Source of the DNA: Chelydra serpentina
Taxonomy: Eukaryota; Chordata; Testudines; Chelydridae
Direction of reading: 5' to 3'
Assembly (NCBI GenBank): GCA_037349315.1
Contig: JBAIAC010000059.1
Coordinates: 26,134,501-26,198,500, forward strand
Length of the DNA stretch: 64,000 nucleotides
The notes under the pieces are model-generated. The model was not told the DNA's origin. It did not search any database and saw only the letters and a list, made by a program, of their open reading frames with translations. Positions within the stretch are counted from its first letter, which is position 1, and the number at the start of each line of letters is the position of its first letter. The translations under genes and the position numbers were made by a program. Below, piece by piece: positions 1 through 64,000 of the stretch.

Positions 1-2700
1 ACTTCTGTTGACCAAATCAATACTGTATTTGGTGCTGAATGGCGAGTGGCATGGAGCATGTTCACTAGTTAAGTTGTGCTTAAAAATTGTTGAAGTAAAA
101 GGGCCACATTTGGTAGCTCGATAGCCAGAGTATTTGGCTTCCCATCAAATAACTGCTGAAATAAGACCCCTTCATGCAAATTTCTTTATACTGTGAACTA
201 AAAAGTCCCTTTTACACAAACCTAAATCTTTATATTTAGTCTGTACTTGTAAGTGGTAATGTAAACAAGTCAGACCTGCAGAAATTAGTCATGTTCTGCT
301 TTGGTTTAAGCCTCAAACCTGATATTGAGAGTGAGCAGGATGGAGAAAAATCATTTTTTTAAATACAAATTCCCCTCCATTGTTTGGTTGTTGTGGTTAT
401 TTTTTAACTGTATTTGATTTAAATTGGATTTTTATTTAAATTATTTTTTTCCTTTTTAAAAATAAACAAATTTCAAAGTACATTTCAAATTATGACATCC
501 TATGTTAAAAACCGAAACCTACCATAATCTACTTAAATAATTTAAATTAAATAAAAAGTAATATTCACGCAGTATGTATTTGTGCTGAAGTTTTAAAGAA
601 AGCCAAACCACTGAACTGGTGGAACCTGGAAGTCACTGGCTCAGCAACTGGAAGCCCTGGGAATCCTGACTCCAGCTGGGGCTCAGCTTCAGGCAATGGG
701 GAACCTGGATGGCTAAGAACTGTGGCTTGAGCTGGGGAGCAGCTCCTGGCCCCCTGACACAGAGCCGGGAGCCTGGAAGCCCTTGCTCCCTACCTCTGAG
801 GCTCCCATCTCTGTCATTGCTCCCTGGGCTTCTTGGCTGCCTGCTCCCCATTAATCCGCTAGGGCTAATGGGGAACTGGGAGTCTAGAAGCCCTGGGAGC
901 CATGGCTGAGCCAGGAGACCCAGTGGTTCAACTCCCAGGCTAATTTATTTTTGAAATTTTTGCAACAAAATGTTTCAATTGTTTCAATTTTTTCTTCAGA
1001 TTTTCCCTTCTGTGGGAGATTTTGAAATTTCAGCTTTTCATTCCAAAACAGAACCATGTTTTTTCAGAAGTTTAGAATTCTTGTAGAGTGGAAACGCTGA
1101 CTTTAGACCAGCTGTAATCTTAACATCATGATCTGCCCAGAGAGCTCATAGTCACAAAACACAGGTACCCTAACCAAGCAGCCAAGAACTAGAAGAACCA
1201 ATGAGACACCACAGACACTGACTGATAACTGCCAACAACACTTGGGTGCTGTCATGGCTGATTCCCCACTCTGGCACATCGAGTGCAGAAGGTGGGGGCC
1301 TGCATGAAAGACCCCCAAATCTTATAGTCTACCAGCTTAGATTAAAACTCCAAGGCACAGAGTCTTCTGCCTTGGAATGATATTGTTGCCACCACCAAGT
1401 GATTTACACAACATATTCAGGGAAGGGTCACTTGGAATCCCTATCCCTCCAAAATATTCCCCGAAGCCCATTCACCCCCTTTCCTGGGAGGCTTGTGAAT
1501 AAAATACCAACCAATTGCCTTAACAATGTAAGCACAGACAAACTCTTTGTCTTAAGGACTTTGGAATCAAAGGATTTTTTTAAAAACAGGTAAATTTTAT
1601 TGGAAAAGGAAAGAAACATCTGAAAACTCAGGCTGTTAGCTATTAAACACCAAAAATAACTTTCTTGGGGTCCAGCTTAAATGTTACAAGCAAACAAAAC
1701 AAAACACAAGCACCTGGGGTTAGCAGAGAGGAATCCACAAACCAAAACAAAAAGTTCCCTTACTGCATCTTCTAACATTTCCTAATCTACTTACATATCT
1801 GGGGTTTCAAATAAGTAGTTTCTAGGTATGATATAGATGATTTCTCATTACCTTGCTTCCAAGTTTCTTACAGCATTGTTTGCTGTCTTGTCCCTCTGCC
1901 CGAGAGAACAAAAGAAACCACTTCTACCCAGGAGTTTTTTCCAATTTGAAAGGGTACAGCCTCCCTATTGCTTCCCCTGGTCAGGTGCCAACTCAGTTCA
2001 CGCTTCTCTTAACCCTTTACAGGTAGGGCAATTAGGGTACAGCAGCTAAGGAGGATTCTACAGCTAACTGACTGACTGGGTGTCTATAAAAGGGAGCTAA
2101 TCCCCCTCATTTAACACAGATGCAGAAATTCCTCCTACCCTGTATGGCCCTTACAGAACAATATGTTTTCTCCTACCTGTGACAGATGAAGCAGGAGAGA
2201 AGAAAATCCAAGTGCCAGTGTCAGGAAAACCCAAGAAGAAATAAACATCTGCACAAAAAATTCTTCCATGCCTGCTCCTTGGCCATGAAGAGATTCTCCT
2301 TCTCTGCCATAGTAACTAGTAAGTCACACCCCACTGAACTATTCTGGACTGTCAATCACTTTGTCAAACTAGAATGTCTCCTCATCTCCACAGCCCAGCA
2401 CCACTCACTTCAAGGGTCTGGTACCCATTTTATAGAGATGATCTTCCATGTCCAGAATGGCATCATTGGCCAGGAGGGATAACAGACACCCTTCTTCTCA
2501 GAATTCTGCCGATGCACAAAACCATAATCTCAGAAACACTAGAGGAAATCTGAGCCTCCACCTGTGACCCTGATCTTTGATCTTCTTGGCTGCTTAAGGG
2601 CACTAAGAGCACCTATGACCCCTATTAAAATTTTTGTCATCAACTGTTTGGAAGAGGGAAATCTTCCCTCCCATTCTTGAGCATGTGGCTATCTGGCCAG
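1..2700 (+). repeat. Copy A of an old ~2.7-kb duplicated segment
   Basis: Blocks of this segment reappear in the same order and orientation at about 54192-58020. Matching anchors include CTGTTGACCAAAT near 6 and 54197, CCACTGAACTGGT near 608 and 54790, CACTTGGGT near 1241 and 57247, GACAGATGAAGCAGGAG near 2182 and 57316, and GAGGGAAATCT near 2654 and 57941. By eye the match is roughly 75-85 percent. Each copy has its own insertions: an LTR here, a DIRS gag and a Penelope scrap in copy B. Copy A may begin before the window. No protein is recognised in it; short open frames are not conserved in copy B. It could be a segmental duplication or two copies of a long unclassified repeat. The AT-rich stretch at 340-560 resembles an interspersed repeat in its own right. 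Confidence 0.75.
1250..2116 (-). mobile_element. Solo LTR of an endogenous retrovirus (probable)
   Basis: The block starts TGTCATGGCT and ends TTTAACA, the TG...CA termini of an LTR. It is absent from copy B of the duplication, where CACTTGGGT is followed directly by the sequence that resumes here near 2120, so it is an insertion younger than the duplication. On the minus strand an AATAAA signal lies at 1596-1601. I recognise the family as a common turtle LTR; that is memory, not a search. No internal retroviral region is attached and no clear target duplication is seen. Confidence 0.6.
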
Positions 2701-3480
2701 ACTATTAAGAATCCTTGCTTGTTGCAACCAATCTTAAAAGCTACCACGGAATATCATTTGGTTCTGAGCAACCTAATCAAGAAGCTACTGAACAGCCTCA
2801 TCCAACTTCACCATTCCATTGGTGATATCCAGCTCGATTTTCTGACACAGAACAAAGATGGCACTGCTGAGACTTCTGCGTGACCGGACTTTTATTGTCA
2901 GGTTTGCAGAACGGGGACTGATCCTGCTCTTGTTGGAGTCAATGGTACAACTTTGACTGATTTTAACACATAGTAAGATCAGGTCTGAAGGGATCACTGT
3001 ATAAAGAATTACTGATTATCAGTACTGTAGCAGGCTACTAGTGAGGGTTTATTATTATTTCTTGTAATCCTTACATGGGGTGTCCCAGCTTCTTGAGCTC
3101 TGGTCTGGGCCTCTTGGGGGTCCTGTAACACTGCCTGCAGTGACACAAGAGTGTGAGAACCAATCTCAGGGCAAACTGTTAGGGAGCAGGGCACAAGCCC
3201 CAAACTGGTTGTGAGTTCTATACCTAGATTTCACCAACCAATTCAAATGTAAACACCTCCAGCACTGTAACAGCCTTAACATGGAGTCACAACCAGTCCC
3301 CTTGGGTACGCCAATCTAGCTTGGGTACCTTTGTGATAGATGGTCCCTTGTATCAAGAATTTCAGCAATATTCAGGTTACTCCCAGTCCCAAAAGACCAG
3401 TCACTGACGTCAGGTCAATTTCACTTTAGATCTCACACCAAAGACAATGCTTGAAGCCAAACCTAAAATTAACTAAAAAC
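2701..3480. other. No recognisable feature
   Basis: About 780 bases beyond the duplicated segment. Only short open frames occur on either strand, none with motifs or splice context I can support. Probably intergenic or intronic DNA. Confidence 0.5.
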
Positions 3481-3840
3481 ATAAGAAGGCCATACTGGGT
3501 CAGCACAATGGTGTATCTATCCCAGTATCCTGTCTTCCGATAGTAGCTGATGCCAGTGCTTCAGAAGCAATGAATAGAACAGGGCAATTAATTGAGTCAT
3601 CCATCCCCTGTTGTCTAGTCCCAGCTTCTGGTAGTCGTCATGGATCTGAATTCCTTCTGGCAGTCAGAGGTTTAGGGACACCCAGAGCATGGGGTTGCAT
3701 CCCTGATCAGCTTGGCTAATAGCCATTGATGGACCTCTCCTCCATGACCTTATCCAATTCCCTTTTTAATCCACTTATAGTCTTGGTCTTCACAGCATCC
3801 TCTGGTAAGGAGTTCCACAGGTTGACTGTGCATTGTGTGA
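3481..3840 (-). mobile_element. CR1 LINE 3' end, truncated
   Basis: Read on the minus strand this is the last part of CR1 ORF2 and the CR1 3' untranslated region, ending with GACCCAGTATGGCC. It carries only the 3' few hundred bases, the usual 5'-truncated form. A second copy of the ORF2 end follows at 3856-4262 in the same orientation, and 3731-3840 matches 3877-3990. Confidence 0.75.
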
Positions 3841-3855
3841 ATGTGACATTACCCA

Positions 3856-4262
3856 GGTACAAACTGGACAGATGGACCTATCCTCCATGAACTTATCTAG
3901 TTCTTTTTTGTACCCTGCTATAGTCTTGGCCTTCACAACATCCTCTGGCAAAGAGTTCCACGGGTTGATTTGCGTTGTGTGAAGAAATACTTCCTTTTAT
4001 TTGTTTAAAACCTGCTGCTTATTAATTTCATTTGGGTGATCCCTGGTTTTTGTGTTCCATGAAGGGGTAGATAGTACTTCCTTATTCACTTTCTCCACAC
4101 CATTCATGATTTGATAGACTTCTATTATATGTCCCCCTTAGTCATCTCTTTTCTAAGATAAAAAGTCCCAGTCGTTTTAATCTCGCCTCATACAGAAGCT
4201 GTTCCATACCCCTAATCATTTTTGTTGCCCTTCTCCCCACTTTTTCCAATTCGAATAATATG
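3856..4262 (-). mobile_element. CR1 LINE ORF2 C-terminal fragment
   Basis: The minus strand translates in pieces to the CR1 C-terminal signature, including [24 protein letters not shown] and, further on, SLPEDVVKAK-like sequence. It is broken by several stops and frame changes. It overlaps in content with the neighbouring fragment at 3731-3840, so this is either two CR1 insertions side by side or one with an internal duplication. Confidence 0.75.
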
Positions 4263-4619
4263 TCTTCTTATATAAAATATATAAAGATTTATTAAATAGG
4301 AAAGGGAAAAGACAGTTCCCTTTTCTGTAACCAGTATTCTTCTATACATGTTGCTCATGTCCATTCCATGTTAGGTGTTGTGCTTGCCACATGCACCAGT
4401 GCTGGAAGTTTTTCCCGCAGTGTTATCCATAAGGGACTGGTTCTGGCACCCTCTGGAGTGGCACGCATATGCTACGGTATAAGGGGCGCTGCCAACTCCC
4501 TCCACCATCAGTACCTTCTTGACGGAAACTCTGACAGTGAGGCAGGAGGGCGGGTCATGGAATGGACATGAGTAACACATCTCGAAGAACACCAGTTACG
4601 GAAAAGGGAACTGTCTTTT

Positions 4620-4860
4620 TTTCTTTGAGTGCTTGCTCATGTCCATTCCATGTTACGTGGCTCCCAAGCAGTACCATCGGAGGTGGGTAGGAGTTCATCG
4701 ATGTGTAGATTTCAACACAGTTCTGCCGAAGCCATCATCGTTTCTGGCTTGCCGGGTGATGGCTTAGAGTGCCATGAATGTGTGCACCGAAGACCATGTC
4801 GCGGCTCTGCAAATGTCCTGGATAGGCATGTACACTAGGTAGGCAGCTGCGGGATGCAGG
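4620..4860 (-). pseudogene. DIRS tyrosine recombinase C-terminus
   Basis: The minus strand encodes PIQDICRAATWSSVHTFMAL followed, after a stop, by DDGFGRTVLKS. The full-length equivalent at 59685-60098 reads PIQEICRVAMWSSVHTFASH then DDAAFGPTVLQS. This is the end of the DIRS recombinase, which integrates the circular cDNA. Only the last ~70 residues are present and stops interrupt them. Confidence 0.7.
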
Positions 4861-4891
4861 AGAATGAACCCTCCCAGTCTTTTTCCATTTC

Positions 4892-5203
4892 TCAGATGGT
4901 ACCGCGGAGGGGGATCAATGATGGTCCAATGACAGTGCTTGCGGAGCATTCCGCTCCAAGGCCATGGTGCTGGGCGCAGAGTCCGATCTGGATGGCTCCG
5001 GTGCTGGTGCCCGCACCAACTCCATCAGGAGTGCTCTGGATGTCCCACGCCTTTTTTGTGCAAGGTATAAAACTCTTGCATATGCGACACTTGTCGCTAA
5101 TATGCATTTTCCCTAAACACCTTAAACAACTCCTATGGGGGTCGCTGACCAGCAGAAGCTTTTTGCAGTGGTCACAGCATTTGAAATCCAGGTACTGGAG
5201 CAT
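4892..5203 (-). pseudogene. DIRS gag N-terminus
   Basis: The first ~50 residues form a cysteine-rich module: CDHCKK, then SDPHRSCLRCLG, then DKCRICKSF and TKKAWD. The same module opens gag at 62347 (CSSCAKPM, DSCLKCLG, DKCKICKGF) and at 56678 (CATCRKSM, DSCLKCLG). After TKKAWD the frame soon loses similarity where the internal deletion joins it to the recombinase end. It cannot encode a working Gag. Confidence 0.7.
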
Positions 5204-5558
5204 GCCTCATCCCTAGGCTAAGTCCCATCTGGGACTAACTATAGGCTAACTACACTAAGGGAACTAACTAACAACTTTTAGAAACTATTTACAACAAAAA
5301 GTTCAGAGCAAACAATTCTTCAGAAGGAAGGTTTGCCGAAGCAAGGAACATTCCAGCACCATCACTGGCAGTAAGAAGGAACTGAGGTGGGGGGGAACCG
5401 GTAGTTCCCCTTAAAACGCAGCATGTGCGTTTCACTCCGGAGGATGCCAGAGCTGATTCTCTATGGATACCACTGAGGGAAAAACTTCCAGCACCGGTAT
5501 ATGTGACGAGCACACACACGTAACATGGAATGGACATGAGCAAGCACTCAAAGAAGAA

Positions 5559-6144
5559 ACAAGTGTTATTTAAAAGGGTAAAGCAGGTAAATATAGATAA
5601 AGAAATGAGTTCCAATCTTAAATTTGAAAAGGTCATACAAGTTTCTATAATCAGCAAGCGCTATATGTCCTTTAAGTCTAACCCAGTCTAAGCTGCTGGG
5701 GATATCTAACTTATGCATAGAAATATCTGTCCCCCTGTCTTCCCAGAGTCCAAGCAGCATAATCAGTTCCTTCTTGTTAGGGGGTTTTATTCTATTCATC
5801 CACATGCTTTCAGCTGCAAAGCTCAGCTGATAGAAGGAGTCCCTTTCAGGACTCATCTTCAAAAGGAGGAAGCAGAGCAACAAACTAAAGTATTTTGTTC
5901 TCTTCTTGAAAGTAATTAGGGAAATTCTAGTTGCAACATTCCACAATGGTCTGTCTGGTATTGATGGACCTTTCATTTTGGGAACACTTTCTGTTGAAGA
6001 CTAACCTTTGAGAACTAATTTGTAATTCTCTCCTGTCTGGTGATTTACACAGTCACAAAGGCCCGTAATGCAGCTGCTCAAATATTATCTTATAATATGG
6101 TATATGCAGCTGTTGTAAATGAGATTAATGCATGCAGAAACTCA
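5559..6144. other. Unassigned, one 136-codon open frame
   Basis: A minus-strand frame at 5566-5976 is open for 136 codons but has no domain I recognise and no partner elsewhere in the window. Composition looks like ordinary non-coding DNA. The stretch ends at the TCA target duplication of Harbinger A. Confidence 0.4.
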
Positions 6145-6553
6145 GGCCTGGTCTACAGTACGTGATTATGTCGAATTTAGCTGCATTATATCGAATTAAA
6201 ACTAAATCCATCCACACAACCAACCCAGTTTTGTCGACTTAAAGGGCTCTTAAAATCGGTTTCTGTACTCCCCCTCGGCAAGGGGAGTAGCGCTAAAATC
6301 GACATTGCTATTCTGAATTTGAGGTACTGTGGATGCAATTCGACGGTATTGGCCTCCAGGAGCTATCCCAGAATGCTCCATTGTGACCGCTCTGGACAGC
6401 ACTTTCAACTCAGATGCGCTAGCCAGGTAGTCAGGAAAAGCTCCGGGACCTTTTGAATTTCATTTTCTGTTTGGCCACTGTGGTGAGCTCATCAGCACAG
6501 GTAACCATGCAGAGCCCACCAGCACAGGAGACCATGCAGTCCCAAATGCACAA

Positions 6554-7062
6554 ATGAGCTCTGCATGGACCGAACAGGAGGTACTGGATCTCATCACAGT
6601 ATGGGGAGAAGAATTTGTTCAGGCAGAACTCTGTTTAAAAAAAAGGAATGCAAACATATATGCAAAAATCTCCTGGGGCATGACGGAAAGGGGCTACTCC
6701 AGGGACACACAGAAGTGCCATGTGAAAATCAAGGAGCTCAGGCAAGCCTACCAAAAGACTACAGAGGCAAATGGTTGCTCCGGGTCACAGTCCCATACAT
6801 GCCGCTACTACGATGAGCTGCATGCAATTCTGGCGGGGGATGCCACCACTACCCTACCACTGTCCGTGGACACCTGCAAAGAGGGAGTCTCACGGAGCAG
6901 GGAGGATGATTTTTTGGAGGAGGAGGAGGACAGTGCACAGGCCGCAAGTGGTGAATCCGTTCTCCCAGGAAGCCAGGAACTGTTCATCACCCTGGAGCCA
7001 ATACCCTCCACCCCCTCCCAAGGCAGGCTCCCGGACCATCATGCCGGAGAAGGCACTAACTG
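6554..7062 (+). pseudogene. Harbinger A Myb/SANT-like protein, exon 1
   Basis: Encodes the accessory DNA-binding protein of Harbinger, which in this superfamily binds the transposon ends and helps the nuclease reach the nucleus. Residues ~3-100 form the trihelix/Myb-like domain: SAWTEQEVLDLITVWGEE, IYAKISWGMTERGYSRD, HVKIKELRQAYQKT, CRYYDELHAIL. An acidic stretch (EEEED, near residue 123) and SQELFITLEP follow. The donor is CTG|GTGAGT at 7062/7063. Joined to the acceptor near 7940 the phase is off by one base, unlike Harbinger C where the same join is in frame, so a small indel near the donor probably disabled the gene. Confidence 0.75.
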
Positions 7063-7110
7063 GTGAGTGTACCTTTGTAAATACAATACAGGGTTTAAAA
7101 GAAAGTGTGT

Positions 7111-7460
7111 TTAATAATTCATTTGCCCTGAAGACTTGGGATGCATTCGCATCCAGTACAGCCACTGGAAAAGTCTGTTAACGTGTCTGGGGATGGAGCA
7201 GAAATCCTCCAGGAACATCTCCATGAAGCTCTCCTGGAGGTACTCTGAAAGCCTTTGCAGAAGGTTTCTGGGGAGGGCTGCCTTATTCCGTCCTCCATGG
7301 TAGGACACTTTACCCCACCAAGCCAGTAGCAAGTAGTCTGGAATCATTGCAGCGGACAAAGCATGGCAGCGAATGGCCGTGGGTTTTGGTCACATTCCAA
7401 CAACATCCAGTTTTTATCTCTCTGTGTTAGCCTCACGAGAGTGATATCATTCATGGGCAC
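7111..7460 (-). pseudogene. Conserved third Harbinger frame, copy A (frameshifted)
   Basis: I do not recognise this protein. Read from TTTCAACCAG|GTGCCC on the minus strand it gives PMNDITLVRLTQRDKN, then NPRPFAAMLC. After a one-base shift it gives AMIPDYLLLAWWGKVSYHGG, KAALPRNLLQRLSEYLQES and HVNRLF. The frames at 39426-39722 and 31548-31850 are clear homologues. It lies antisense between the two Myb exons, on the nuclease strand and downstream of the nuclease. The 5' edge is an acceptor-like site at the same place in all three copies, which suggests an exon rather than a complete gene. The frameshift near 7360 and an extended C-terminus indicate decay. Confidence 0.7.
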
Positions 7461-7939
7461 CTGGTTGAAATAGGGGAATTTGTTTAAGGGGACAAACAGA
7501 GGTGTCCATCACGCTGGGCTGTTTGCGTTTGGCTTAAAGGGCTCAGCCCTGATCAGGGCCATGTGGTGAGGGGTGTGTGTGAAGCGATCATCCCAGAGAG
7601 ACTGCTGGCCCTCCTTTTAAATGGCCAATCCACCAGGCATTGCTTGGTATGGGAAAGGAGGGCACCTCAGTTCGAAAGCATTGTAATGAATGCAGAAGCA
7701 GAACCCCGCATGTCCCTAGGGCTTACCATGGCTTCCTGCAAGCTGAATTCTGTTGCCCAGCCGCGTGTGATGCAGTCACACCAAACTGGCAGGCACTCAG
7801 TATAAAAGGCAAAATGCGCCCTTGTACAGAAAGAACATGTGCTATGTACTATGAATTGCTTGTTTAACTGAGAAAGAGTCTCCCTTTTGTTCTCTAAAAT
7901 GTATCTTTTAAAACTCTACCCTCCCTTTTTCTCCTCCAG

Positions 7940-8403
7940 CAGGTGCAAATATTTCAACGCGCCCCCTATCATCTCTGTACCAGAGGCTGGCCCAGATTAG
8001 AAGGCGGAAAAAACGCACTCGAGACGACATGTTTGCAGAGTTTATTCAGTCCTCCTGCACTGATAGGGCACAGCTGAATGCATGGAGGCAAACGATGGCA
8101 GAGTCCCAGAAAGCGTTCAATGAACACGATGAGAGGAGGGAGGCACGTGATGAGAGCAGGCAGGATGCCATGCTCAAGCTGATGGGGGAGCAAACTGACA
8201 TACTCTGCTGTCTGGTGGATCTTATGAGGGAAAGGCAGCAACAGCACAGACAGCCGCTGCAGCCCCTGTATAACCACCCTCCCTCCTCTCCAAGTTCCAT
8301 AGCCTCCTCACCCAGACACCCAAGAACACGGGGGGAGGCTCCGGGAACCCACCCACTCCATCCCAGAGGATTGCCCAAGCAGCAGAAGGCTGGAATATCC
8401 TAA
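7940..8403 (+). pseudogene. Harbinger A Myb/SANT-like protein, exon 2
   Basis: The acceptor region is TTTTTCTCCTCCAG just before 7940. The frame then reads LAQIRRRKKRTRDDMF, a basic helix probably acting as a nuclear localisation and contact segment. A long charged helix follows (DERREARDESRQDAM, QTDILCCLVDLMRERQQQ), then a proline/serine-rich tail ending at the stop at 8401-8403. The equivalent exon in Harbinger C begins QIRRRKKRTRDDMF. The exon is open, but its phase does not match exon 1 as it now stands. A candidate polyadenylation signal AATAAA lies near 8496. Confidence 0.75.
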
Positions 8404-8625
8404 ATTTTGATTTGTAGTGTGTCCTTGTCCTTCCCTCCTACCCCACCCCACCCTGGCTACCTTGTGATTTATCTCCCTGTGTTTTTAATCAACTAATAAA
8501 TAATGGTTTTGAAACAATAGTGACTTTATTTCCTCTGCAAGCTGTGATCGAAGGGGGGGAGGGCTTACAGGGAATTAGAGTCAACAAAGGGGGTGGGTAG
8601 CATCAAGGAGAAACAAACACAACTG

Positions 8626-9758
8626 TCACACCGTAGCCTGCCCAGTCATGAAACTGGTTTTCAAAGCTTCTCTGATGTGCAGCATGCCCTGCTGTGCTCT
8701 TCTAATTGCACTGGTGTCTGGCTGCGTGAAACTGGCTGCCAGGCGATTTGCCTTGACCTCCCACCCTGCCATAAACGTCTCCCCCTTACTCTCACAGATA
8801 TTGTGGAGCACACAGCATGCAGCAATAACAATGGGAATATTGGTTTCGCTGAGATCTAACTTAGTCAGCAAACAGCGCCAGCGAGCTTTTAAACATTCAA
8901 ATGCACACTCTACCACCATTCTGCACTTGCTCAGCCTATAGTTAAACTGCTCCTTACTACTGTCCAGGCTGCCTGTGAACGACTTCATGAGCCATGGCAT
9001 TAAGGGGTAGGCTGCGTCCCGGAGGATAACTATTGGCATTTAAACATCCCCAACAGTAATTTTCTGGTCTGGGAAGTAAGTCCCTTCCTGCAGCTGTTCA
9101 AACAGACCAGAGTTCCTGGAGATGCGAGCGTCATGCACCTTTCCCGGCCATCCCACATTGATGTCGGTGAAATGTCCCTTGTGATCCACCAGTGCCTGCA
9201 GCACCATCAAGAAGTACCCCTTGTGGTTTATGTACTGGCTGCTCTGGTGGTCCGATGCCAGGATAGGGATATGCGTTCCGTCTATCACCCCACCAGTTAG
9301 GGAATCCCATTGCAGCAAAGCCATCCACTATGGCCTGCACATTTCCCAGAGTCACTACCCTTGATAGTAGCAGGCCAGTGATTGCGTTGGCTACTTGGAT
9401 CACAGCAGCCCCCACAGTAGATTTGCCCACTCCAAATTGATTACCGACTGTCAGACGTTGCAAGCTTCCACAGAGCTATTGCCACTCGCTTCTCAACTGT
9501 GAGGGCTGCTCTCATTGTGGTATCTTTGCGCTTCAGGGCAGGGGACAGCAAGTCACAAAGTTCAAGGAAAGTGGCCTTACGCATGCGAAAGTTTCGCAGC
9601 CATTGGGAATCATCCCATACCTGCAACACTATGCGGTCCCACCAGTCTGTGCTTGTTTCCCAGGCCCAGAATTGGTGATCCATGGCATGAACCTGGCCCA
9701 ATGCCACCATGATGTACCAATTTCCACATGCTGTGCTTCTAGGAACGTCTGTGTCCAT
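8626..9758 (-). pseudogene. Harbinger A DDE nuclease (HARBI1-like), broken
   Basis: Encodes the transposase nuclease of the PIF/Harbinger superfamily (DDE_Tnp_4 fold). Landmarks appear in order: ETSTDWWDRIVLQVWDD, LCDLLSPALKRKDTTMRAAL, QFGVGKSTVG, IDGTHIPI with the first catalytic Asp, INVGWPGKVHDAR with the second Asp, PLMPWLMKSF, VECAFECLKARWR with the Glu, and a C-terminal IREALKTSF. At least two frameshifts and a stop after KITVGDV split it into three or four pieces. The conserved GRLK next to the catalytic Glu is changed to ECLK. It cannot make an active enzyme. Confidence 0.85.
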
Positions 9759-9989
9759 GTCCTCATCACTATCATCATCGCGCTGTCGTCACTTCCTCGC
9801 CCGGTTTTGCAGGCTCTGCACATACTGCTAGATAATGTGTGAGGTATTTACAACAGTCACAACTGCAGCGGTGAGCTGAACGGGCTCCATGCTTGCTGTG
9901 CTCTGGCGCACAGGTAGTCCAGGAAAAAAGGCGTGAAACGAAGGTGAGCAGGAGAGAGCAGGACAGCAGAGTTGCAGCAGAAGCAGTGG

Positions 9990-10035
9990 CGACAAACTTC
10001 TGCAGATCCAGACTAACACGGCTACCCCTCTGATA
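9990..10035 (+). mobile_element. 46-bp Penelope end inserted in Harbinger A
   Basis: The sequence CAGACTAACACGGCTAC and CCCTCTGATA is the terminal motif of the Penelope elements in this window (compare 41904-41935 and 45022-45054). It is flanked by a perfect 15-bp direct repeat, CAGCAGAAGCAGTGG, at 9975-9989 and 10036-10050. Only the last few dozen bases of the element were inserted, preceded by a short run of unassigned bases. Confidence 0.75.
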
Positions 10036-10525
10036 CAGCAGAAGCAGTGGTATACGAGGACAGCTACCAGTCCTATTGCACCGTCTTCTGCAGCAGACAG
10101 GAGAGAGCAGGAGAGCAGAGTTGCAGCGGAAGCGGTGGAGCCGTATATCATTTACGAGGACGGTTAGCAGTCATACTGTACCGTCTGCTGCAGAAAAAAG
10201 GCGTGAAATGATTGTCTGCCATTGCTTTCACAGAGTGACGGGCGACTGACGACTTGCATCCAAAACCACCTGTGGCAATACTTTTGCCCCATCATGCATT
10301 GGGAGCTTAACCCAGAATTCCAATGTGCGGCGGAGACTGGGGGAACTGTGGGATAGCTACCCACAGTGCACCGCTCCGAGAATTGATGCTAGCCACGGTA
10401 CTGTGGACACACTCCGCCAACTTAGCGTGCTTAGTGGGGACACACACAATCGACTGTATAAAATCTCTTCTGAAAAATCGACTTCTATAAATTCGACATA
10501 ATTTCGTGCTGTAGACATATCCTCA

Positions 10526-11560
10526 GAAGCATTCAACAAAGGCTACACTCTAAACACAGTCTTATAATTCTAATACTCCTGTTTTAACAATACTAACACA
10601 CAGGTGAGCCAGACTGAGTCCAGCTATGTATTTGTTAGTGTTCAGTTGAGATATGGGGACCTTGGCATGAGCTGGCACCTAATCTACCAGCGTTACAAAA
10701 GGACTTGAGCTAAGATGGTTACCAAACCCCACTGATGCCATTTCCTGCATGCTTGGAGTCAGGGCTGGGAACAGAAGAAACTAAGAACATGTGCTGGGGC
10801 CAGTTCAGGAAGTTTCTGCATTGGGCGATCTAGACAAGCAAGCCACCAGTCCATTAAGAAGCCAGAGCTGCACGTCCCCACCAGCAAGTTAACAGGGGAA
10901 GAAACAGAATGACAATGAAATGGGGTTTAAAGTTGGAAGGTGGGAAAGAGACAGCACAGCTCAGAGAGTCCCTGCTAAATTCCCATCCCCCCAAATGGAG
11001 CTTGTATTACTCTGAGACTCTGGCTTTAGGAATCTGACAGCTTCAGCACTTCAGTGACCAGCACCGAGAAAGATCTGACCCTGCAGTGGCTGCCAGGAGA
11101 CAGCTAAGACCCCCAGGGGATTCCAGTGAGCCCAGCTGGAGTCAGAAGAGGAACCTGTCCCACTCAGGCATGAATTTAAAACAAGATGACTTTAGGTTAA
11201 GCCAGCCACCACCACAGTGCTGCAACACTCCACCTCAGGACACACAGCTCGGGCAGCACCATCCACCTTGGGCAGATGCCAGGGAAGGAGGTGGGGGTGG
11301 AGGAGTTTGAGAGTGTTAGGATTCAGGGCATTTGGTTAATTATTAATGCTTATTAATTATTAGATAACCATAACCCCTTCCTTCCCCAGATCCTATTTTC
11401 CTGAGAGAAATACAGTACCCCTCTCTGTTAGTCGTGGTGTATCCTTTATTTGCTGAGGTTTATTTTATTTACTTTATTGTCCCATTGTCTCCCGTGCCCT
11501 GGGCTTTCCACTCCTTTCCACTTTTGCGATGTTATCTGATTAGAATATGACATCTGATTA
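10526..11560. other. No recognisable feature
   Basis: About 1.0 kb between Harbinger A and the RTE insertion. No long open frame, repeat family or RNA gene is evident. The stretch near 11290-11310 is G-rich and simple. Confidence 0.5.
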
Positions 11561-11596
11561 AAGTGTGACACCTGGATCACCTGGATCGATCGGACT

Positions 11597-12331
11597 TCAG
11601 CTGTCGTTAAGACTGCGCCGATCACAACACGTCTGCCATTCTTCTCGCACTCTTGCCTTTCTTCTCCATGTTCGTCCGAAACGTTTAACGATGTCATCTT
11701 CCCATCTTCTTGGAGGCCGACAGGGCAGTCTTTTCTGTTCTCGCGGGTACCACTCAGCAATGATTGCGGTCCACCTGTTATCCGTGAGCCATGCTGTGTG
11801 GCCCGCCCATCGCATCTTGTTATGTCTGCTTTCCACGACAATATCTTTCACACCGCTGCGTTCTCTGATTATTTCATTTGGTATACGATCCAGAAGGGAG
11901 ATTCCCAACATAGCTCGTTCCATTGTCCTTTCAGCTACCAGCAGCCGTTGCTCTTCTCTCTTCGTCAGTGCCCACGTTTCACTGCCATACAGCATGGCTG
12001 GCAGCACTGCTGAATTGAAAATATTTTTACGTGTGGTCTTGTCAATTTTTCCTTTGAGGACGTCATTGGTGGAATTAAACGCACACCATCCTGCCCGAAT
12101 CCTTCGCGAGAGTTCTCCGTTCAGGTCTTGGCGCATATTAACTTCTTGGCCCAAATATATGTACTGTTCCACTTCTTCGATGTCTTCTCCTGTTACAGTT
12201 ATTCGGGCTTTTCGTAAGACGTCTGATCGCATATATTTCGTTTTGCAGCGGTTCATTTTCAGGCCAACCTGACTACTTTTCTTGTCGAGTCTTCATAGCA
12301 TGCTCTGCAGTTGGTTGGTGCTTTCGGCAAC
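11597..12331 (-). pseudogene. RTE ORF C-terminal region
   Basis: Continues the reverse transcriptase on the other strand. Landmarks: MNRCKTKYM, YIYLGQEV, RRIRAGWCAF, AVLPAMLYGSETWAL, RTMERAMLGISLLDR, RHNKMRWAGHTAWLTDNRW and GRPPRRWEDDI-like PCRPPRRWEDDI. These are the RTE thumb and C-terminal segments. The frame is open for ~219 codons from 12256 and ends at the natural stop near 11597. Similar proteins are common in RTE elements of nematodes and other invertebrates, so a horizontal origin is possible but untested. Confidence 0.85.
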
Positions 12332-13367
12332 TCTGTGCAAGCTTATATGGCGAAAACTGAAGGATGACTTCGAGAACTTCCGGAAAGAAAAGCTCCTTAA
12401 AACAGCTGAATCATGCAAGAGCCTCAGGACATGCAAGCGGGAATTGAAGCTGTATAGATTGAGCGTAACAGCATTGAAGAACAAGGATGGAGAGACAGTA
12501 ATCGACAGAGCAGGGATGGAGGAGGTCTGCAAGGACTTCTACACAGAACTGTTCAAATAAAGAATCAACGTCCCCCTCCCAACCCTCGAAGAGTCAGAAG
12601 AACGTGTCCCCCCAGTAATCGTCAGCGAAGTCCGAAGCGCACTACACCAGATGAAGAAGGGAAAAGCTCCAGGCAAAGATGGAATAACGTCAGAAATGAT
12701 GTATGCAGGAGGCGAAAAACTTTGGAAGGCCCTCGCTTTAAGATTCAGTCGATATCTTGAAGAAGGAAAAATATCATCAAGCTGGAAGGAGTCGAATACC
12801 ATCTTGCTGCACAAGAAGGGTGATCGAGAAAATCTTAAGAACTACCGCCCTATATGCCTGCTCTCTTACATCTACAAGCTCTTTACAAAGGTGATAACGA
12901 ATCGACTTTCGCAGAGTCTGGATGAACAACAGCCGAGAGAGCAGGCAGGGTTTCGAAGAAATTTCAGTACAATCGACCATATATTTACCCTTAGCCAGCT
13001 CCTAGAAAGAGCGAGGGAATACAAACTTCCGCTGTGCATTGCTTTTGTCGACTATGAAAAGGCCTTCGATAGCATTGAGTTTAACGCAATATTAAAGGCG
13101 CTCGCAGAGCAGGGCATTAACACGCAGTACATTATTGTGTTGAAGGAAGCGAATACTGGATGTACAACAGACCTTACTCTCCTTGAAACTCCCCTCCGCA
13201 TCCCAATTGAGAAAGGCGTAAAGCAAGGAGATACAATTTCACCGAAACTATTCACCTCCTGCCTCGAAATGGTTATGAACAAGATCAATTGGAGGAGTGG
13301 TATCAACATAAATGGAGAAAGATTATCTCATCTCAGATTTGCAGACGACATTGTACTAATTGCCGAA
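12332..13367 (+). pseudogene. RTE reverse transcriptase domain (inverted half)
   Basis: Reverse transcriptase of an RTE-clade non-LTR element. Landmarks in order: KMKKGKAPGKDGITSEM-like start (from 12651), ILLHKKGDRENLKNYRPICL, EQAGFRRNFSTIDHI, CIAFVDYEKAFDSIE with the first catalytic Asp, KGVKQGDTISPKLF, and LRFADDIVLIAE with the catalytic FADD box. One in-frame TAA at 12558-12560 interrupts an otherwise open frame from ~12282 to the break. The upstream endonuclease is absent. Few lesions suggest a fairly recent insertion. Confidence 0.85.
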
Positions 13368-13378
13368 AAGTGTGACAC

Positions 13379-14399
13379 ATGGCCAGAAAAGGGTTAAGCA
13401 GATCACAGGCCAAATAACCCAGAGTCAACCTTTAGAGACATGTTAGAAAAGTTTATAAATGAAAATTAGGGCCATGCAATTAGGTTAGACTAGAACTTTG
13501 AAATGCAAGCCTGTATTGTTAGGGAATTAGAAGTTATATTAATCGTGTATGTTTGCCTATATCAGTTTCTGTCTAGTACCATAGCTATTGATGCAGAGAT
13601 CAAAAGGGAATGTTAACATTTAGATGAACCTTGGTTGAAGTAGTGTCATTGTTTATATTACTTCTGGGGGGATTCTGCACCCCTGTGGGGGAGCTGAATT
13701 CATTTGGCCCACATTTTTCTGTGCTCCTCCACCCCCGGCACAGAAAAATGCAAAAAAAAATAATAAATCAGCCAGAGGATATGTTCCTCCTCCCTGGTAG
13801 CCCAGGCAGTGAGTCTGTTCCAGTGTGCCTGGACTTGGAGCACCTTCAGAGATGGGGGAGAGGGGCCAGGTGTGCCTGCGTGATCACAGTTGGGGAGCGG
13901 GGCTGAACATATGTGCGTGCCAATGAGAGAGAGAGACTCCCTCTCACCCCTTGCTACTGCAGCTCATGCGGCTTTTTTATGCATGAGAAAGGCTAGAGGC
14001 ACAAATGTAGCAGCCCTTCCTGAGTTAATTGATTCATTCTCTGAGGCACTAGCAGCCTGACTGTGTAGTTAGTAACATTGTTAAAGTTGCTTGTGATGGT
14101 TAACTATCATGTTTCTATTGTTCTTCAACGGTTCCCATTCTCAGTCAATTCCCCCAAGAGCATAAAACCTGTTAAAGTTTTAAGGCCCCTACATTGCCAG
14201 AGTGATTTAAAGGAGCCTTATTATAAATGACAGTAAGGGACTCCTGAGTTAGGAAGATCTATGTGCTTTCTCACTGTTTTCCTGTGCCAAAGTGGCACAA
14301 TGGGGTTAGATTACAGCTCAGGATTTATTTTACTTATTTTTTAAAAATAGACTGAGAGGGCAAATAAAACTTTTACCAAGCAGTTAACAAAATGTCAGG
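13379..14399. other. Mostly unassigned; possible MITE scrap near 13660
   Basis: The stretch at about 13660-13770 (GGGGGATTCTGCACCCC, then GCACAGAAAAATG) looks like a fragment of a short DNA-transposon repeat common in reptiles, but I cannot define its ends. The rest shows no gene or repeat I can name. An AT-rich patch lies near 14320-14345. Confidence 0.35.
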
Positions 14400-14822
14400 A
14401 TGATCAGAACCAAGCACTTCCCAAAGTATCCAGCCAGGTCAGAAAAAGTTACCAAAGGGTTATACGTTCTTTTGCACGATGTGAACCATCTTCAAATCAT
14501 GCATCAAAAACAGCTACACCAGCTTCTTGTGCTCGAGAATTCCCTACAAATACCTGGTTTTTCTGAGGAGCTAAAATTGTACATGGAAAAGATTGTGCCT
14601 GAAGCTATTCAAAGTCAACCTATTTTTGTAGACCTCCAAGTGTTTTGTCTTTCAGTGACGGAGAGAATTCCAAATATCGCCAATCTGGCCTTGAATTGCA
14701 TAAATGCTGTCTCAAATTCTGCAGATGCAGAGAGAAGCTTTTCACTGTACAATTTGACCCTTTCTAACAGAAGGAAAGCACTAAGAGAAAAACTTGAAGG
14801 CTCTTTGTTTTCTGTACTGTAA
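14400..14822 (+). pseudogene. hAT-type transposase C-terminal remnant
   Basis: A 140-codon frame. Its end carries the hAT dimerisation signature: PNIANLALNCINAVSNSADA, then ERSFSLYNLTLSNRR. The N-terminal half has no diagnostic motif beyond LYMEKIVPEAI. The DDE and BED regions are missing, so this is the last ~100 residues of an old insertion. The sequence ACTGTAATTTAAATGAAAAT at its end is repeated near 14957, which may mark a short tandem duplication. A domesticated gene cannot be excluded but there is no supporting gene structure. Confidence 0.7.
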
Positions 14823-15714
14823 TTTAAATGAAAATACTGGGTTGCACTGAAATGCAGGACAATGATTAGCAATACTGTATGACTTTCCTGTGTGAAAATC
14901 TGAGCAATTTAAAATGACATTCTACTCTTTTTTTTGGTTCCTGTTTGGTGTTCTGTACTGTAATTTAAATGAAAATCCAGAAATATAACTGGAATGCAGG
15001 GTATCAGTTACCAAGTGTTTGTAACTTAACTTTCATGGGTTAAGTGTATATGGACTGTTTAATGGATAAATTACCTTATGTTAATCCATATAGCTAATTT
15101 ATCTATTCTGCAAGAGTTATTTGCAGCTGCAAAGCTCAACATCTCTACTATGAATCTGGTTTCAGAACTATACTCATATCTGTATGTATACTAATCTATT
15201 AACCAATTAACTTTTTTTTTTTTTTTTTAAATGAGTGTGTTTAGGGTTGGCAGCACTGTGATTTTAGGGTAAGATCTGAGTTATATATTGACCTGGGTGT
15301 ATGGCTGGTCCTTGGGGATCAGAAGAACCTTTTATTTGATTAAAACTAGTTTTAAATAACCATTCATCACTAAGTTCAATGCTTTTGGTGGGGATATAGG
15401 AACTGGAATACCTAAGGAATTGCTTTTCTGACTTCCTGTTAGCCAATGTGGTGAAACAGAAGTTCAGATTTGTGGCTGGTTTGATATATCTTATGGAAGA
15501 ATAACCATTGGTCTCAAGGCATGATGCCTTATTTCTCAGTAGTTTGTCCTCAGTTTGGTATTCTCAGTTGTGACCCACAAAGGCAAAGTTACAACTTTGT
15601 AGAATTACTATAGGATTTCTCAAGGGATAGCCACCCTGTGCATTGGGCATGGTGCAAAGTCTCTTTGAGTGGAGGCACCAGGAGGAAAAAAGAAAAAAAA
15701 AAACCAAAAAAACC
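14823..15714. other. No recognisable feature
   Basis: AT-rich DNA with a T-run near 15210-15228 and an A-rich stretch at 15686-15712. No gene or named repeat is seen. Confidence 0.5.
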
Positions 15715-16746
15715 CCAGGACTCCCTTGGGACTGTCACTTGATGTGCTGAGATACCACCGAGCCTAACCCTTCTGCCAACATGGGAACCCCTTAACTCTG
15801 TCTTTCTGAGCTAGACCCTCCAGGCCTCCTCTAGCACAGACAGAGATAGGGCTACACCCCTCTGCAGAATACAGACGCTGAGATCAGATCAGCTCTGGGC
15901 AGACTCAGTTAATGGGACATGCCTCAGCACCCTAGTGCACAGCTTTTCTGGGAGCCTGAACCACAGATAAATTTGTCTTACACTGCATAAAGTTTTAAAC
16001 AAAAGTATAAAAGACAGGATTTAAGTGATCATAAGAGGTAACAGACAGAACAAAGTAAGTTACTTAGGAAAATAAAACAAACATGCATGGCTAAGCTTAA
16101 TAGTCTATGTAACCGGTTTCTTAGTGTATCTTTGAGGGTGAGATATTGTAATAAGCTTCTTTTACAGACTAGATGCATTTCTAGTCTAGGCCCAATCCTT
16201 CCCCATGTTCAGTCTCTGTTAGTTCCAGCAGACATCTTGGGTGGTAAACAGGGGTCTCCTCTCGACTGACCCCTCCTGTTAGGTTTCCCACCCTTATATA
16301 GCTTTTGCAGAAGGTGGGAATCTTTTGTCCTCTTCTTTAAACTTTTTCCATGCCTCATGGAAAAATATGAAATCTAAGATGGATTCCAGCATCAGATGAC
16401 ACTGACATGTCTTCACAGGGACCCCCCATCGCTCCTCCTCCTCACAGGCATCCCACAGACTTACTGGAAAACAGATCCATTCACAGCCAATTGTTTATTG
16501 CTTAAGAGTCATCAAGTTCCTGAAGTACCATTAATGGCGCTCACTTAGCATAACATTAGTAACAGAAGTTTACACTTCTTATTTCTAACTTCAGACATAG
16601 AAATGATACATGCATACAAATGGGAAAATCATATTCAGTAGATTACAACTTTTCCAATGATACCTTACATGATGCATTTTGCATAAAGCATATTTCAGTT
16701 ATGTCATTTATAAACATTCATAAATCATATGGAGTGCAACGTAACA
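15715..16746 (-). mobile_element. LTR of the same family as 24967 and 50186
   Basis: Co-linear along most of its length with the better-preserved LTR at 50186-51367. Shared blocks include GGACTGTCACTTGATG versus GACAGTCACTTGATGC, GGGAGCCTGAACC, GGTAACAGACAGAACAAAG versus AATAGACAGAACAAAG, and the terminal CATATGGAGTGCA. The plus-strand left end is eroded and abuts an A-rich tract, so the boundary is approximate. No target duplication is visible. Confidence 0.65.
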
Positions 16747-16889
16747 GACCTGACCTGTGAGGAACGGGGAGAAAATACTCTAAATATTAGTGATAACAAG
16801 CACCTGGGAGAGAAAAGGGAGAAGTCTTAAGCTTGGGGGAGGGGCTATATATTATAAACAAAACAAGTTTTAAAACCCAGGGACCTGTC

Positions 16890-17359
16890 ATCGGGGCCAT
16901 CACTTCTCCCCAGCTCCAAAGCATGTGCTGCCACACCCAATCTCAGTCAAGGAGGGTTTTTTTTCCCATAACAGATGGTAACAAACAACAGAACACAGTC
17001 TTAACTCAATCCTCAGTGACAGGCTTCAGGGCCACCCCTCCCAAGGGCTTCTGGCACTCCAGCTCCTGGCAGCTTACCAGCTTCATCCAGTTCTGCTCCC
17101 CTCCCGGAACAGCAGCCACTGGACCACTTCTCTGAGCCCCTGCTCCAGGAATCTGCCCCAGAAGTTAGCTCCAATCCAGTGGGGCTCTCTCTCCATGGGG
17201 CTCCACCTGTCTCAGTCCTTCCTCTCCAGCTGACTACTAGCGTCCCTTTATAGGCCCAGGTGTAGCAGAGCCCTCTTGAATTAGGTGGATTGGGTTTACC
17301 CGCTCTGGTCCAGGGGAGCTGGGCTTAGTCTATCCACATGGACCAGGTACCCTGTGACA
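16890..17359 (-). mobile_element. Probable second LTR-like repeat
   Basis: On the minus strand the block begins TGTCACAGGGTACCTGG at 17359 and has a TATA-like CCTATAAAGGG near 17250. The composition and start resemble a retroviral LTR, but I cannot define its far end or a target duplication. Confidence 0.4.
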
Positions 17360-17547
17360 CATTTTAAATGAAAACCTGAAGGAAAGTTAAAAGAAAAATA
17401 ATGTAGCTAACAGTTGTTCCTAATAAGTTTATCAAGGATCAAAGTGTAGTTTCCAGTGAGCATTTAAAATGTAAAACACATATTTCAATCACAGCTTAAA
17501 CTAAAAGAAGAAAAGGCTTTCAAGCTGCTTTCTATGTTTGAGAGTAA

Positions 17548-18327
17548 GGCCTTGGCTACACTTGCAGATGTACAGCGCTGTTAGTTAAACCCGTGTTCGT
17601 ACAGCTGAGTAGGGAAAGCGCTGCAGCCTGTCCACACTGGCAGCTGCCAGCGCAGTAACTACCACTGATGTGGCTACATTTGCGGCACTTGCAGCTGTAT
17701 TGGGAGCGGTGCATTATGGGCATTCAGGTAGCTGCAACGTGCTTTTCAAATGGGGGGAGGTGAGGGGGACTTTGACAGGGAGTGTTTTGAGAGAGAGGGG
17801 GCGTTTTTGAAATCTCCACAGAGTGTCAGCTCATTATTTCCACACCTCCACATCCCGCCTCTCTCTCAATCACTGAAAGCAAACAGCAGGGGCTTTGTTT
17901 GTTTTTAAAGAGCAGATAAAAGAGAGGAAACGGAGCCTTCTCCCCCCCCCCCCTCCAAGGCTTTGCTGCCGGCATTCCTAACGGAGCCCTCCCCTCTTTC
18001 CCCACCCTGCCTGCAAACAATAGCTGTGGTTGTAAAGCTGTGTTTGTAGTAACTCCAGACGGAGCTCTGAACTCTAACCCGGAAGTGCCGTTTCAAAACA
18101 AAGCAGCTTCTGGAGATCAGTAACTGCGTTGTTCCTGGGCTACACTGAAAGACCAACGTTCCACCCACTTCGCAACAGTTGCTATTTCTCTCGGGGAGGT
18201 GGAGTACATGCAGCGCTGTATCTGAGGAGATACACCGTTGCACGTGCCTTGCAAGTGTAGCCAGTTAATGAGTTACAGCGCTGCCGGCAGTTTTATTACA
18301 CTGTAACTTGTAAGTGTAGCCAAGGCC
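17548..18327. mobile_element. Non-autonomous Harbinger (B family), 780 bp
   Basis: The left end GGCCTTGGCTACACTTGC and the right end (reverse complement GGCCTTGGCTACACTTAC) are inverted repeats flanked by TAA at 17545-17547 and 18328-18330. The left ~170 bases match the reverse complement of the right end of Harbinger B (about 34460-34610): GCAGATGTACAGCGCTG, TGTCCACACTGGCAG, CAGCGCAGTAAC. It encodes no transposase and was probably mobilised by Harbinger B. Confidence 0.85.
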
Positions 18328-18330
18328 TAA

Positions 18331-19394
18331 ATGTTGCACTCATGAGGATTCAGTCCTTATTTAAGAATCAGGTCCAAAGTATTTTAAAAGTAAACAGCTA
18401 CGTGAATGAACAAGCTCATTCAACAGCAGAGCTGAGCAAAATTCAGAATTTCCATCCAATGGAAAATTCTAATATTTCTATTTTTGTCCCACTTTGCAAT
18501 GAAAACAAACAGTTGGTGTCAAAAATGTTCAAGAATGGAATTTTAAAAAATAATGTGGAAATGAAGAAACGTTTGTTTCAGCCTTCTCAACTGAAATGAA
18601 ATATCTTGCATTAAACTGCATTTTTATATTGTGCATTACCTCCTGTAACTGTGCTATGGCAGCCTGATGCTGCCATTCTCCCCTATGGGCCAGGCTTACT
18701 GCATGGACTACACAAATCCCATGATGCATCCAGTGTCATGTGACTCCCTGCCACACAATGAACCACACATCTTGGTCAGAAGGGAGTCCACATTGGATTA
18801 TGGGAAATAGAGTCCTCCAGGGAGTCTGATAAGAAAATGGGGCCCTGAGGTAGAACTTCCATAAGGCAATGTGCTAATAGGGAAACACAGTTTAATGTTT
18901 TGCTGAACTAATTTAACACAAAATATTTTGGGTCAATTCAAAACAAAAAATTCTGATTGGAACTGAACCCACCCAAAACAAATTATTTCAGTGATTTTTC
19001 TTATAGAAATTTTTTTTTTTGCAAAATCAAAAACTGAGAATTTTTGTGGAAACTGTATTTTCCTTTGGAAAATCATTCTAATGGTAAATTCCTGAAGAGC
19101 TCTCTATACAACAGTCTGCACATTCCATTAGCTACTCAGAACAAATAGTTCTATTTTAAGTATTGGAGCATTGAATCTACATGAACAAGTAACATTCAGT
19201 TACTGCTACAAGTCTATAGGTGGCGCTTCTCAGGAGGGGACACGAAGCTGCAGGTGCACTGAACAGTGGGCACTGCAGCTCAGTGTTGACACCTATAGAA
19301 AGGTGGGTTGGAAGGAAATTGGACGCAGTGATAAATGCTCTGAGAAGGAAAATCATTTTATTTCACAACAGAAAGGGGATCTTGGGTAGCAGCT
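18331..19394. other. No recognisable feature
   Basis: About 1.06 kb of AT-rich DNA. Short open frames only. A T-run occurs at 19010-19020. Confidence 0.5.
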
Positions 19395-19930
19395 GGACTG
19401 CATGGACTACACAAAGGTCATCAAGTCCAGTCCCCTGCACTCATGGTAGGACCAAGAACCCCCTAGAACATTCCTGACAGGTGTTTGTCTAACCTGCTCT
19501 TAAAAATCTCCAATGATGGAGATTCCACAGTCTCTCTAGGCAATTTATTCCAGTGCTTAACCACCCTGACAGTTAGAAAGTTTTTCCTAATGTCCAACCT
19601 AAACCTCCCTTGTTGCAATTTAAGCCCATTGCTTCTTGTCCCATCATCAGAGGTTAAGGAGAACCATTTTTCTCCCTCCTCCTTGTAACAACCTTTTAGG
19701 TACTTGAAAACCGTTATCATGTCCCCTCTTTGTCATCTCTTTTCCAGACTAAACAAACCCAGTTCTTTCAATTTTCCCTCATAGGTCATGTTTTCCAGAC
19801 CCCTTGTTGCTCTTCTCTGGACTCTCTCCAATTTGTCCATATCTTTCCTGAAATGTGGTGCCCAGAACTGGACACAGTACACCACTTGAGGCCTAATCAG
19901 CACAGATATTTCCAGTTTAGGCCTCAACTG
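19395..19930 (-). mobile_element. CR1 LINE, 3' part of ORF2 and tail
   Basis: The minus strand encodes the end of CR1 ORF2: [47 protein letters not shown], then VFKYLKGCYKEEGEKWFSL, GLKLQQGRFRLDIRKNFL and VVKHWNKLPRE. A frameshift near 19725 separates the two halves. The 3' end near 19395 reads into ACTTGATGACCTTTG-type sequence, the CR1 tail. This is a standard 5'-truncated copy. Confidence 0.9.
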
Positions 19931-19935
19931 TGCTG

Positions 19936-20175
19936 ATTAAGCCTCATCAGGACAGGGGCGCCGACTCCATGGTGGACTCCGGGCTCCGGTGCTGGAGCAC
20001 CCACAGAGAAAAATTGGTGGGTGCTCTGCACCCACTGGCAACTCCCCACCCGCCCCGGACCCACGGCAAACTTACCGGGCACCGGGAGATGTTGCGGGGC
20101 CCCGCCCCCGACGCTGGGCAACGTCGCCCGGGGCCCTACCCCCGAGTGACAGCACCCACGGGCGGGGCCGGACAT
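19936..20175. repeat. GC-rich interspersed repeat fragment
   Basis: The block from GGGGCGCCGACTCCATGG through GGAGCACCCACAGAG and GGTGGGTGCTCTGCACCCA matches my memory of a GC-rich turtle DNA-transposon repeat. Ends are not defined and nothing is encoded. Confidence 0.35.
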
Positions 20176-20273
20176 CAGCCCCTGTGAATCAGGAAGAGGC
20201 TAAATAGCACTGATAGTCAGAATTAAAGGAGAAAACAGACAGCCATGCAATGAGTCCTATCCATCTACATACT

Positions 20274-20925
20274 GTGGCAGAGCTCCAACCTTGTCCCCAT
20301 GGGTCCCACACTTCTAGGTGGTTGATGCTAGCCTCAGAGGCTCACTGCGACCCTCCACATAGCCCTTCTCTCTCTAGGGCCAGGGTTACAGTCTACTGAG
20401 CCCTTTTCATCATAAGCCAGCCAGAAGGTTGGTGAGAGATCTCCCCCAGTCTCTGTTGTCCCTATGGGCTTATTGCAGAACAGTTTAGCCTCCTGTTCTG
20501 CCAGAGGCCTGTCTTTGCCTTATAGTGGCATATTGAGGGGGGAACCCGGGCCTGCCCTCTACTTCAGGTTCCAACCCAGGGACCCTAATGGTAGCAGCTG
20601 ACCTTTCACTGCCAGAGCTGCTACATTTCCCTAAACCACTTCCCCACAGCTCTCCCGCTTCTCTCTTCTTCACCCTTACCAATGGCTTGAGAGTGTCTTC
20701 CTTGCCAAGCCCTTCAGCAGTACTTCTCCTCTGGTTCCCTAACTCTCTCCCAGCATGACTGGAGTGAGCCCTTTTATATTATCAGAAGAGCCTTAATTAG
20801 AGTCAGGTGTTCACATTACCTTAATGGCCTCAACTGACTCTTTGCAGGTTAATTAGTCAGGTGTTCTCATTAGCCTGGAGTAGCCCCTGCTCTGGTAGGT
20901 CAGGGAACAGAAACCTGCTTTTCCA
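20274..20925 (-). mobile_element. LTR-like repeat (uncertain)
   Basis: The plus strand begins TGTGGCAGAGCTCC. The minus strand has a TATA-like ATATAAAAGGGCTC near 20768. The middle (GGGGGGAACCCGGGCCTGCC) resembles the R/U5 part of a turtle LTR I have seen before. Boundaries and target duplication are not established; the right edge runs into Tx1 sequence. Confidence 0.35.
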
Positions 20926-22079
20926 GTGGCTCTGCCCTTGACTTCTTTCCTATTGTCCTCTGGCCTGGAGGGAGTTGGGAGGCTGCTGCTCCTGCTCTTG
21001 TTGGGACTGCTGCTAGGCCCTGAGCCCTCCCTGCTGCTCCAGCTACTCCCCTGGCTGGGCCAGACACCCCCGCACTACTCTACTATCTGGTTGCTGAAAC
21101 TCCCCCTTCCCCCCAACGCCCTGGTTGCTGCTGCAGCCCCTTGGTGGGAAGGCTGCTGGCCCTCTCTGCAGAAGAGGGGAGTGGGGGGACCCCTGTTCCA
21201 GCCCCTGCTGCGACCACCACCATCTGTGAGGTGTCCTGCCTGGCCACAAGACTACCATCTGGAGTTGCTGGAGCTGCTGCTGTGTTTGCTGCCAGGGAGC
21301 TGCTGGCACCCTGAGGAGGAAGACCCAGGACACTATCAGCCGCTGGAGGAGCGCACACCGACCCTGCAGGCCACCATGGAGGGGGGCCTCCAAGGACTGA
21401 GTATTGTTCGAACTGTGCTCCAGTGGTGGGGGTATTGATTGTGTTTGTGGGAGCACAGGGAGTGTGGCGTGGAGCCTGCCCCCTGATTCAGCTGTGCCCT
21501 TCCCCAACCCCCACCACCACTGCTACCCCCTCCACTGCCCCCAGTGGCTGCTTACCATCTACCCCAAGCTCCTGCCTCAGAGACTCAGCTGCTTGCCTGG
21601 CTTGCCACGCCTTTTTACCACCGTTTGGGCCTTCAGCAGCAGCCAGCCATATATTGACTTTGTGCAAGCGCACGTGGGTGCACGTGCCTCCCCCCATACC
21701 CCTTGGACTGACCCTCTCCCCCCAGCAGCATGCCCTTTGCTATCTGCCCCTTGCAGCTATTTACCCTCTTACCCCGCCCCCTTTTTGGTCCCAGCCTCTT
21801 ACTAGCTTCAGTTTGGTTGCCTGCCCTGCCCTTTTCCCTCTACAGTCTTTGTTTTTGTCCCACCCAAGTCCTGAAGCTAGCTCCTTGGTTTTCTGCCCCA
21901 TTCCCAGCCTGGTGGTCTCCCTCCCCTTGCAGCCCCCGTTTGCCCTGATTGGCCCCTCCCCTCGTGCGCCCATGCCCCCTCCCGTGAGCTTGTGCCCCTC
22001 CCCTATTTGAGTTTACCCCTGGCTCACTGCACCCCCCATGCTCCTTTCTCTGGTATTTTCCCTTCCCTCCCTGCTCATC

Positions 22080-22560
22080 ATGGCAGGCGACACGGCGGGA
22101 GGGGCCCCTCCAGAAGACCTGGCCGCCCCTCCCCCTGCCTTTCCCCCCGTCGCTTCTACCTCAACTGCCGCTGCCGAATCACCTGCTATCGCCCCTGCTG
22201 GGGCACCGGCAGCGGCGGACACCGAAGTGACCTCTGCTACTGCCACGTCCCTTGCCCCCCCTTGATACTGGGGGAGCTCCCGCAGCCGGCGGGAAGGGCC
22301 AGGGCAAAAAGAAGGGTAAGGGCCCCGCCAAAATGACCAGGCCCTCCATGGCAGAGGCTGCCCCTACTGCCGCGGCCCCACCACCAGCTGCGGTGTCCCT
22401 CCCCGCTGTTCCCTCCACCAGCTCCGCGGGTGCCCCTCCCTTGGCCCCCAGGGCGTACGCCCAGGTGGTGGCAGCCCCCCCGCCTGCCGCTCCGTCCTCT
22501 AACTCGCCCGCCACCTCAGCTACCACCTATAGCGGCCGGGGCCCCTTCCCCACCTTGACC
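22080..22560 (+). pseudogene. Tx1 ORF1 N-terminal part
   Basis: Starts MAGDTAGGAPPEDLAAPP and runs as an Ala/Pro-rich, low-complexity region. It shifts frame near 22262 into GGKGQGKKKGKGPAK, a basic patch, and later APRAYAQVVAAPPP and TTYSGRGPFPTLT. ORF1 of such LINEs is an RNA-binding protein; its C-terminal half is missing here. At ~22560 the sequence joins ORF2. Confidence 0.55.
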
Positions 22561-23471
22561 GGGAGACTGGCTGGATCCCCTGATGCTCGCTCAGCGCATG
22601 GGGCTCTCCAGGCCTCGTACTCCCCGGCACGTACTTCAGGAGGTGAGGGCCACTTTGCCGCCCGCTGCCCGGGTTTGCCTTGACAGGGTCCTGTGAGAGG
22701 GCATGCCCCGCCCTCCCTCTGGACCTCTTTATCGGGCCCCTGCCCCATGGACCCAACCGCCCCCCCCCCCGTCCCTTCACCGCGAGCCGGCTTCACGATT
22801 TGCAGCCGGCCCGCTTCCAGACCGCGCCAAGGAAACATCTATACACGCTCGTGCTCCACACCCTTCATCTCCTCACCCTCATGACCCGCCCCGATACGAA
22901 ATGGCGGGACCTCCTGCCACCTCTAGAGGGTGAGGAGCCCCGGTGGCCCAGCCTTTACTCCACCTTGGTCCCGAGGCCCGCCGGGGATATCAGTTGGCGG
23001 CTCCTTCATGGAGCCGTGAGCATGGGCATGTTCTTGGCACGGTTCACCCCCATCCCCGACACCTGCCCCTTTTGCGGCACGATGGAGACCCTGGCGCACG
23101 TCTATTTGGAGTGCGCCAGACTGCAGCCCCTGTTCCGGCTCCTCTTAGGCATTTTGTTGAGGTTTTGGTTGCACTTTTCCCCTCACCTTTTTATTTATGC
23201 ACTTCCCATCCGCAGCCCCACGAAGTCACGGGACCTCCTGGTCAACCACCTCCTGGCCCTGGCTAAAACGGCCATCTACAAAACCAGGGTGAGGAGGTTG
23301 GCCGATGGAGTCACCTGTGACTGTGGGGCTATTTCCGATCCTCCGTTCGTTCACGCATCCGGGCAGAGTTCCTCTGGGCAGTGTCCACTAGCTCCCTTGA
23401 CGCCTTTGAGGAGCACTGGGCGCTGTCCGGGGTTCTCTGCTCGGTGTCCCCATCTGGTTCACTTCGTTTGA
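22561..23471 (+). pseudogene. Tx1 ORF2 C-terminal part
   Basis: From GDWLDP-like sequence at 22561, then after frame changes a long frame at 22680-23471. It carries ISWRLLHGAVSMGMFLARF, DTCPFCGTMETLAHVYLEC (a CxxC...HxxxxC zinc-knuckle-like motif), PLFRLLLGILLRFWLHFSP and SRDLLVNHLLALAKTAIYKT. This matches the C-terminal region of Tx1-clade LINE ORF2. Reverse transcriptase motifs are absent because of the internal deletion. Stops and shifts make it non-functional. Confidence 0.75.
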
Positions 23472-23645
23472 CCCTTTGACCACGCTCCCATCCCTGTTTT
23501 TTCATTTGTTGTCCCCTGTAATTATTTGGTGTCCAGGTCCTGTGGATCCCTCCCCTTAGGCTGGGGGGGGCGGGGTGGATCCTTTAGCAGTGAGTGGGCT
23601 TCACCCGCCCACTTTCCCAGATCCAGTAGGACTATTCTGTTGTAC

Positions 23646-24191
23646 TGAGAGGTCTTCCGTGAGACCTCTCCGGGCTGTCGGTCTTCTACCAGGACCTCCT
23701 CCGGACCTGGAAATTGTTCTCAGCTACCAGGTCCGTGGCAGCCACCGAGGGGGCAGATCTCCTCGCGGAGCCCCTGCTACACAACCCCCAGCTTCGTGTG
23801 CAGGTGGCGGAGTCCCCCTCGGTGCGCCAGCGGTTGGTCCTGGCAGAAGTCACCAGAGTCAGAGACCTCCTGGACTATGACTGGGGAGACTGGCTGGATC
23901 CCCTGACGCTCGCTCAGCGCATGGGGCTCTCCAGGCCTCGTACTCCCTGGCATGTACTTCAGGAGGTGAAGGCTGCTTTGTCGCCCGCTGCCCGGGTTTA
24001 CCTCAACCGGGTCCTGCGAGAGGGCACGCCCCGCCCTCCCTCTACCCCTGGCTCTCCGGACCTCTTTATCGGGCCCCTGCCCCGTGAAACCAACTGGCCC
24101 CCCTGTCCCTTCACACTCCTGCTCCTGTTTTTTCATTTGTTGTCCCCTGTAATTATTTGGTGTCCTGGTCCTGTGGATCCCTCCCCTTAGG
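23646..24191 (+). mobile_element. Second Tx1 LINE fragment
   Basis: Encodes an ORF2 segment just upstream of the one in the first copy: FSATRSVAATEGADLLAEPL, VTRVRDLLDYDWGDWLDPL, AQRMGLSRPRTPWHVLQEV. At ~24120 it jumps to the same 3' end as the first copy (TTTTTTCATTTGTTGTCCCC). It is flanked by a ~42-bp imperfect direct repeat at 23604-23645 and 24192-24233, which could be a long target duplication or a repeated target sequence. Confidence 0.65.
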
Positions 24192-24233
24192 CCCGCCCAC
24201 TTCCCGGATTCCAATAAGACTATTCTGTTGTAC
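24192..24233 (+). repeat. 42-bp repeat matching 23604-23645
   Basis: CCCGCCCACTTCCCGGATTC and the following GACTATTCTGTTGTAC match 23604-23645 with about five or six differences. The pair brackets the second Tx1 fragment. Confidence 0.7.
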
Positions 24234-24339
24234 CCAACTGGCCTGGGTCGATCACAATACTGACAGGCAGAGCTTTGAGGGTCTTGCATGAAGCCTGTTG
24301 GGGATAGATGGGGACAGAAGCACCTTGGGGGGGGGGGGG

Positions 24340-24785
24340 AAGGATAGCTCAGTGGTTTGAGCATTGGCCTGCTAAACCCAGGGTTGTGAGTTCAATCCTT
24401 GTGGGTCCATTTAGGGATCTGTGGCAGAAATTGGGGATTGGTCCTAAGGTCCCTTCCAACCCTGATATTCTATGGGTAGGTCTATACTTACGCGTCCCAT
24501 CGGAGGCGCGCGATCGATGTTCTGGGTTCGATTTATCGCGTCTTGTCAAGACGCGATAAATCGAACCAGGAAGTGCTCCGTCGTCGACGCTGGTAATCCA
24601 GCTCGACGAACGGAGTAGGCGGAGTCGATGGGGGAGCCTGCGCGCCGCGTCTGGACCCCGGGTAAGTGCTTTTTCCTTCGAACTAAGGTACTTCGACTTC
24701 AGCTACGTTATTCACGTAGCTGAAGTTGCGTACCTTAGTTCGACAGGGGGGGGTAGTGTAGACCTAGCCTATGATTCTCTGCACT
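24340..24785 (+). mobile_element. tRNA-derived SINE, split by a MITE
   Basis: The head reads GGATAGCTCAGTGGTTTGAG (A box) and GGTTGTGAGTTCAATCC (B box), a tRNA-like pol III promoter. The body ATTGGGGATTGGTCCT and tail GGTCCCTTCCAACCCTGATA match the SINE at 30147-30335. Relative to that copy, a segment around GGGGTTGGACTAGATGACC is deleted. The tail is interrupted at 24473 by a Harbinger MITE and resumes at 24770 as TATGATTCT. Confidence 0.9.
24474..24769. mobile_element. Hairpin-rich Harbinger MITE, 296 bp
   Basis: The left end GGGTAGGTCTATACTTACG and right end TAGTGTAGACCTAGCC resemble the ends of Harbinger C (GGGTATGTCTACACTACGG and TAGTGTAGACCTGGCC). It is flanked by TAT at 24471-24473 and 24770-24772. 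Two internal hairpins stand out: a 21-bp perfect inverted repeat (GGTTCGATTTATCGCGTCTT with its complement one base away) near 24526-24568, and a longer one built on CGAACTAAGGTAC and CAGCTACGT at ~24679-24742. CpG-rich. It encodes nothing and was probably mobilised by the Harbinger C family. Confidence 0.9.
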
Positions 24786-25344
24786 CCAGGCAATGGGGGG
24801 CCCTGAATTAGGGGTTGTTGGCATTAACCCCAAACCTCCAATGATGGGCAGTACATGGTGCAAAAGGAGGCTGATTTTGCCATTCACTCTGCTGGAGCTT
24901 TGGGGGCAGATTTTTCAGATAGCTCTGCATCGAACATACAGGTAGTTTTGAAAATCTGGTTAGAAGTGTTATGGGGCATTCCATAGGCTTTATAAAAATA
25001 TGCATATGAATATGACAACTGGAATATGCTTTATGCGAAAGGTCCCATGTAAGGTGGTAATTGAAAACATTGTAATCTACTGAATATGGTTTTCCTATTT
25101 GTATGTATCATTCTTATATTTGAAGTTAGGATTATGAAGTTTAAATCTTAGGCACTATTGTAATTATGCTAAGTAAGGGCAATTAATGATACCTTAGGAA
25201 CTTGATTGTTCTATTTATCCGAAACAATAGTTTTGTTTACCTGCGAGCCTTTCTGTGTATGTGTAGGCCAGACCATGGGCAATGGAGACTGGGGTCTTAC
25301 AGAGACATGTGACCATGTCACCTGATACTGAAATCCATCTTAAA

Positions 25345-25473
25345 ACTGTTGCATCTGATGAAGTGGGTTCCAGCCCATGAAAGCTTATGCCCGAATAAAT
25401 TTGTTAGTCTTTAAAGTGCCACAGGAATCCTCATTGTTTTCGCTGAAACAGACTAACACAGCTACCCCTCTGA
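25345..25473 (+). mobile_element. Penelope 3'-end fragment inside the LTR
   Basis: Contains GCATCTGATGAAGTGGGTT, AAATTTGTTAGTCTTTAAAG and CAGACTAACACAGCTAC, the last ~130 bases of the Penelope terminal repeat (compare 41795-41935). It is flanked by ATCTTAAA at 25337-25344 and 25474-25481. The sister LTR at 50186 lacks it. Confidence 0.8.
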
Positions 25474-25552
25474 ATCTTAAACCTTGTACTTTTCCATGAG
25501 AAGATAGGGAGGGGACGAAGCACAAACAAAAGACTCCCACCTGGTGCCAAAG

Positions 25553-25561
25553 CTATAAAAG
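25553..25561 (+). promoter_or_regulatory. LTR TATA box
   Basis: CTATAAAAG in a GC-richer setting, about 300 bases before the AATAAA region of the LTR. The equivalent site occurs in the related LTRs at 46181 and, reversed, at 50927-50936. Confidence 0.5.
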
Positions 25562-26258
25562 GGGGTGGAGCAGGACAAAAGGGGCTGCCAGTCACGAGGA
25601 AACCCCCTGCTTACCACCTAAGATGTCTGCTGGAACTAACAAAGACTGAATCAGGGGAAGGATTGGGCCCAGACTAGGAATGAGTCTAGTCTGTGAAAGA
25701 AGCTTATTGGAACATCTTTGAGGGTGAGATATTACATGTAACCAGTTTCTTAGTGTATCAAGCTTAACCTTGCATGTTTGTTTTATTTTGCTCAGTAACT
25801 CACTTTCTTTCTGTTATTACTTAAAACGACTTAAAGTCTACGTTTATACTTAATAAAATCACTTTTGTTTATTAATAAACCCAGTGTAAGAAATTGTTAC
25901 CTGGGGGGGACAAACAGTTTGTGCATATCTCTCTTTCAGTGATAAAGAGGGAAGACACTTATGAGCTTACCCTGTATAAACTTTATACAGAGTAAGATGG
26001 ATTTGTCTGGGGTTTAGATCCTATTGGAGCTGGGTATCTGAGTGCTGGAGACGGGTATCTTACTGTGCTATTTTCAGTTAAGGCTGTAGCTTTGGGGGCA
26101 TAGTCCGGATCCTGTGTCTGTGTAGCAGCAGGACAGCATTTCTGACTCAACAAGACAGGGTACTGGGGGCCCAGGCTGGCAGGGAAAACAGGCTCAGTGA
26201 TAATTTCAGCACATCAGGTGACAGTCTTAAGGGGGTCTCTGTGACTGAACCTGTCACA

Positions 26259-26921
26259 GTGGGAGCTGCTAGGGGCTGAGCTCTTTTGAAAATCTTGCCT
26301 CAAATCACCAGAGTTTCCCCAAGATCTCAGAGAGGTGGGGCAGGGCTTCTTCCTATAAAGAGGCAGAAACAGAGCAGAACGGTACTGAAATAGAACAGGG
26401 AAGAGCCATAGCTTTCTCCAGCCATGGGAACTTCAAAGGCAGGAGCCACCATGGCTGGAGCTGATGCTGAAACCCAAGCTGAATATTTCAGCTCAGATAG
26501 AACGTTTAGAATTCTTTGGCATCCTGGGGCCACTTTTGTTTGTATACGTTTATATAAACAGGTCAAGTTGTCAAAAGTCATTAAAATGACCTAAAAAGAG
26601 TCTGTTCACTGAAGGGTAAGAGTGCGTACTTTTTAATGTATTTTTATTAAGAGTTAGTTTAAAAAATGTACCTATATTTCCCAAACACCAGGGGACTGTG
26701 GAGCCTGCTGTCTGCTGTGGACCCAGATTTACTTAACATTTCCATTTTCTAAACAGGGCAGCCTGGTGCATGTTGCGAGTCACTGACACAGCTGCTGGAG
26801 AGACACTGAACTCTCAGCTTCACCATGTAAAGAGCAGATAACAGACACCAGTCACACACCCTGTTAGGTTTTTACATAGCGGACACCTGTAAATAAACAG
26901 AGAAGGACAAATGTTACTTAC
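26259..26921. other. Unassigned; probable intron flank
   Basis: Contains no recognisable gene. The part next to the exon at 26922 includes the donor GTAAGTAAC on the minus strand and is presumably intronic. Confidence 0.45.
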
Positions 26922-27095
26922 TCCAGTCTCTGAAGTTTGCAATTTGAGTGTTTCAGTCCTTCACACAGCTGCTGCACTCCAGAATCTCCCAAACCAACAT
27001 TAGCACCCAGCTCCAGCTCAGTCAGGCTCTGGTTGGTTCTGAGAACAGTGGTGAGATCCCCACAGCAAGCACCAGTGAGATGACAACGTTGTAAG
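26922..27095 (-). CDS. Leucine-rich-repeat exon of an NLRP-type NLR
   Basis: One exon of 174 bases with consensus splice sites on both sides: acceptor CTGTCCTGCAG|C and donor CTGGA|GTAAGT. It encodes [58 protein letters not shown]. This is the ~57-residue tandem-exon LRR unit of NLRP proteins, cytosolic innate sensors. Here it is 58 codons, with one extra residue in the ANVGLGD turn. Phase is the same at both ends (two bases over), so it can be skipped or duplicated without shifting frame. No other exon of the gene is seen in the window. It is open and could be part of a functional gene extending far outside, or an orphan exon. Confidence 0.8.
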
Positions 27096-28515
27096 CTGCA
27101 GGACAGAAAAACGTGGAGAAGAGGGATCGTGGTGTGAACCGGGCTCATCACAGCTGCTCTGACAGGCAGCCTTGCCCATCAGCCCCTCTCCCTGACTAAC
27201 CAGCATTGAGAATGAGCCAAAAGTCCTGCCCCATGCCCATTGACGATTGAGTCTTAGGTGGGACTTCCTACCTAAGAACCACTCCTTGCATTTCACCTTG
27301 AACCAATCAGCATTGAGAATGGCCCAGACACCCCAACCCTTAAACCTGTGCCTTTGACCAATGGGGATTAAGGTTCTGGGTAAGACTTCCTCACTAAGCA
27401 TCACCCCTCACCCTTTCCAATCACCAACCAGAATTTAAGGGGCAGCTGTCTGGTCACCCTACGTCCCACCTACCCAGATCTCAACCAGTCAGGTTGGATT
27501 TGGCACTGATCACCCTTTGACGGTGCGACGGAATCAGAACAGGCCCATCACTACAGAGAGGCTTTAGGGGGAGCCCCCTCCCCAGGAAGCTGAGCCAGGC
27601 TCAGAACAGGAGCTGGGAGATCCTGCCCCTCCACGCCCCTGGCACTAGCTCTGCTGCTGCCCTGCAGGACTCAGCAATCTCCTGTCTCTGTCCCTGCCCC
27701 CAGCCTTCTGCTCTGACCATCAGGCCCAGCACTGGCTGCATCACACCCACCTTCCCACTGACAGCAGGGATCAAAGGGTGGGTGGGGGGGATTGGAAAAA
27801 GGGAAAAGTCCCACAAAAAGAGGAATCCCTGAAGTTTGGGGAAAGAAAAGCCTCTGAGAGGAGGATGACCATGTGAAGCTGGTGGCAGGGCTTGTTCCAG
27901 AGTCCCTGGTGGGGTTACTACAACAGAAATTTTCTGCTGGTTTCTGTGACCCCCCCTTCAGAGTCTGGGCTCGGGGGGGCGGGGGAGGACTGCCAGCCTG
28001 CTGAGTGTGGAGCTATGGCAGCAGCCTGGCTATAACTATGTAGATCTCAGTGACCAGCCCCCAGCATGACTGTCACATACTGCCACTCCTCCCTCCCTCC
28101 AGGACTCATAGGGAGCCCTCTGCATGCCCTGAAGCTGCTAAATCTTGCATAAATGTTGAAACGCCCCTCCCACCAGAACTGTCAGCTGCACGGCCTCCTC
28201 CATCACTACAGTTGCCTTGAAAATATGGTCTCTCCGCTGAATGGGAGTCTCAATGTTTGAGAGAGAAAAAAAGAGCCCTGACTTTGTGTGAGGAAGAGAA
28301 GCTCCCACTCACTGGGGAGCCCCCAGATTCTGTAAGGGTTGGTAGAGCCTTTGAGATATTTTGGAGGCAGGAAGAGAGGAGCCCCCAATGGGATGAGAGA
28401 CTCTAAGTGTGGGTTGAACAGAAGGAGAAAAGTACCCATGGGTGTATGTGGGAAACTGGGGAGATAAGCCTTAAGTGGGGGAGTTGGGGTGGAGTGGGGA
28501 AAGGGTGTCCATGAT
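27096..28515. other. Unassigned; probable intron
   Basis: Upstream of the NLRP-type exon on the minus strand. I searched by eye for further LRR exons (LCEGLKH-like motifs) and found none. Mixed composition with G-rich patches near 27970-27990. Confidence 0.45.
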
Positions 28516-30115
28516 CATAGGAGGCGAGTTGTATGGGCCCGTGGTGCCCAGGCTCCACCAATATATGGAGCTGGGTCTCTCTCCCAGCCCTGCCTGGAGT
28601 GGGCCCCGGCCCCGCCTGGAGTGGACCCCAGCCCCCACCTGCCACCCCACCACGCGTCCCTCCCCTCTTCCCCGGACCAGGAGCATCCCTGCCAGAATGA
28701 AAGTGGCAATGAAAGCGGTGGGCCTCTCTCCCTTGCCTGCCTGCGGCAACAGGAGACACTGGCAGCAGGCTGAGGCAGCTGGCTGCTGCACTCAGGAGTG
28801 GGAGGAGGCATACACATGCTTGGCAGTCGTCCCCTCCCCCAGCACCTATCAGGAGGAGATGCGGAGGGGGCTTCCGGGAGACATGATAATCCACAGTGGA
28901 CCTCACTCACCTGAGCAGCTGCTGGGCTTCAGTGAGTGTTTGACCTTGTGATCTGCTCCCGCCCCCCGCCTGCAGCCACCACTCCTGCCCCATGCTGGGC
29001 AAGGGGCAGTAGCATCCCCCACCCCCAGTGAGGCTACAGTGAGGGGCAGCAGGGGAGGAAGGAAGCCACATGTGATGGCAGTCCCCCCACAGCACCTACC
29101 CACCCACTGCAGGGGAGACAGGGTGGGGGGCTTCCTGGACCTGAGCAGCTGGGGCTTGGGTGAATTTTGTGATACCCTGCCCTTCCCCTCACCCCGCAGC
29201 CACCACTCCTGCCCCAGGCTGGGCTAGGGGCAGCCCCATCCCTCACCCCTGTGAGGCTACAGTCAGGGGCAACAGCAGGGGAGGAGGCACATGCAGCCCC
29301 CCACCCCCAGCACCCACCACCAGGGAGGTGAGGGAGATTCCTGGACCTGAGAGAGGCCCTAGGAGCACGTGCAGTGACTGTGATGGGGGTGAGTGTGCTG
29401 CCAGGGTGGGGGAGGGGAGAGGGGGCCCCTCCCACAAAGCTCGCTGCTGCTGGCAGGGAAAGTGCTGGGGGGAGTCCTCCTCTTTGGCTCCAGTCCCATG
29501 GCAGCCTGCCTGCACCCCAAACTCATCCCCGGCCCTGCCCCACCCCAGAGTCCACACCCCCAGCCAGAGCCTTCACTCCCCCATACCCCAACCCTCTGCC
29601 CTAGCCCTGAGCCTCTCAACACCCCAAACTCCTCATCTCTCCAGCCCCAGCCAGAGCCCTCACCCCCGACACCCCCACCCTCTGCTCCAACCCTGAGCCC
29701 CCTCCCACACCTCAATCCCTCATCCCCAGTCCCAGCCAGAGCCCTCATCCCCCCACACCCTAACCCTCTGCCCGAACCCTGAGCCCCCTCCTGCATCATG
29801 AACCCCTCATCCCCAGCCCCACAGCCCTCACCCGACACCCCAACCCTCTGCCATAGCCCTGAGCCCCCTCCCACACTCCAAACCCATCCCCACCCCTGCA
29901 CCACCTCACTCCCCCAAACTCTCTGCCAGAGCCTGCACCCCTCCTGCACTCCAATCCCCTTAACCAGCCCAGGGCCTGCATCCCAGACCTCCCCCCTCAC
30001 CCAAACTCACTCCCAGAGTCTTGGGTGGGGGGGGAGCGGAGTTGGGGGGGGCAGAGTTTGGGTGGGGGCAGGTTCTAGGCACCACCAACATTTCTACAAA
30101 CCTGCCACCCCTGTC
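28516..30115. repeat. C-rich interspersed repeat, probable hAT-type MITE
   Basis: The left end (GAGTTGTATGGGCCCGTGGTGCC) and right end (reverse complement begins GGGGTGGCAGGTTTGTAG and continues GGTGGTGCC) look like degenerate inverted termini. The interior from ~29500 to 30000 is a degenerate array of CCCCAACCCTCTGCCC and GAGCCCCCTCC units about 35-45 bases long. The same C-rich units occur in the hAT-type element at 51419. The long proline-rich frames on both strands are artefacts of composition. Confidence 0.45.
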
Positions 30116-30146
30116 TATGATGAAGCAACAGAGACGAGCTCCACAA

Positions 30147-30335
30147 GGGGGAGGGATAGCTCAGTGGTTTGAGCATTGGCCTGCTAAACCCAGGGTTGTG
30201 AGTTCAATCCTTGAGGGGGCCATTTGGGGATCTGGGGCAAAAATTGGGGATTGGTCCTGCTTTGAGCAGGGGGTTGGACTAGATGACCTACTAAGGTCCC
30301 TTCCAACCCTGATAGTCTATGATTCTAAGATTTAG
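30147..30335 (+). mobile_element. tRNA-derived SINE, near full length
   Basis: A box TAGCTCAGTGG at 30157-30167 and B box GGTTGTGAGTTCAATCC at 30194-30210 form an internal pol III promoter. The body GGGGCAAAAATTGGGGATTG and the tail GGGGTTGGACTAGATGACC, then CCAACCCTGATAGTCTATG, resemble the CR1 3' end, implying CR1-driven mobilisation. It is not a functional tRNA gene. Confidence 0.9.
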
Positions 30336-30942
30336 AGGTAAGAAAGGCGGGAAGACAAGTAAGAAGTTGAGGAGGAAGACACAGCAAAGTGGGGAGAGGA
30401 CACATGAAGGGAAAAAAGGACCTAACTGGGATAAAAAAGGAAAGTCACCCCCCAAATGAGGAGCAGTGTTGAGGGTAAGCTTTGGGAAGGAGGTAGCTGT
30501 ACCAACAGTAGGAAAGTTTATTCTCTGCCTATATTCTTAGGCCTTGGCTACACTCACGAGTTACAGCGCAATAAAACTGCCTGCAGCGCTGTAACTCAGT
30601 AACTGTCTACACTCGCAAGGCACGTGCAGCGCTGCATCTCCTCAGGTACAGCGCTGCATGTACTCCACCTCCCCGAGAGGAATAACGTTTGTTGCGCTGC
30701 TGCTGGTGCGCTGCGGCTACAGTGTGGCCACCCAATGCGCTGTTATTGGCCTCCAGAAGTATTCGGAAGTATCCCACAATGCCTGTTCTAGCCACTCTGG
30801 TCATCAATTAGCACTCTACTGCCCTGGCCTCAGGTGACCAACTGCCACTCCGACCCTTTAAATTCCCTTGGAATTTTAAATATCCCCTTCCTGTTTGCTC
30901 AGCCAGGCGTGGAGTGCTCTCAGCGCATCTTTCCAGGTAACC

Positions 30943-31422
30943 ATGCCTCCACGTGCGAGACGAGCCCCAGTATGGAGCAATGGCGAGCTGCTGGACCTCA
31001 TCACTGTTTGGGGGGAGGAAGCTGTCCAGTCCCAGCTGCGATCCAGCCGGAGGAATTTCGATACTTTTGGCCAGATATCAAGGGCCATGATTGAAAGGGG
31101 CCATGACCGGGACGCAATGCAGTGCAGGATAAAAGTAAAGGAGCTGCAGAGTGCGTACCGCAAAGCCCACGAGGCAAACAGCCAAGGTGCTCCCCGCAAA
31201 ACCTGCCAATTCTACAAAGAGCTGGATGCAATACTTGGGGGTGACCCCACTACTGTTCCGAGCACCACCGTGCACATGGGAGAGCGGGATGAGGAGGAGG
31301 AGGAGGAGGAGGGGGTTGAAGAAAACAGAAGCGAGGGTGCTGTGGCTGGGGGAGACACCCCTGACTCCCTGGGTGCATGCAGCCAGGAGCTCTTCTCAAG
31401 CCAGGAGGAAGGGAGCCAGTAG
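30943..31422 (+). CDS. Harbinger B Myb/SANT-like protein, exon 1
   Basis: Starts MPPRARRAPVWSNGELLDLI; the ATG at 30943 is the first before the conserved domain. The trihelix domain continues with VWGEEAVQSQLRSSRRNF, MIERGHDRDAMQCRIKVKEL and CQFYKELDAILGG, followed by an acidic run of nine Glu/Asp residues (near residue 115) and SQELFSSQEEGSQ before a TAG. It is more diverged than the A and C versions. The splice join to 32140 is uncertain: GTGCAT at 31373 would give the right phase but is a weak donor. Confidence 0.75.
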   Translation: MPPRARRAPVWSNGELLDLITVWGEEAVQSQLRSSRRNFDTFGQISRAMIERGHDRDAMQCRIKVKELQSAYRKAHEANSQGAPRKTCQFYKELDAILGGDPTTVPSTTVHMGERDEEEEEEEGVEENRSEGAVAGGDTPDSLGACSQELFSSQEEGSQ

Positions 31423-31547
31423 CAGCGGCCGGTACGCGCTGGGAGAGAAAGAGAAGAACAGGTTCGCGGTAAGCAGCTTTTATTTTCGGGAAGGAGTTTT
31501 TTCGGTGTGGGGTCCTTGAGCGAGGAGGGTTTGGGCTGCATGCATGC

Positions 31548-31850
31548 CTAGATGCGGAAGAGCACATTGATGTGGTCTATCACATCGGAGAAATCGGCCA
31601 CTGTAATCTCTTCGAAAGTCTCAGCCAGGACGTGGGCAATGCGTTTGCGCAGGTTTATTGGGAGAGCCGCCGTGGTCCTTGTCCCATTCAGGGTAACGTG
31701 TCCGCGCCACTGTGCTGCGAGGGGCGGGGGGACCATTTCTGCACACAGGCAAGCTGCATATGGGCCAGGGCGGAAGCTGCATTGCAGTAGAAGACCCTCA
31801 CTTGCTTCCCCGGACACCCTCAGCAGCGAGATATCTTCCAGGACGAACTC
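31548..31850 (-). CDS. Conserved third Harbinger frame, copy B
   Basis: I do not recognise this family. Read from TTTTCCACAG|GAGTTC on the minus strand: EDISLLRVSGEASEG, then RPGPYAACLCAEM, QWRGHVTLNG, AALPINLRKRIAHVLAETF, EEITVADFSDVIDHINVLF and a stop. It aligns residue for residue with the copy in Harbinger C (DITLMRITETE, TPGPYAAMLC, AWRGKVSYHGG, KAALPVNV, SFSEISAGDYTSIPIHIDRLF). Identity is modest and many changes are conservative, which argues for past selection on protein. It lies antisense between the Myb exons, and the leading acceptor suggests an exon of a nuclease-strand transcript. Confidence 0.75.
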   Translation of the reverse strand, partial: EFVLEDISLLRVSGEASEGLLLQCSFRPGPYAACLCAEMVPPPLAAQWRGHVTLNGTRTTAALPINLRKRIAHVLAETFEEITVADFSDVIDHINVLFRI

Positions 31851-32139
31851 CTGTGGAAAATGTGGGGATAGTGTTCATTGTAGGTTCCCCCTGCAGCTGT
31901 TGGCTCTCCCCAAGGCACAGAAACCCGTCGGACAGTACATCCGTGAAACAATCAGTCCCCCTTTACCCTGTGCTTACTCACCATTTTGGGGCTCCCATGG
32001 GTTCTGTGCGCTCTGTTTGGGACGGAAAAATTGTGCTGTTTTGGAAACTGTGTGCGCCCTCCTTAAGTGTGGGGGAATCATTGCTCTGTCTGGCATAAAA
32101 CAATGATGCCTCTGTTAAATGTTGCATTTTGCCTTCCAG

Positions 32140-32708
32140 ATGCAACCTTGAGATCTCCTCCATCCTTCTTATCACGGGCTGAGAGACTCCAAAGGCTCAG
32201 GAAGAGGTCCAGAAGAACGAAAGAAGACATGCTGCAGGAAGTTATGAAACAGTCTCTTAAAGAGAATCAAAAGGCTCGGGAGTGGAGGGAGAGTGAAAGC
32301 AGGCTCCGCCAGGAAAACGCAGTGCAGCGGCAGCAAAGCATGCAGCTCCGGCACGAAAGAACAAAGGAACTGATTAGCATCTTGGCGCACCAAGCGGACT
32401 CTATCCAGGCGCTCGTCGCCATGCAGGCGGAGCAGTACCGCCCCCGCCCCCCCCTGCAGCCAGTGTCCCAAAACACTTGTGCCCCCATGTCACCACCTGC
32501 CCACTTCACCCAACATCCAGGTTCGTATCGCCCACACCAGATGCCCCCAACACCTGTAGCTTCACCAGACAGCCCTGGAAACTATGACCCTTACCCACTG
32601 CACTCAACTCCAATCCCGAATTATAGACATTCTGAAGTGCAGCACTCACTGCACAGCACTCCAGACAGGAAGCCCGAGTATGAAAGCAGGACATACCATA
32701 CCCTGTGA
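32140..32708 (+). CDS. Harbinger B Myb/SANT-like protein, exon 2
   Basis: Acceptor GCATTTTGCCTTCCAG immediately before 32140. Encodes RLQRLRKRSRRTKEDMLQEV (basic helix, matching QIRRRKKRTRDDMF in A and C), then a long charged coiled-coil-like stretch (KENQKAREWRESESRL, RHERTKELISILAHQADS). A Pro/His/Ser-rich tail ends at 32706-32708. The frame is open throughout. An AATAAA lies near 32800. Confidence 0.75.
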
Positions 32709-32980
32709 TTGAACCCTTCCCCACACCACCCACCACCCCCTTGCCCTTTCTGTCTCACAAGCAGTTGTGTTTCTTTTTAATACATGTATTTTCTCTGTAA
32801 TAAACGCATTCTTTGGATGTGCAAACAGTCTTTATTATTGCATAAGGAAAAAAGATACCTTAGCCCAGGAAAGAAACAGGCAACGCAAGTGAGCTGAGCA
32901 TGCACAAATCAGCTTAGCAAAGACAGATAACTGATAACATTGGAACCACTTCACTTCAGGGTCGTGCAGGGCAGCACACA

Positions 32981-34228
32981 TTACTGGTGGTTTTCAGCCT
33001 CAAATTTCTCCCTCAAGGCATCCCTGATCCTTGCAGCCCCACGCTGGGCCCCTGTAATAGCCCTGCTCTCTGGCTGTGCAAATTCAGCCTCCAGGTGTTG
33101 AACCTCTGAGGTTCATGCCTGAGTGAACATTTCACCCTTCCCTTCACAAATATTATGGAGGGTACAGCACGCGGATATAACCGCGGGGATGCTGTGTTCG
33201 GCCAAGTCCAGCTTCCCATATAGAGATCGCCAGCGGCCCTTCAAACGGCCAAAAGCACACTCCACAGTCATTCTGCACCGGCTCAGCCTGTAGTTGAACC
33301 GTTCCTTGCTGGTGTCAAGGCTCCCTGTGTAGGGTTTCATGAGCCACGGCATTAAAGGGTACGCAGGGTCTCCAAGGATCACAGTGGGCATTTCAATTTC
33401 CCCTACCGTGATCTTCCGGTCTGGGAAAAAAGTCCCGGACTGCATCTTCCGGAACAGGGCAGTGTTCCAAAAGATGCGTGTGTCATGCACCTTTCCAGGC
33501 CAGCCTGCGTTGATGGCAATGAAACGCCCATGGTGATCCACAAGCACCTTGAGAACCATGGAGAAATACCCCATCCGATTAATGTACTCGGATGCTAGGT
33601 GGGGTGGTGCCAGAATAGGAATATGCGTCCCATCTATCGCCCCTCCGCAGTTAGGGAAACCCATTTGTTCAAAGCCAGCCACAATGCCCTGCACGTTACC
33701 CGGAGTCACGGTTCTTCTGAGCAGGATGTGATTAATGGCCTTGCAAACTTGCATCAGCATGACTCCAACAGTCAACTTTCCCACTCCAAACTGGTTCGCT
33801 ACTGATCGATAGCAGTCCGGAGTTGCGAGCTTCCAGATTGCAATAGCCACCCGCTTCGCCACCGTCAGGGCAGCTCTCAATCTCGTGTCCTTGCGCTGCA
33901 GGGCGGGGGCGAGCTCCTCACACAATCCCATGAAAGTAGCTTTTCTCATCCGAAAGTTCTGCACCCACTGCTCGTCATCCCAGACTTGCATGACAATGTG
34001 ATCCCACCACTCTGTGCTGGTTTCCCGAGCCCAAAAGCGGCGTTCCACTGTGCATAGCATGTCCGTGAATGCCACAAGCAAGTTCGTGTCGTACGTGTTT
34101 TGCGTGACAATTTCATCATCATCGTCGGACTCCTCGCTGTCATTGTGGATCTTAAGGAAGAGCTCGACTGCCAAACGTGACGTGCTGGCGAGACTCGTCA
34201 GTATTTTGCTCACCAGGTCGGGATCCAT
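32981..34228 (-). pseudogene. Harbinger B DDE nuclease, one premature TGA
   Basis: A 415-codon frame with the ATG at 34228 and the natural TAA at 32981-32983, interrupted only by TGA at 33113-33115 (codon 372). There Harbinger C has Trp (FMQGWEVE), so the lesion is probably TGG to TGA. Landmarks: RRFWARETSTEWWDHIVMQV, QFGVGKLTVGVM, GGAIDGTHIPILAPP (first Asp), INAGWPGKVHDTRIF (second Asp), ILGDPAYPLMPWLMKPYTGS and VECAFGRLKGRWR (Glu). All three catalytic residues precede the stop, so a truncated protein of 371 residues would keep the DDE core but lose the last ~43 residues. Confidence 0.88.
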
Positions 34229-34613
34229 TTTCCCGCTGACTGAAATGGAGCACAGATCGCGCTACAAAGAAACAGTTGAAAAATGGCGCAAATTGTGGCC
34301 GGAAACACAGGGATTGCTGGGATGCGAAGCGATGCATCACGGGGCGTTGGGACAGGACCCTGAATGCACCATACTCCATGCCCCCTTCCCACAACCCACG
34401 GCGCCAGAATTGGAAGAGGTGTTCTGTGGGATACCTGCCCATAATGCACCACTCCCAAAACTGCTGCAAGTGCCGCAAATGTAGCCACGTTAGTGCTCGT
34501 TACTGCGCTGGCGGCTGCCAGTGTGGACAGGCTGCAGCGCTTTCCCTACTCAGCTGTACGAAGACGGGTTTAATTCACAGCGCTGTACATCTGCAAGTGT
34601 AGCCAAGGCCTTA

Positions 34614-34949
34614 GGCTCTGACGGAGTCCATTCTTCAGGAAGAGTTTTTCCTTAGGAATTTGGTGCTGGGCTGAGATTTCTCAAAGAGGAGCCCGCCCAG
34701 TGTGCTGTCTGACCATCTCATTCCAAAACAGTGCATTCCAAAACAGTCTGGGTAAATATGACAAGTTTACCCAGACTCCCTGTCACAAATTTCTTCTCCA
34801 ATCTGCAAGGTACTGGACTCCTGCCACCACTTGGCTGAGGGTAATGCTAGGGTCAGTACAGGCCACAGGGGTTAGAAGAAGAATGAGAAACAATACACAC
34901 AGACAGTCCCTGCCCTGAGGATCCCACAATCTAAATACACTAGACAGAG
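34614..34949. other. No recognisable feature
   Basis: Unique-looking DNA between Harbinger B and a MIR. Contains a small internal repeat of CATTCCAAAACAGT near 34720-34745. Confidence 0.45.
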
Positions 34950-35075
34950 AAAAGATGCGGAAAGGAAATATTATTATCCTTATTTTTCAAATGGAGAATT
35001 GAGACCCATAAGAGACTGAATGACTTGCCCAATGTCATAGAGAGTCTGAGTTTTGATCCAGTGATTGAATTACAT
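34950..35075 (+). mobile_element. MIR SINE fragment
   Basis: TATTATTATCCTTATTTTTC, then GAATGACTTGCCCAATGTCA and TTGATCCAG follow the MIR core order. Old and diverged. Confidence 0.7.
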
Positions 35076-35511
35076 GACCAGCCTTTCTCTTCCCTTGTGT
35101 TTCTGTTTCAGAAGTGCTTTTTTAATAGTTGAGGCTCTTAAGGAAGAGCTACTTAACTCTTGTACCATCTGGAACGTAGGCATTGTTTTTACATTCAGCT
35201 TTAGGTGCAGTGAAATAGAGTGATCCAGTCCAGAGAGGAGAAGTGGATTGAACAATATGGCTAGCTCCTTGTCTGGGCAGAATGTGTGAAATTTCTGAGC
35301 AAACTGGCAATTCCTAATTAAACTATCATTTAGTGTTAAAATCAGAATTATACAATGACTTTAAACAGGGAAAAATGACTCCAGTTGCTTGGGATAGTTT
35401 GACCCTAATCTCAGACACAAAAGAAGACTCTACAGAGCTAGAAATAAGAAACTAATAATAAACTCCTGGAAAAAAAATCCTAGAAAATGGTGAAACATAA
35501 GAAATGGAGAA
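35076..35511. other. No recognisable feature
   Basis: AT-rich DNA up to the TAA duplication of Harbinger C. Nothing named. Confidence 0.45.
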
Positions 35512-35892
35512 TAAGGGTATGTCTACACTACGGTACTAGTTCGATTTCTGTGAAACCGAACTTGTGAACCCGATATTTCCATGTCGATTGTTCGAATCCA
35601 CACCAGGGATGTTTATTCGAATGTCCGAGTCCACAGTAGGGGGGCAAGCGTCGACATTGCAAGCGGTGCACTGTGGGTAGCTATCCCACAGTTCCCGCAG
35701 TCCCGCCTGCCCACTGGAATTCTGGGTGTAGCCCCCAGTGCCTTGTGGGAACGAAATTGTGTCAAGGGTCGGTATACGTACATTTCGTCACTCGACCCAC
35801 ACTTCCGCCTTCCCTACGTGAAAGCGCCGGCGGGGAATGAATTCGCGCCCTTTTCCTGTGGCTGATAGCTCGGACGCCACTGGACAGTGAGC

Positions 35893-37176
35893 ATGGAGAC
35901 CTCCGCGATTATCGCAGATGTTCTGTCCGTAGCCAACAACTCGCGCCTTATAGCGCACCTTTTCCAGACTCTGTTGCAGAGAAATCGGGAGAGGAGACAA
36001 CGTAATCTCCGGGAGTACTTAGACTTTGAAAGGGGCATTGATCTCTTGCAAAGCACTGGACCCCGGACCCTAGAGATCATGGTGGCAATGGGTCATGTTG
36101 ATCCCGTGGAACGGCGATGCTGGGCAAGGGAAACAAGCACTGACTGGTGGGACCGCATAGTGATGCAGGTATGGGATGAGTCCCAGTGGCTGCGAAACTT
36201 TCGGATGCGTAAGTGCACTTTTATGGAACTTTGTGAGTTGCTGTCCCCTGCCCTGAAGCGCCAGGACACCCGGATGCGAGCTGCCCTCACTATCCAGAAG
36301 CGAGTGGCCATAGCCCTGTGGAAGCTTGCAACCCCTGACAGCTACCGGTCAGTAGCGAACCAATTTGGAGTGGGCAAGTCTACCGTGGGGGTTGCTGTGA
36401 TGCAGGTAGCCCGTGCAATCGTTGACCTGCTGCTCCACAAAGTAGTGACCCTGGGAGACGTGCAGGCGATCATAGATGGCTTCGCTGCAATGGGATTCCC
36501 AAACTGCGGTGGGGCCATAGATGGGACACACATCCCTATCCTGGGACCGGAGCACCAGGGTGGCCAGTATATTAACCGGAAGGGCTATTTTTCTATGGTT
36601 CTGCAAGCACTAGTGGACCACAAAGGACGTTTTACAAACATCAATGTTGGGTGGCCAGGAAAGGTTCATGATGCTCGTGTTTTCAAGAACTCTGGTCTGT
36701 TTAGACGCCTGCAACAGGGGGTTTATTTCCCCGATCACAAAATCACTGTTGGGGAGGTGGAGATGCCAACAGTGATCCTGGGGGACCCTGCCTACCCGCT
36801 AATGCCATGGCTCATGAAGCCATACACGGGAGCCCTGGACACTGAAAAGGAACTCTTTAATTACCGCCTGAGCAAGTGCAGAATGGTGGTGGAGTGTGCC
36901 TTTGGCCGTCTCAAGGCAAGATGGCGAAGCTTACTTACTCGCTCCGACCTCAGCCCTAAAAATATCCCCATTGTGATTGCGGCGTGCTGTGTGCTCCACA
37001 ATCTGTGTGAGATCAAGGGGGAGACATTTATGCAGGGCTGGGAGGTTGAGGCAAATCGACTAGCAGCAGATTACGCTCAGCCAGACACCAGAGCCATTCG
37101 AAGATCACAGCGGGAGGCGGTCCGCATCCGTGAAGCTTTGAAAGCTCGCTTCCAGACAGAGCGGGTTAACCATTGA
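35893..37176 (+). CDS. Harbinger C DDE nuclease (HARBI1-like), intact
   Basis: A 427-residue open frame starting METSAIIADVLSVANNSRL. PIF/Harbinger nucleases cut at the element ends and insert into a 3-bp target with the help of the Myb-like partner. Landmarks: RRCWARETSTDWWDRIVMQV, LCELLSPALKRQDTRMRAAL, a helix-turn-helix-like YRSVANQFGVGKSTVGVAV, CGGAIDGTHIPILGP (catalytic Asp 1), INVGWPGKVHDARVF (Asp 2), ILGDPAYPLMPWLMKPYTGA, VECAFGRLKARWR (Glu) and a C-terminal AIRRSQREAVRIREAL. Length matches HARBI1-type nucleases with an N-terminal extension. It lies inside TIRs with a target duplication, so it is a transposon gene and not host HARBI1. Confidence 0.93.
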   Translation: METSAIIADVLSVANNSRLIAHLFQTLLQRNRERRQRNLREYLDFERGIDLLQSTGPRTLEIMVAMGHVDPVERRCWARETSTDWWDRIVMQVWDESQWLRNFRMRKCTFMELCELLSPALKRQDTRMRAALTIQKRVAIALWKLATPDSYRSVANQFGVGKSTVGVAVMQVARAIVDLLLHKVVTLGDVQAIIDGFAAMGFPNCGGAIDGTHIPILGPEHQGGQYINRKGYFSMVLQALVDHKGRFTNINVGWPGKVHDARVFKNSGLFRRLQQGVYFPDHKITVGEVEMPTVILGDPAYPLMPWLMKPYTGALDTEKELFNYRLSKCRMVVECAFGRLKARWRSLLTRSDLSPKNIPIVIAACCVLHNLCEIKGETFMQGWEVEANRLAADYAQPDTRAIRRSQREAVRIREALKARFQTERVNH

Positions 37177-37946
37177 CTGCTCCACTTCCGTAAACAGATA
37201 CTGGACCTACCCCTGTCCCTTTACACATGTCCCGTTGCCCATCCTCCCATTACCAACCGCCTTCCCCCTCCTTGGATCAACGCTGTAAAGTCACGGTAAA
37301 GGAAAGATTTTTTTGTTTGAACGTGTTCCTGTACTTCTTCTTGGGTAATGATTATCACCGTGTAGGCATACGGCGGTTGGGGGGAGGTTTGGTTGGGGAA
37401 CACTTCCCTTCAAAGGGGAAGCTGTTGATCCTGCCCAAAGCGCAGTGCCAAGAGGTGTTCCGCTTGCTTATAGGGACCATCAACCTCTTCTAATCCCATG
37501 TGTGTGTGGTGGTGTCTATGTGCCTTTTACGTATTGAGTATCGCCAACGGATCACACAGTGCATTGATCTATCCAGCAGGCTACTGTCAGCCGCAAAAGA
37601 TCAGCGACCACCCTCGCCAAACATACAGTGCACCACCCAACCCCCAACCCCACGTTTAGAACGTAGAAACCAGCACAACGAAGGAAAGGTGTGCTTAATG
37701 CATGCAATGTGTACTGTGCTTGTCACTTCAGCAGTTAACCTGTCTGCACCCTCGTTTGTGCTCCCATTCTCTGCACTTAAAAACTATGTTAACCACTACC
37801 CAGAGATACAAACTGTCCCGTTTAAAACACTCAGGGAAACATTGGTGAACCAAAAAACAAGATTTATTCAACAAAACAGTAACTTCACATGGAACCTGGG
37901 AAGGGAGGTGCTCAGGGGTGCTGCTGGATGGAGAGGAGGGAAAAGT

Positions 37947-38428
37947 CTATGGTTTTGGGAATGACAGCCTTCTGCTGTTGCAGCGGTCTGCAGGGGTGGA
38001 TTGAGTATTTCCACGCACCCTGGCTCCCCTTGTCCTAGTGACTTTTGGGGAGGAAGCCACTGGACTTGGTGGCGGGGGAGGGCGGCTTGAAAGAACGTAC
38101 AGAGGCGCTCTTTCCTCATGTCTCCTGTCCTGGAGAATATCCACCAGGCGCCGGAGCGTGTCTGTTTGCTCCCTCATGATTCCCAGCATTGTTTGGGTCG
38201 CCTGCTGATCCTCCTGCCGCCACCTGTCCTCACGCGCTTCAGCCCTCTGCTCCCGTTCCCTGGCTGCTCGCTCGTACCGTGCGAAGTCCTCTCTGCGCTG
38301 TGCCGCCTCCCTCTGTGACAGCATCACTAATTCCGAGAACATGTCGTCCCTGGTTCTCTTTTTGCGCCGCCTTATCTGGACTAGGCCATGGGTGGGAGAA
38401 GCACGGGTTGGGTGGGAGACACTCACAG
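37947..38428 (-). CDS. Harbinger C Myb/SANT-like protein, exon 2
   Basis: Acceptor TTTATCCCACAG|CT on the minus strand. The frame reads VSVSHPTRASPTHGLVQIRR, RKKRTRDDMFSEL, then a long Glu/Arg/Gln-rich helix (ARYERAAREREQRAEARE, QTDTLRRLVDILQDRR) and a proline-rich tail ending at 37947. With exon 1 the protein would be about 379 residues. The charged helix is a likely dimerisation or partner-contact segment (inference). Confidence 0.82.
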
Positions 38429-38799
38429 CTGTGGGATAAATGAAAGGGAGTGAATTCCTCAGACAGATACTTTTTCAAGAACAATGACCATACTCTTTCA
38501 CCGTGAATAGGACCAAAGACAGTGCCTATCACATGTACACGTACTACAAGGTCAAATAATATGCCTTAAGGCTGAGTGAGTGTCTAGGGTCCCGGTATAC
38601 GGATCCCAGAGGCCTTTCCGTACACAGAAAATCACCTCTCTGAAAACCATGGTAAGCTGCTTACTTACGACTGCTGTGAGATTGCTTCACAGCACTGCTC
38701 TACTCCCATGTCTCCCTCAGTGTTCCTGGCGGCGGTCAGTAGCTGCTGCTGGCCAAACCGGTAATCTACGGCGGCTGTCCTAAACCCCCCCCCCCCCGT

Positions 38800-39270
38800 C
38801 CGCGTTGCCGCTGCAGGGAACCAAAAATGCCCGGGAACCGCTCAGCGTGAACGGCTCGCCTACCCTTCCCCCCCCCTCAGCGTGGCCGCTCCAGGGACCC
38901 AAAAATGGCCGCGAACTGCTCTGCGTGAACGGCTCGCCTACCCTTCCCCCCCCTCAGCGTGGCCGCTCCAGGGACCCAAAAATGGCCGCGAACTGCTCTG
39001 CGTGAACGGCTCGCCTACCCTTCCCCCCCCTCACCGTGGCCGCTCCAGGGACCCAAAAATGGCCGCGAACCGCTCTGCGTGAACGGCTCGCCTACCCTTC
39101 CCCCCCTCCGCGTGGCCGCTCTAGGCAATGTAAAATGCCCGCGAACCGCTCAGCGTGAACGGCTCGCCTACCCTCCCCCCCCTCAGCGTGGCTGCTCTAG
39201 GGAATCAAAAATGCCCGCGAACCGCTCAGCATGAACGGCTCGCCTATCCTATCCCCGGTTTAGCGTTGCC
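38800..39270 (+). repeat. 77-bp minisatellite in the Harbinger C Myb intron
   Basis: About six copies of a 77-base unit containing CGTGAACGGCTCGCCTACCC, TCAGCGTGGCCGCTCCAGGG and AAAAATGGCCGCGAAC. Periods at 38882, 38959 and so on are exact; the outer copies are more diverged. GC-rich with several CpGs and C-runs. There are no unique spacers, so it is a tandem repeat. Confidence 0.9.
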
Positions 39271-39425
39271 GGTCCCCGGGACTGTCACTTCCCGCGCACC
39301 GATATGCACTACTGGTTTTGCTCCAGAGCCCCTACCACCACGCGGTAACGTAAACTGCCGGGTGTCTGTCTGTAAGGGGAAAAGGAAGCATGCAGTATAC
39401 TAATTATACTACTCATTCGAACCAG

Positions 39426-39722
39426 GACCCCATGACTGATATCACTCTGATGAGGATTACGGAGACAGAGAAAAACTGCATGCTGAGTCAATGCAAGCAA
39501 ACCCCGGGGCCGTATGCTGCCATGCTATGCAAGGCAATGATACCAGAGTACCTGCTGCTTGCATGGCGCGGGAAAGTATCCTACCATGGAGGAGACAATA
39601 AGGCAGCTCTCCCAGTGAACGTGCTAGACAAGCTATCGCTGTACCTTCAAGACAGCTTCTCTGAGATCTCTGCTGGTGATTACACCTCTATCCCCATACA
39701 TATTGACAGACTTTTCGAATAG
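39426..39722 (+). CDS. Conserved third Harbinger frame, copy C (intact)
   Basis: A 98-codon segment after the acceptor-like CGAACCAG|GACCCC; upstream ATGs in frame exist from 39390. Reads DPMTDITLMRITETEKN, TPGPYAAMLCKAMIPEYLLL, AWRGKVSYHGGDNKAALPVN, LDKLSLYLQDSFSEI and PIHIDRLFE before the stop. No domain is recognised; predicted mostly helical. Homologues lie at the same relative place in Harbingers A and B. It sits antisense inside the Myb intron, downstream of the nuclease on the same strand. It may be a third gene, a terminal exon of a spliced nuclease-strand transcript, or a captured host exon. Confidence 0.78.
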   Translation, partial: DPMTDITLMRITETEKNCMLSQCKQTPGPYAAMLCKAMIPEYLLLAWRGKVSYHGGDNKAALPVNVLDKLSLYLQDSFSEISAGDYTSIPIHIDRLFE

Positions 39723-39834
39723 TTGCACGGGAAAGCGACTCCAAGGTGAAGCGCATAAGGCCAATGAAGCCACAGTTACAGAGCGCTAACACACCATAAC
39801 TATTGTATTGAAAATAAATGTCTAAAACACTGAC

Positions 39835-40492
39835 CTGATGATCCCTCTCCTGATTCCTGGTCAGGAATGCTGCCTTGGGAGTGTTCGAAGGGCAGCGCAG
39901 TCAGGGTCAGGAATAGTTCCTGGCTGTCGGGGAAATCTCCAGGGTGACCGCTTTCGATTGCCTCGTCCCCCTGCCCTCCTTCCTCTTCTTCGCCGTCAGC
40001 GAAAACCTCCTCCGATGTGTCCGTAGAATGGACCCCATCATCGGTGTCCACGGACACTGGTGGGGTAGTTGTTGCCGCACCACCGAGCATGGCGTGCAGT
40101 GCCTCGTAAAATCGGCAAGTCTGAGGCGCTGAGCCGGAGCGTCCGTTGGACTCTTTGGTCTTTTGGTACGCCTGACGTAGCTCCTTGATTTTGACGCGGC
40201 ACTGCGTAGCATCCCGGCTGTACCCTCTCTCCGTCATAGCCTGTGAAATCTTCTCGTAAATTTTTGCATTCCGTCTTTTTGAACGGAGCTCGGCTAGGAT
40301 GGATTCATCGCCCCACACAGCGATGAGATCCAAAACCTCACGATCACTCCATGTTGGAGCTCTCTTTCTATTCACCGATGGCATCGAAACCACCGATGTA
40401 GAGCTCTGCATCATTGCCAGTGCTGCTGAGCTCGCGACTATGTCCAAAGAGGCAATGTGATTCAAAATGGCCACAGAGGAAAAAGTATTCAA
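39835..40492 (-). CDS. Harbinger C Myb/SANT-like protein, exon 1
   Basis: Encodes the DNA-binding partner of the nuclease. The ATG at 40492 is the first in frame; an inner Met (MPSVNRKRAPTWSD) could also serve. Domain: RAPTWSDREVLDLIAVWGDE, IYEKISQAMTERGYSRDATQ, RVKIKELRQAYQKTKESNG, CRFYEALHAMLGG; then an acidic DGEEEEGG stretch and SQELFLTLTALPF. The donor ATCAG|GTCAGT gives an exon of 658 bases with one base over. Exon 2 supplies two, so the join is in frame. Confidence 0.85.
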
Positions 40493-40951
40493 ATTTTCGC
40501 GGGGATTTCTCTGAGTGGCAGGTCAGAGCATCCGAGTACACAATACTGCCCTGAGCGTCCACCGAGTGGTGCACTGTGGGATAGCTCCCGGAGCTATTAG
40601 CGTCGAATTCCGTCCACAGTACCTCGCATTCGACATGCCCATTTCGATTTTGGCGCTACTCCCCTCGTCAGGGTGGAGTACCGAAATCGATTCAAGGAGC
40701 CCTTAATGTCGAAATAAACTGCTTCCTAGTGTGGACGGGTGAGGGATTAAATCGAGTTAACGCTGATAAATTCGACATAAAGTCCTAGTGTAGACCTGGC
40801 CTAAGACAAGAAGAGATGCAGGACGCTAGAGAATGTACTGGCAGAAGTGAAGGAGAACATGGGAACTCAGACACCTGAAGAGTAATCTAAAGATTAAGCA
40901 GAAGGGATTTTTTGGGAGTCGTCCAGAACAAGCAGTAACTATTTCAACACT

Positions 40952-41490
40952 ACGAAAATAAGAAAGAAAAACTTGTAGCACCTTAGAGACTAACAAATTT
41001 ATTTCAGCATAAGCTTTCATGGGTTAGTACCCACTTCATCGGATGCATGGAATGAAACATACAGTAGACAGATATTTATACAGTCAGAGAAACATGATAA
41101 GGTCGAGGTGCATAGACCAACCTTAAGAGGCTAATTAGTTGAGAGGAACCATAACAGCAGGGGAAGAAAAACCTTTGAAGTGATAAACAAGATGGTCACA
41201 CAGGTGTGAATGAGGATCGTTAACTTAAGGGAAATAGATTCAATTAACGTAATGGCCAAGCCATTCCAAATCCTTATTTAATCCGGAGGCAATGCAACCT
41301 AGTTTCCATATCAATTCGAGTTCAATAGTTTCTCTTTGAAGTGTGCTTTTGGAGTTAATCTGTCGCAACACTGCTACCCTCAAGTCTGTCACTGAGTGAT
41401 TAGGGAGGTTGAAGTGTTCTCCTACTGGTTTTTGAATGTTATGATTCCTGATGTCAGATTTATGTCCATTTATTCTTTTGCATTTCTGCT
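40952..41490 (-). repeat. Inverted Penelope tail
   Basis: Reverse complement of about 44490-45054. It includes the last part of the endonuclease (KRINGHKSDIRNHNIQKPVG, EHFNLPNHSVTDLRVAVLRQ) and the whole terminal repeat. It meets the direct pLTR near 41490, where TTTTGAAGCACACTTC begins. Confidence 0.88.
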
Positions 41491-41935
41491 TTTGAAGCAC
41501 ACTTCAAAGAGAAATTATTGAACTCGAATTGATATGCAAACTAGGCTGCATTGCCTCCGGATTAAATAAGGATTTGGAATGGCTCGGCCATTACGTTAAT
41601 TGAATCTATTTCCCTTAAGTTAATGATCCTCATTCACAGCTGTGACCATCTTGTTTATCACTTCAAAGGTTTTTCTTCCCCTGCTGTTATGGTTCCTCTC
41701 AACTAATTAGCCTCTTAAGGTTGGTCTATGCACCTCGACCTTATCATGTTTCTCTGACTGTATAAATATCTGTCTACTGTATGTTTCATTCCATGCATCT
41801 GATGAAGTGGGTACTAACCCACGAAAGCTTATGCTGAAATAAATTTGTTAGTCTCTAAGGTGCTACAAGTTTTTCTTTCTTATTTTCATTTTGCTGACAC
41901 AGACTAACACGGCTACTACACTGAAACGTATCATT
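41491..41935 (+). repeat. Penelope upstream pLTR
   Basis: Matches 44622-45060 with about ten differences, including a 2-base indel (CACAGCTGTGACC versus CACACCTGTGTGACC). Ends GACTAACACGGCTACTACAC. It probably carries the element's promoter, by analogy with other Penelope elements. Confidence 0.88.
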
Positions 41936-44673
41936 ATGCAGAGCACTGCATTCAGCCGTATGGAGTGGAAATCCATCAATTTCATGAAAAAACTCGCACA
42001 GATACAGACAGATATCATCTTCCTTTCCAACTGCAAACAGATGGACATCATACCAAAAGGACTAACGGTAAAAAATCCATTACAATCTACTTACCACACA
42101 GACTATGCTGAGAGATTGTGCCTCACACTCTCAAAGAAACCACCTGCTCAACATCCTATACAGCAAACAGGGAAAGATTAAGACTGAGCGCTCAAAACTG
42201 GATACTCTTATGGAAAACCAACCTTCCACACAAACTTCTTCATGGACTGACTTTACAAAAACTAGACAAGCCATTTACAACACAAGCTTTGCTTCTTTAC
42301 AAAAGAAAAAGGACACTAAGCTATCTAAACTGCTGCATGCTACAAGGAACCACAACAGCAGTTCCCTTACCCCACCCAGCAATATTGTCAATCTTTCCAG
42401 CTATACTCTCAGCCCAGCAGAAGAATCTGTCCTTTCTCGGGGCCTCTCCTTTTGTCCCTCCAGACCCATGAACATGATACAGTTCTGCGGTGACCTAGAA
42501 TCCTACTTTCGACGTCTCCAACTCAAAGAATTTTTCCAACAGACCTCTGTACAACATACTAACCCACAGAATCCTTCCAACAGACCTCTGTACAACATAC
42601 TAACCCACAGAATCCTTCCAACAGACCTCTGTACAACATACTAACCCACAGAATCCTTCCAACAGACCTCTGTACAACATACTAACCCACAGAATCCTTC
42701 CTACCAAAACTACAAAAAGAAGGATTCTGCGTGGACTCCTCCTGAAGGTCGAAACAACAAATTGGACTTCTACATAGACTGCTTCTGTCGCCGTGCTCGA
42801 GCTGAAATTGTAGAAAAGCAAAATCACTTGCCCCATAACCTCAGCCGTGCAGAACACAACGCCATCAACAGCCTCAGGAACAACTCTAACATCATAATCA
42901 AAAAGGAGGAGCTGTCGTCATCATGCTCCTGAAGCTGAAGCTGACAAAGGAGGAGCTGTCGTCATCATGAATAAGTTGGAATATGAACAAGAAGCTGTCA
43001 GGCAGCTCTGTAACTCCACATTCTACAGGCCTTTATCCTCTGACCCCACTGAGGAGTACCAAAAGAAACTGCACCATCTGCTCCAGAAACTCCCTGGAAA
43101 AGCACAAGAACAAATTTGTACAGACACGTGCCTAGAACCCTGACCAGGTACATTCTATCTGCTACCCAAGATCCATAAACCTGGAAATCCTGGACGCCCC
43201 ATCATCTCAGGCATTGGCACCCTAACAGCAGGATTGTCTGGCTATGTAGACTCTCTCCTCAGGCCCTATGCTACCAGCACTCCCAGCTATCTTCGCGACA
43301 CCACTGACTTCCTGAGGAAACTACAATCCATCGGTGATCTTCCAGACAACACCATCCTGGCCACTATGGATGTAGAAGCCCTCTACACTAACATTCCACA
43401 CAACGATGGACTACAAGCTGTCAGGAACAGTATCCCCAATACTACCACGGCTAACCTGGTGGCCGAACTTTGTGATTTTGTCCTCACCCACAACTATTTC
43501 ACATTTGGGGACAATATTTACCTTCAAGTCAGTGGCACTGCTATGGGTACCCGTATGGCCCCACAGTATGCCAACATTTTTATGGCTGACTTAGAACAAC
43601 GCTTCCTCAGCTCTCGTCACCTAACACCCCTACTCTACTTGCGCTACATTGATGATATCTTCATCATTTGGACCCATGGAAAAGAAGCCCTTGAGGAATT
43701 CCACCATGATTTCAACAATTTCCATCCCACCATCAACCTCAGCCTAGACCAGTCCACACAAGCGGTCCATTTCCTAGACACCAGAGTGCTAATAAGTGAT
43801 GGTCACATAAACACCACCCTATACCGGCAACCTACTGACCGCTATACTTACCTACATGCTTCCAGCTTCCATCCTGGACACACCACACGATCCATTGTTT
43901 ACACCCAAGCTCTAAGACACAACCGCATTTGCTCCAATCCCTCAGACAGAGACAAACACCTACAAGATCTCTATCAAGCATTCTTACAACTACAATACCC
44001 ACCTGCTGAAGTGAAAAAACAGATTGACAGGGCCAAAAGAGTACCCAGGAGTCACCTACTACAAGACAGGCCCAAAAAAGAAAATAACAGAACACCACTA
44101 GCCGTCACCTTTAGCCCCCAACTAAAACCTCTCTAGCACATCATCAAAGATCTACAACCTATCCTAAAAGTTGATCCCTCACTCTCACAGATCTTGGAGG
44201 ACAGACCAATCCTTGCTTACAGACAGCCCCCCAACCTGAAGCAAATACTCACCAGCAACCACACACCATACAACAAAAACACTAACCCAGGAACCTATCC
44301 TTGCAACAAAGCCCGATGCCAACTCTGTCAACATATTGATTCAAGTGATACCATCACAGGGCCTAATCACATCTGCCACGCCATCAAGGGCTCATTCACC
44401 TGCACATCTACCAATGTGATATATGCCATCATGTGCCAGCAATGCCCCTCTGCCATGTACATCGGCCAAACCGGACAGTCTCTACGCAAAAGAATAAATG
44501 GACATAAATCTGACATCAGGAATCATAACATTCAAAAACCAGTAGGAGAACACTTCAACCTCCCTAATCACTCAGTGACAGACTTGAGGGTAGCAGTGTT
44601 GCGACAGATTAACTCCAAAAGCACACTTCAAAGAGAAACTATTGAACTCGAATTGATATGCAAACTAGGTTGA
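41936..44673 (+). pseudogene. Penelope reverse transcriptase-GIY-YIG endonuclease
   Basis: N-terminal pieces: FLSNCKQMDIIPKGLT, IVNLSSYTLSPAEESVLSRG, SAWTPPEGRNNKLDFYIDC, KGGAVVIMNKLEYEQEAV. The reverse transcriptase follows: LLPKIHKPGNPGRPIISGIG, TILATMDVEALYTNIPHNDG (catalytic Asp), GTAMGTRMAPQYANIFMADL and LRYIDDIFIIW (YIDD box). The endonuclease has VIYAIMCQQCPSAMYIGQTG and SLRKRINGHKSDIRNHN. Lesions: a frame change near 42180, the 41-bp repeat at 42541, a small duplication near 42902-42960 (GGAGGAGCTGTCGTCATCAT twice) that shifts frame, TGA at 43141-43143 and TAG at 44134-44136. No active protein is possible. Confidence 0.9.
42541..42704 (+). repeat. 41-bp tandem repeat, four copies, within the Penelope frame
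   Basis: The unit AGACCTCTGTACAACATACT plus AACCCACAGAATCCTTCCAAC starts at 42541, 42582, 42623 and 42664, nearly identical each time. Three extra copies add 123 bases, so the frame on either side is unchanged, but shifted reading inside the array meets TAA at 42642-42644. Confidence 0.92.
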
Positions 44674-45060
44674 ATTGGCTCCGGATTAAATAAGGATTTG
44701 GAATGGCTCGGCCATTACGTTAATTGAATCTATTTCCCTTAAGTTAACGATCCTCATTCACACCTGTGTGACCATCTTGTTTATCACTTCAAAGGTTTTT
44801 CTTCCCCTGCTGTTATGGTTCCTCTCAACTAATTAGCCTCTTAAGGTTGGTCTATGCACCTCGACCTTATCATGTTTCTCTGACTGTATAAATATCTGTC
44901 TACTGTATGTTTCATTCCATGCATCCGATGAAGTGGGTACTAACCCACGAAAGCTTATGCTGAAATAAATTTGTTAGTCTCTAAGGTGCTACAAGTTTTT
45001 CTTTCTTATTTTCGTTTTGCTGACACAGACTAACACGGCTACTACACTGAAACCTATCAT
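44622..45060 (+). repeat. Penelope downstream pLTR
   Basis: Direct copy of 41491-41935. It overlaps the end of the endonuclease frame and ends at the target duplication TATTTCAACACT. Confidence 0.88.
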
Positions 45061-45072
45061 TATTTCAACACT

Positions 45073-45757
45073 GTAAACCAAATAGTCTGAAGTTTGGTTT
45101 AATTGGAGTGGGCACTTGGCATAACTCTGTGGATATTATGGAGAGGTACAAAAAGTGGGTCTCAGAAATGGATGAGATTAGAGGAAATAGAAAGGGGCCA
45201 CTGGGGTTCTGGGTAAATCCTTCCCATTTAACTCAAATGAGATGGTAATTTATCTCTGAGTGTGAGGGTTGAGGTCCCATATATAGAGAATGTACTTCCC
45301 TTGGATGGTTTCTTTTTCATTCCAAGTGTCCATAGGGAGAGTACAGGGTCTTGGGTTCAGGAAAGCAATGTTGTTTGGAGATTGTTTTATATTCTATTTT
45401 GGAATTTTATTTTTGGATTTAAATGAGGCAGAATGCAGGAGCAGGGATGGTAATTATCAGAGGAGATAGCTGTGGAAGTTTGCAAACAGAAATCAAGTCG
45501 TGTCAAGGCACACAATTGTAATAAAATATGAGAGAGACATTTGTCATACAAGGGTTCAACTCATCAGACAGCCTCTCTGCAGACAATCCTTGGGCATAAA
45601 GAAGAGGAAAAGGCTAGCTGGATTGATAATTTAAGTGGGGAAAAAAGGGAAAAAATAAAGAAAAACAACCTCCCTGCCCCTGCACACACATTCCCCACCC
45701 TGCACACAATTTTTTAAATCTTCATAAAACGAAATTATTATTATCAATAGTTCTGCC
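45073..45757. other. No recognisable feature
   Basis: AT-rich unique-looking DNA. A-rich patch at 45640-45665. Confidence 0.45.
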
Positions 45758-46581
45758 TGTGACGGTGTACCCCATAAAACTTTATGGGGAGATGCTTATA
45801 AATGTATGTGTGTAACTAGAATATGTTTTATGCTACATGTGCCATGTAACATATCTCTGTGAAAGTTATGACCTACTGAATCTATTCCTCCTGTTTGTAT
45901 GCATGTATCATTGTTGTAGTAGAAGTTATGAATATGGGTTTTATATTTGCTGGTTTTATACATAGCCTTTGTAAGAGCATGGGACCAGGTCTGGAGGAAA
46001 GAATGTGCAAGTTAAATGCAAACACTTAACAGACAAAAGAAGGTGCAGACCCCAATCCACATCGGGGCCTGGCCAGGAATGCAACTGGCTGGACGGGTTA
46101 GGCTGCATGGACAGGTGACTTGCCCATGTGATCCCACTACTCCAGGGCAACATAATGTACACAGGGAGTGGGGGGAAAGGCTATAAAAGCCCTGGGAAGA
46201 CCCCACCATTTTGTCTTCAGCTGGCTAAAGAGAGAGGCTCTCCACCCCCCAAGAACACACCTGAGAGAAACTGAACAAAGGACAAAGACACTAGGGGCTG
46301 TGAGCGACTGCTGGACCCAGGCTAGTTCTACAGCCTGTAAAAAGGAAAAGAATCTGGTGAGGCTTTTATCTGTGTTAACTTTGAGTAGACATAGACGTGC
46401 GTGTTTTATTTTATTTTATTTAGTAATTCGCTTTGTTCTGTTTGTCACTACTTGAAATCACTTAAATCCTACTTTCTGTACTTATTAAAATCACTTTTTA
46501 CTTATTAAGTTGCCTGGAGTGCGAGTTGATACCTAGGGGGGCCAACAGCTGTGCATATCTTTCTATCTTTGAAATAGAAGG
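45758..46581 (+). mobile_element. LTR, truncated at its 3' end
   Basis: Begins TGTGACGGTGTACCCC and follows the same order as the LTR at 24967: GAATATGTTTTATGCT, GACCTACTGAATCTATTCC, a TATA box at 46181, TATTAAAATCACTTTTTAC near 46482, then GCATATCTTTCTATC. It stops where the ERV LTR at 46582 begins. A diverged subfamily. Confidence 0.65.
46181..46190 (+). promoter_or_regulatory. LTR TATA box
   Basis: CTATAAAAGC, same position in the family as 25553. Confidence 0.5.
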
Positions 46582-46980
46582 TGTTACGTTCGTGGGAGGC
46601 TGCGGGCCTACCCAGGGTGCTCTGCAAGAATGAGGCCCACACACACCGTGTGTTATTGGCTTTATTAAAGGCAAAGTGACACATCCGCAACGGGGACTCC
46701 TGGCGTTGCTGTCATGGAGACGGGGAACACAGCTCACCGAAAATCAGGCCTGGTAAGGAGTCCAAAATGGGGCCAGGCTCATACAATTATATACAGACAT
46801 CTCATACAGAAGCAAGCAGGGGCCGCCTCCTGGCTCAAGGCCATGCAAAGCAGTTCTAACTAATTCATAACAAACTGCAGCTGGCAAGCCTTGACCTGCA
46901 ATAACCAGCCCGCTGAGACAACGTGAGAAAGCGAAAGCACCCTTGCTATGCCATAACACAATCTTCCGTGGTACCCTACA
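46582..46980 (-). mobile_element. 3' LTR of a minus-strand endogenous retrovirus
   Basis: Plus strand runs TGTTACGTTCGTGGG to GTGGTACCCTACA, giving TG...CA ends on both strands. On the minus strand AATAAAGCC (46650-46662) is a polyadenylation signal. Immediately upstream on the minus strand is a purine-rich tract, AAAGTGAGGGGAGGAA, as expected next to a 3' LTR. No 5' LTR is present in the window. Confidence 0.75.
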
Positions 46981-47221
46981 TTCCTCCCCTCACTTTCTCG
47001 AGCGATGTCAGCAGCCATATAGACACCCCCCCCAGGGGGGGGCAGCAAAAACAACAGCAACGGCCACGCAGGCCACACACAAAAAGACCCCAAAAGCAAA
47101 ACAAAAAGAATACAGGGCTGTATCTGAAACATACTGGGCGGGGCCCAAAGCATACACACGGGGAAGGCAAAAAGGTATTGCATTCACAACAGTCTGGGCG
47201 AGTACCACCCATGCATTAGTC
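46981..47221 (-). mobile_element. Short 3' internal region of the retrovirus
   Basis: About 240 bases between the purine tract at 46981-46996 and the CR1 scrap. On the minus strand hydrophobic, cysteine-rich open frames occur in two phases. They could be the end of an envelope transmembrane region, but I cannot identify it and no start or upstream gene survives. Confidence 0.5.
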
Positions 47222-47562
47222 ATGCCTGACTAACCTAATTGCCTTCTATGATGAGATAACTGGCTCTGTGGATGAGGGGAAAGCAGTGGATGTGCTATTT
47301 CTTGACTTTAGCAAAGCTTTTGATACAGTCTCCCACAGTGTTCTTGCCAGCAAGTTAAAGAAGTATGGGCTGGATGAATGGACGGTAAGGTGGATAGAAA
47401 ACTGGCTGGATGGTCGTGCTCAACGGGTAGTGATCAATGGCTCCATGTCTAGTTGGCAGCCGGTATCAAGTGGAGTGCCCCAAGGGTCGGTGCTGGGGCC
47501 GGTTTTGTTCAATGTCTTCATCAACGATCTGGAGGATGGTGTGGACTGCACCCTTAGCCGAA
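47222..47562 (+). pseudogene. CR1 reverse transcriptase fragment
   Basis: An open, internal piece of CR1 ORF2: [20 protein letters not shown] (catalytic Asp), [40 protein letters not shown]. It ends after DGVDCTLS, just before where the FADD box would be. Both ends are truncated, so it is probably a remnant left by deletion or a template-switch capture. It abuts the retroviral fragment. Confidence 0.88.
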
Positions 47563-49134
47563 GGTAGGGGAAGGAGGGAAGCTGCCGCTGGTATTAGGCC
47601 AGTTTCCTTCACCTAGAATCCCACCATGTACAACAATTTTTTTCATCTCTATTATTACTAATTAAATTGTAATGAGCTTTTTCTCCCGCAGTGGCTGAGC
47701 TGCAGGGGGTTGTGGCAAGAGATCAGGGAATGGGAAATTGAAAACAAGTGTTCTTATGGTTGGTGGTGCTGCCTGTCGCCAGCTCCAGGGGAAGCAGGCA
47801 CTGCTGTGTTAGGGCTCTCATGACATTATAGTTTTTTGCATTTTAGATAATGTGGTCTAGCATCATTCCTTTCAATACCCCTGATGTGACAATACATGTT
47901 GAACCAATATGGTTCTATGATGGGGACACCTGGGATTTTTCCTCTGGCCAGCCATCCAGAATTACTTTGTCATGCTGTTGTCAGGCTGGTCATTTTTTGT
48001 TTCTTGTCTGACCTTGTCAAACTTTGTTTTCAAAATCAATAGTGTTGGAGCCAAACTCCTCTTCTTGCAGCTCCCTGATTTCATTGTTTATAGATGCCCT
48101 TGAAAGCACAGCTGCCTTAAGAAGCTCCCTTCTGAGCCTTTATTGCAAAGTCACCATTCCTTTTCTGACAAACAAGCAGTATTGCCAATTCCAGATGTTC
48201 AAGTCATGAGTCAGACCCCCAAAATTATGATTAAAATTAATGCTTTTGTGTTTCTTTTTCTTAGCCTTTTAATTTTTGAATGTAGGTTACACATGGTTCA
48301 CATTTTTAATCTTTTCTCCACAATTGTGAGGGCGTAGAAATATAACTATAAATAAAAATTCATGCTGAAATTCTCAAATATTCACATGACTCCAGGAGCT
48401 GAGATTGAAACCCCCCCACTAAGTATTATAACCATTGCAATAAAATGGCAAGAATTAGCAGCACTGTACAGGTGGTGCTTTGCACAATGGATTCTGTAAT
48501 ATGGCTTCCAACTCTAATGTTTCACGAACATATATAGTCAGAAATCAGTAGAGCTAGAATACACCACCAGACACAACAGCCAGCATTTGTCTATCAGTGG
48601 GCAGAGTTGTGTTGTGTTTTAATCAGTGCTTTGGAAGTCATTGTCCATGAGGATGAACATCGTCCTCTCCCCCACCCCACCATAACCAATCCGCTGTAAT
48701 TTTGGGCTCATTTTAATCTCAAGGTAGTTCAGTACCATGGCCCTGTGACAACATATTTTTAAATTCCCTAAAGCTTTTCTCTTGTCTGTCATCCCAGGGC
48801 CATCTTCTAGTGCCCTCAAGCAGCATTCTGAGTAGAACACTCAATTGTGACAAGTTAAGGCTGAATTTGCTGAGACATGTTAACATGCTATCACAGGGGG
48901 CACTGGCCCTTCAAAGGAGCTGAGAGGTCCAGCTCTGTGGTCTTGATTATTACCCTGGATGGGGGCTTCTAGCAGCAGCAGTCCAGAGGGATGCCCAAAA
49001 GGCACTCTGATTAAATAGCTCTGCCTTAAAATCCTTAACCATATAAAAGAGAGACGATATCCAAGCACATTTCTGAAACTGAGAAACACGGGAGAATGAG
49101 CACAGCTCTCTGTCTGAGAAAGCCTGGTTGTGTA
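47563..49134. other. No recognisable feature
   Basis: About 1.6 kb with only short frames. No named repeat or gene. Confidence 0.45.
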
Positions 49135-49280
49135 GTTAAAGCCCTGGATGAGAACTTGGGAGATCTGTGTTCAGTTACTGGCTTTACCATACACTACCTG
49201 TCAGACCTTCGGCAAGTCATCCCATCTTTATGGGACTATTTTTCATCTGAAAGACAGGAATTATAATATTTCCTTCCCAT
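49135..49280 (+). mobile_element. MIR-type SINE fragment
   Basis: GAACTTGGGAGATCTGTGTT, then CTGTCAGACCTTCGGCAAGT and TTTCATCTGAAAGACAGG match the MIR-type layout of a head followed by the core. Old and diverged. Confidence 0.6.
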
Positions 49281-50180
49281 TCCCTTTGTCACGGAATGAG
49301 ACAGTTACACAGCCTAAAGAGCTGAATCCTCTTTCAAGTATCTCGGCCCAACCCCAAACTCCCAAGCAGAAACCTGCCTCCAGAATAGACTGTAATCAGA
49401 GCCCAATGCAGAGAACAAACTCTCTGGCTCCTTGCACAACTCCCTCTTCACTAAATCGTCCAGAATCCCAAAAAACTAACACAACACATGTCTCCCCTAG
49501 ATTAATACCTTGCTTACATGATAAAAAAAAAGAACTTGGAAAACTATAACAGAACTCCCTGGTGACATCTGCTATTACAACATGTTCAGTGCCTAACTCA
49601 TTGAGACCCAGATCTAAGATGGGCCATTTAAGCAATATTGTAATGCATTCATAATTAAATGACAACAATCTTGTTTAATTTAGAGTTAAGTTTGCTTGGT
49701 GATAGTTCATGTCCTTCTCACACTTCAGAAAACCAGTAAAGTGAGGGTAAACACCCACACAACCTTAACTCTGCCCCCAGTGCTGGTAATAGCCACTGGC
49801 AATTAAATGCATGCATTCCAGCTGTGTTCTCTATGTTAGCTGTAACTCTATTGAATGGTGGAGGAATAAACTGAAGCAGCTTGGAGGAGCTGTGGTTGTC
49901 ATATGAGGAGATCTAGGGATTCGCTTGAGAAGCGTCTTAGAGCTGTGACTGTGACATGAGGAGATCTGGGGCTGAGTCTGCCCTATGTGTAATCTCAAAA
50001 GAAAGAGCTGCATGTGAACTTTGAGCGTCCAGTGTGCATCATTCCAGTAGAGAATTGTGTACGTGGTATCAGTAGCAAGGCATTAGGGTCTTCTTGCTGT
50101 GGCTACTGTGAGTAGTGAGGTAGTATATGAGAGCAGTCTGTAAATTCAATGAAGGGTAAGAGAAAGTACAGGTTTAGGTG
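49281..50180. other. No recognisable feature
   Basis: Contains a small local duplication: a block with GAGGAGCTGTGG near 49886 and CATATGAGGAGATCTAGGG versus CATGAGGAGATCTGGGG near 49900 and 49955. Otherwise nothing named. Confidence 0.45.
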
Positions 50181-50185
50181 GTAAC

Positions 50186-51367
50186 TGTGATGGGTTCAGT
50201 CACAGAGACCCCTTTGAGACAGTCACTTGATGCACTGGGATACCACTGAGAACAACCCCCCTGCCAAAACGGGAGCCCCTCCCCTCTCTGTCTTGCTGGG
50301 CTAGACACTCCAGTTCAGCTCCAGCATAGACTCATAGGTTGGGCCATACCCCACTGCAGTTCCTCAGACACTGAGATTCACTCAGCCCAGGGGCTTCTCA
50401 GTTAACAGGGACTTTTCCAGCACCCAGTGTTCAGCCTTTCTGGGAGCCTGAACCCCAAATTAAGCTTTATACAGAGTAAAATGGATTTTACAGGGTAAAC
50501 TGATAAATATCCACCCTCAATATCACTGAAAGAGAGATCTGTACAGCTGTTTGCCCCCCCCTCCCAGGTAATAATTACTTACTCTGGGTTTATTAATAAA
50601 CAAAAGTGATTTCATTAAATATAGAAGGTAGGATTTAAGTGGTTTTAAGTAATAGACAGAACAAAGTAAGTCAAAGCGCAAAACAAAACACGCAATGCTA
50701 ATCTTAATACACTAAGAAATCAGTTACAAATGTTAACTTCTCACCCATATTGTTACTTCAGATAAAATCCTTCTCAGGTCAGATACCTTTTCTGACCTGG
50801 GTCCAGCCTGTTCTCTCTCACCCCTGTGGTTACAGTTCTTTTGTTTCCAGGTGCTTGCAGGTATCTTCTTGGGGTGGGGAGACCATCTCTTAAGCCAGCT
50901 GAAGCCTCTCATTGTTTGCTTCCCCCCTTTTATATAGAATTTCCGTAAGGCGGGAAACTTTTGCTTGGAATCCCACCCTCCTCTGGAAAGTACCAGCTTC
51001 AAGAGGGATTTCAGTATCAGGTGACATGGTCACATGTCTCTGGAAGACCCCAGTCTCCATTCTTCCTGGGTTGGCCCACAGGTACACAGGAAGGTTTGCA
51101 GGTAAACAGAGCCATTCACAATTCATTGATTCTGAAGCACCCTTAATGGCTTCCACTTAATATATTTACATCAGTGATACAAGTTTATATCTTATTCTCC
51201 TAACTCCAGACATAGAAATAATACATGCAAACAAATAGGATGAACACACTTAGTAGATTATAACCTTTCTAATGATATATTACATGGGGCATTTAGCATA
51301 AAGCATATTCCAGTTATGTCATATTCATAAGCATATTTTCATAAAGCATATGGAGTGCAGCATCACA
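50186..51367 (-). mobile_element. Solo LTR with intact ends
   Basis: 1182 bases from TGTGATGGGTTCAGTC to GAGTGCAGCATCACA, TG...CA ends, flanked by GTAAC at 50181-50185 and 51368-51372. On the minus strand it carries a TATA box (50927-50936) and the AATAAA region near 50590. It is the best preserved member of the family also found at 15715, 24967 and 45758. No internal region, so it is a recombination product. Confidence 0.85.
50927..50936 (-). promoter_or_regulatory. LTR TATA box
   Basis: TATATAAAAG on the minus strand, equivalent to 25553 in the sister LTR. Confidence 0.5.
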
Positions 51368-51418
51368 GTAACCTGTGTACAAGTCTGACAGATGGGTAGG
51401 GGAAATAAAGGTTTAGGT

Positions 51419-52329
51419 CTGTAGTCACTAACCGGTCAATCACGATTGACTGGTTGATCCTGGAGCCTCTGGCAGTCTTTCGAGATCTCTGGCAGCTAAA
51501 AGTACAGCAGTGCACCGGGGCACTCACGCAGGCCGCCTGCCTGGCCTGGCCCCACCATCCTTACGTCGCTCCCAGAAGTGGACGGCTACTGGCACGTCTC
51601 TACAGCCCTTGGGTGGAGGATGAGGTGGCTCCGCACACTACTCCCATCCCCAGCACTGTCTCCTCTGCTCCCATTAGCCAGGAACCAGCCAATGGGAGCT
51701 ATGTGGACAGCACTTGCAGGGGCAGGCAGCACATGGAAACCCACTGCCCCCTCCCCCTCAGGGGCTGCAGAGACATGCCAGTAGCCAGACACTTCCGGGA
51801 GCGGCATGTGGGCCAGGGGGCAGGCAGCCTGAGCACCCGACTGTGCTGCCTGTGTTAAACACACCCCGGGCAGCAGTCTGCACTTGCAATTAAATAGGCC
51901 TCCTGCACCCCAACACTCTGCCGCAGACCAGAGCCCCCTCCTGCACCAAACTCCCTCCCAGAGCCCACAAACTTCACCCTCTCCAGCACCCCAACACTCT
52001 GCCCCATCCTAGGCCCCCTCCTGCACCAAACTCCCTCCCAGAGCTTGCACCCCTCACACCTGCACTCCAACCCCCAGCCCCAGGATCAGCCCAGAGCCCC
52101 CTCCCATACTCTGAACCCCTCAACCCCAACCTAGAGCCTGCACTCCCTCCTGCACCCCAAACCCCTACCCCTGCCCAGTGAAAGAGAGTGAGGGTCGGGG
52201 AGAGCAAGTGATGGAGGGAGGGGGGAATGGATTGAGTGGGGCAGGGCCTCGGGGAAGAGGCAGGGTAGATCCTGGATGGATCTTAAATTCAAAAATTGAT
52301 CTTGTGTGTAAAAAGGTTGGTGACCACTG
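51419..52329. mobile_element. hAT-type non-autonomous element with C-rich core
   Basis: Inverted ends CTGTAGTCACTAACC and, reversed, CAGTGGTCACCAACC. Flanking 8-mers GTTTAGGT (51411-51418) and CTTTAGGT (52330-52337) match at 7 of 8, as for a hAT target duplication. Just inside are GGTCAATCACGATTGACTGG and GGTAGATCCTGGATGGATC. The core at 51890-52160 is an array of CCCCAACACTCTGCC and CCCCCTCCTGCACC units like that at 29.5-30.0 kb. No transposase. Confidence 0.75.
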
Positions 52330-52337
52330 CTTTAGGT

Positions 52338-54190
52338 TGTAACCTGTGTGCAAGTGTGAAGGAATTGTAAAAAGGTATGAAGCGGATGTTATATTTTATA
52401 AGTGTGGTATTCGCTCAGGGGAGTAGGCTCAGTGGTTTGAGTGGAGGACAAGTATAGATAGCACCTGTCCATCACAATGAAAAGGCAGGGTGCAAGTGTG
52501 CGTGTTATGGGCATTCTGAGACATCACTCAGAGAGGGCAGAGTTAAGGTTGTGCTGATGTTTACCTTAACTTATATTTTTTTCCAGACATTTACAGTTCA
52601 TTCTCAGATTTCTACCCAGGTGGTTTTTACACCTCAAAGTTGCAGGCTCAGAGGGGTAGTAAATGGACTATTTATCTCAATGAGATGTTCTCAGCTGAAA
52701 GAGAATATAACATGGAGATGAGTATAGCCTGAAAAAATAGCTCCAAGATGTGACCTACTCCATTCATTTCCTTGGTTGTTCCCTTCCCCCACCCCAGTAC
52801 TTTAGCGTTTCTGATATGTGCCAAGTGTATCCATTCTTAGCTCCTCACACTAGTCTCAGCACTGTGTTGTTGATGCGTGCTCTGAGCATGCCTATTCTAA
52901 GCTACAGGGCAGGGCTTCCCCACATCCTGGCTCACATGGGGGATAGAGAAACGGGCTCAGACACCCCAAACAAGCAAGCTCCCTGTCACATGGCTCATAT
53001 GAGGGGAGGACGGAATGGGGAGCTCAAACACCTGTAGAGGGGCTGGGGAAACCCAGATTTTGACACACACAAACTATTCTCCCCCTATGTTAGTCGCTCA
53101 GCCTCATGTTCCCCTTCCCGGCTCCCATCCCTCTCCTTCCCACTCCCCCTACAGCCCCATTACCTGAGCCTTAATCCCTCTTCCCACCTACTCTTTCACA
53201 CCAGTCACCCTACCCTCCCAGTGAGCATTTGCTTGTGTCATTATTTTCTTTTCAAACAATAGTTTCAGCACCTTCTGCATATTCTGCCATACTCAGATTC
53301 CACTTCCCCCAAATTAAAATCCCCCTGTAACAGAGGCAGATTGGAGCAATATGCCTCCTTCTTTTACTTCAGATTTCTACCCTGGGTTGGATTTGGACTC
53401 TCAGGGATGGTACTCAGATGCAATTACCGTAACACATCCACAGAGTCACCCAGGTCCTGTGATAGGTGGTTTTACAGATAGTAGACTCTGTCTCTGCACA
53501 TGCTCAGTTTAATCCATTAGAAACATGGATAGGCGCAGAAGCCTTTTCTAGTTCCTAACTAGAGACACAAATTCTTTCTGAAATAATGTTTTAATTTGAT
53601 TTCCCGCAAAGGGCTTGTGGGTGCCAGGCCCTCTGTTGGGGAACCCTCAAGCATTTGAGACCCTGTTGTGATGGAGCTTGATCTTTATCTATGAGCATAA
53701 ATAGGTTGCCAGAATCTGTCAAATTTTTTAAAAGCTGGGTTTTTGGGGGGGAGGGTTGTATCTCAGGATCCCCTTGGTCAAATGAGCATAATGTTGGATC
53801 ATTAACAGAACGCTATGATCCCATGAATAGCACCAAATTCAAAGCAATCTGAGTAACTATGTAGATTTTAGACCTCTCAGGAGTTTAGCTTTCAATAGGA
53901 AGCTGGTCAGAACCTTAACTATAGCAGAGCTGTCACTTGACTATAAAAAAATACAACTAGACTAAACAAAATGTTGAATTTATTCTGCTACCATCTGAGG
54001 TCCAGTGTCTGCAAAGGAAAGAATAAGTTGGCAACAAGTTCACTTGGTAACAAGAAGAGCTCATTGGAGACACTTTTGGTTGAGATATTGTAACCCAAAG
54101 AAGACAGCTCCCCCCACATGCATGACAGTGGCTGCTGAGCATCACTTGGACCATCAAACTGGTGGGCCACAAGCCGTGACCAAGGCACAC
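52338..54190. other. No recognisable gene
   Basis: About 1.85 kb. Short frames only. Some sequence (53730-53880, GTATCTCAGGATCCCCTTGG) may belong to an old repeat but I cannot name it. Confidence 0.4.
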
Positions 54191-54809
54191 AGAGGGTCTG
54201 TTGACCAAATGAACGCTGTATCTGGTGCTGAATAGTGAGATGCACAGAGTCCATTCACTGGTAACCTGAGCTTAAAAACCATGAAAGACTTTCTGTATAA
54301 AAGCCAAATTTGGTAGCTTAATGACCAGAGTGTTTGGTTTCCAGTCAGAATTGGGGAAACCAGACCCCCTCATCCCAAATTTTTATATTGTAAACTAAAA
54401 AATCCCCTTTCGCACAAACTTAACTCTTTTTTTTAGTCTTTACTTCAAAGTGGTAATGTAAACAAGCCAACCCCGCAGAAATGAGCCTATTGTCACAATC
54501 TTCTTTTGCCTGAAACGACATTGTGATTAAGTAGGGTGGAGAAAAATCAGTAGTTTTATTTTTAAATCAAATCATTTTTACTTAAGTCAGATTTGATTTA
54601 AATCAGATTTTTATGTAATTAAATAGATTTATATTTTAAAATAAAAATGTATTTATATTAAATTTGAAATTAAGACATCTCATGTTAAGGCCTACATTTA
54701 CTATAATCTACATACATCATTTACATTAAATTAAAAACAATAAAATCCAAGCACTACATGTTTGCTGTTGATGTTTAAAAAGAAAGTGAAACCACTGAAC
54801 TGGTTTGGC

Positions 54810-57018
54810 CTCCTTGTCCTTGGGCACTGGGGCCTGCTGACCTGGGCATTCTTTCTTGTTGATGGCTGACACCACCAGGGAGCAGGGATGGGGGTGGGAG
54901 AACAAAAATTCATACCCCTAAGAGGGGACAAAATATTTTCTTTCCACTCCCCTGGTTGTCATGGTAATAGAAGCCGGGGTTTGCCAAATAGTCTTATAGT
55001 TGCTCTGGATGGTCTTGATCAACAGAAATGCCACCCTTGAGGGTCCTTCTGGGGCCAGGATATCAACCATCGGGTCTTCTGTCTCGATGGCCTCCTCCGC
55101 ATGAAGGCCCATATTACGGGCAATCTGGTGGAGAAGTTCTTGATGCACCCTGTGATCGATAGGTGGAGGGCCTGATACTGATGTTCCCACCACCGCTTCA
55201 TCAGGCGAAGATGAAGACGTGTGCTGTGGCTGCATTTCATTGTCCTGGCCTTCCTGTAGTCCCCTATACTCCTGGGCCTTGTCGGGGCCTGTGCTGGCTG
55301 TAGCCGCTTGTGTGGCAGACTGTGCCTCTTGGGGTTGTGCCTCTTGATCCCGGTGTAGGCAATGGAACTGCCTCCAACTGCTCTGGGGGATCTGGGGGTG
55401 GTCTGGATTGTGTGGCCTCTCTTGCCCTAAGGGTGCATTTAGTTGGCAACCTTGAGTGGCATCTTGTTGAGTGCATCGACTGGAGACTCTGGAATATGCA
55501 CCCTGTGCTTGGTGATAGGCCCAGAGTGTCCAAAAAGGCCATTGCCCTGGAGGTGGCCACTGCAGCTGCCAGGCTCTGTGGGAGACTCTACTGCTCTTGG
55601 GCTGGTGCCTGCTATAACTCAACCAGCCTGAGTTGGCTTCAGAAACTGAGGAGGTTGAATGGAAGGACCATGGTGGTGCCGATGATCCTTGCGCCATTGG
55701 GAGGTACCGAGAGGTGTGCGCTGGGGACCGGTGCCGGGAAGACCGCGATGGTGAGCAGTGTCGGCTATCCCTGGACCGGTATGGTGAATACGGTGCCGGG
55801 GAGCTGGCTGGTACCACGTGTTGGTGCCGAGTGTCCAAGGACAATGTTGAGCGGTGCCTGGCCCTCGGTGGGGGTGCTGTGGGAACTGCTTCACCCAGTG
55901 CTGTAACCTCTTGTGGGGCCATCGTTGCCGGGAAGTGTCGTTCTGGTGAGCTCGAATAGGAGCAATGCCATGAACAGTGCCAAATCGGTGACCTTGAGCG
56001 GTGCACCATTGCTGGTTTTCTTCTGGACGGCACCCGTCTTGGCAGTGCCGGAAGCTTCTCCCTGGCTGGGAGGGGTTTAGGCCCTGACAGCTCAATGAGG
56101 TCTTTTGCAGCCTCAAATGTGTCAGGAGTGGAGGGGGGCTCCAAAATCTCCTCCAAGTACTGATCAGTGCCAAAGTTGCTAAGCGCCGGATTTAACAGTG
56201 CCAGAGTCTACTGCTTAGCAGGGTCCTTTCTCTGAGTTGGAGGAGCCTCTCTAGGCGACTTGCTCGATCTCGGAGGGAATCGCCCTCTTTACCCTTTCTT
56301 ATGCCGCTTGGCTGGTGCCGGAGAGCTTGAATGGTGCCGGGGCTGGTCAGCTCGTCTTGGTGCCGGGGATTTACAGTGCTGGTGATCTTTTGAGCCTGGT
56401 GCCGAGTCACGAACAGATGCTGGGGTGCTTCTTAACGAGGAACTTGGGCCTGGTACCGGGTGGTCCAGCACCACGGGCTGTAGAGCAGCCTCCGTGAGCA
56501 ACTGCTAAAGGCGAAAGTCCCTCTCTTTCTTAGTATGGGGCTTAAACACCTTATAAATTTTGCAGTGCTCAGCTTGATGCACCTCCCCCAGACATTTAAG
56601 GCAGGAGTCATGGGGGTCACTGTTGGGCATAGATTTACGGCAGGTAGCGCAAGATTTAAACCCCTGGGCATGCGGCATGCCCCGCAGCCCAAGGCTGGTG
56701 GCTGGAATGTAATCCCAGTCACCTCTAACTAAAACTAACTTACTAACTATTTACAACTAACTGTAAAAACTAGTAACTGTCTAACAACTAGAAATGCTAA
56801 GGGATCACTCACAAGCGAGAGAGCATTCCAAAGCCGCCACGGACGGTAAGAAGGAACTGAGTGGGGGTCGGGCCGGCAGGGTACTATATAGAGAGCCATA
56901 AAGGCACCACTCTAGGGGGCTCCTCTGCTGTCCTGATGGGAGCTGCTAGGGGAAAAAGTTTCTGACGTCCGTGCATGCAGCGCGCGCACACCTAATTGGA
57001 AAGGACATGAACAAGCAC
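54810..57018 (-). mobile_element. DIRS-type element, 5' part with gag
   Basis: The right end (56880-57018) holds the DIRS terminal repeat: GCGCGCACACCTAATTGGAA and GAACAAGCACTCGAAGAA, as at 62690-62740. Gag follows on the minus strand. The element stops just after gag, near 54810, within KECPGQQAPVPKDKEAK. Reverse transcriptase, recombinase and the other terminal repeat are absent. Confidence 0.82.
54918..56678 (-). pseudogene. DIRS gag, near full length with stops
   Basis: Starts MPHAQGFKSCATCRKSMPN and DSCLKCLGEVHQAEHCKIYK, the same cysteine module as the gag at 62347. A long Ser/Arg/Pro-rich middle with many RHRSP-like dipeptides follows. The C-terminus has HQELLHQIARNMGLHAEE, VAFLLIKTIQSNYKTIWQTP and TRGVERKYFVPS. 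One frame spans all 587 codons but contains stops: TAG after RDFRL, one near 56289, others between 56289 and 56160, and TAG at 54918-54920 where Lys is expected. Decayed by point mutation only. Confidence 0.82.
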
Positions 57019-57590
57019 TCGAAGAATTGCTACTTTTCATTCAGAAAATGGAACTTTTTTTTCCAGAATTTGCTGCAGAACGTAAATTCTGACTTTCAGT
57101 CAGGTCTAGTCTTACTTTCGTGGTCTGCCCCAGAGAGCTCAAGGAGCGAGTTACTGTTTAAAAATCACTGGTACCCTAGCCCAGCAGAAAAGGACTAGAT
57201 GAGCCAGTGAGACATGACAATCACTGACTGACCACTGCCATCATCAACACTTGGGTTCTAAGTACCTCCTCCCCTCTTTGGCCTTCACAGAGCTCTGTGG
57301 TTTCTCCCACACGTGACAGATGAAGCAGGAGGGATGAAAACTCAAGTGCCAGTTTTGGGAAACCCAAGAAGAAATAAATGTCCGTACAAATAATTTTTGT
57401 ATGCCCGCTCCTTGGCCATGGAGAGGCCAAGAGATCCTCCTTCTTCTCTGCCACAGCAACCACTAAATCACACCTCACTGTTAATCACGTTGTCAACCTA
57501 GCTATCTCTGCTCATTTCCAGAGCCCAGCACCACTCACTGAAAGGAACTGGGTACCCACTTCATAGAGTAGCCCTTCCACTTCCAGGATA

Positions 57591-57735
57591 AACAACGAGG
57601 AGTCGTTGTGGCACCTTAGAGACTAACAAATTTATTTGGGCATAAGCTTTCATGGGCCAAAACCCACTTCATCAGATGCATCATGGACTCCGCGTTGTTT
57701 TTGCTGATACAGACAAACATGGCTACCACTCTGAA
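57591..57735. mobile_element. Miniature Penelope insertion with inverted halves
   Basis: 145 bases flanked by a perfect 12-bp repeat, ACTTCCAGGATA, at 57579-57590 and 57736-57747. The first half (GGCACCTTAGAGACTAACAA, CCCACTTCATCAGATGCAT) is the Penelope terminal repeat on the minus strand. The second half (GCTGATACAGACAAACATGG, CTACCACTCTGAAAC) is its last bases on the plus strand. It is a scaled-down version of the inverted arrangement at 40952 and 58344. Absent from copy A. Confidence 0.88.
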
Positions 57736-58020
57736 ACTTCCAGGATAGCCACTCTGACTATCAGGGATAAAATGATGGCCTCGTTCTCAGAATTCTGACT
57801 ATTCACAAAACAGAAATCACTATAGGAAATCTGATTGTCCACCTACGATTCTGATCTGTGATCTTCTTGGCTGATGAAAGACAGTCAGAGCATCTAGGAC
57901 CCCTACTAACTAGTGCTGTCAATCACCTGATTTTGAGGAGGGAAATCTATCCCCCACCACCACGCTTCAGCATGCAGTACTCTGGCTAGTACTTAAGAAT
58001 TCATTGATTGATGTAACTGC

Positions 58021-58335
58021 AACCTGGAGTAGAGCCAGGGAGTCTGACAGAGGTCTGCTTCATTCAGTGTAAGAGTGCTAACTGATCAGCATTGCTTAAT
58101 GTGAGCTTCTACATATTATAACAGCCAGTAACTGGCTCACTACCCGGTATCATCTGAAGGCCATGCTGGAGGCCTAGGCATGGCTAAAAGTATGAACCAT
58201 AGTAAGACTGTGCAGCAAAGCAGACCATGTCAAAATAGTAACACTACATGTCCGATAACGAAAGCACATTCCTGACCTGTGAGAATGGTACAGGAACCCA
58301 GAGACCCCTTGAGAGATAAGGAGAGAATGACAGTT
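58021..58335. other. No recognisable feature
   Basis: Short stretch between the duplicated segment and the Penelope element; nothing identified. Confidence 0.4.
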
Positions 58336-58689
58336 TCAACAAATTTCAGTGGTAGCTGCATTAGTCTGTATCAGCAAAAAAACCGAGGAGTCCTTGTGGC
58401 ACCTTAGAGACAAACAAATTTATTTGGGCATAAGCTTTCGTGGGCTAGAACCCACTTCATCAGATGTATGAAGTAAAAAATACAGGAGCAGGTATAAATA
58501 CATGAAAGGATGGGGGTTGCTTTACCAAGTGTTAATTGATTTATCTCATTAGACTGACCTAACAGTAGGATACCAAGGGAGGAAAAATAACTTTTGAAGT
58601 GGTAAGAGAGTGGCCCATTACAGACAGTTGACAAGAAGGTGACAGTAGGGAGAAATTAGTATTGGGGAAATTAAGTTTAGGTTTTGTAA

Positions 58690-59302
58690 TGACCCAACCA
58701 CTCCCAGTCTTTGTTTAGGCCTAATCTGACGGTATCTAGTTTGCAAATTCATTCCAGTTCTGCAGCTTCACATTGGAGTCTGTTTTTGAAGTTTTTTTTG
58801 TTGAAGAATTGCCACTTTGAGGGCTGTTATTGAGTGACCAGGGAGATTGAAGTGCTCTCCTACTGGGTTTTGAATGTTATGATTCCTGATGTCAGATTTG
58901 TGTCATTTATTCTTTTGCGTAGAGACTGTCCAGTTTGGCCAATGTACATGGCAGAGGGGCATTGCTGGCACATGATGGCATATATCACATTGGTAGATGT
59001 GCAGGTGAATGAGCCCTGGATGGTGTGGCTGATGTGGTTAGGTCCTATGATGGTGTCCCTTGAATAGATATGTGGACAGAGTTGGCACCGGGGTTTGTAG
59101 CAGGGTTTGGTTGGTGTTTTTGTTGTGTGGTGTGTAGTTGCTGGTGAGTATTTGCTTCAGGTTGGGAGGCTGTCTGTAAGCGAGGACAGGCCTGTCTCCC
59201 AAGATCTGTGAGAGTGAGGGATCGTCCTTCAGGATAGGTTGTAGATCCTTGATGATGCGCTGGAGAGGTTTTAGTTGGGGGCTATAGTGATGGCTAGTGG
59301 AG
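58690..59302 (-). pseudogene. Penelope GIY-YIG endonuclease end
   Basis: The minus strand encodes, with one or two shifts, DPSLSQILGDRPVLAYRQPP, NLKQILTSNYTPHNKNTN, STNVIYAIMCQQCPSAMYIG and QTGQSLRKRIN, as at 44194-44673. A missing base near 58902 (AATGACACAAATC in place of AATGGACATAAATC) shifts the frame. A fragment only. Confidence 0.85.
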
Positions 59303-59684
59303 CGGTTGGGTCATTACAAAAAAGATGGTTACTCACCTTTGTAACTGTTGTTCTTCGAGATGTGTTGCTCGTATCCATTTCAATTAGGTGTGTGCACGCC
59401 GTGTGCACGATCGTTGGATAACTTTTACCCTAGCAACACCCGGTGGGTTGGCTGTGGATACCCCTGGAGTCACGCCTTTATGGCACTGGATATATACCCC
59501 AGCCAACCTGGCACCCCTGCAGTTCCTTCTTGCCGGCTACTCCAACAGAGGGGAAGGAGAGCGGGTTTGGAATGAATATGAGCAACACACCTTGAAGAAC
59601 AGCAGTTACAAAGGTGAGTAACCGTCTTTTCTTCTTCAAGCGCTTGCTCATATCGATTCCAATTAGGTGACTCCCAAGCCTTAC

Positions 59685-60698
59685 CTAGGCGGTGAGGTCG
59701 GAGTGAGCTATTGCTGATTGTAATACAGTTGGACCAAATGCTGCATCGTCTCTGGATTGTTGGACTATTGCGTAGTGAGAGGCGAAGGTATGCACTGATG
59801 ACCACATGGCAACTCTACAGATCTCTTGTATTGGGACCTGTGCCAGAAAAGCCGCCGATGAAACTTGAGTCCTTGTGGAGTGGGGAGTGAGGGGCGTGAC
59901 CGGACACCGGCCAGGTCGTAGCAAGCGTGGATACAGGATGTAATCCATGAAGATATGCGCTGCGAGGAGACTGGGAGGCCTTTCACCCTGTCGGCCACCG
60001 CGATGAAGAGTTGGGAATTTTTCCTGAATGGCTTCGTACGCTCGATGTAGAAAGCAAGAGACCTGAATATATCCAGAAAGTGCAGCCATTGCTCCCATCG
60101 AGTAGCATGTGGCTTCAGATAGAAGACCGGGAGGAAAATATCCTGGTTGACGTGGAAAGTCGATACCACCTTTGGAAGGAAGGCTGGGTGAGGACGTAGC
60201 TGCACCTTGTCCTTATGGAAGACCGTGAATGGTGGATCCGAAGTAAGGGCTCTGATCTCAGATACTCATCTCGCAGAGGTGATTGCCATGAAAAAAGCCA
60301 TCTTCCAAGAGAGGTACAGGAGCGAGCAGGTGGCCATCAGCTTTAACGGGGCCCCTGTGAGCCTGGAAAGGACCAGATTAAAGTCCCACATGGGAACCGG
60401 CTGCCGCATCTGTGGTACCAACGATAGGATTGGTGAAGACCGAGCGGCCATTTTCTCCTGGGTGGAAAGCCAAGATGGCTGCTAGGTGTACTCTAATAGA
60501 TGATATTGCCAAACCCTGCTGTTTCAGGGATAGTAAGTAATCCAAGATAAGAGGCATGGACGTCCATAGAGGGGGCGTATCGCGCTGAGCACACCAGGAG
60601 GAGAAACATTTCCATTTGGCCAGGTACGTGGTTTTCTGCTGCCGAGCAGGATCTGTTGCACCGAATGAGATCAGAGAAGCTCTGAGTTTGTTAGCCAT
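59685..60698 (-). pseudogene. DIRS tyrosine recombinase
   Basis: N-terminal arm-like part from 60698: TTYLAKWKCFSSWCAQRD, PLILDYLLSLKQQGLAISSI, RVHLAAILAFHPGENGRSVF. The C-terminal part at 60098-59685, in the same frame, includes TPHSTRTQVSSAAFLAQVPI (HxxR of the active site), CRVAMWSSVHTFASHYAIVQ (probable Tyr region) and DDAAFGPTVLQSAI. The middle (60378-60100) has stops and shifts. DIRS elements integrate with this enzyme instead of a DDE integrase. Confidence 0.82.
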
Positions 60699-61014
60699 GC
60701 AGCATCTATGCTGTGAGGTGGAGGGATTGCAGGTCGAGGTGACAGAGGCAGCTGTGGTCTTGCGAGATCAGGTCCGGCGAAAGAGGTAGTGGCACCGTGG
60801 CGTCCACCGACATCTCTAACAGCGTGGTGTACCAGTGCTGTCTGGGCCACGCCGGGGTGACCGGGATCAGATGTGACCTGTCCCTGCGCACCTTGAGTAG
60901 GACTTTGTGGACCAGCGGAAACGGTGGGAAGGCATAGAACAGCTGGTCCCTTCACAGGAGCAGGAAGGCATCTGTGAGGGAGCCAGGAGAGCTGCCCTAG
61001 AGGGAGCAAAACAC

Positions 61015-61449
61015 CTAGCACTTCAGGTTGCTGCGAGAGGCAAACAGGTTGACCTGGGGAAACCCCCACCTCAGGAAGATGGCACGGATGACATTGGGGT
61101 GGATCGACCACGCATGGGACTGGAAGGACCTCCTGAGGTGGTCCGCCAGTATGTTTTGGACTCCTAGGAGAAACGACGCCACCAGGTGGATAGAGAGGGC
61201 TATACATAACTCCCACAGGCGAATGGCTTCCCAACAAAGTGGAGACGAGCGAGCACCCCCCTGCTTGTTGATGTAAAACATGGCTGTTGTGTTGTCCGTG
61301 AGGACCGACACGCAATGGCCCTGCAGTTGCTCCCAGAACACTTGACACGCGAGGCACACTGCCAGCATCTCCCGAACATTGATATGTAATGACAGGTCGG
61401 CTGTGGACCATAGACCCTGTGTCCTGATGCCCCCCAGGTGAGTGCCCAA
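61015..61449 (-). pseudogene. DIRS RNase H domain
   Basis: GTHLGGIRTQGLWSTADLSL, HINVREMLAVCLACQVFWEQ, VLTDNTTAMFYINKQGGARS (catalytic DN), GVQNILADHLRRSFQSHAWS and LFASRSNLKC are the RNase H and following segment of DIRS polymerases. It is in a different frame from the reverse-transcriptase part, so a frameshift lies between about 61450 and 61500. Confidence 0.85.
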
Positions 61450-62347
61450 TCCTAGGGATGATGCAGCCGTGACTAGGGTGCAAGGAGGGTTGAGGAGAGT
61501 GGAAAAGGACTCCTTTGCATACTGCTCTTGGGTCTAGACACCAGCAGAGAGAGGCTAGGACTGTTTTCGGGACAGTGACCACCGTGTTTAGGCTGCCCTG
61601 GCTTGGGCGATAGACTGTTGACAGCCAGGCCTGAAGTGGGCGCAGGCGCAATCTGGCATGCCTGGTTACGTACGTGCATGAGGCCATATGTCCCATGAGG
61701 CTCAAGCACGTCTTTGCCGTTGAGGTTGGGAAACTCTGAAGTCTCCGGATGAGGCTTGCCATGTCGTGGAAGCGGGTATCCGGTAGAAGAGCTCAGGCGA
61801 CTCTGGAGTCTAGGACCGCCCCAATGAGCTCTATTCTCTGGGTTAGTTCCCTCGGTGCTGGAGTTGGCACTGGAACCCTCGGTCGCTCCGCTACCGGACG
61901 TGACTCCAAGGGCAGTCCCAAAGGCACTGTTACCGCCAGAGGCGGGGCAGCCTTCTCTGGCTTGCGACACTTCTGGCCCGGTGAATGGGAGCGGTGCTGG
62001 ACTGGTGGAGGTTGTGGTGCCGGAGAACCTCGGTGCCGCGGGTCTCTTCCAGAGTCCAATCGCGGTGCCGCAGCCGCCACTGTTGCCGGTGCGCTGTGCA
62101 CCGAGGTGCTCGGTGCCGGGTCCATGCGTGCCACTGGAGGAGTTGGGCTAAGAGCCGCCTCCATTAGGAGCTGCTTTAACCTAAAGTCCCACTCCTTCTT
62201 CGTCTGGGGCCGAAAGCCCTTGCAGATTTTACATTTGTCTGCTTGATGTGATTCTCCCAGGCACTTCAGACAGGAGTCATGGGGATCGCCCGTTGGCATG
62301 GGCTTCGCACAAGACGAACAAGGCTTGAAACCTGGAGCCTTGGGCAT
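61450..62347 (-). pseudogene. DIRS gag start fused to reverse transcriptase end
   Basis: MPKAPGFKPCSSCAKPMPTG opens gag with its cysteine module (DSCLKCLGESHQADKCKICK). Near residue 165 the frame passes directly into reverse-transcriptase sequence, RELTQRIELIGAVLDSRVA. A TGA at 61793 (Arg expected) follows, then in the same frame FHDMASLIRRLQSF, KTCLSLMGHMASCTYVTRHA and RLRLRPLQAWLS. The internal deletion therefore kept the frame. The reverse-transcriptase catalytic core is lost. Confidence 0.82.
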
Positions 62348-63064
62348 TAGCCCACGTGGCCAGTGGGGAGGAGGGGGGGAGAAACCCCTTCCAACCCGCT
62401 AAACTAACTTATATACACTACTCTAACTATACTATAACTATAACTACAACTATACAAATTATATAACAACAAGGATTAACTATTGATACAGGATTCGCTA
62501 GAGAGAGTGGAGAGCAGCAAAGCTGAGCTCCACAGTTCCAACGACCGTCACGGGCAGTAAGAAGGAACTGCGGGGGCACCGGGTCGGCTGGAGTATATAT
62601 CCAGCACCTTAAAGGCGCGACTCCAGGGGGCTCCACAGCCGACCCACCGGGTGTTGCTAGGGTAATAGTTCTCCAACGATCGTGCACGTGGCGCGCGCAC
62701 ACCTAATTGGAATTGATATGAGCAAGCACTCGAAGAAGAACCTAAACTTAATTTCCCCAATACTCATTTCTCCCTACTGTTACTCACACCTTTTTGTCAA
62801 CTGTCTGTAATGGGCCACTCTCTTACCACTTCAAAAGTTATTTTTCCTCCCTTGGTATCCTGCTGTTAATTGATTTATCTCATTAGACTGACCTAGCACT
62901 TGGTAAAGCAACCCCCATCCTTTCATGTATTTATACCTGCTCCTGTATTTTTTACTTCATACATCTGATGAAGTGGGTTCTAGCCCACGAAAGCTTATGC
63001 CCAAATAAATTTGTTTGTCTCTAAGGTGCCACAAGGACTTCTCGAGTTTTTTAGTGTCAACAAA

Positions 63065-63801
63065 AATATCCTTTATTCTGTCAGGTACAATGATGGTAAC
63101 TAACAACATCTGGAGTGTAATATGTAACTTGTTTGTGTCAATTTATGAAAGAAGACGTCATAAGAGAGGTAGTTTTGTATTGGCCTAGGAAACAACATTA
63201 TGTTGATTGAGCTGGTACTTTGCCACAGGCATACAGTGTATCTGTAACCATTAAGCCACCAGGGCACTGATACTGCGCCTCGCGGACAATGAACCTGGCT
63301 GAGCCTTTGCCAGCAAACCGAGCCTGTGGAGAACTATGGAAAAGTAAGGGGATTCATTTGAGGTGTGGGAGTGCGGAGGGGAGGGTTCATGTGGATGTTA
63401 ATTTGTTAACCAATTATCCTGCTCTGTTCTCTTTAGCCAATCTCAGGAGTAGGGAAATTATTGATGAGCCTGTCAACAGAGAGCCATTGTGCATTGGGGT
63501 GTCTGTGTCCATGCACATGCACCATGGCCATGCTCACAAACCCCTGATTTAATGATTTTATGTTTATACAAGAATTCCCAATGGACCAAACAATTTTTTT
63601 CAAGTTGACACATGTTTGAAGTTCTGATGTTATAACATTATATTTCTCGTTCATTGTGTCTTTGTTAATCTGAGGAGTGGAGTGCGTGGGGCCAGGCAGA
63701 GCAGAGACCAGCCAGTCTCCCCTCAGCTGCTCTGGGGCTGGCATGCAGCAGGGATATGAGTGGCAGAGCTTGCTGAAAAATGGAAACATTTAACTTTCAA
63801 A
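63065..63801. other. No recognisable feature
   Basis: About 740 bases of mixed composition; short frames only. Confidence 0.45.
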
Positions 63802-63803
63802 TA

Positions 63804-63962
63804 CAGCGGACCCTCGCTATAGTGCGGTCGCGGCAATGAATCCCAAATTTAATTATTTAAATTGGGATCCATGGCAATGTGGCCGCCACTATAACACAGT
63901 CCCCACGTTAACGCGGAGCCGCACATGGATCCCAAACCCCACGCTCTAGCGGGGGTCTGGTG
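63804..63962. mobile_element. TA-flanked MITE (Tc1/mariner or pogo type)
   Basis: 159 bases with inverted ends CAGCGGACCCTCGCTATAG and, reversed, CACCAGACCCCCGCTAGAG, flanked by TA at 63802-63803 and 63963-63964. An internal near-palindrome TCCCAAATTTAATTATTTAA lies near 63841. Encodes nothing; the termini resemble Tigger/pogo MITEs. Confidence 0.7.
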
Positions 63963-64000
63963 TATTTTGCTTAATACTTCATCAATTTTTTCATCAAAAT

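Follow-up and report, generated by a model that had tools for sequence, protein, structure and literature searches.

Three diverged PIF/Harbinger transposons of the snapping turtle Chelydra serpentina appear to share a conserved third coding exon, which is predicted to encode a BEN-like domain and is probably used as an alternative 3′-terminal exon of the nuclease transcript, giving an isoform that would regulate transposition. The elements, designated A, B, and C, lie within 64,000 nucleotides of contig JBAIAC010000059.1, here called the window (Table 1). They carry the hallmarks of PIF/Harbinger transposons, including terminal inverted repeats, a 3-bp TSD, and a Myb/SANT protein, which was found in all three elements scanned (Pfam Myb_DNA-bind_4 E-values of 2.5e-18 in A, 4.8e-19 in B, and 2.5e-22 in C). 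The Pfam nuclease scan covered B and C, and both encode a DDE_Tnp_4 nuclease.

The third-exon frames of C and B are open and align without gaps over 95 codons (39% identity). That of A falls into two pieces, 7454-7356 followed by 7359-7165 on the minus strand, which are 62% and 66% identical to C. All three frames are on the nuclease strand, antisense to Myb and between the two Myb exons, and in C the exon sits inside the inferred Myb intron on the opposite strand. Each begins at an AG/G (the slash marks the junction), which reads TTCGAACCAG/GAC in C, TTTTCCACAG/GAG in B, and TTTCAACCAG/GTG in A. A sequence-only reading of this DNA had described the three frames, their alignment over about 95 codons, the acceptor-like start, and the shared placement, and all of these were confirmed, including the letters of the acceptor-like site in each element. 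There is no ATG near the start of the B exon, so its complete domain could be translated only with the help of an exon farther upstream.

Table 1 Features of elements A, B, and C in the window
Feature	Position	Strand	Remarks
Harbinger element C	35515..40801	+	TSD TAA; 14-bp terminal inverted repeats, degraded
C nuclease (DDE_Tnp_4), 427 aa	35893..37176	+	Pfam E 7.4e-37
Candidate first coding exon, C isoform	35893..36168	+	Nuclease residues 1-92; donor CAG/GTATGG, phase 0
C Myb intron, inferred from splice signals	38429..39834	-	Donor CAG/GTCAGT, acceptor CCCACAG
C third exon, BEN-like (predicted)	39426..39722	+	98 aa + stop; phase-0 acceptor-like site before 39426
AATAAA 3′ of C third exon	39813..39818	+	
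C Myb/SANT exon 1	39835..40522	-	Stop-to-stop frame, cut at donor
Harbinger element B	30540..34610	-	TSD TTA; 14-bp terminal inverted repeats, perfect
B nuclease (DDE_Tnp_4), 371 aa	33113..34228	-	Pfam E 2.6e-32
Candidate first coding exon, B isoform	34214..34228	-	MDPDL; donor CTG/GTGAGC, phase 0; prediction only
B third exon, BEN-like (predicted)	31548..31850	-	100 aa + stop
AATAAA 3′ of B third exon	31479..31484	-	
B Myb/SANT frame	30880..31422	+	
Harbinger element A	6145..10522	-	TSD TCA
A third exon, BEN-like (predicted)	7165..7460	-	Broken by one frameshift, stop lost
A Myb/SANT frame	6431..7066	+	

The intron of C also contains 6.1 GC-rich units of 77 bp (38791-39256) just upstream of the third exon, and split alignments suggest that the length of this array varies among genomic C copies. 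No array of this type was found in A, which has one 27-bp pair, or in B, which has nothing comparable. Two long frames elsewhere in the window (12561-13397 and 43144-44136) resemble, by eye, reverse transcriptases of other retroelements.

Coding constraint and genomic copies

Purifying selection on the third exon is supported by its codon substitutions. Between A and C, dN was 0.248 and dS 0.931 (NG86), with 22, 17, and 42 substitutions at the three codon positions; dN/dS was 0.668/1.644 for B and C and 0.623/1.94 for A and B, with synonymous sites near saturation. In these three pairwise alignments, each of the other five frames contained stops in at least one of the two sequences. A chance open frame was ruled out by the codon analysis.

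Searches of the window's own genome (2.28 Gb, 806 contigs) used three queries, B, C, and the turtle A-type protein P0003, and yielded 13,031, 13,300, and 18,246 first-look candidates, respectively. Among the best 150 of each, a sample biased to good copies, hand counts gave an internal stop in 3 B, 0 C, and 12 A-type rows. The third exon was 100% identical to that of C in 43 of the 150 scored C rows, which indicates that family C spread very recently. At the 3.3-kb C loci L031-L044, among the matches listed, the longest aligned pieces were 97-99.8% identical to the window copy.

Twenty intact A-type copies were taken for codon comparison; they were picked stop-free from 150 rows, which biases omega downward somewhat. 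Against C they gave omega values of 0.22-0.35 (median 0.275), against B a median of 0.33 (2 of 20 saturated pairs left out), and among themselves a median of 0.29 (175 pairs with dS >0.05). A codon model fitted to the 20 copies together with B and C estimated omega at 0.369, and an omega of 1 was rejected (lnL -1749.1 versus -1718.7, one parameter).

Stops were more frequent when the more divergent Chelonia copy P0028 served as query (78 of 150 rows, counted by hand), suggesting that older copies decay. One stop-free copy (G000:C2:38567548-38567865) was 89% identical to the P0028 protein, the next copy being 70% identical; the insertion is perhaps common to two turtles, and would then be an ancient fossil or else an exon that has been domesticated. 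The frame was present in several turtle species. Non-turtle relatives were absent from the named matches listed (in one search the best 120 of 158), and P0009 and P0033 were nameless.

The sequence-only reading had proposed a third conserved component, and had taken dN/dS near 1 across copies, or absence of the frame from other family members, as evidence against one. Omega was instead well below 1 both between families and among A-type copies, and the frame recurs in genomic copies and across turtle species, so the proposal is supported.

Predicted BEN-like fold

For the third exon, structure prediction gives five helices and a hairpin, the five-helix arrangement of a BEN domain. The predicted structure resembles BEND3 BEN4 over nearly the whole domain, and a GxYAAxL...NKxxL pattern can be aligned with it; further structural matches were to BEN3, BANP, BEND6, and NACC1. 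None of A, B, and C scored above the curated cut-off of PF10523, and one genomic copy reached 17.5 bits against the required 23.2, so we use the label BEN-like. Sequence searches of PDB, Pfam, and NCBIfam with the frame returned nothing useful, and profile comparison gave no sequence-level proof of a BEN domain. Shuffling over 35 pairs was mixed: no more than 1 of 500 shuffles reached the scores for P0003/BEN4, P0021/BEN4, and P0021/BEN2, and the highest-scoring pairs involving C and B were reached by 16 and 68 of 500, respectively.

The last helix of known BEN domains enters the DNA major groove, as described in the available part of PMC11472053. Here this helix is not basic: it has a net charge of -2 in both B and C, and two A-type copies have +1 and 0. 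BEN1 and BEN2 of host BEND3 are negative there as well. An acidic or near-neutral last helix of this kind makes protein binding as likely as DNA binding. The domain therefore departs from known BEN domains in its Pfam score, in the acidic last helix of B and C, and in being a single short domain within a transposon exon.

The accessible parts of PMC4482050 and PMC9179366 describe PIF/Harbinger elements as having two genes, for a DDE nuclease and a Myb-like protein. A, B, and C share this plan, but relative to those descriptions they add a conserved BEN-like coding exon located inside the Myb intron and sharing the strand of the nuclease. The same sources describe ISL2EU, also a Harbinger-like element with an extra non-Myb protein; there the second gene encodes a YqaJ exonuclease that replaces Myb, whereas A, B, and C retain their Myb gene and carry the BEN-like exon in addition to it. 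A "third ORF" mentioned in the available part of PMC7998251 concerns LTR elements. No BEN-like Harbinger exon was found in the literature listings covered on Harbinger elements and BEN domains, which came mostly from outside subscription journals. A selected BEN-like third exon in three diverged families, intact in the young family C, would change the view of how Harbinger elements are controlled.

Splicing, gene models, and possible role of the isoform

The sequence around the exon is consistent with an alternative terminal exon, with signals in the order of acceptor, stop, and poly(A) signal. The acceptor context was CATTCGAACCAG/GACCCC in 30 of 30 C loci and TTTTCCACAG/GAGTT in 29 of 29 B loci (L002-L030), where single changes occur farther upstream; in 20 A-type loci, the context before GTNA was TTTCAACCAG (15), TTTCAAACAG (4), or TTTGAAACAG (1). 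By a crude score, the acceptor ranked 2nd of 267 AGs in B and 4th of 300 in A, but only 45th of 301 in C. The 16-base poly(A)-like context of C was identical in 28 of 30 genomic copies, with AATAAA kept in one more, and 19 of 20 A-type copies had ATTAAA or AATAAA at most 100 bases from their stop. On the nuclease strand of element C there is no AATAAA or ATTAAA upstream of 39813, and its nuclease transcript would thus be expected to reach the third exon. In B and A, AATAAA lies close behind the nuclease (32836 and 8530, respectively), so that the transcript need not do so. Among donors in the nuclease frames, the top scores, by a simple measure in C, fall to the site after residue 92 in C and to the one after MDPDL in B; the former gives the same junction as the turtle protein P0022.

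Turtle gene models also point to splicing into the exon. Three protein searches returned, among the matches listed, at least 41 proteins with the whole or part of the domain, and 9 of these 41 contained nuclease residues by BLAST. The nuclease part runs directly into the exon start in P0007, P0017, P0018, P0022, and P0038, extending to about residue 190 in the first three, and P0030 and P0034 seem, by eye, to have the same direct join. In P0022 (Malaclemys, isoform X2) the exon follows ...WWDRIVLQ, which corresponds to the donor that scored best in C. Four models fit less cleanly: in P0024 and P0042 other residues stand between the nuclease part and the exon, in P0031 the join falls inside the BEN-like domain, and in P0026 the nuclease part extends into the DDE domain, as far as residue 255, and is likewise separated from the exon by other residues.

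Host-gene models, read by eye in the annotation and independently of host exon borders, reach the exon at or within about one codon of its 5′ edge. These are RAB3C X3, CDK6 X2, AASDHPPT X1, MDM2 X4, and ST13 X2 (P0020, P0021, P0036, P0039, and P0037, respectively), all of which end in the transposon exon; a GlyT1-like protein and a KIRREL3 protein are less surely joined in this way. In SCFD1 (P0029), P0010, and P0025 the join lies inside the domain, and in a Merlin model the domain comes first. Isoforms in RefSeq are usually backed by reads, and the in-frame junctions at the putative acceptor suggest splicing. The sequence-only reading had offered a spliced exon or a captured one, and these are compatible rather than mutually exclusive; the first gains from the in-frame joins and the second from the BEN-like fold, which suggests a capture.

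We propose that a donor within the N-terminal region of the nuclease is spliced to the third exon, skipping the DDE domain. The product, the nuclease N-terminus followed by the BEN-like domain, would be about 105 aa in B and 190 aa in C, and would act as a regulator of transposition that lacks the cutting domain. Association with the transposase-Myb complex would come from its N-terminus, and contacts with chromatin proteins or DNA from the BEN-like domain. We favor a repressor, since a protein of this make-up would be unable to cut yet retain the region through which it may encounter the transposase complex. Repression by shortened splice products is seen with other transposases, for instance that of the P element. 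The putative isoform resembles those P-element repressors in having an N-terminal transposase part without a catalytic domain, produced by alternative splicing, but its new C-terminus is a predicted folded domain and the exon is itself under selection. Whether a single transposon gene may supply a transposase as well as a non-catalytic isoform can be tested on these elements.

The main rival to a repressor is an accessory transposition factor whose BEN-like domain would help the transposase by binding either host chromatin or DNA of the element itself, such as the 77-bp repeats in C. We regard this as somewhat unlikely. It would suit a young and abundant family C with its exon intact, and BEN domains of BANP and BEND3 bind CGCG-type motifs (BEND3 also CCCACGCG) according to the available parts of PMC11472053 and PMC10206803, with 7 CGCG and 9 GCGTG in the 504 bases of the C array. 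The count is weak, however, as an array multiplies the content of one unit; A and B lack the array, and the domain and its last helix are acidic in B and C. As the element's own DNA target, the repeats are only a lead.

An independent third gene, translated from its own ATG (MTDITL, MNDITL) into a BEN-solo protein unfused to the nuclease, is unlikely. The ATG is the third codon of the exon in C and in the 20 A-type copies, and the open frame of C spans 122 aa and offers another ATG farther upstream, but B copies have no ATG there (EFVLEDI), yet 147 of 150 scored B rows are stop-free; the conserved acceptor context and the several gene models that fuse the exon to upstream exons also argue against it. 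That the exon is a captured relic riding along, with chance use in host transcripts (exonization), would agree with the annotated host-gene isoforms and the decay of distant copies but is highly improbable, given that the frame was kept across the divergence of A, B, and C and that the codon analysis makes neutrality unlikely.

Beyond the regulatory isoform proposed above, it is tentatively conceivable that a BEND3-like BEN domain was captured by a family of vertebrate DNA transposons and became their third, alternatively spliced component, from which a self-regulating transposase isoform is made. As the exon would already combine a splice trap and a folded domain, it would also seed CDK6, MDM2, RAB3C, and ST13 with BEN-tailed isoforms. 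The third exon thus suggests one way in which a BEN-like tail may be acquired by host genes.
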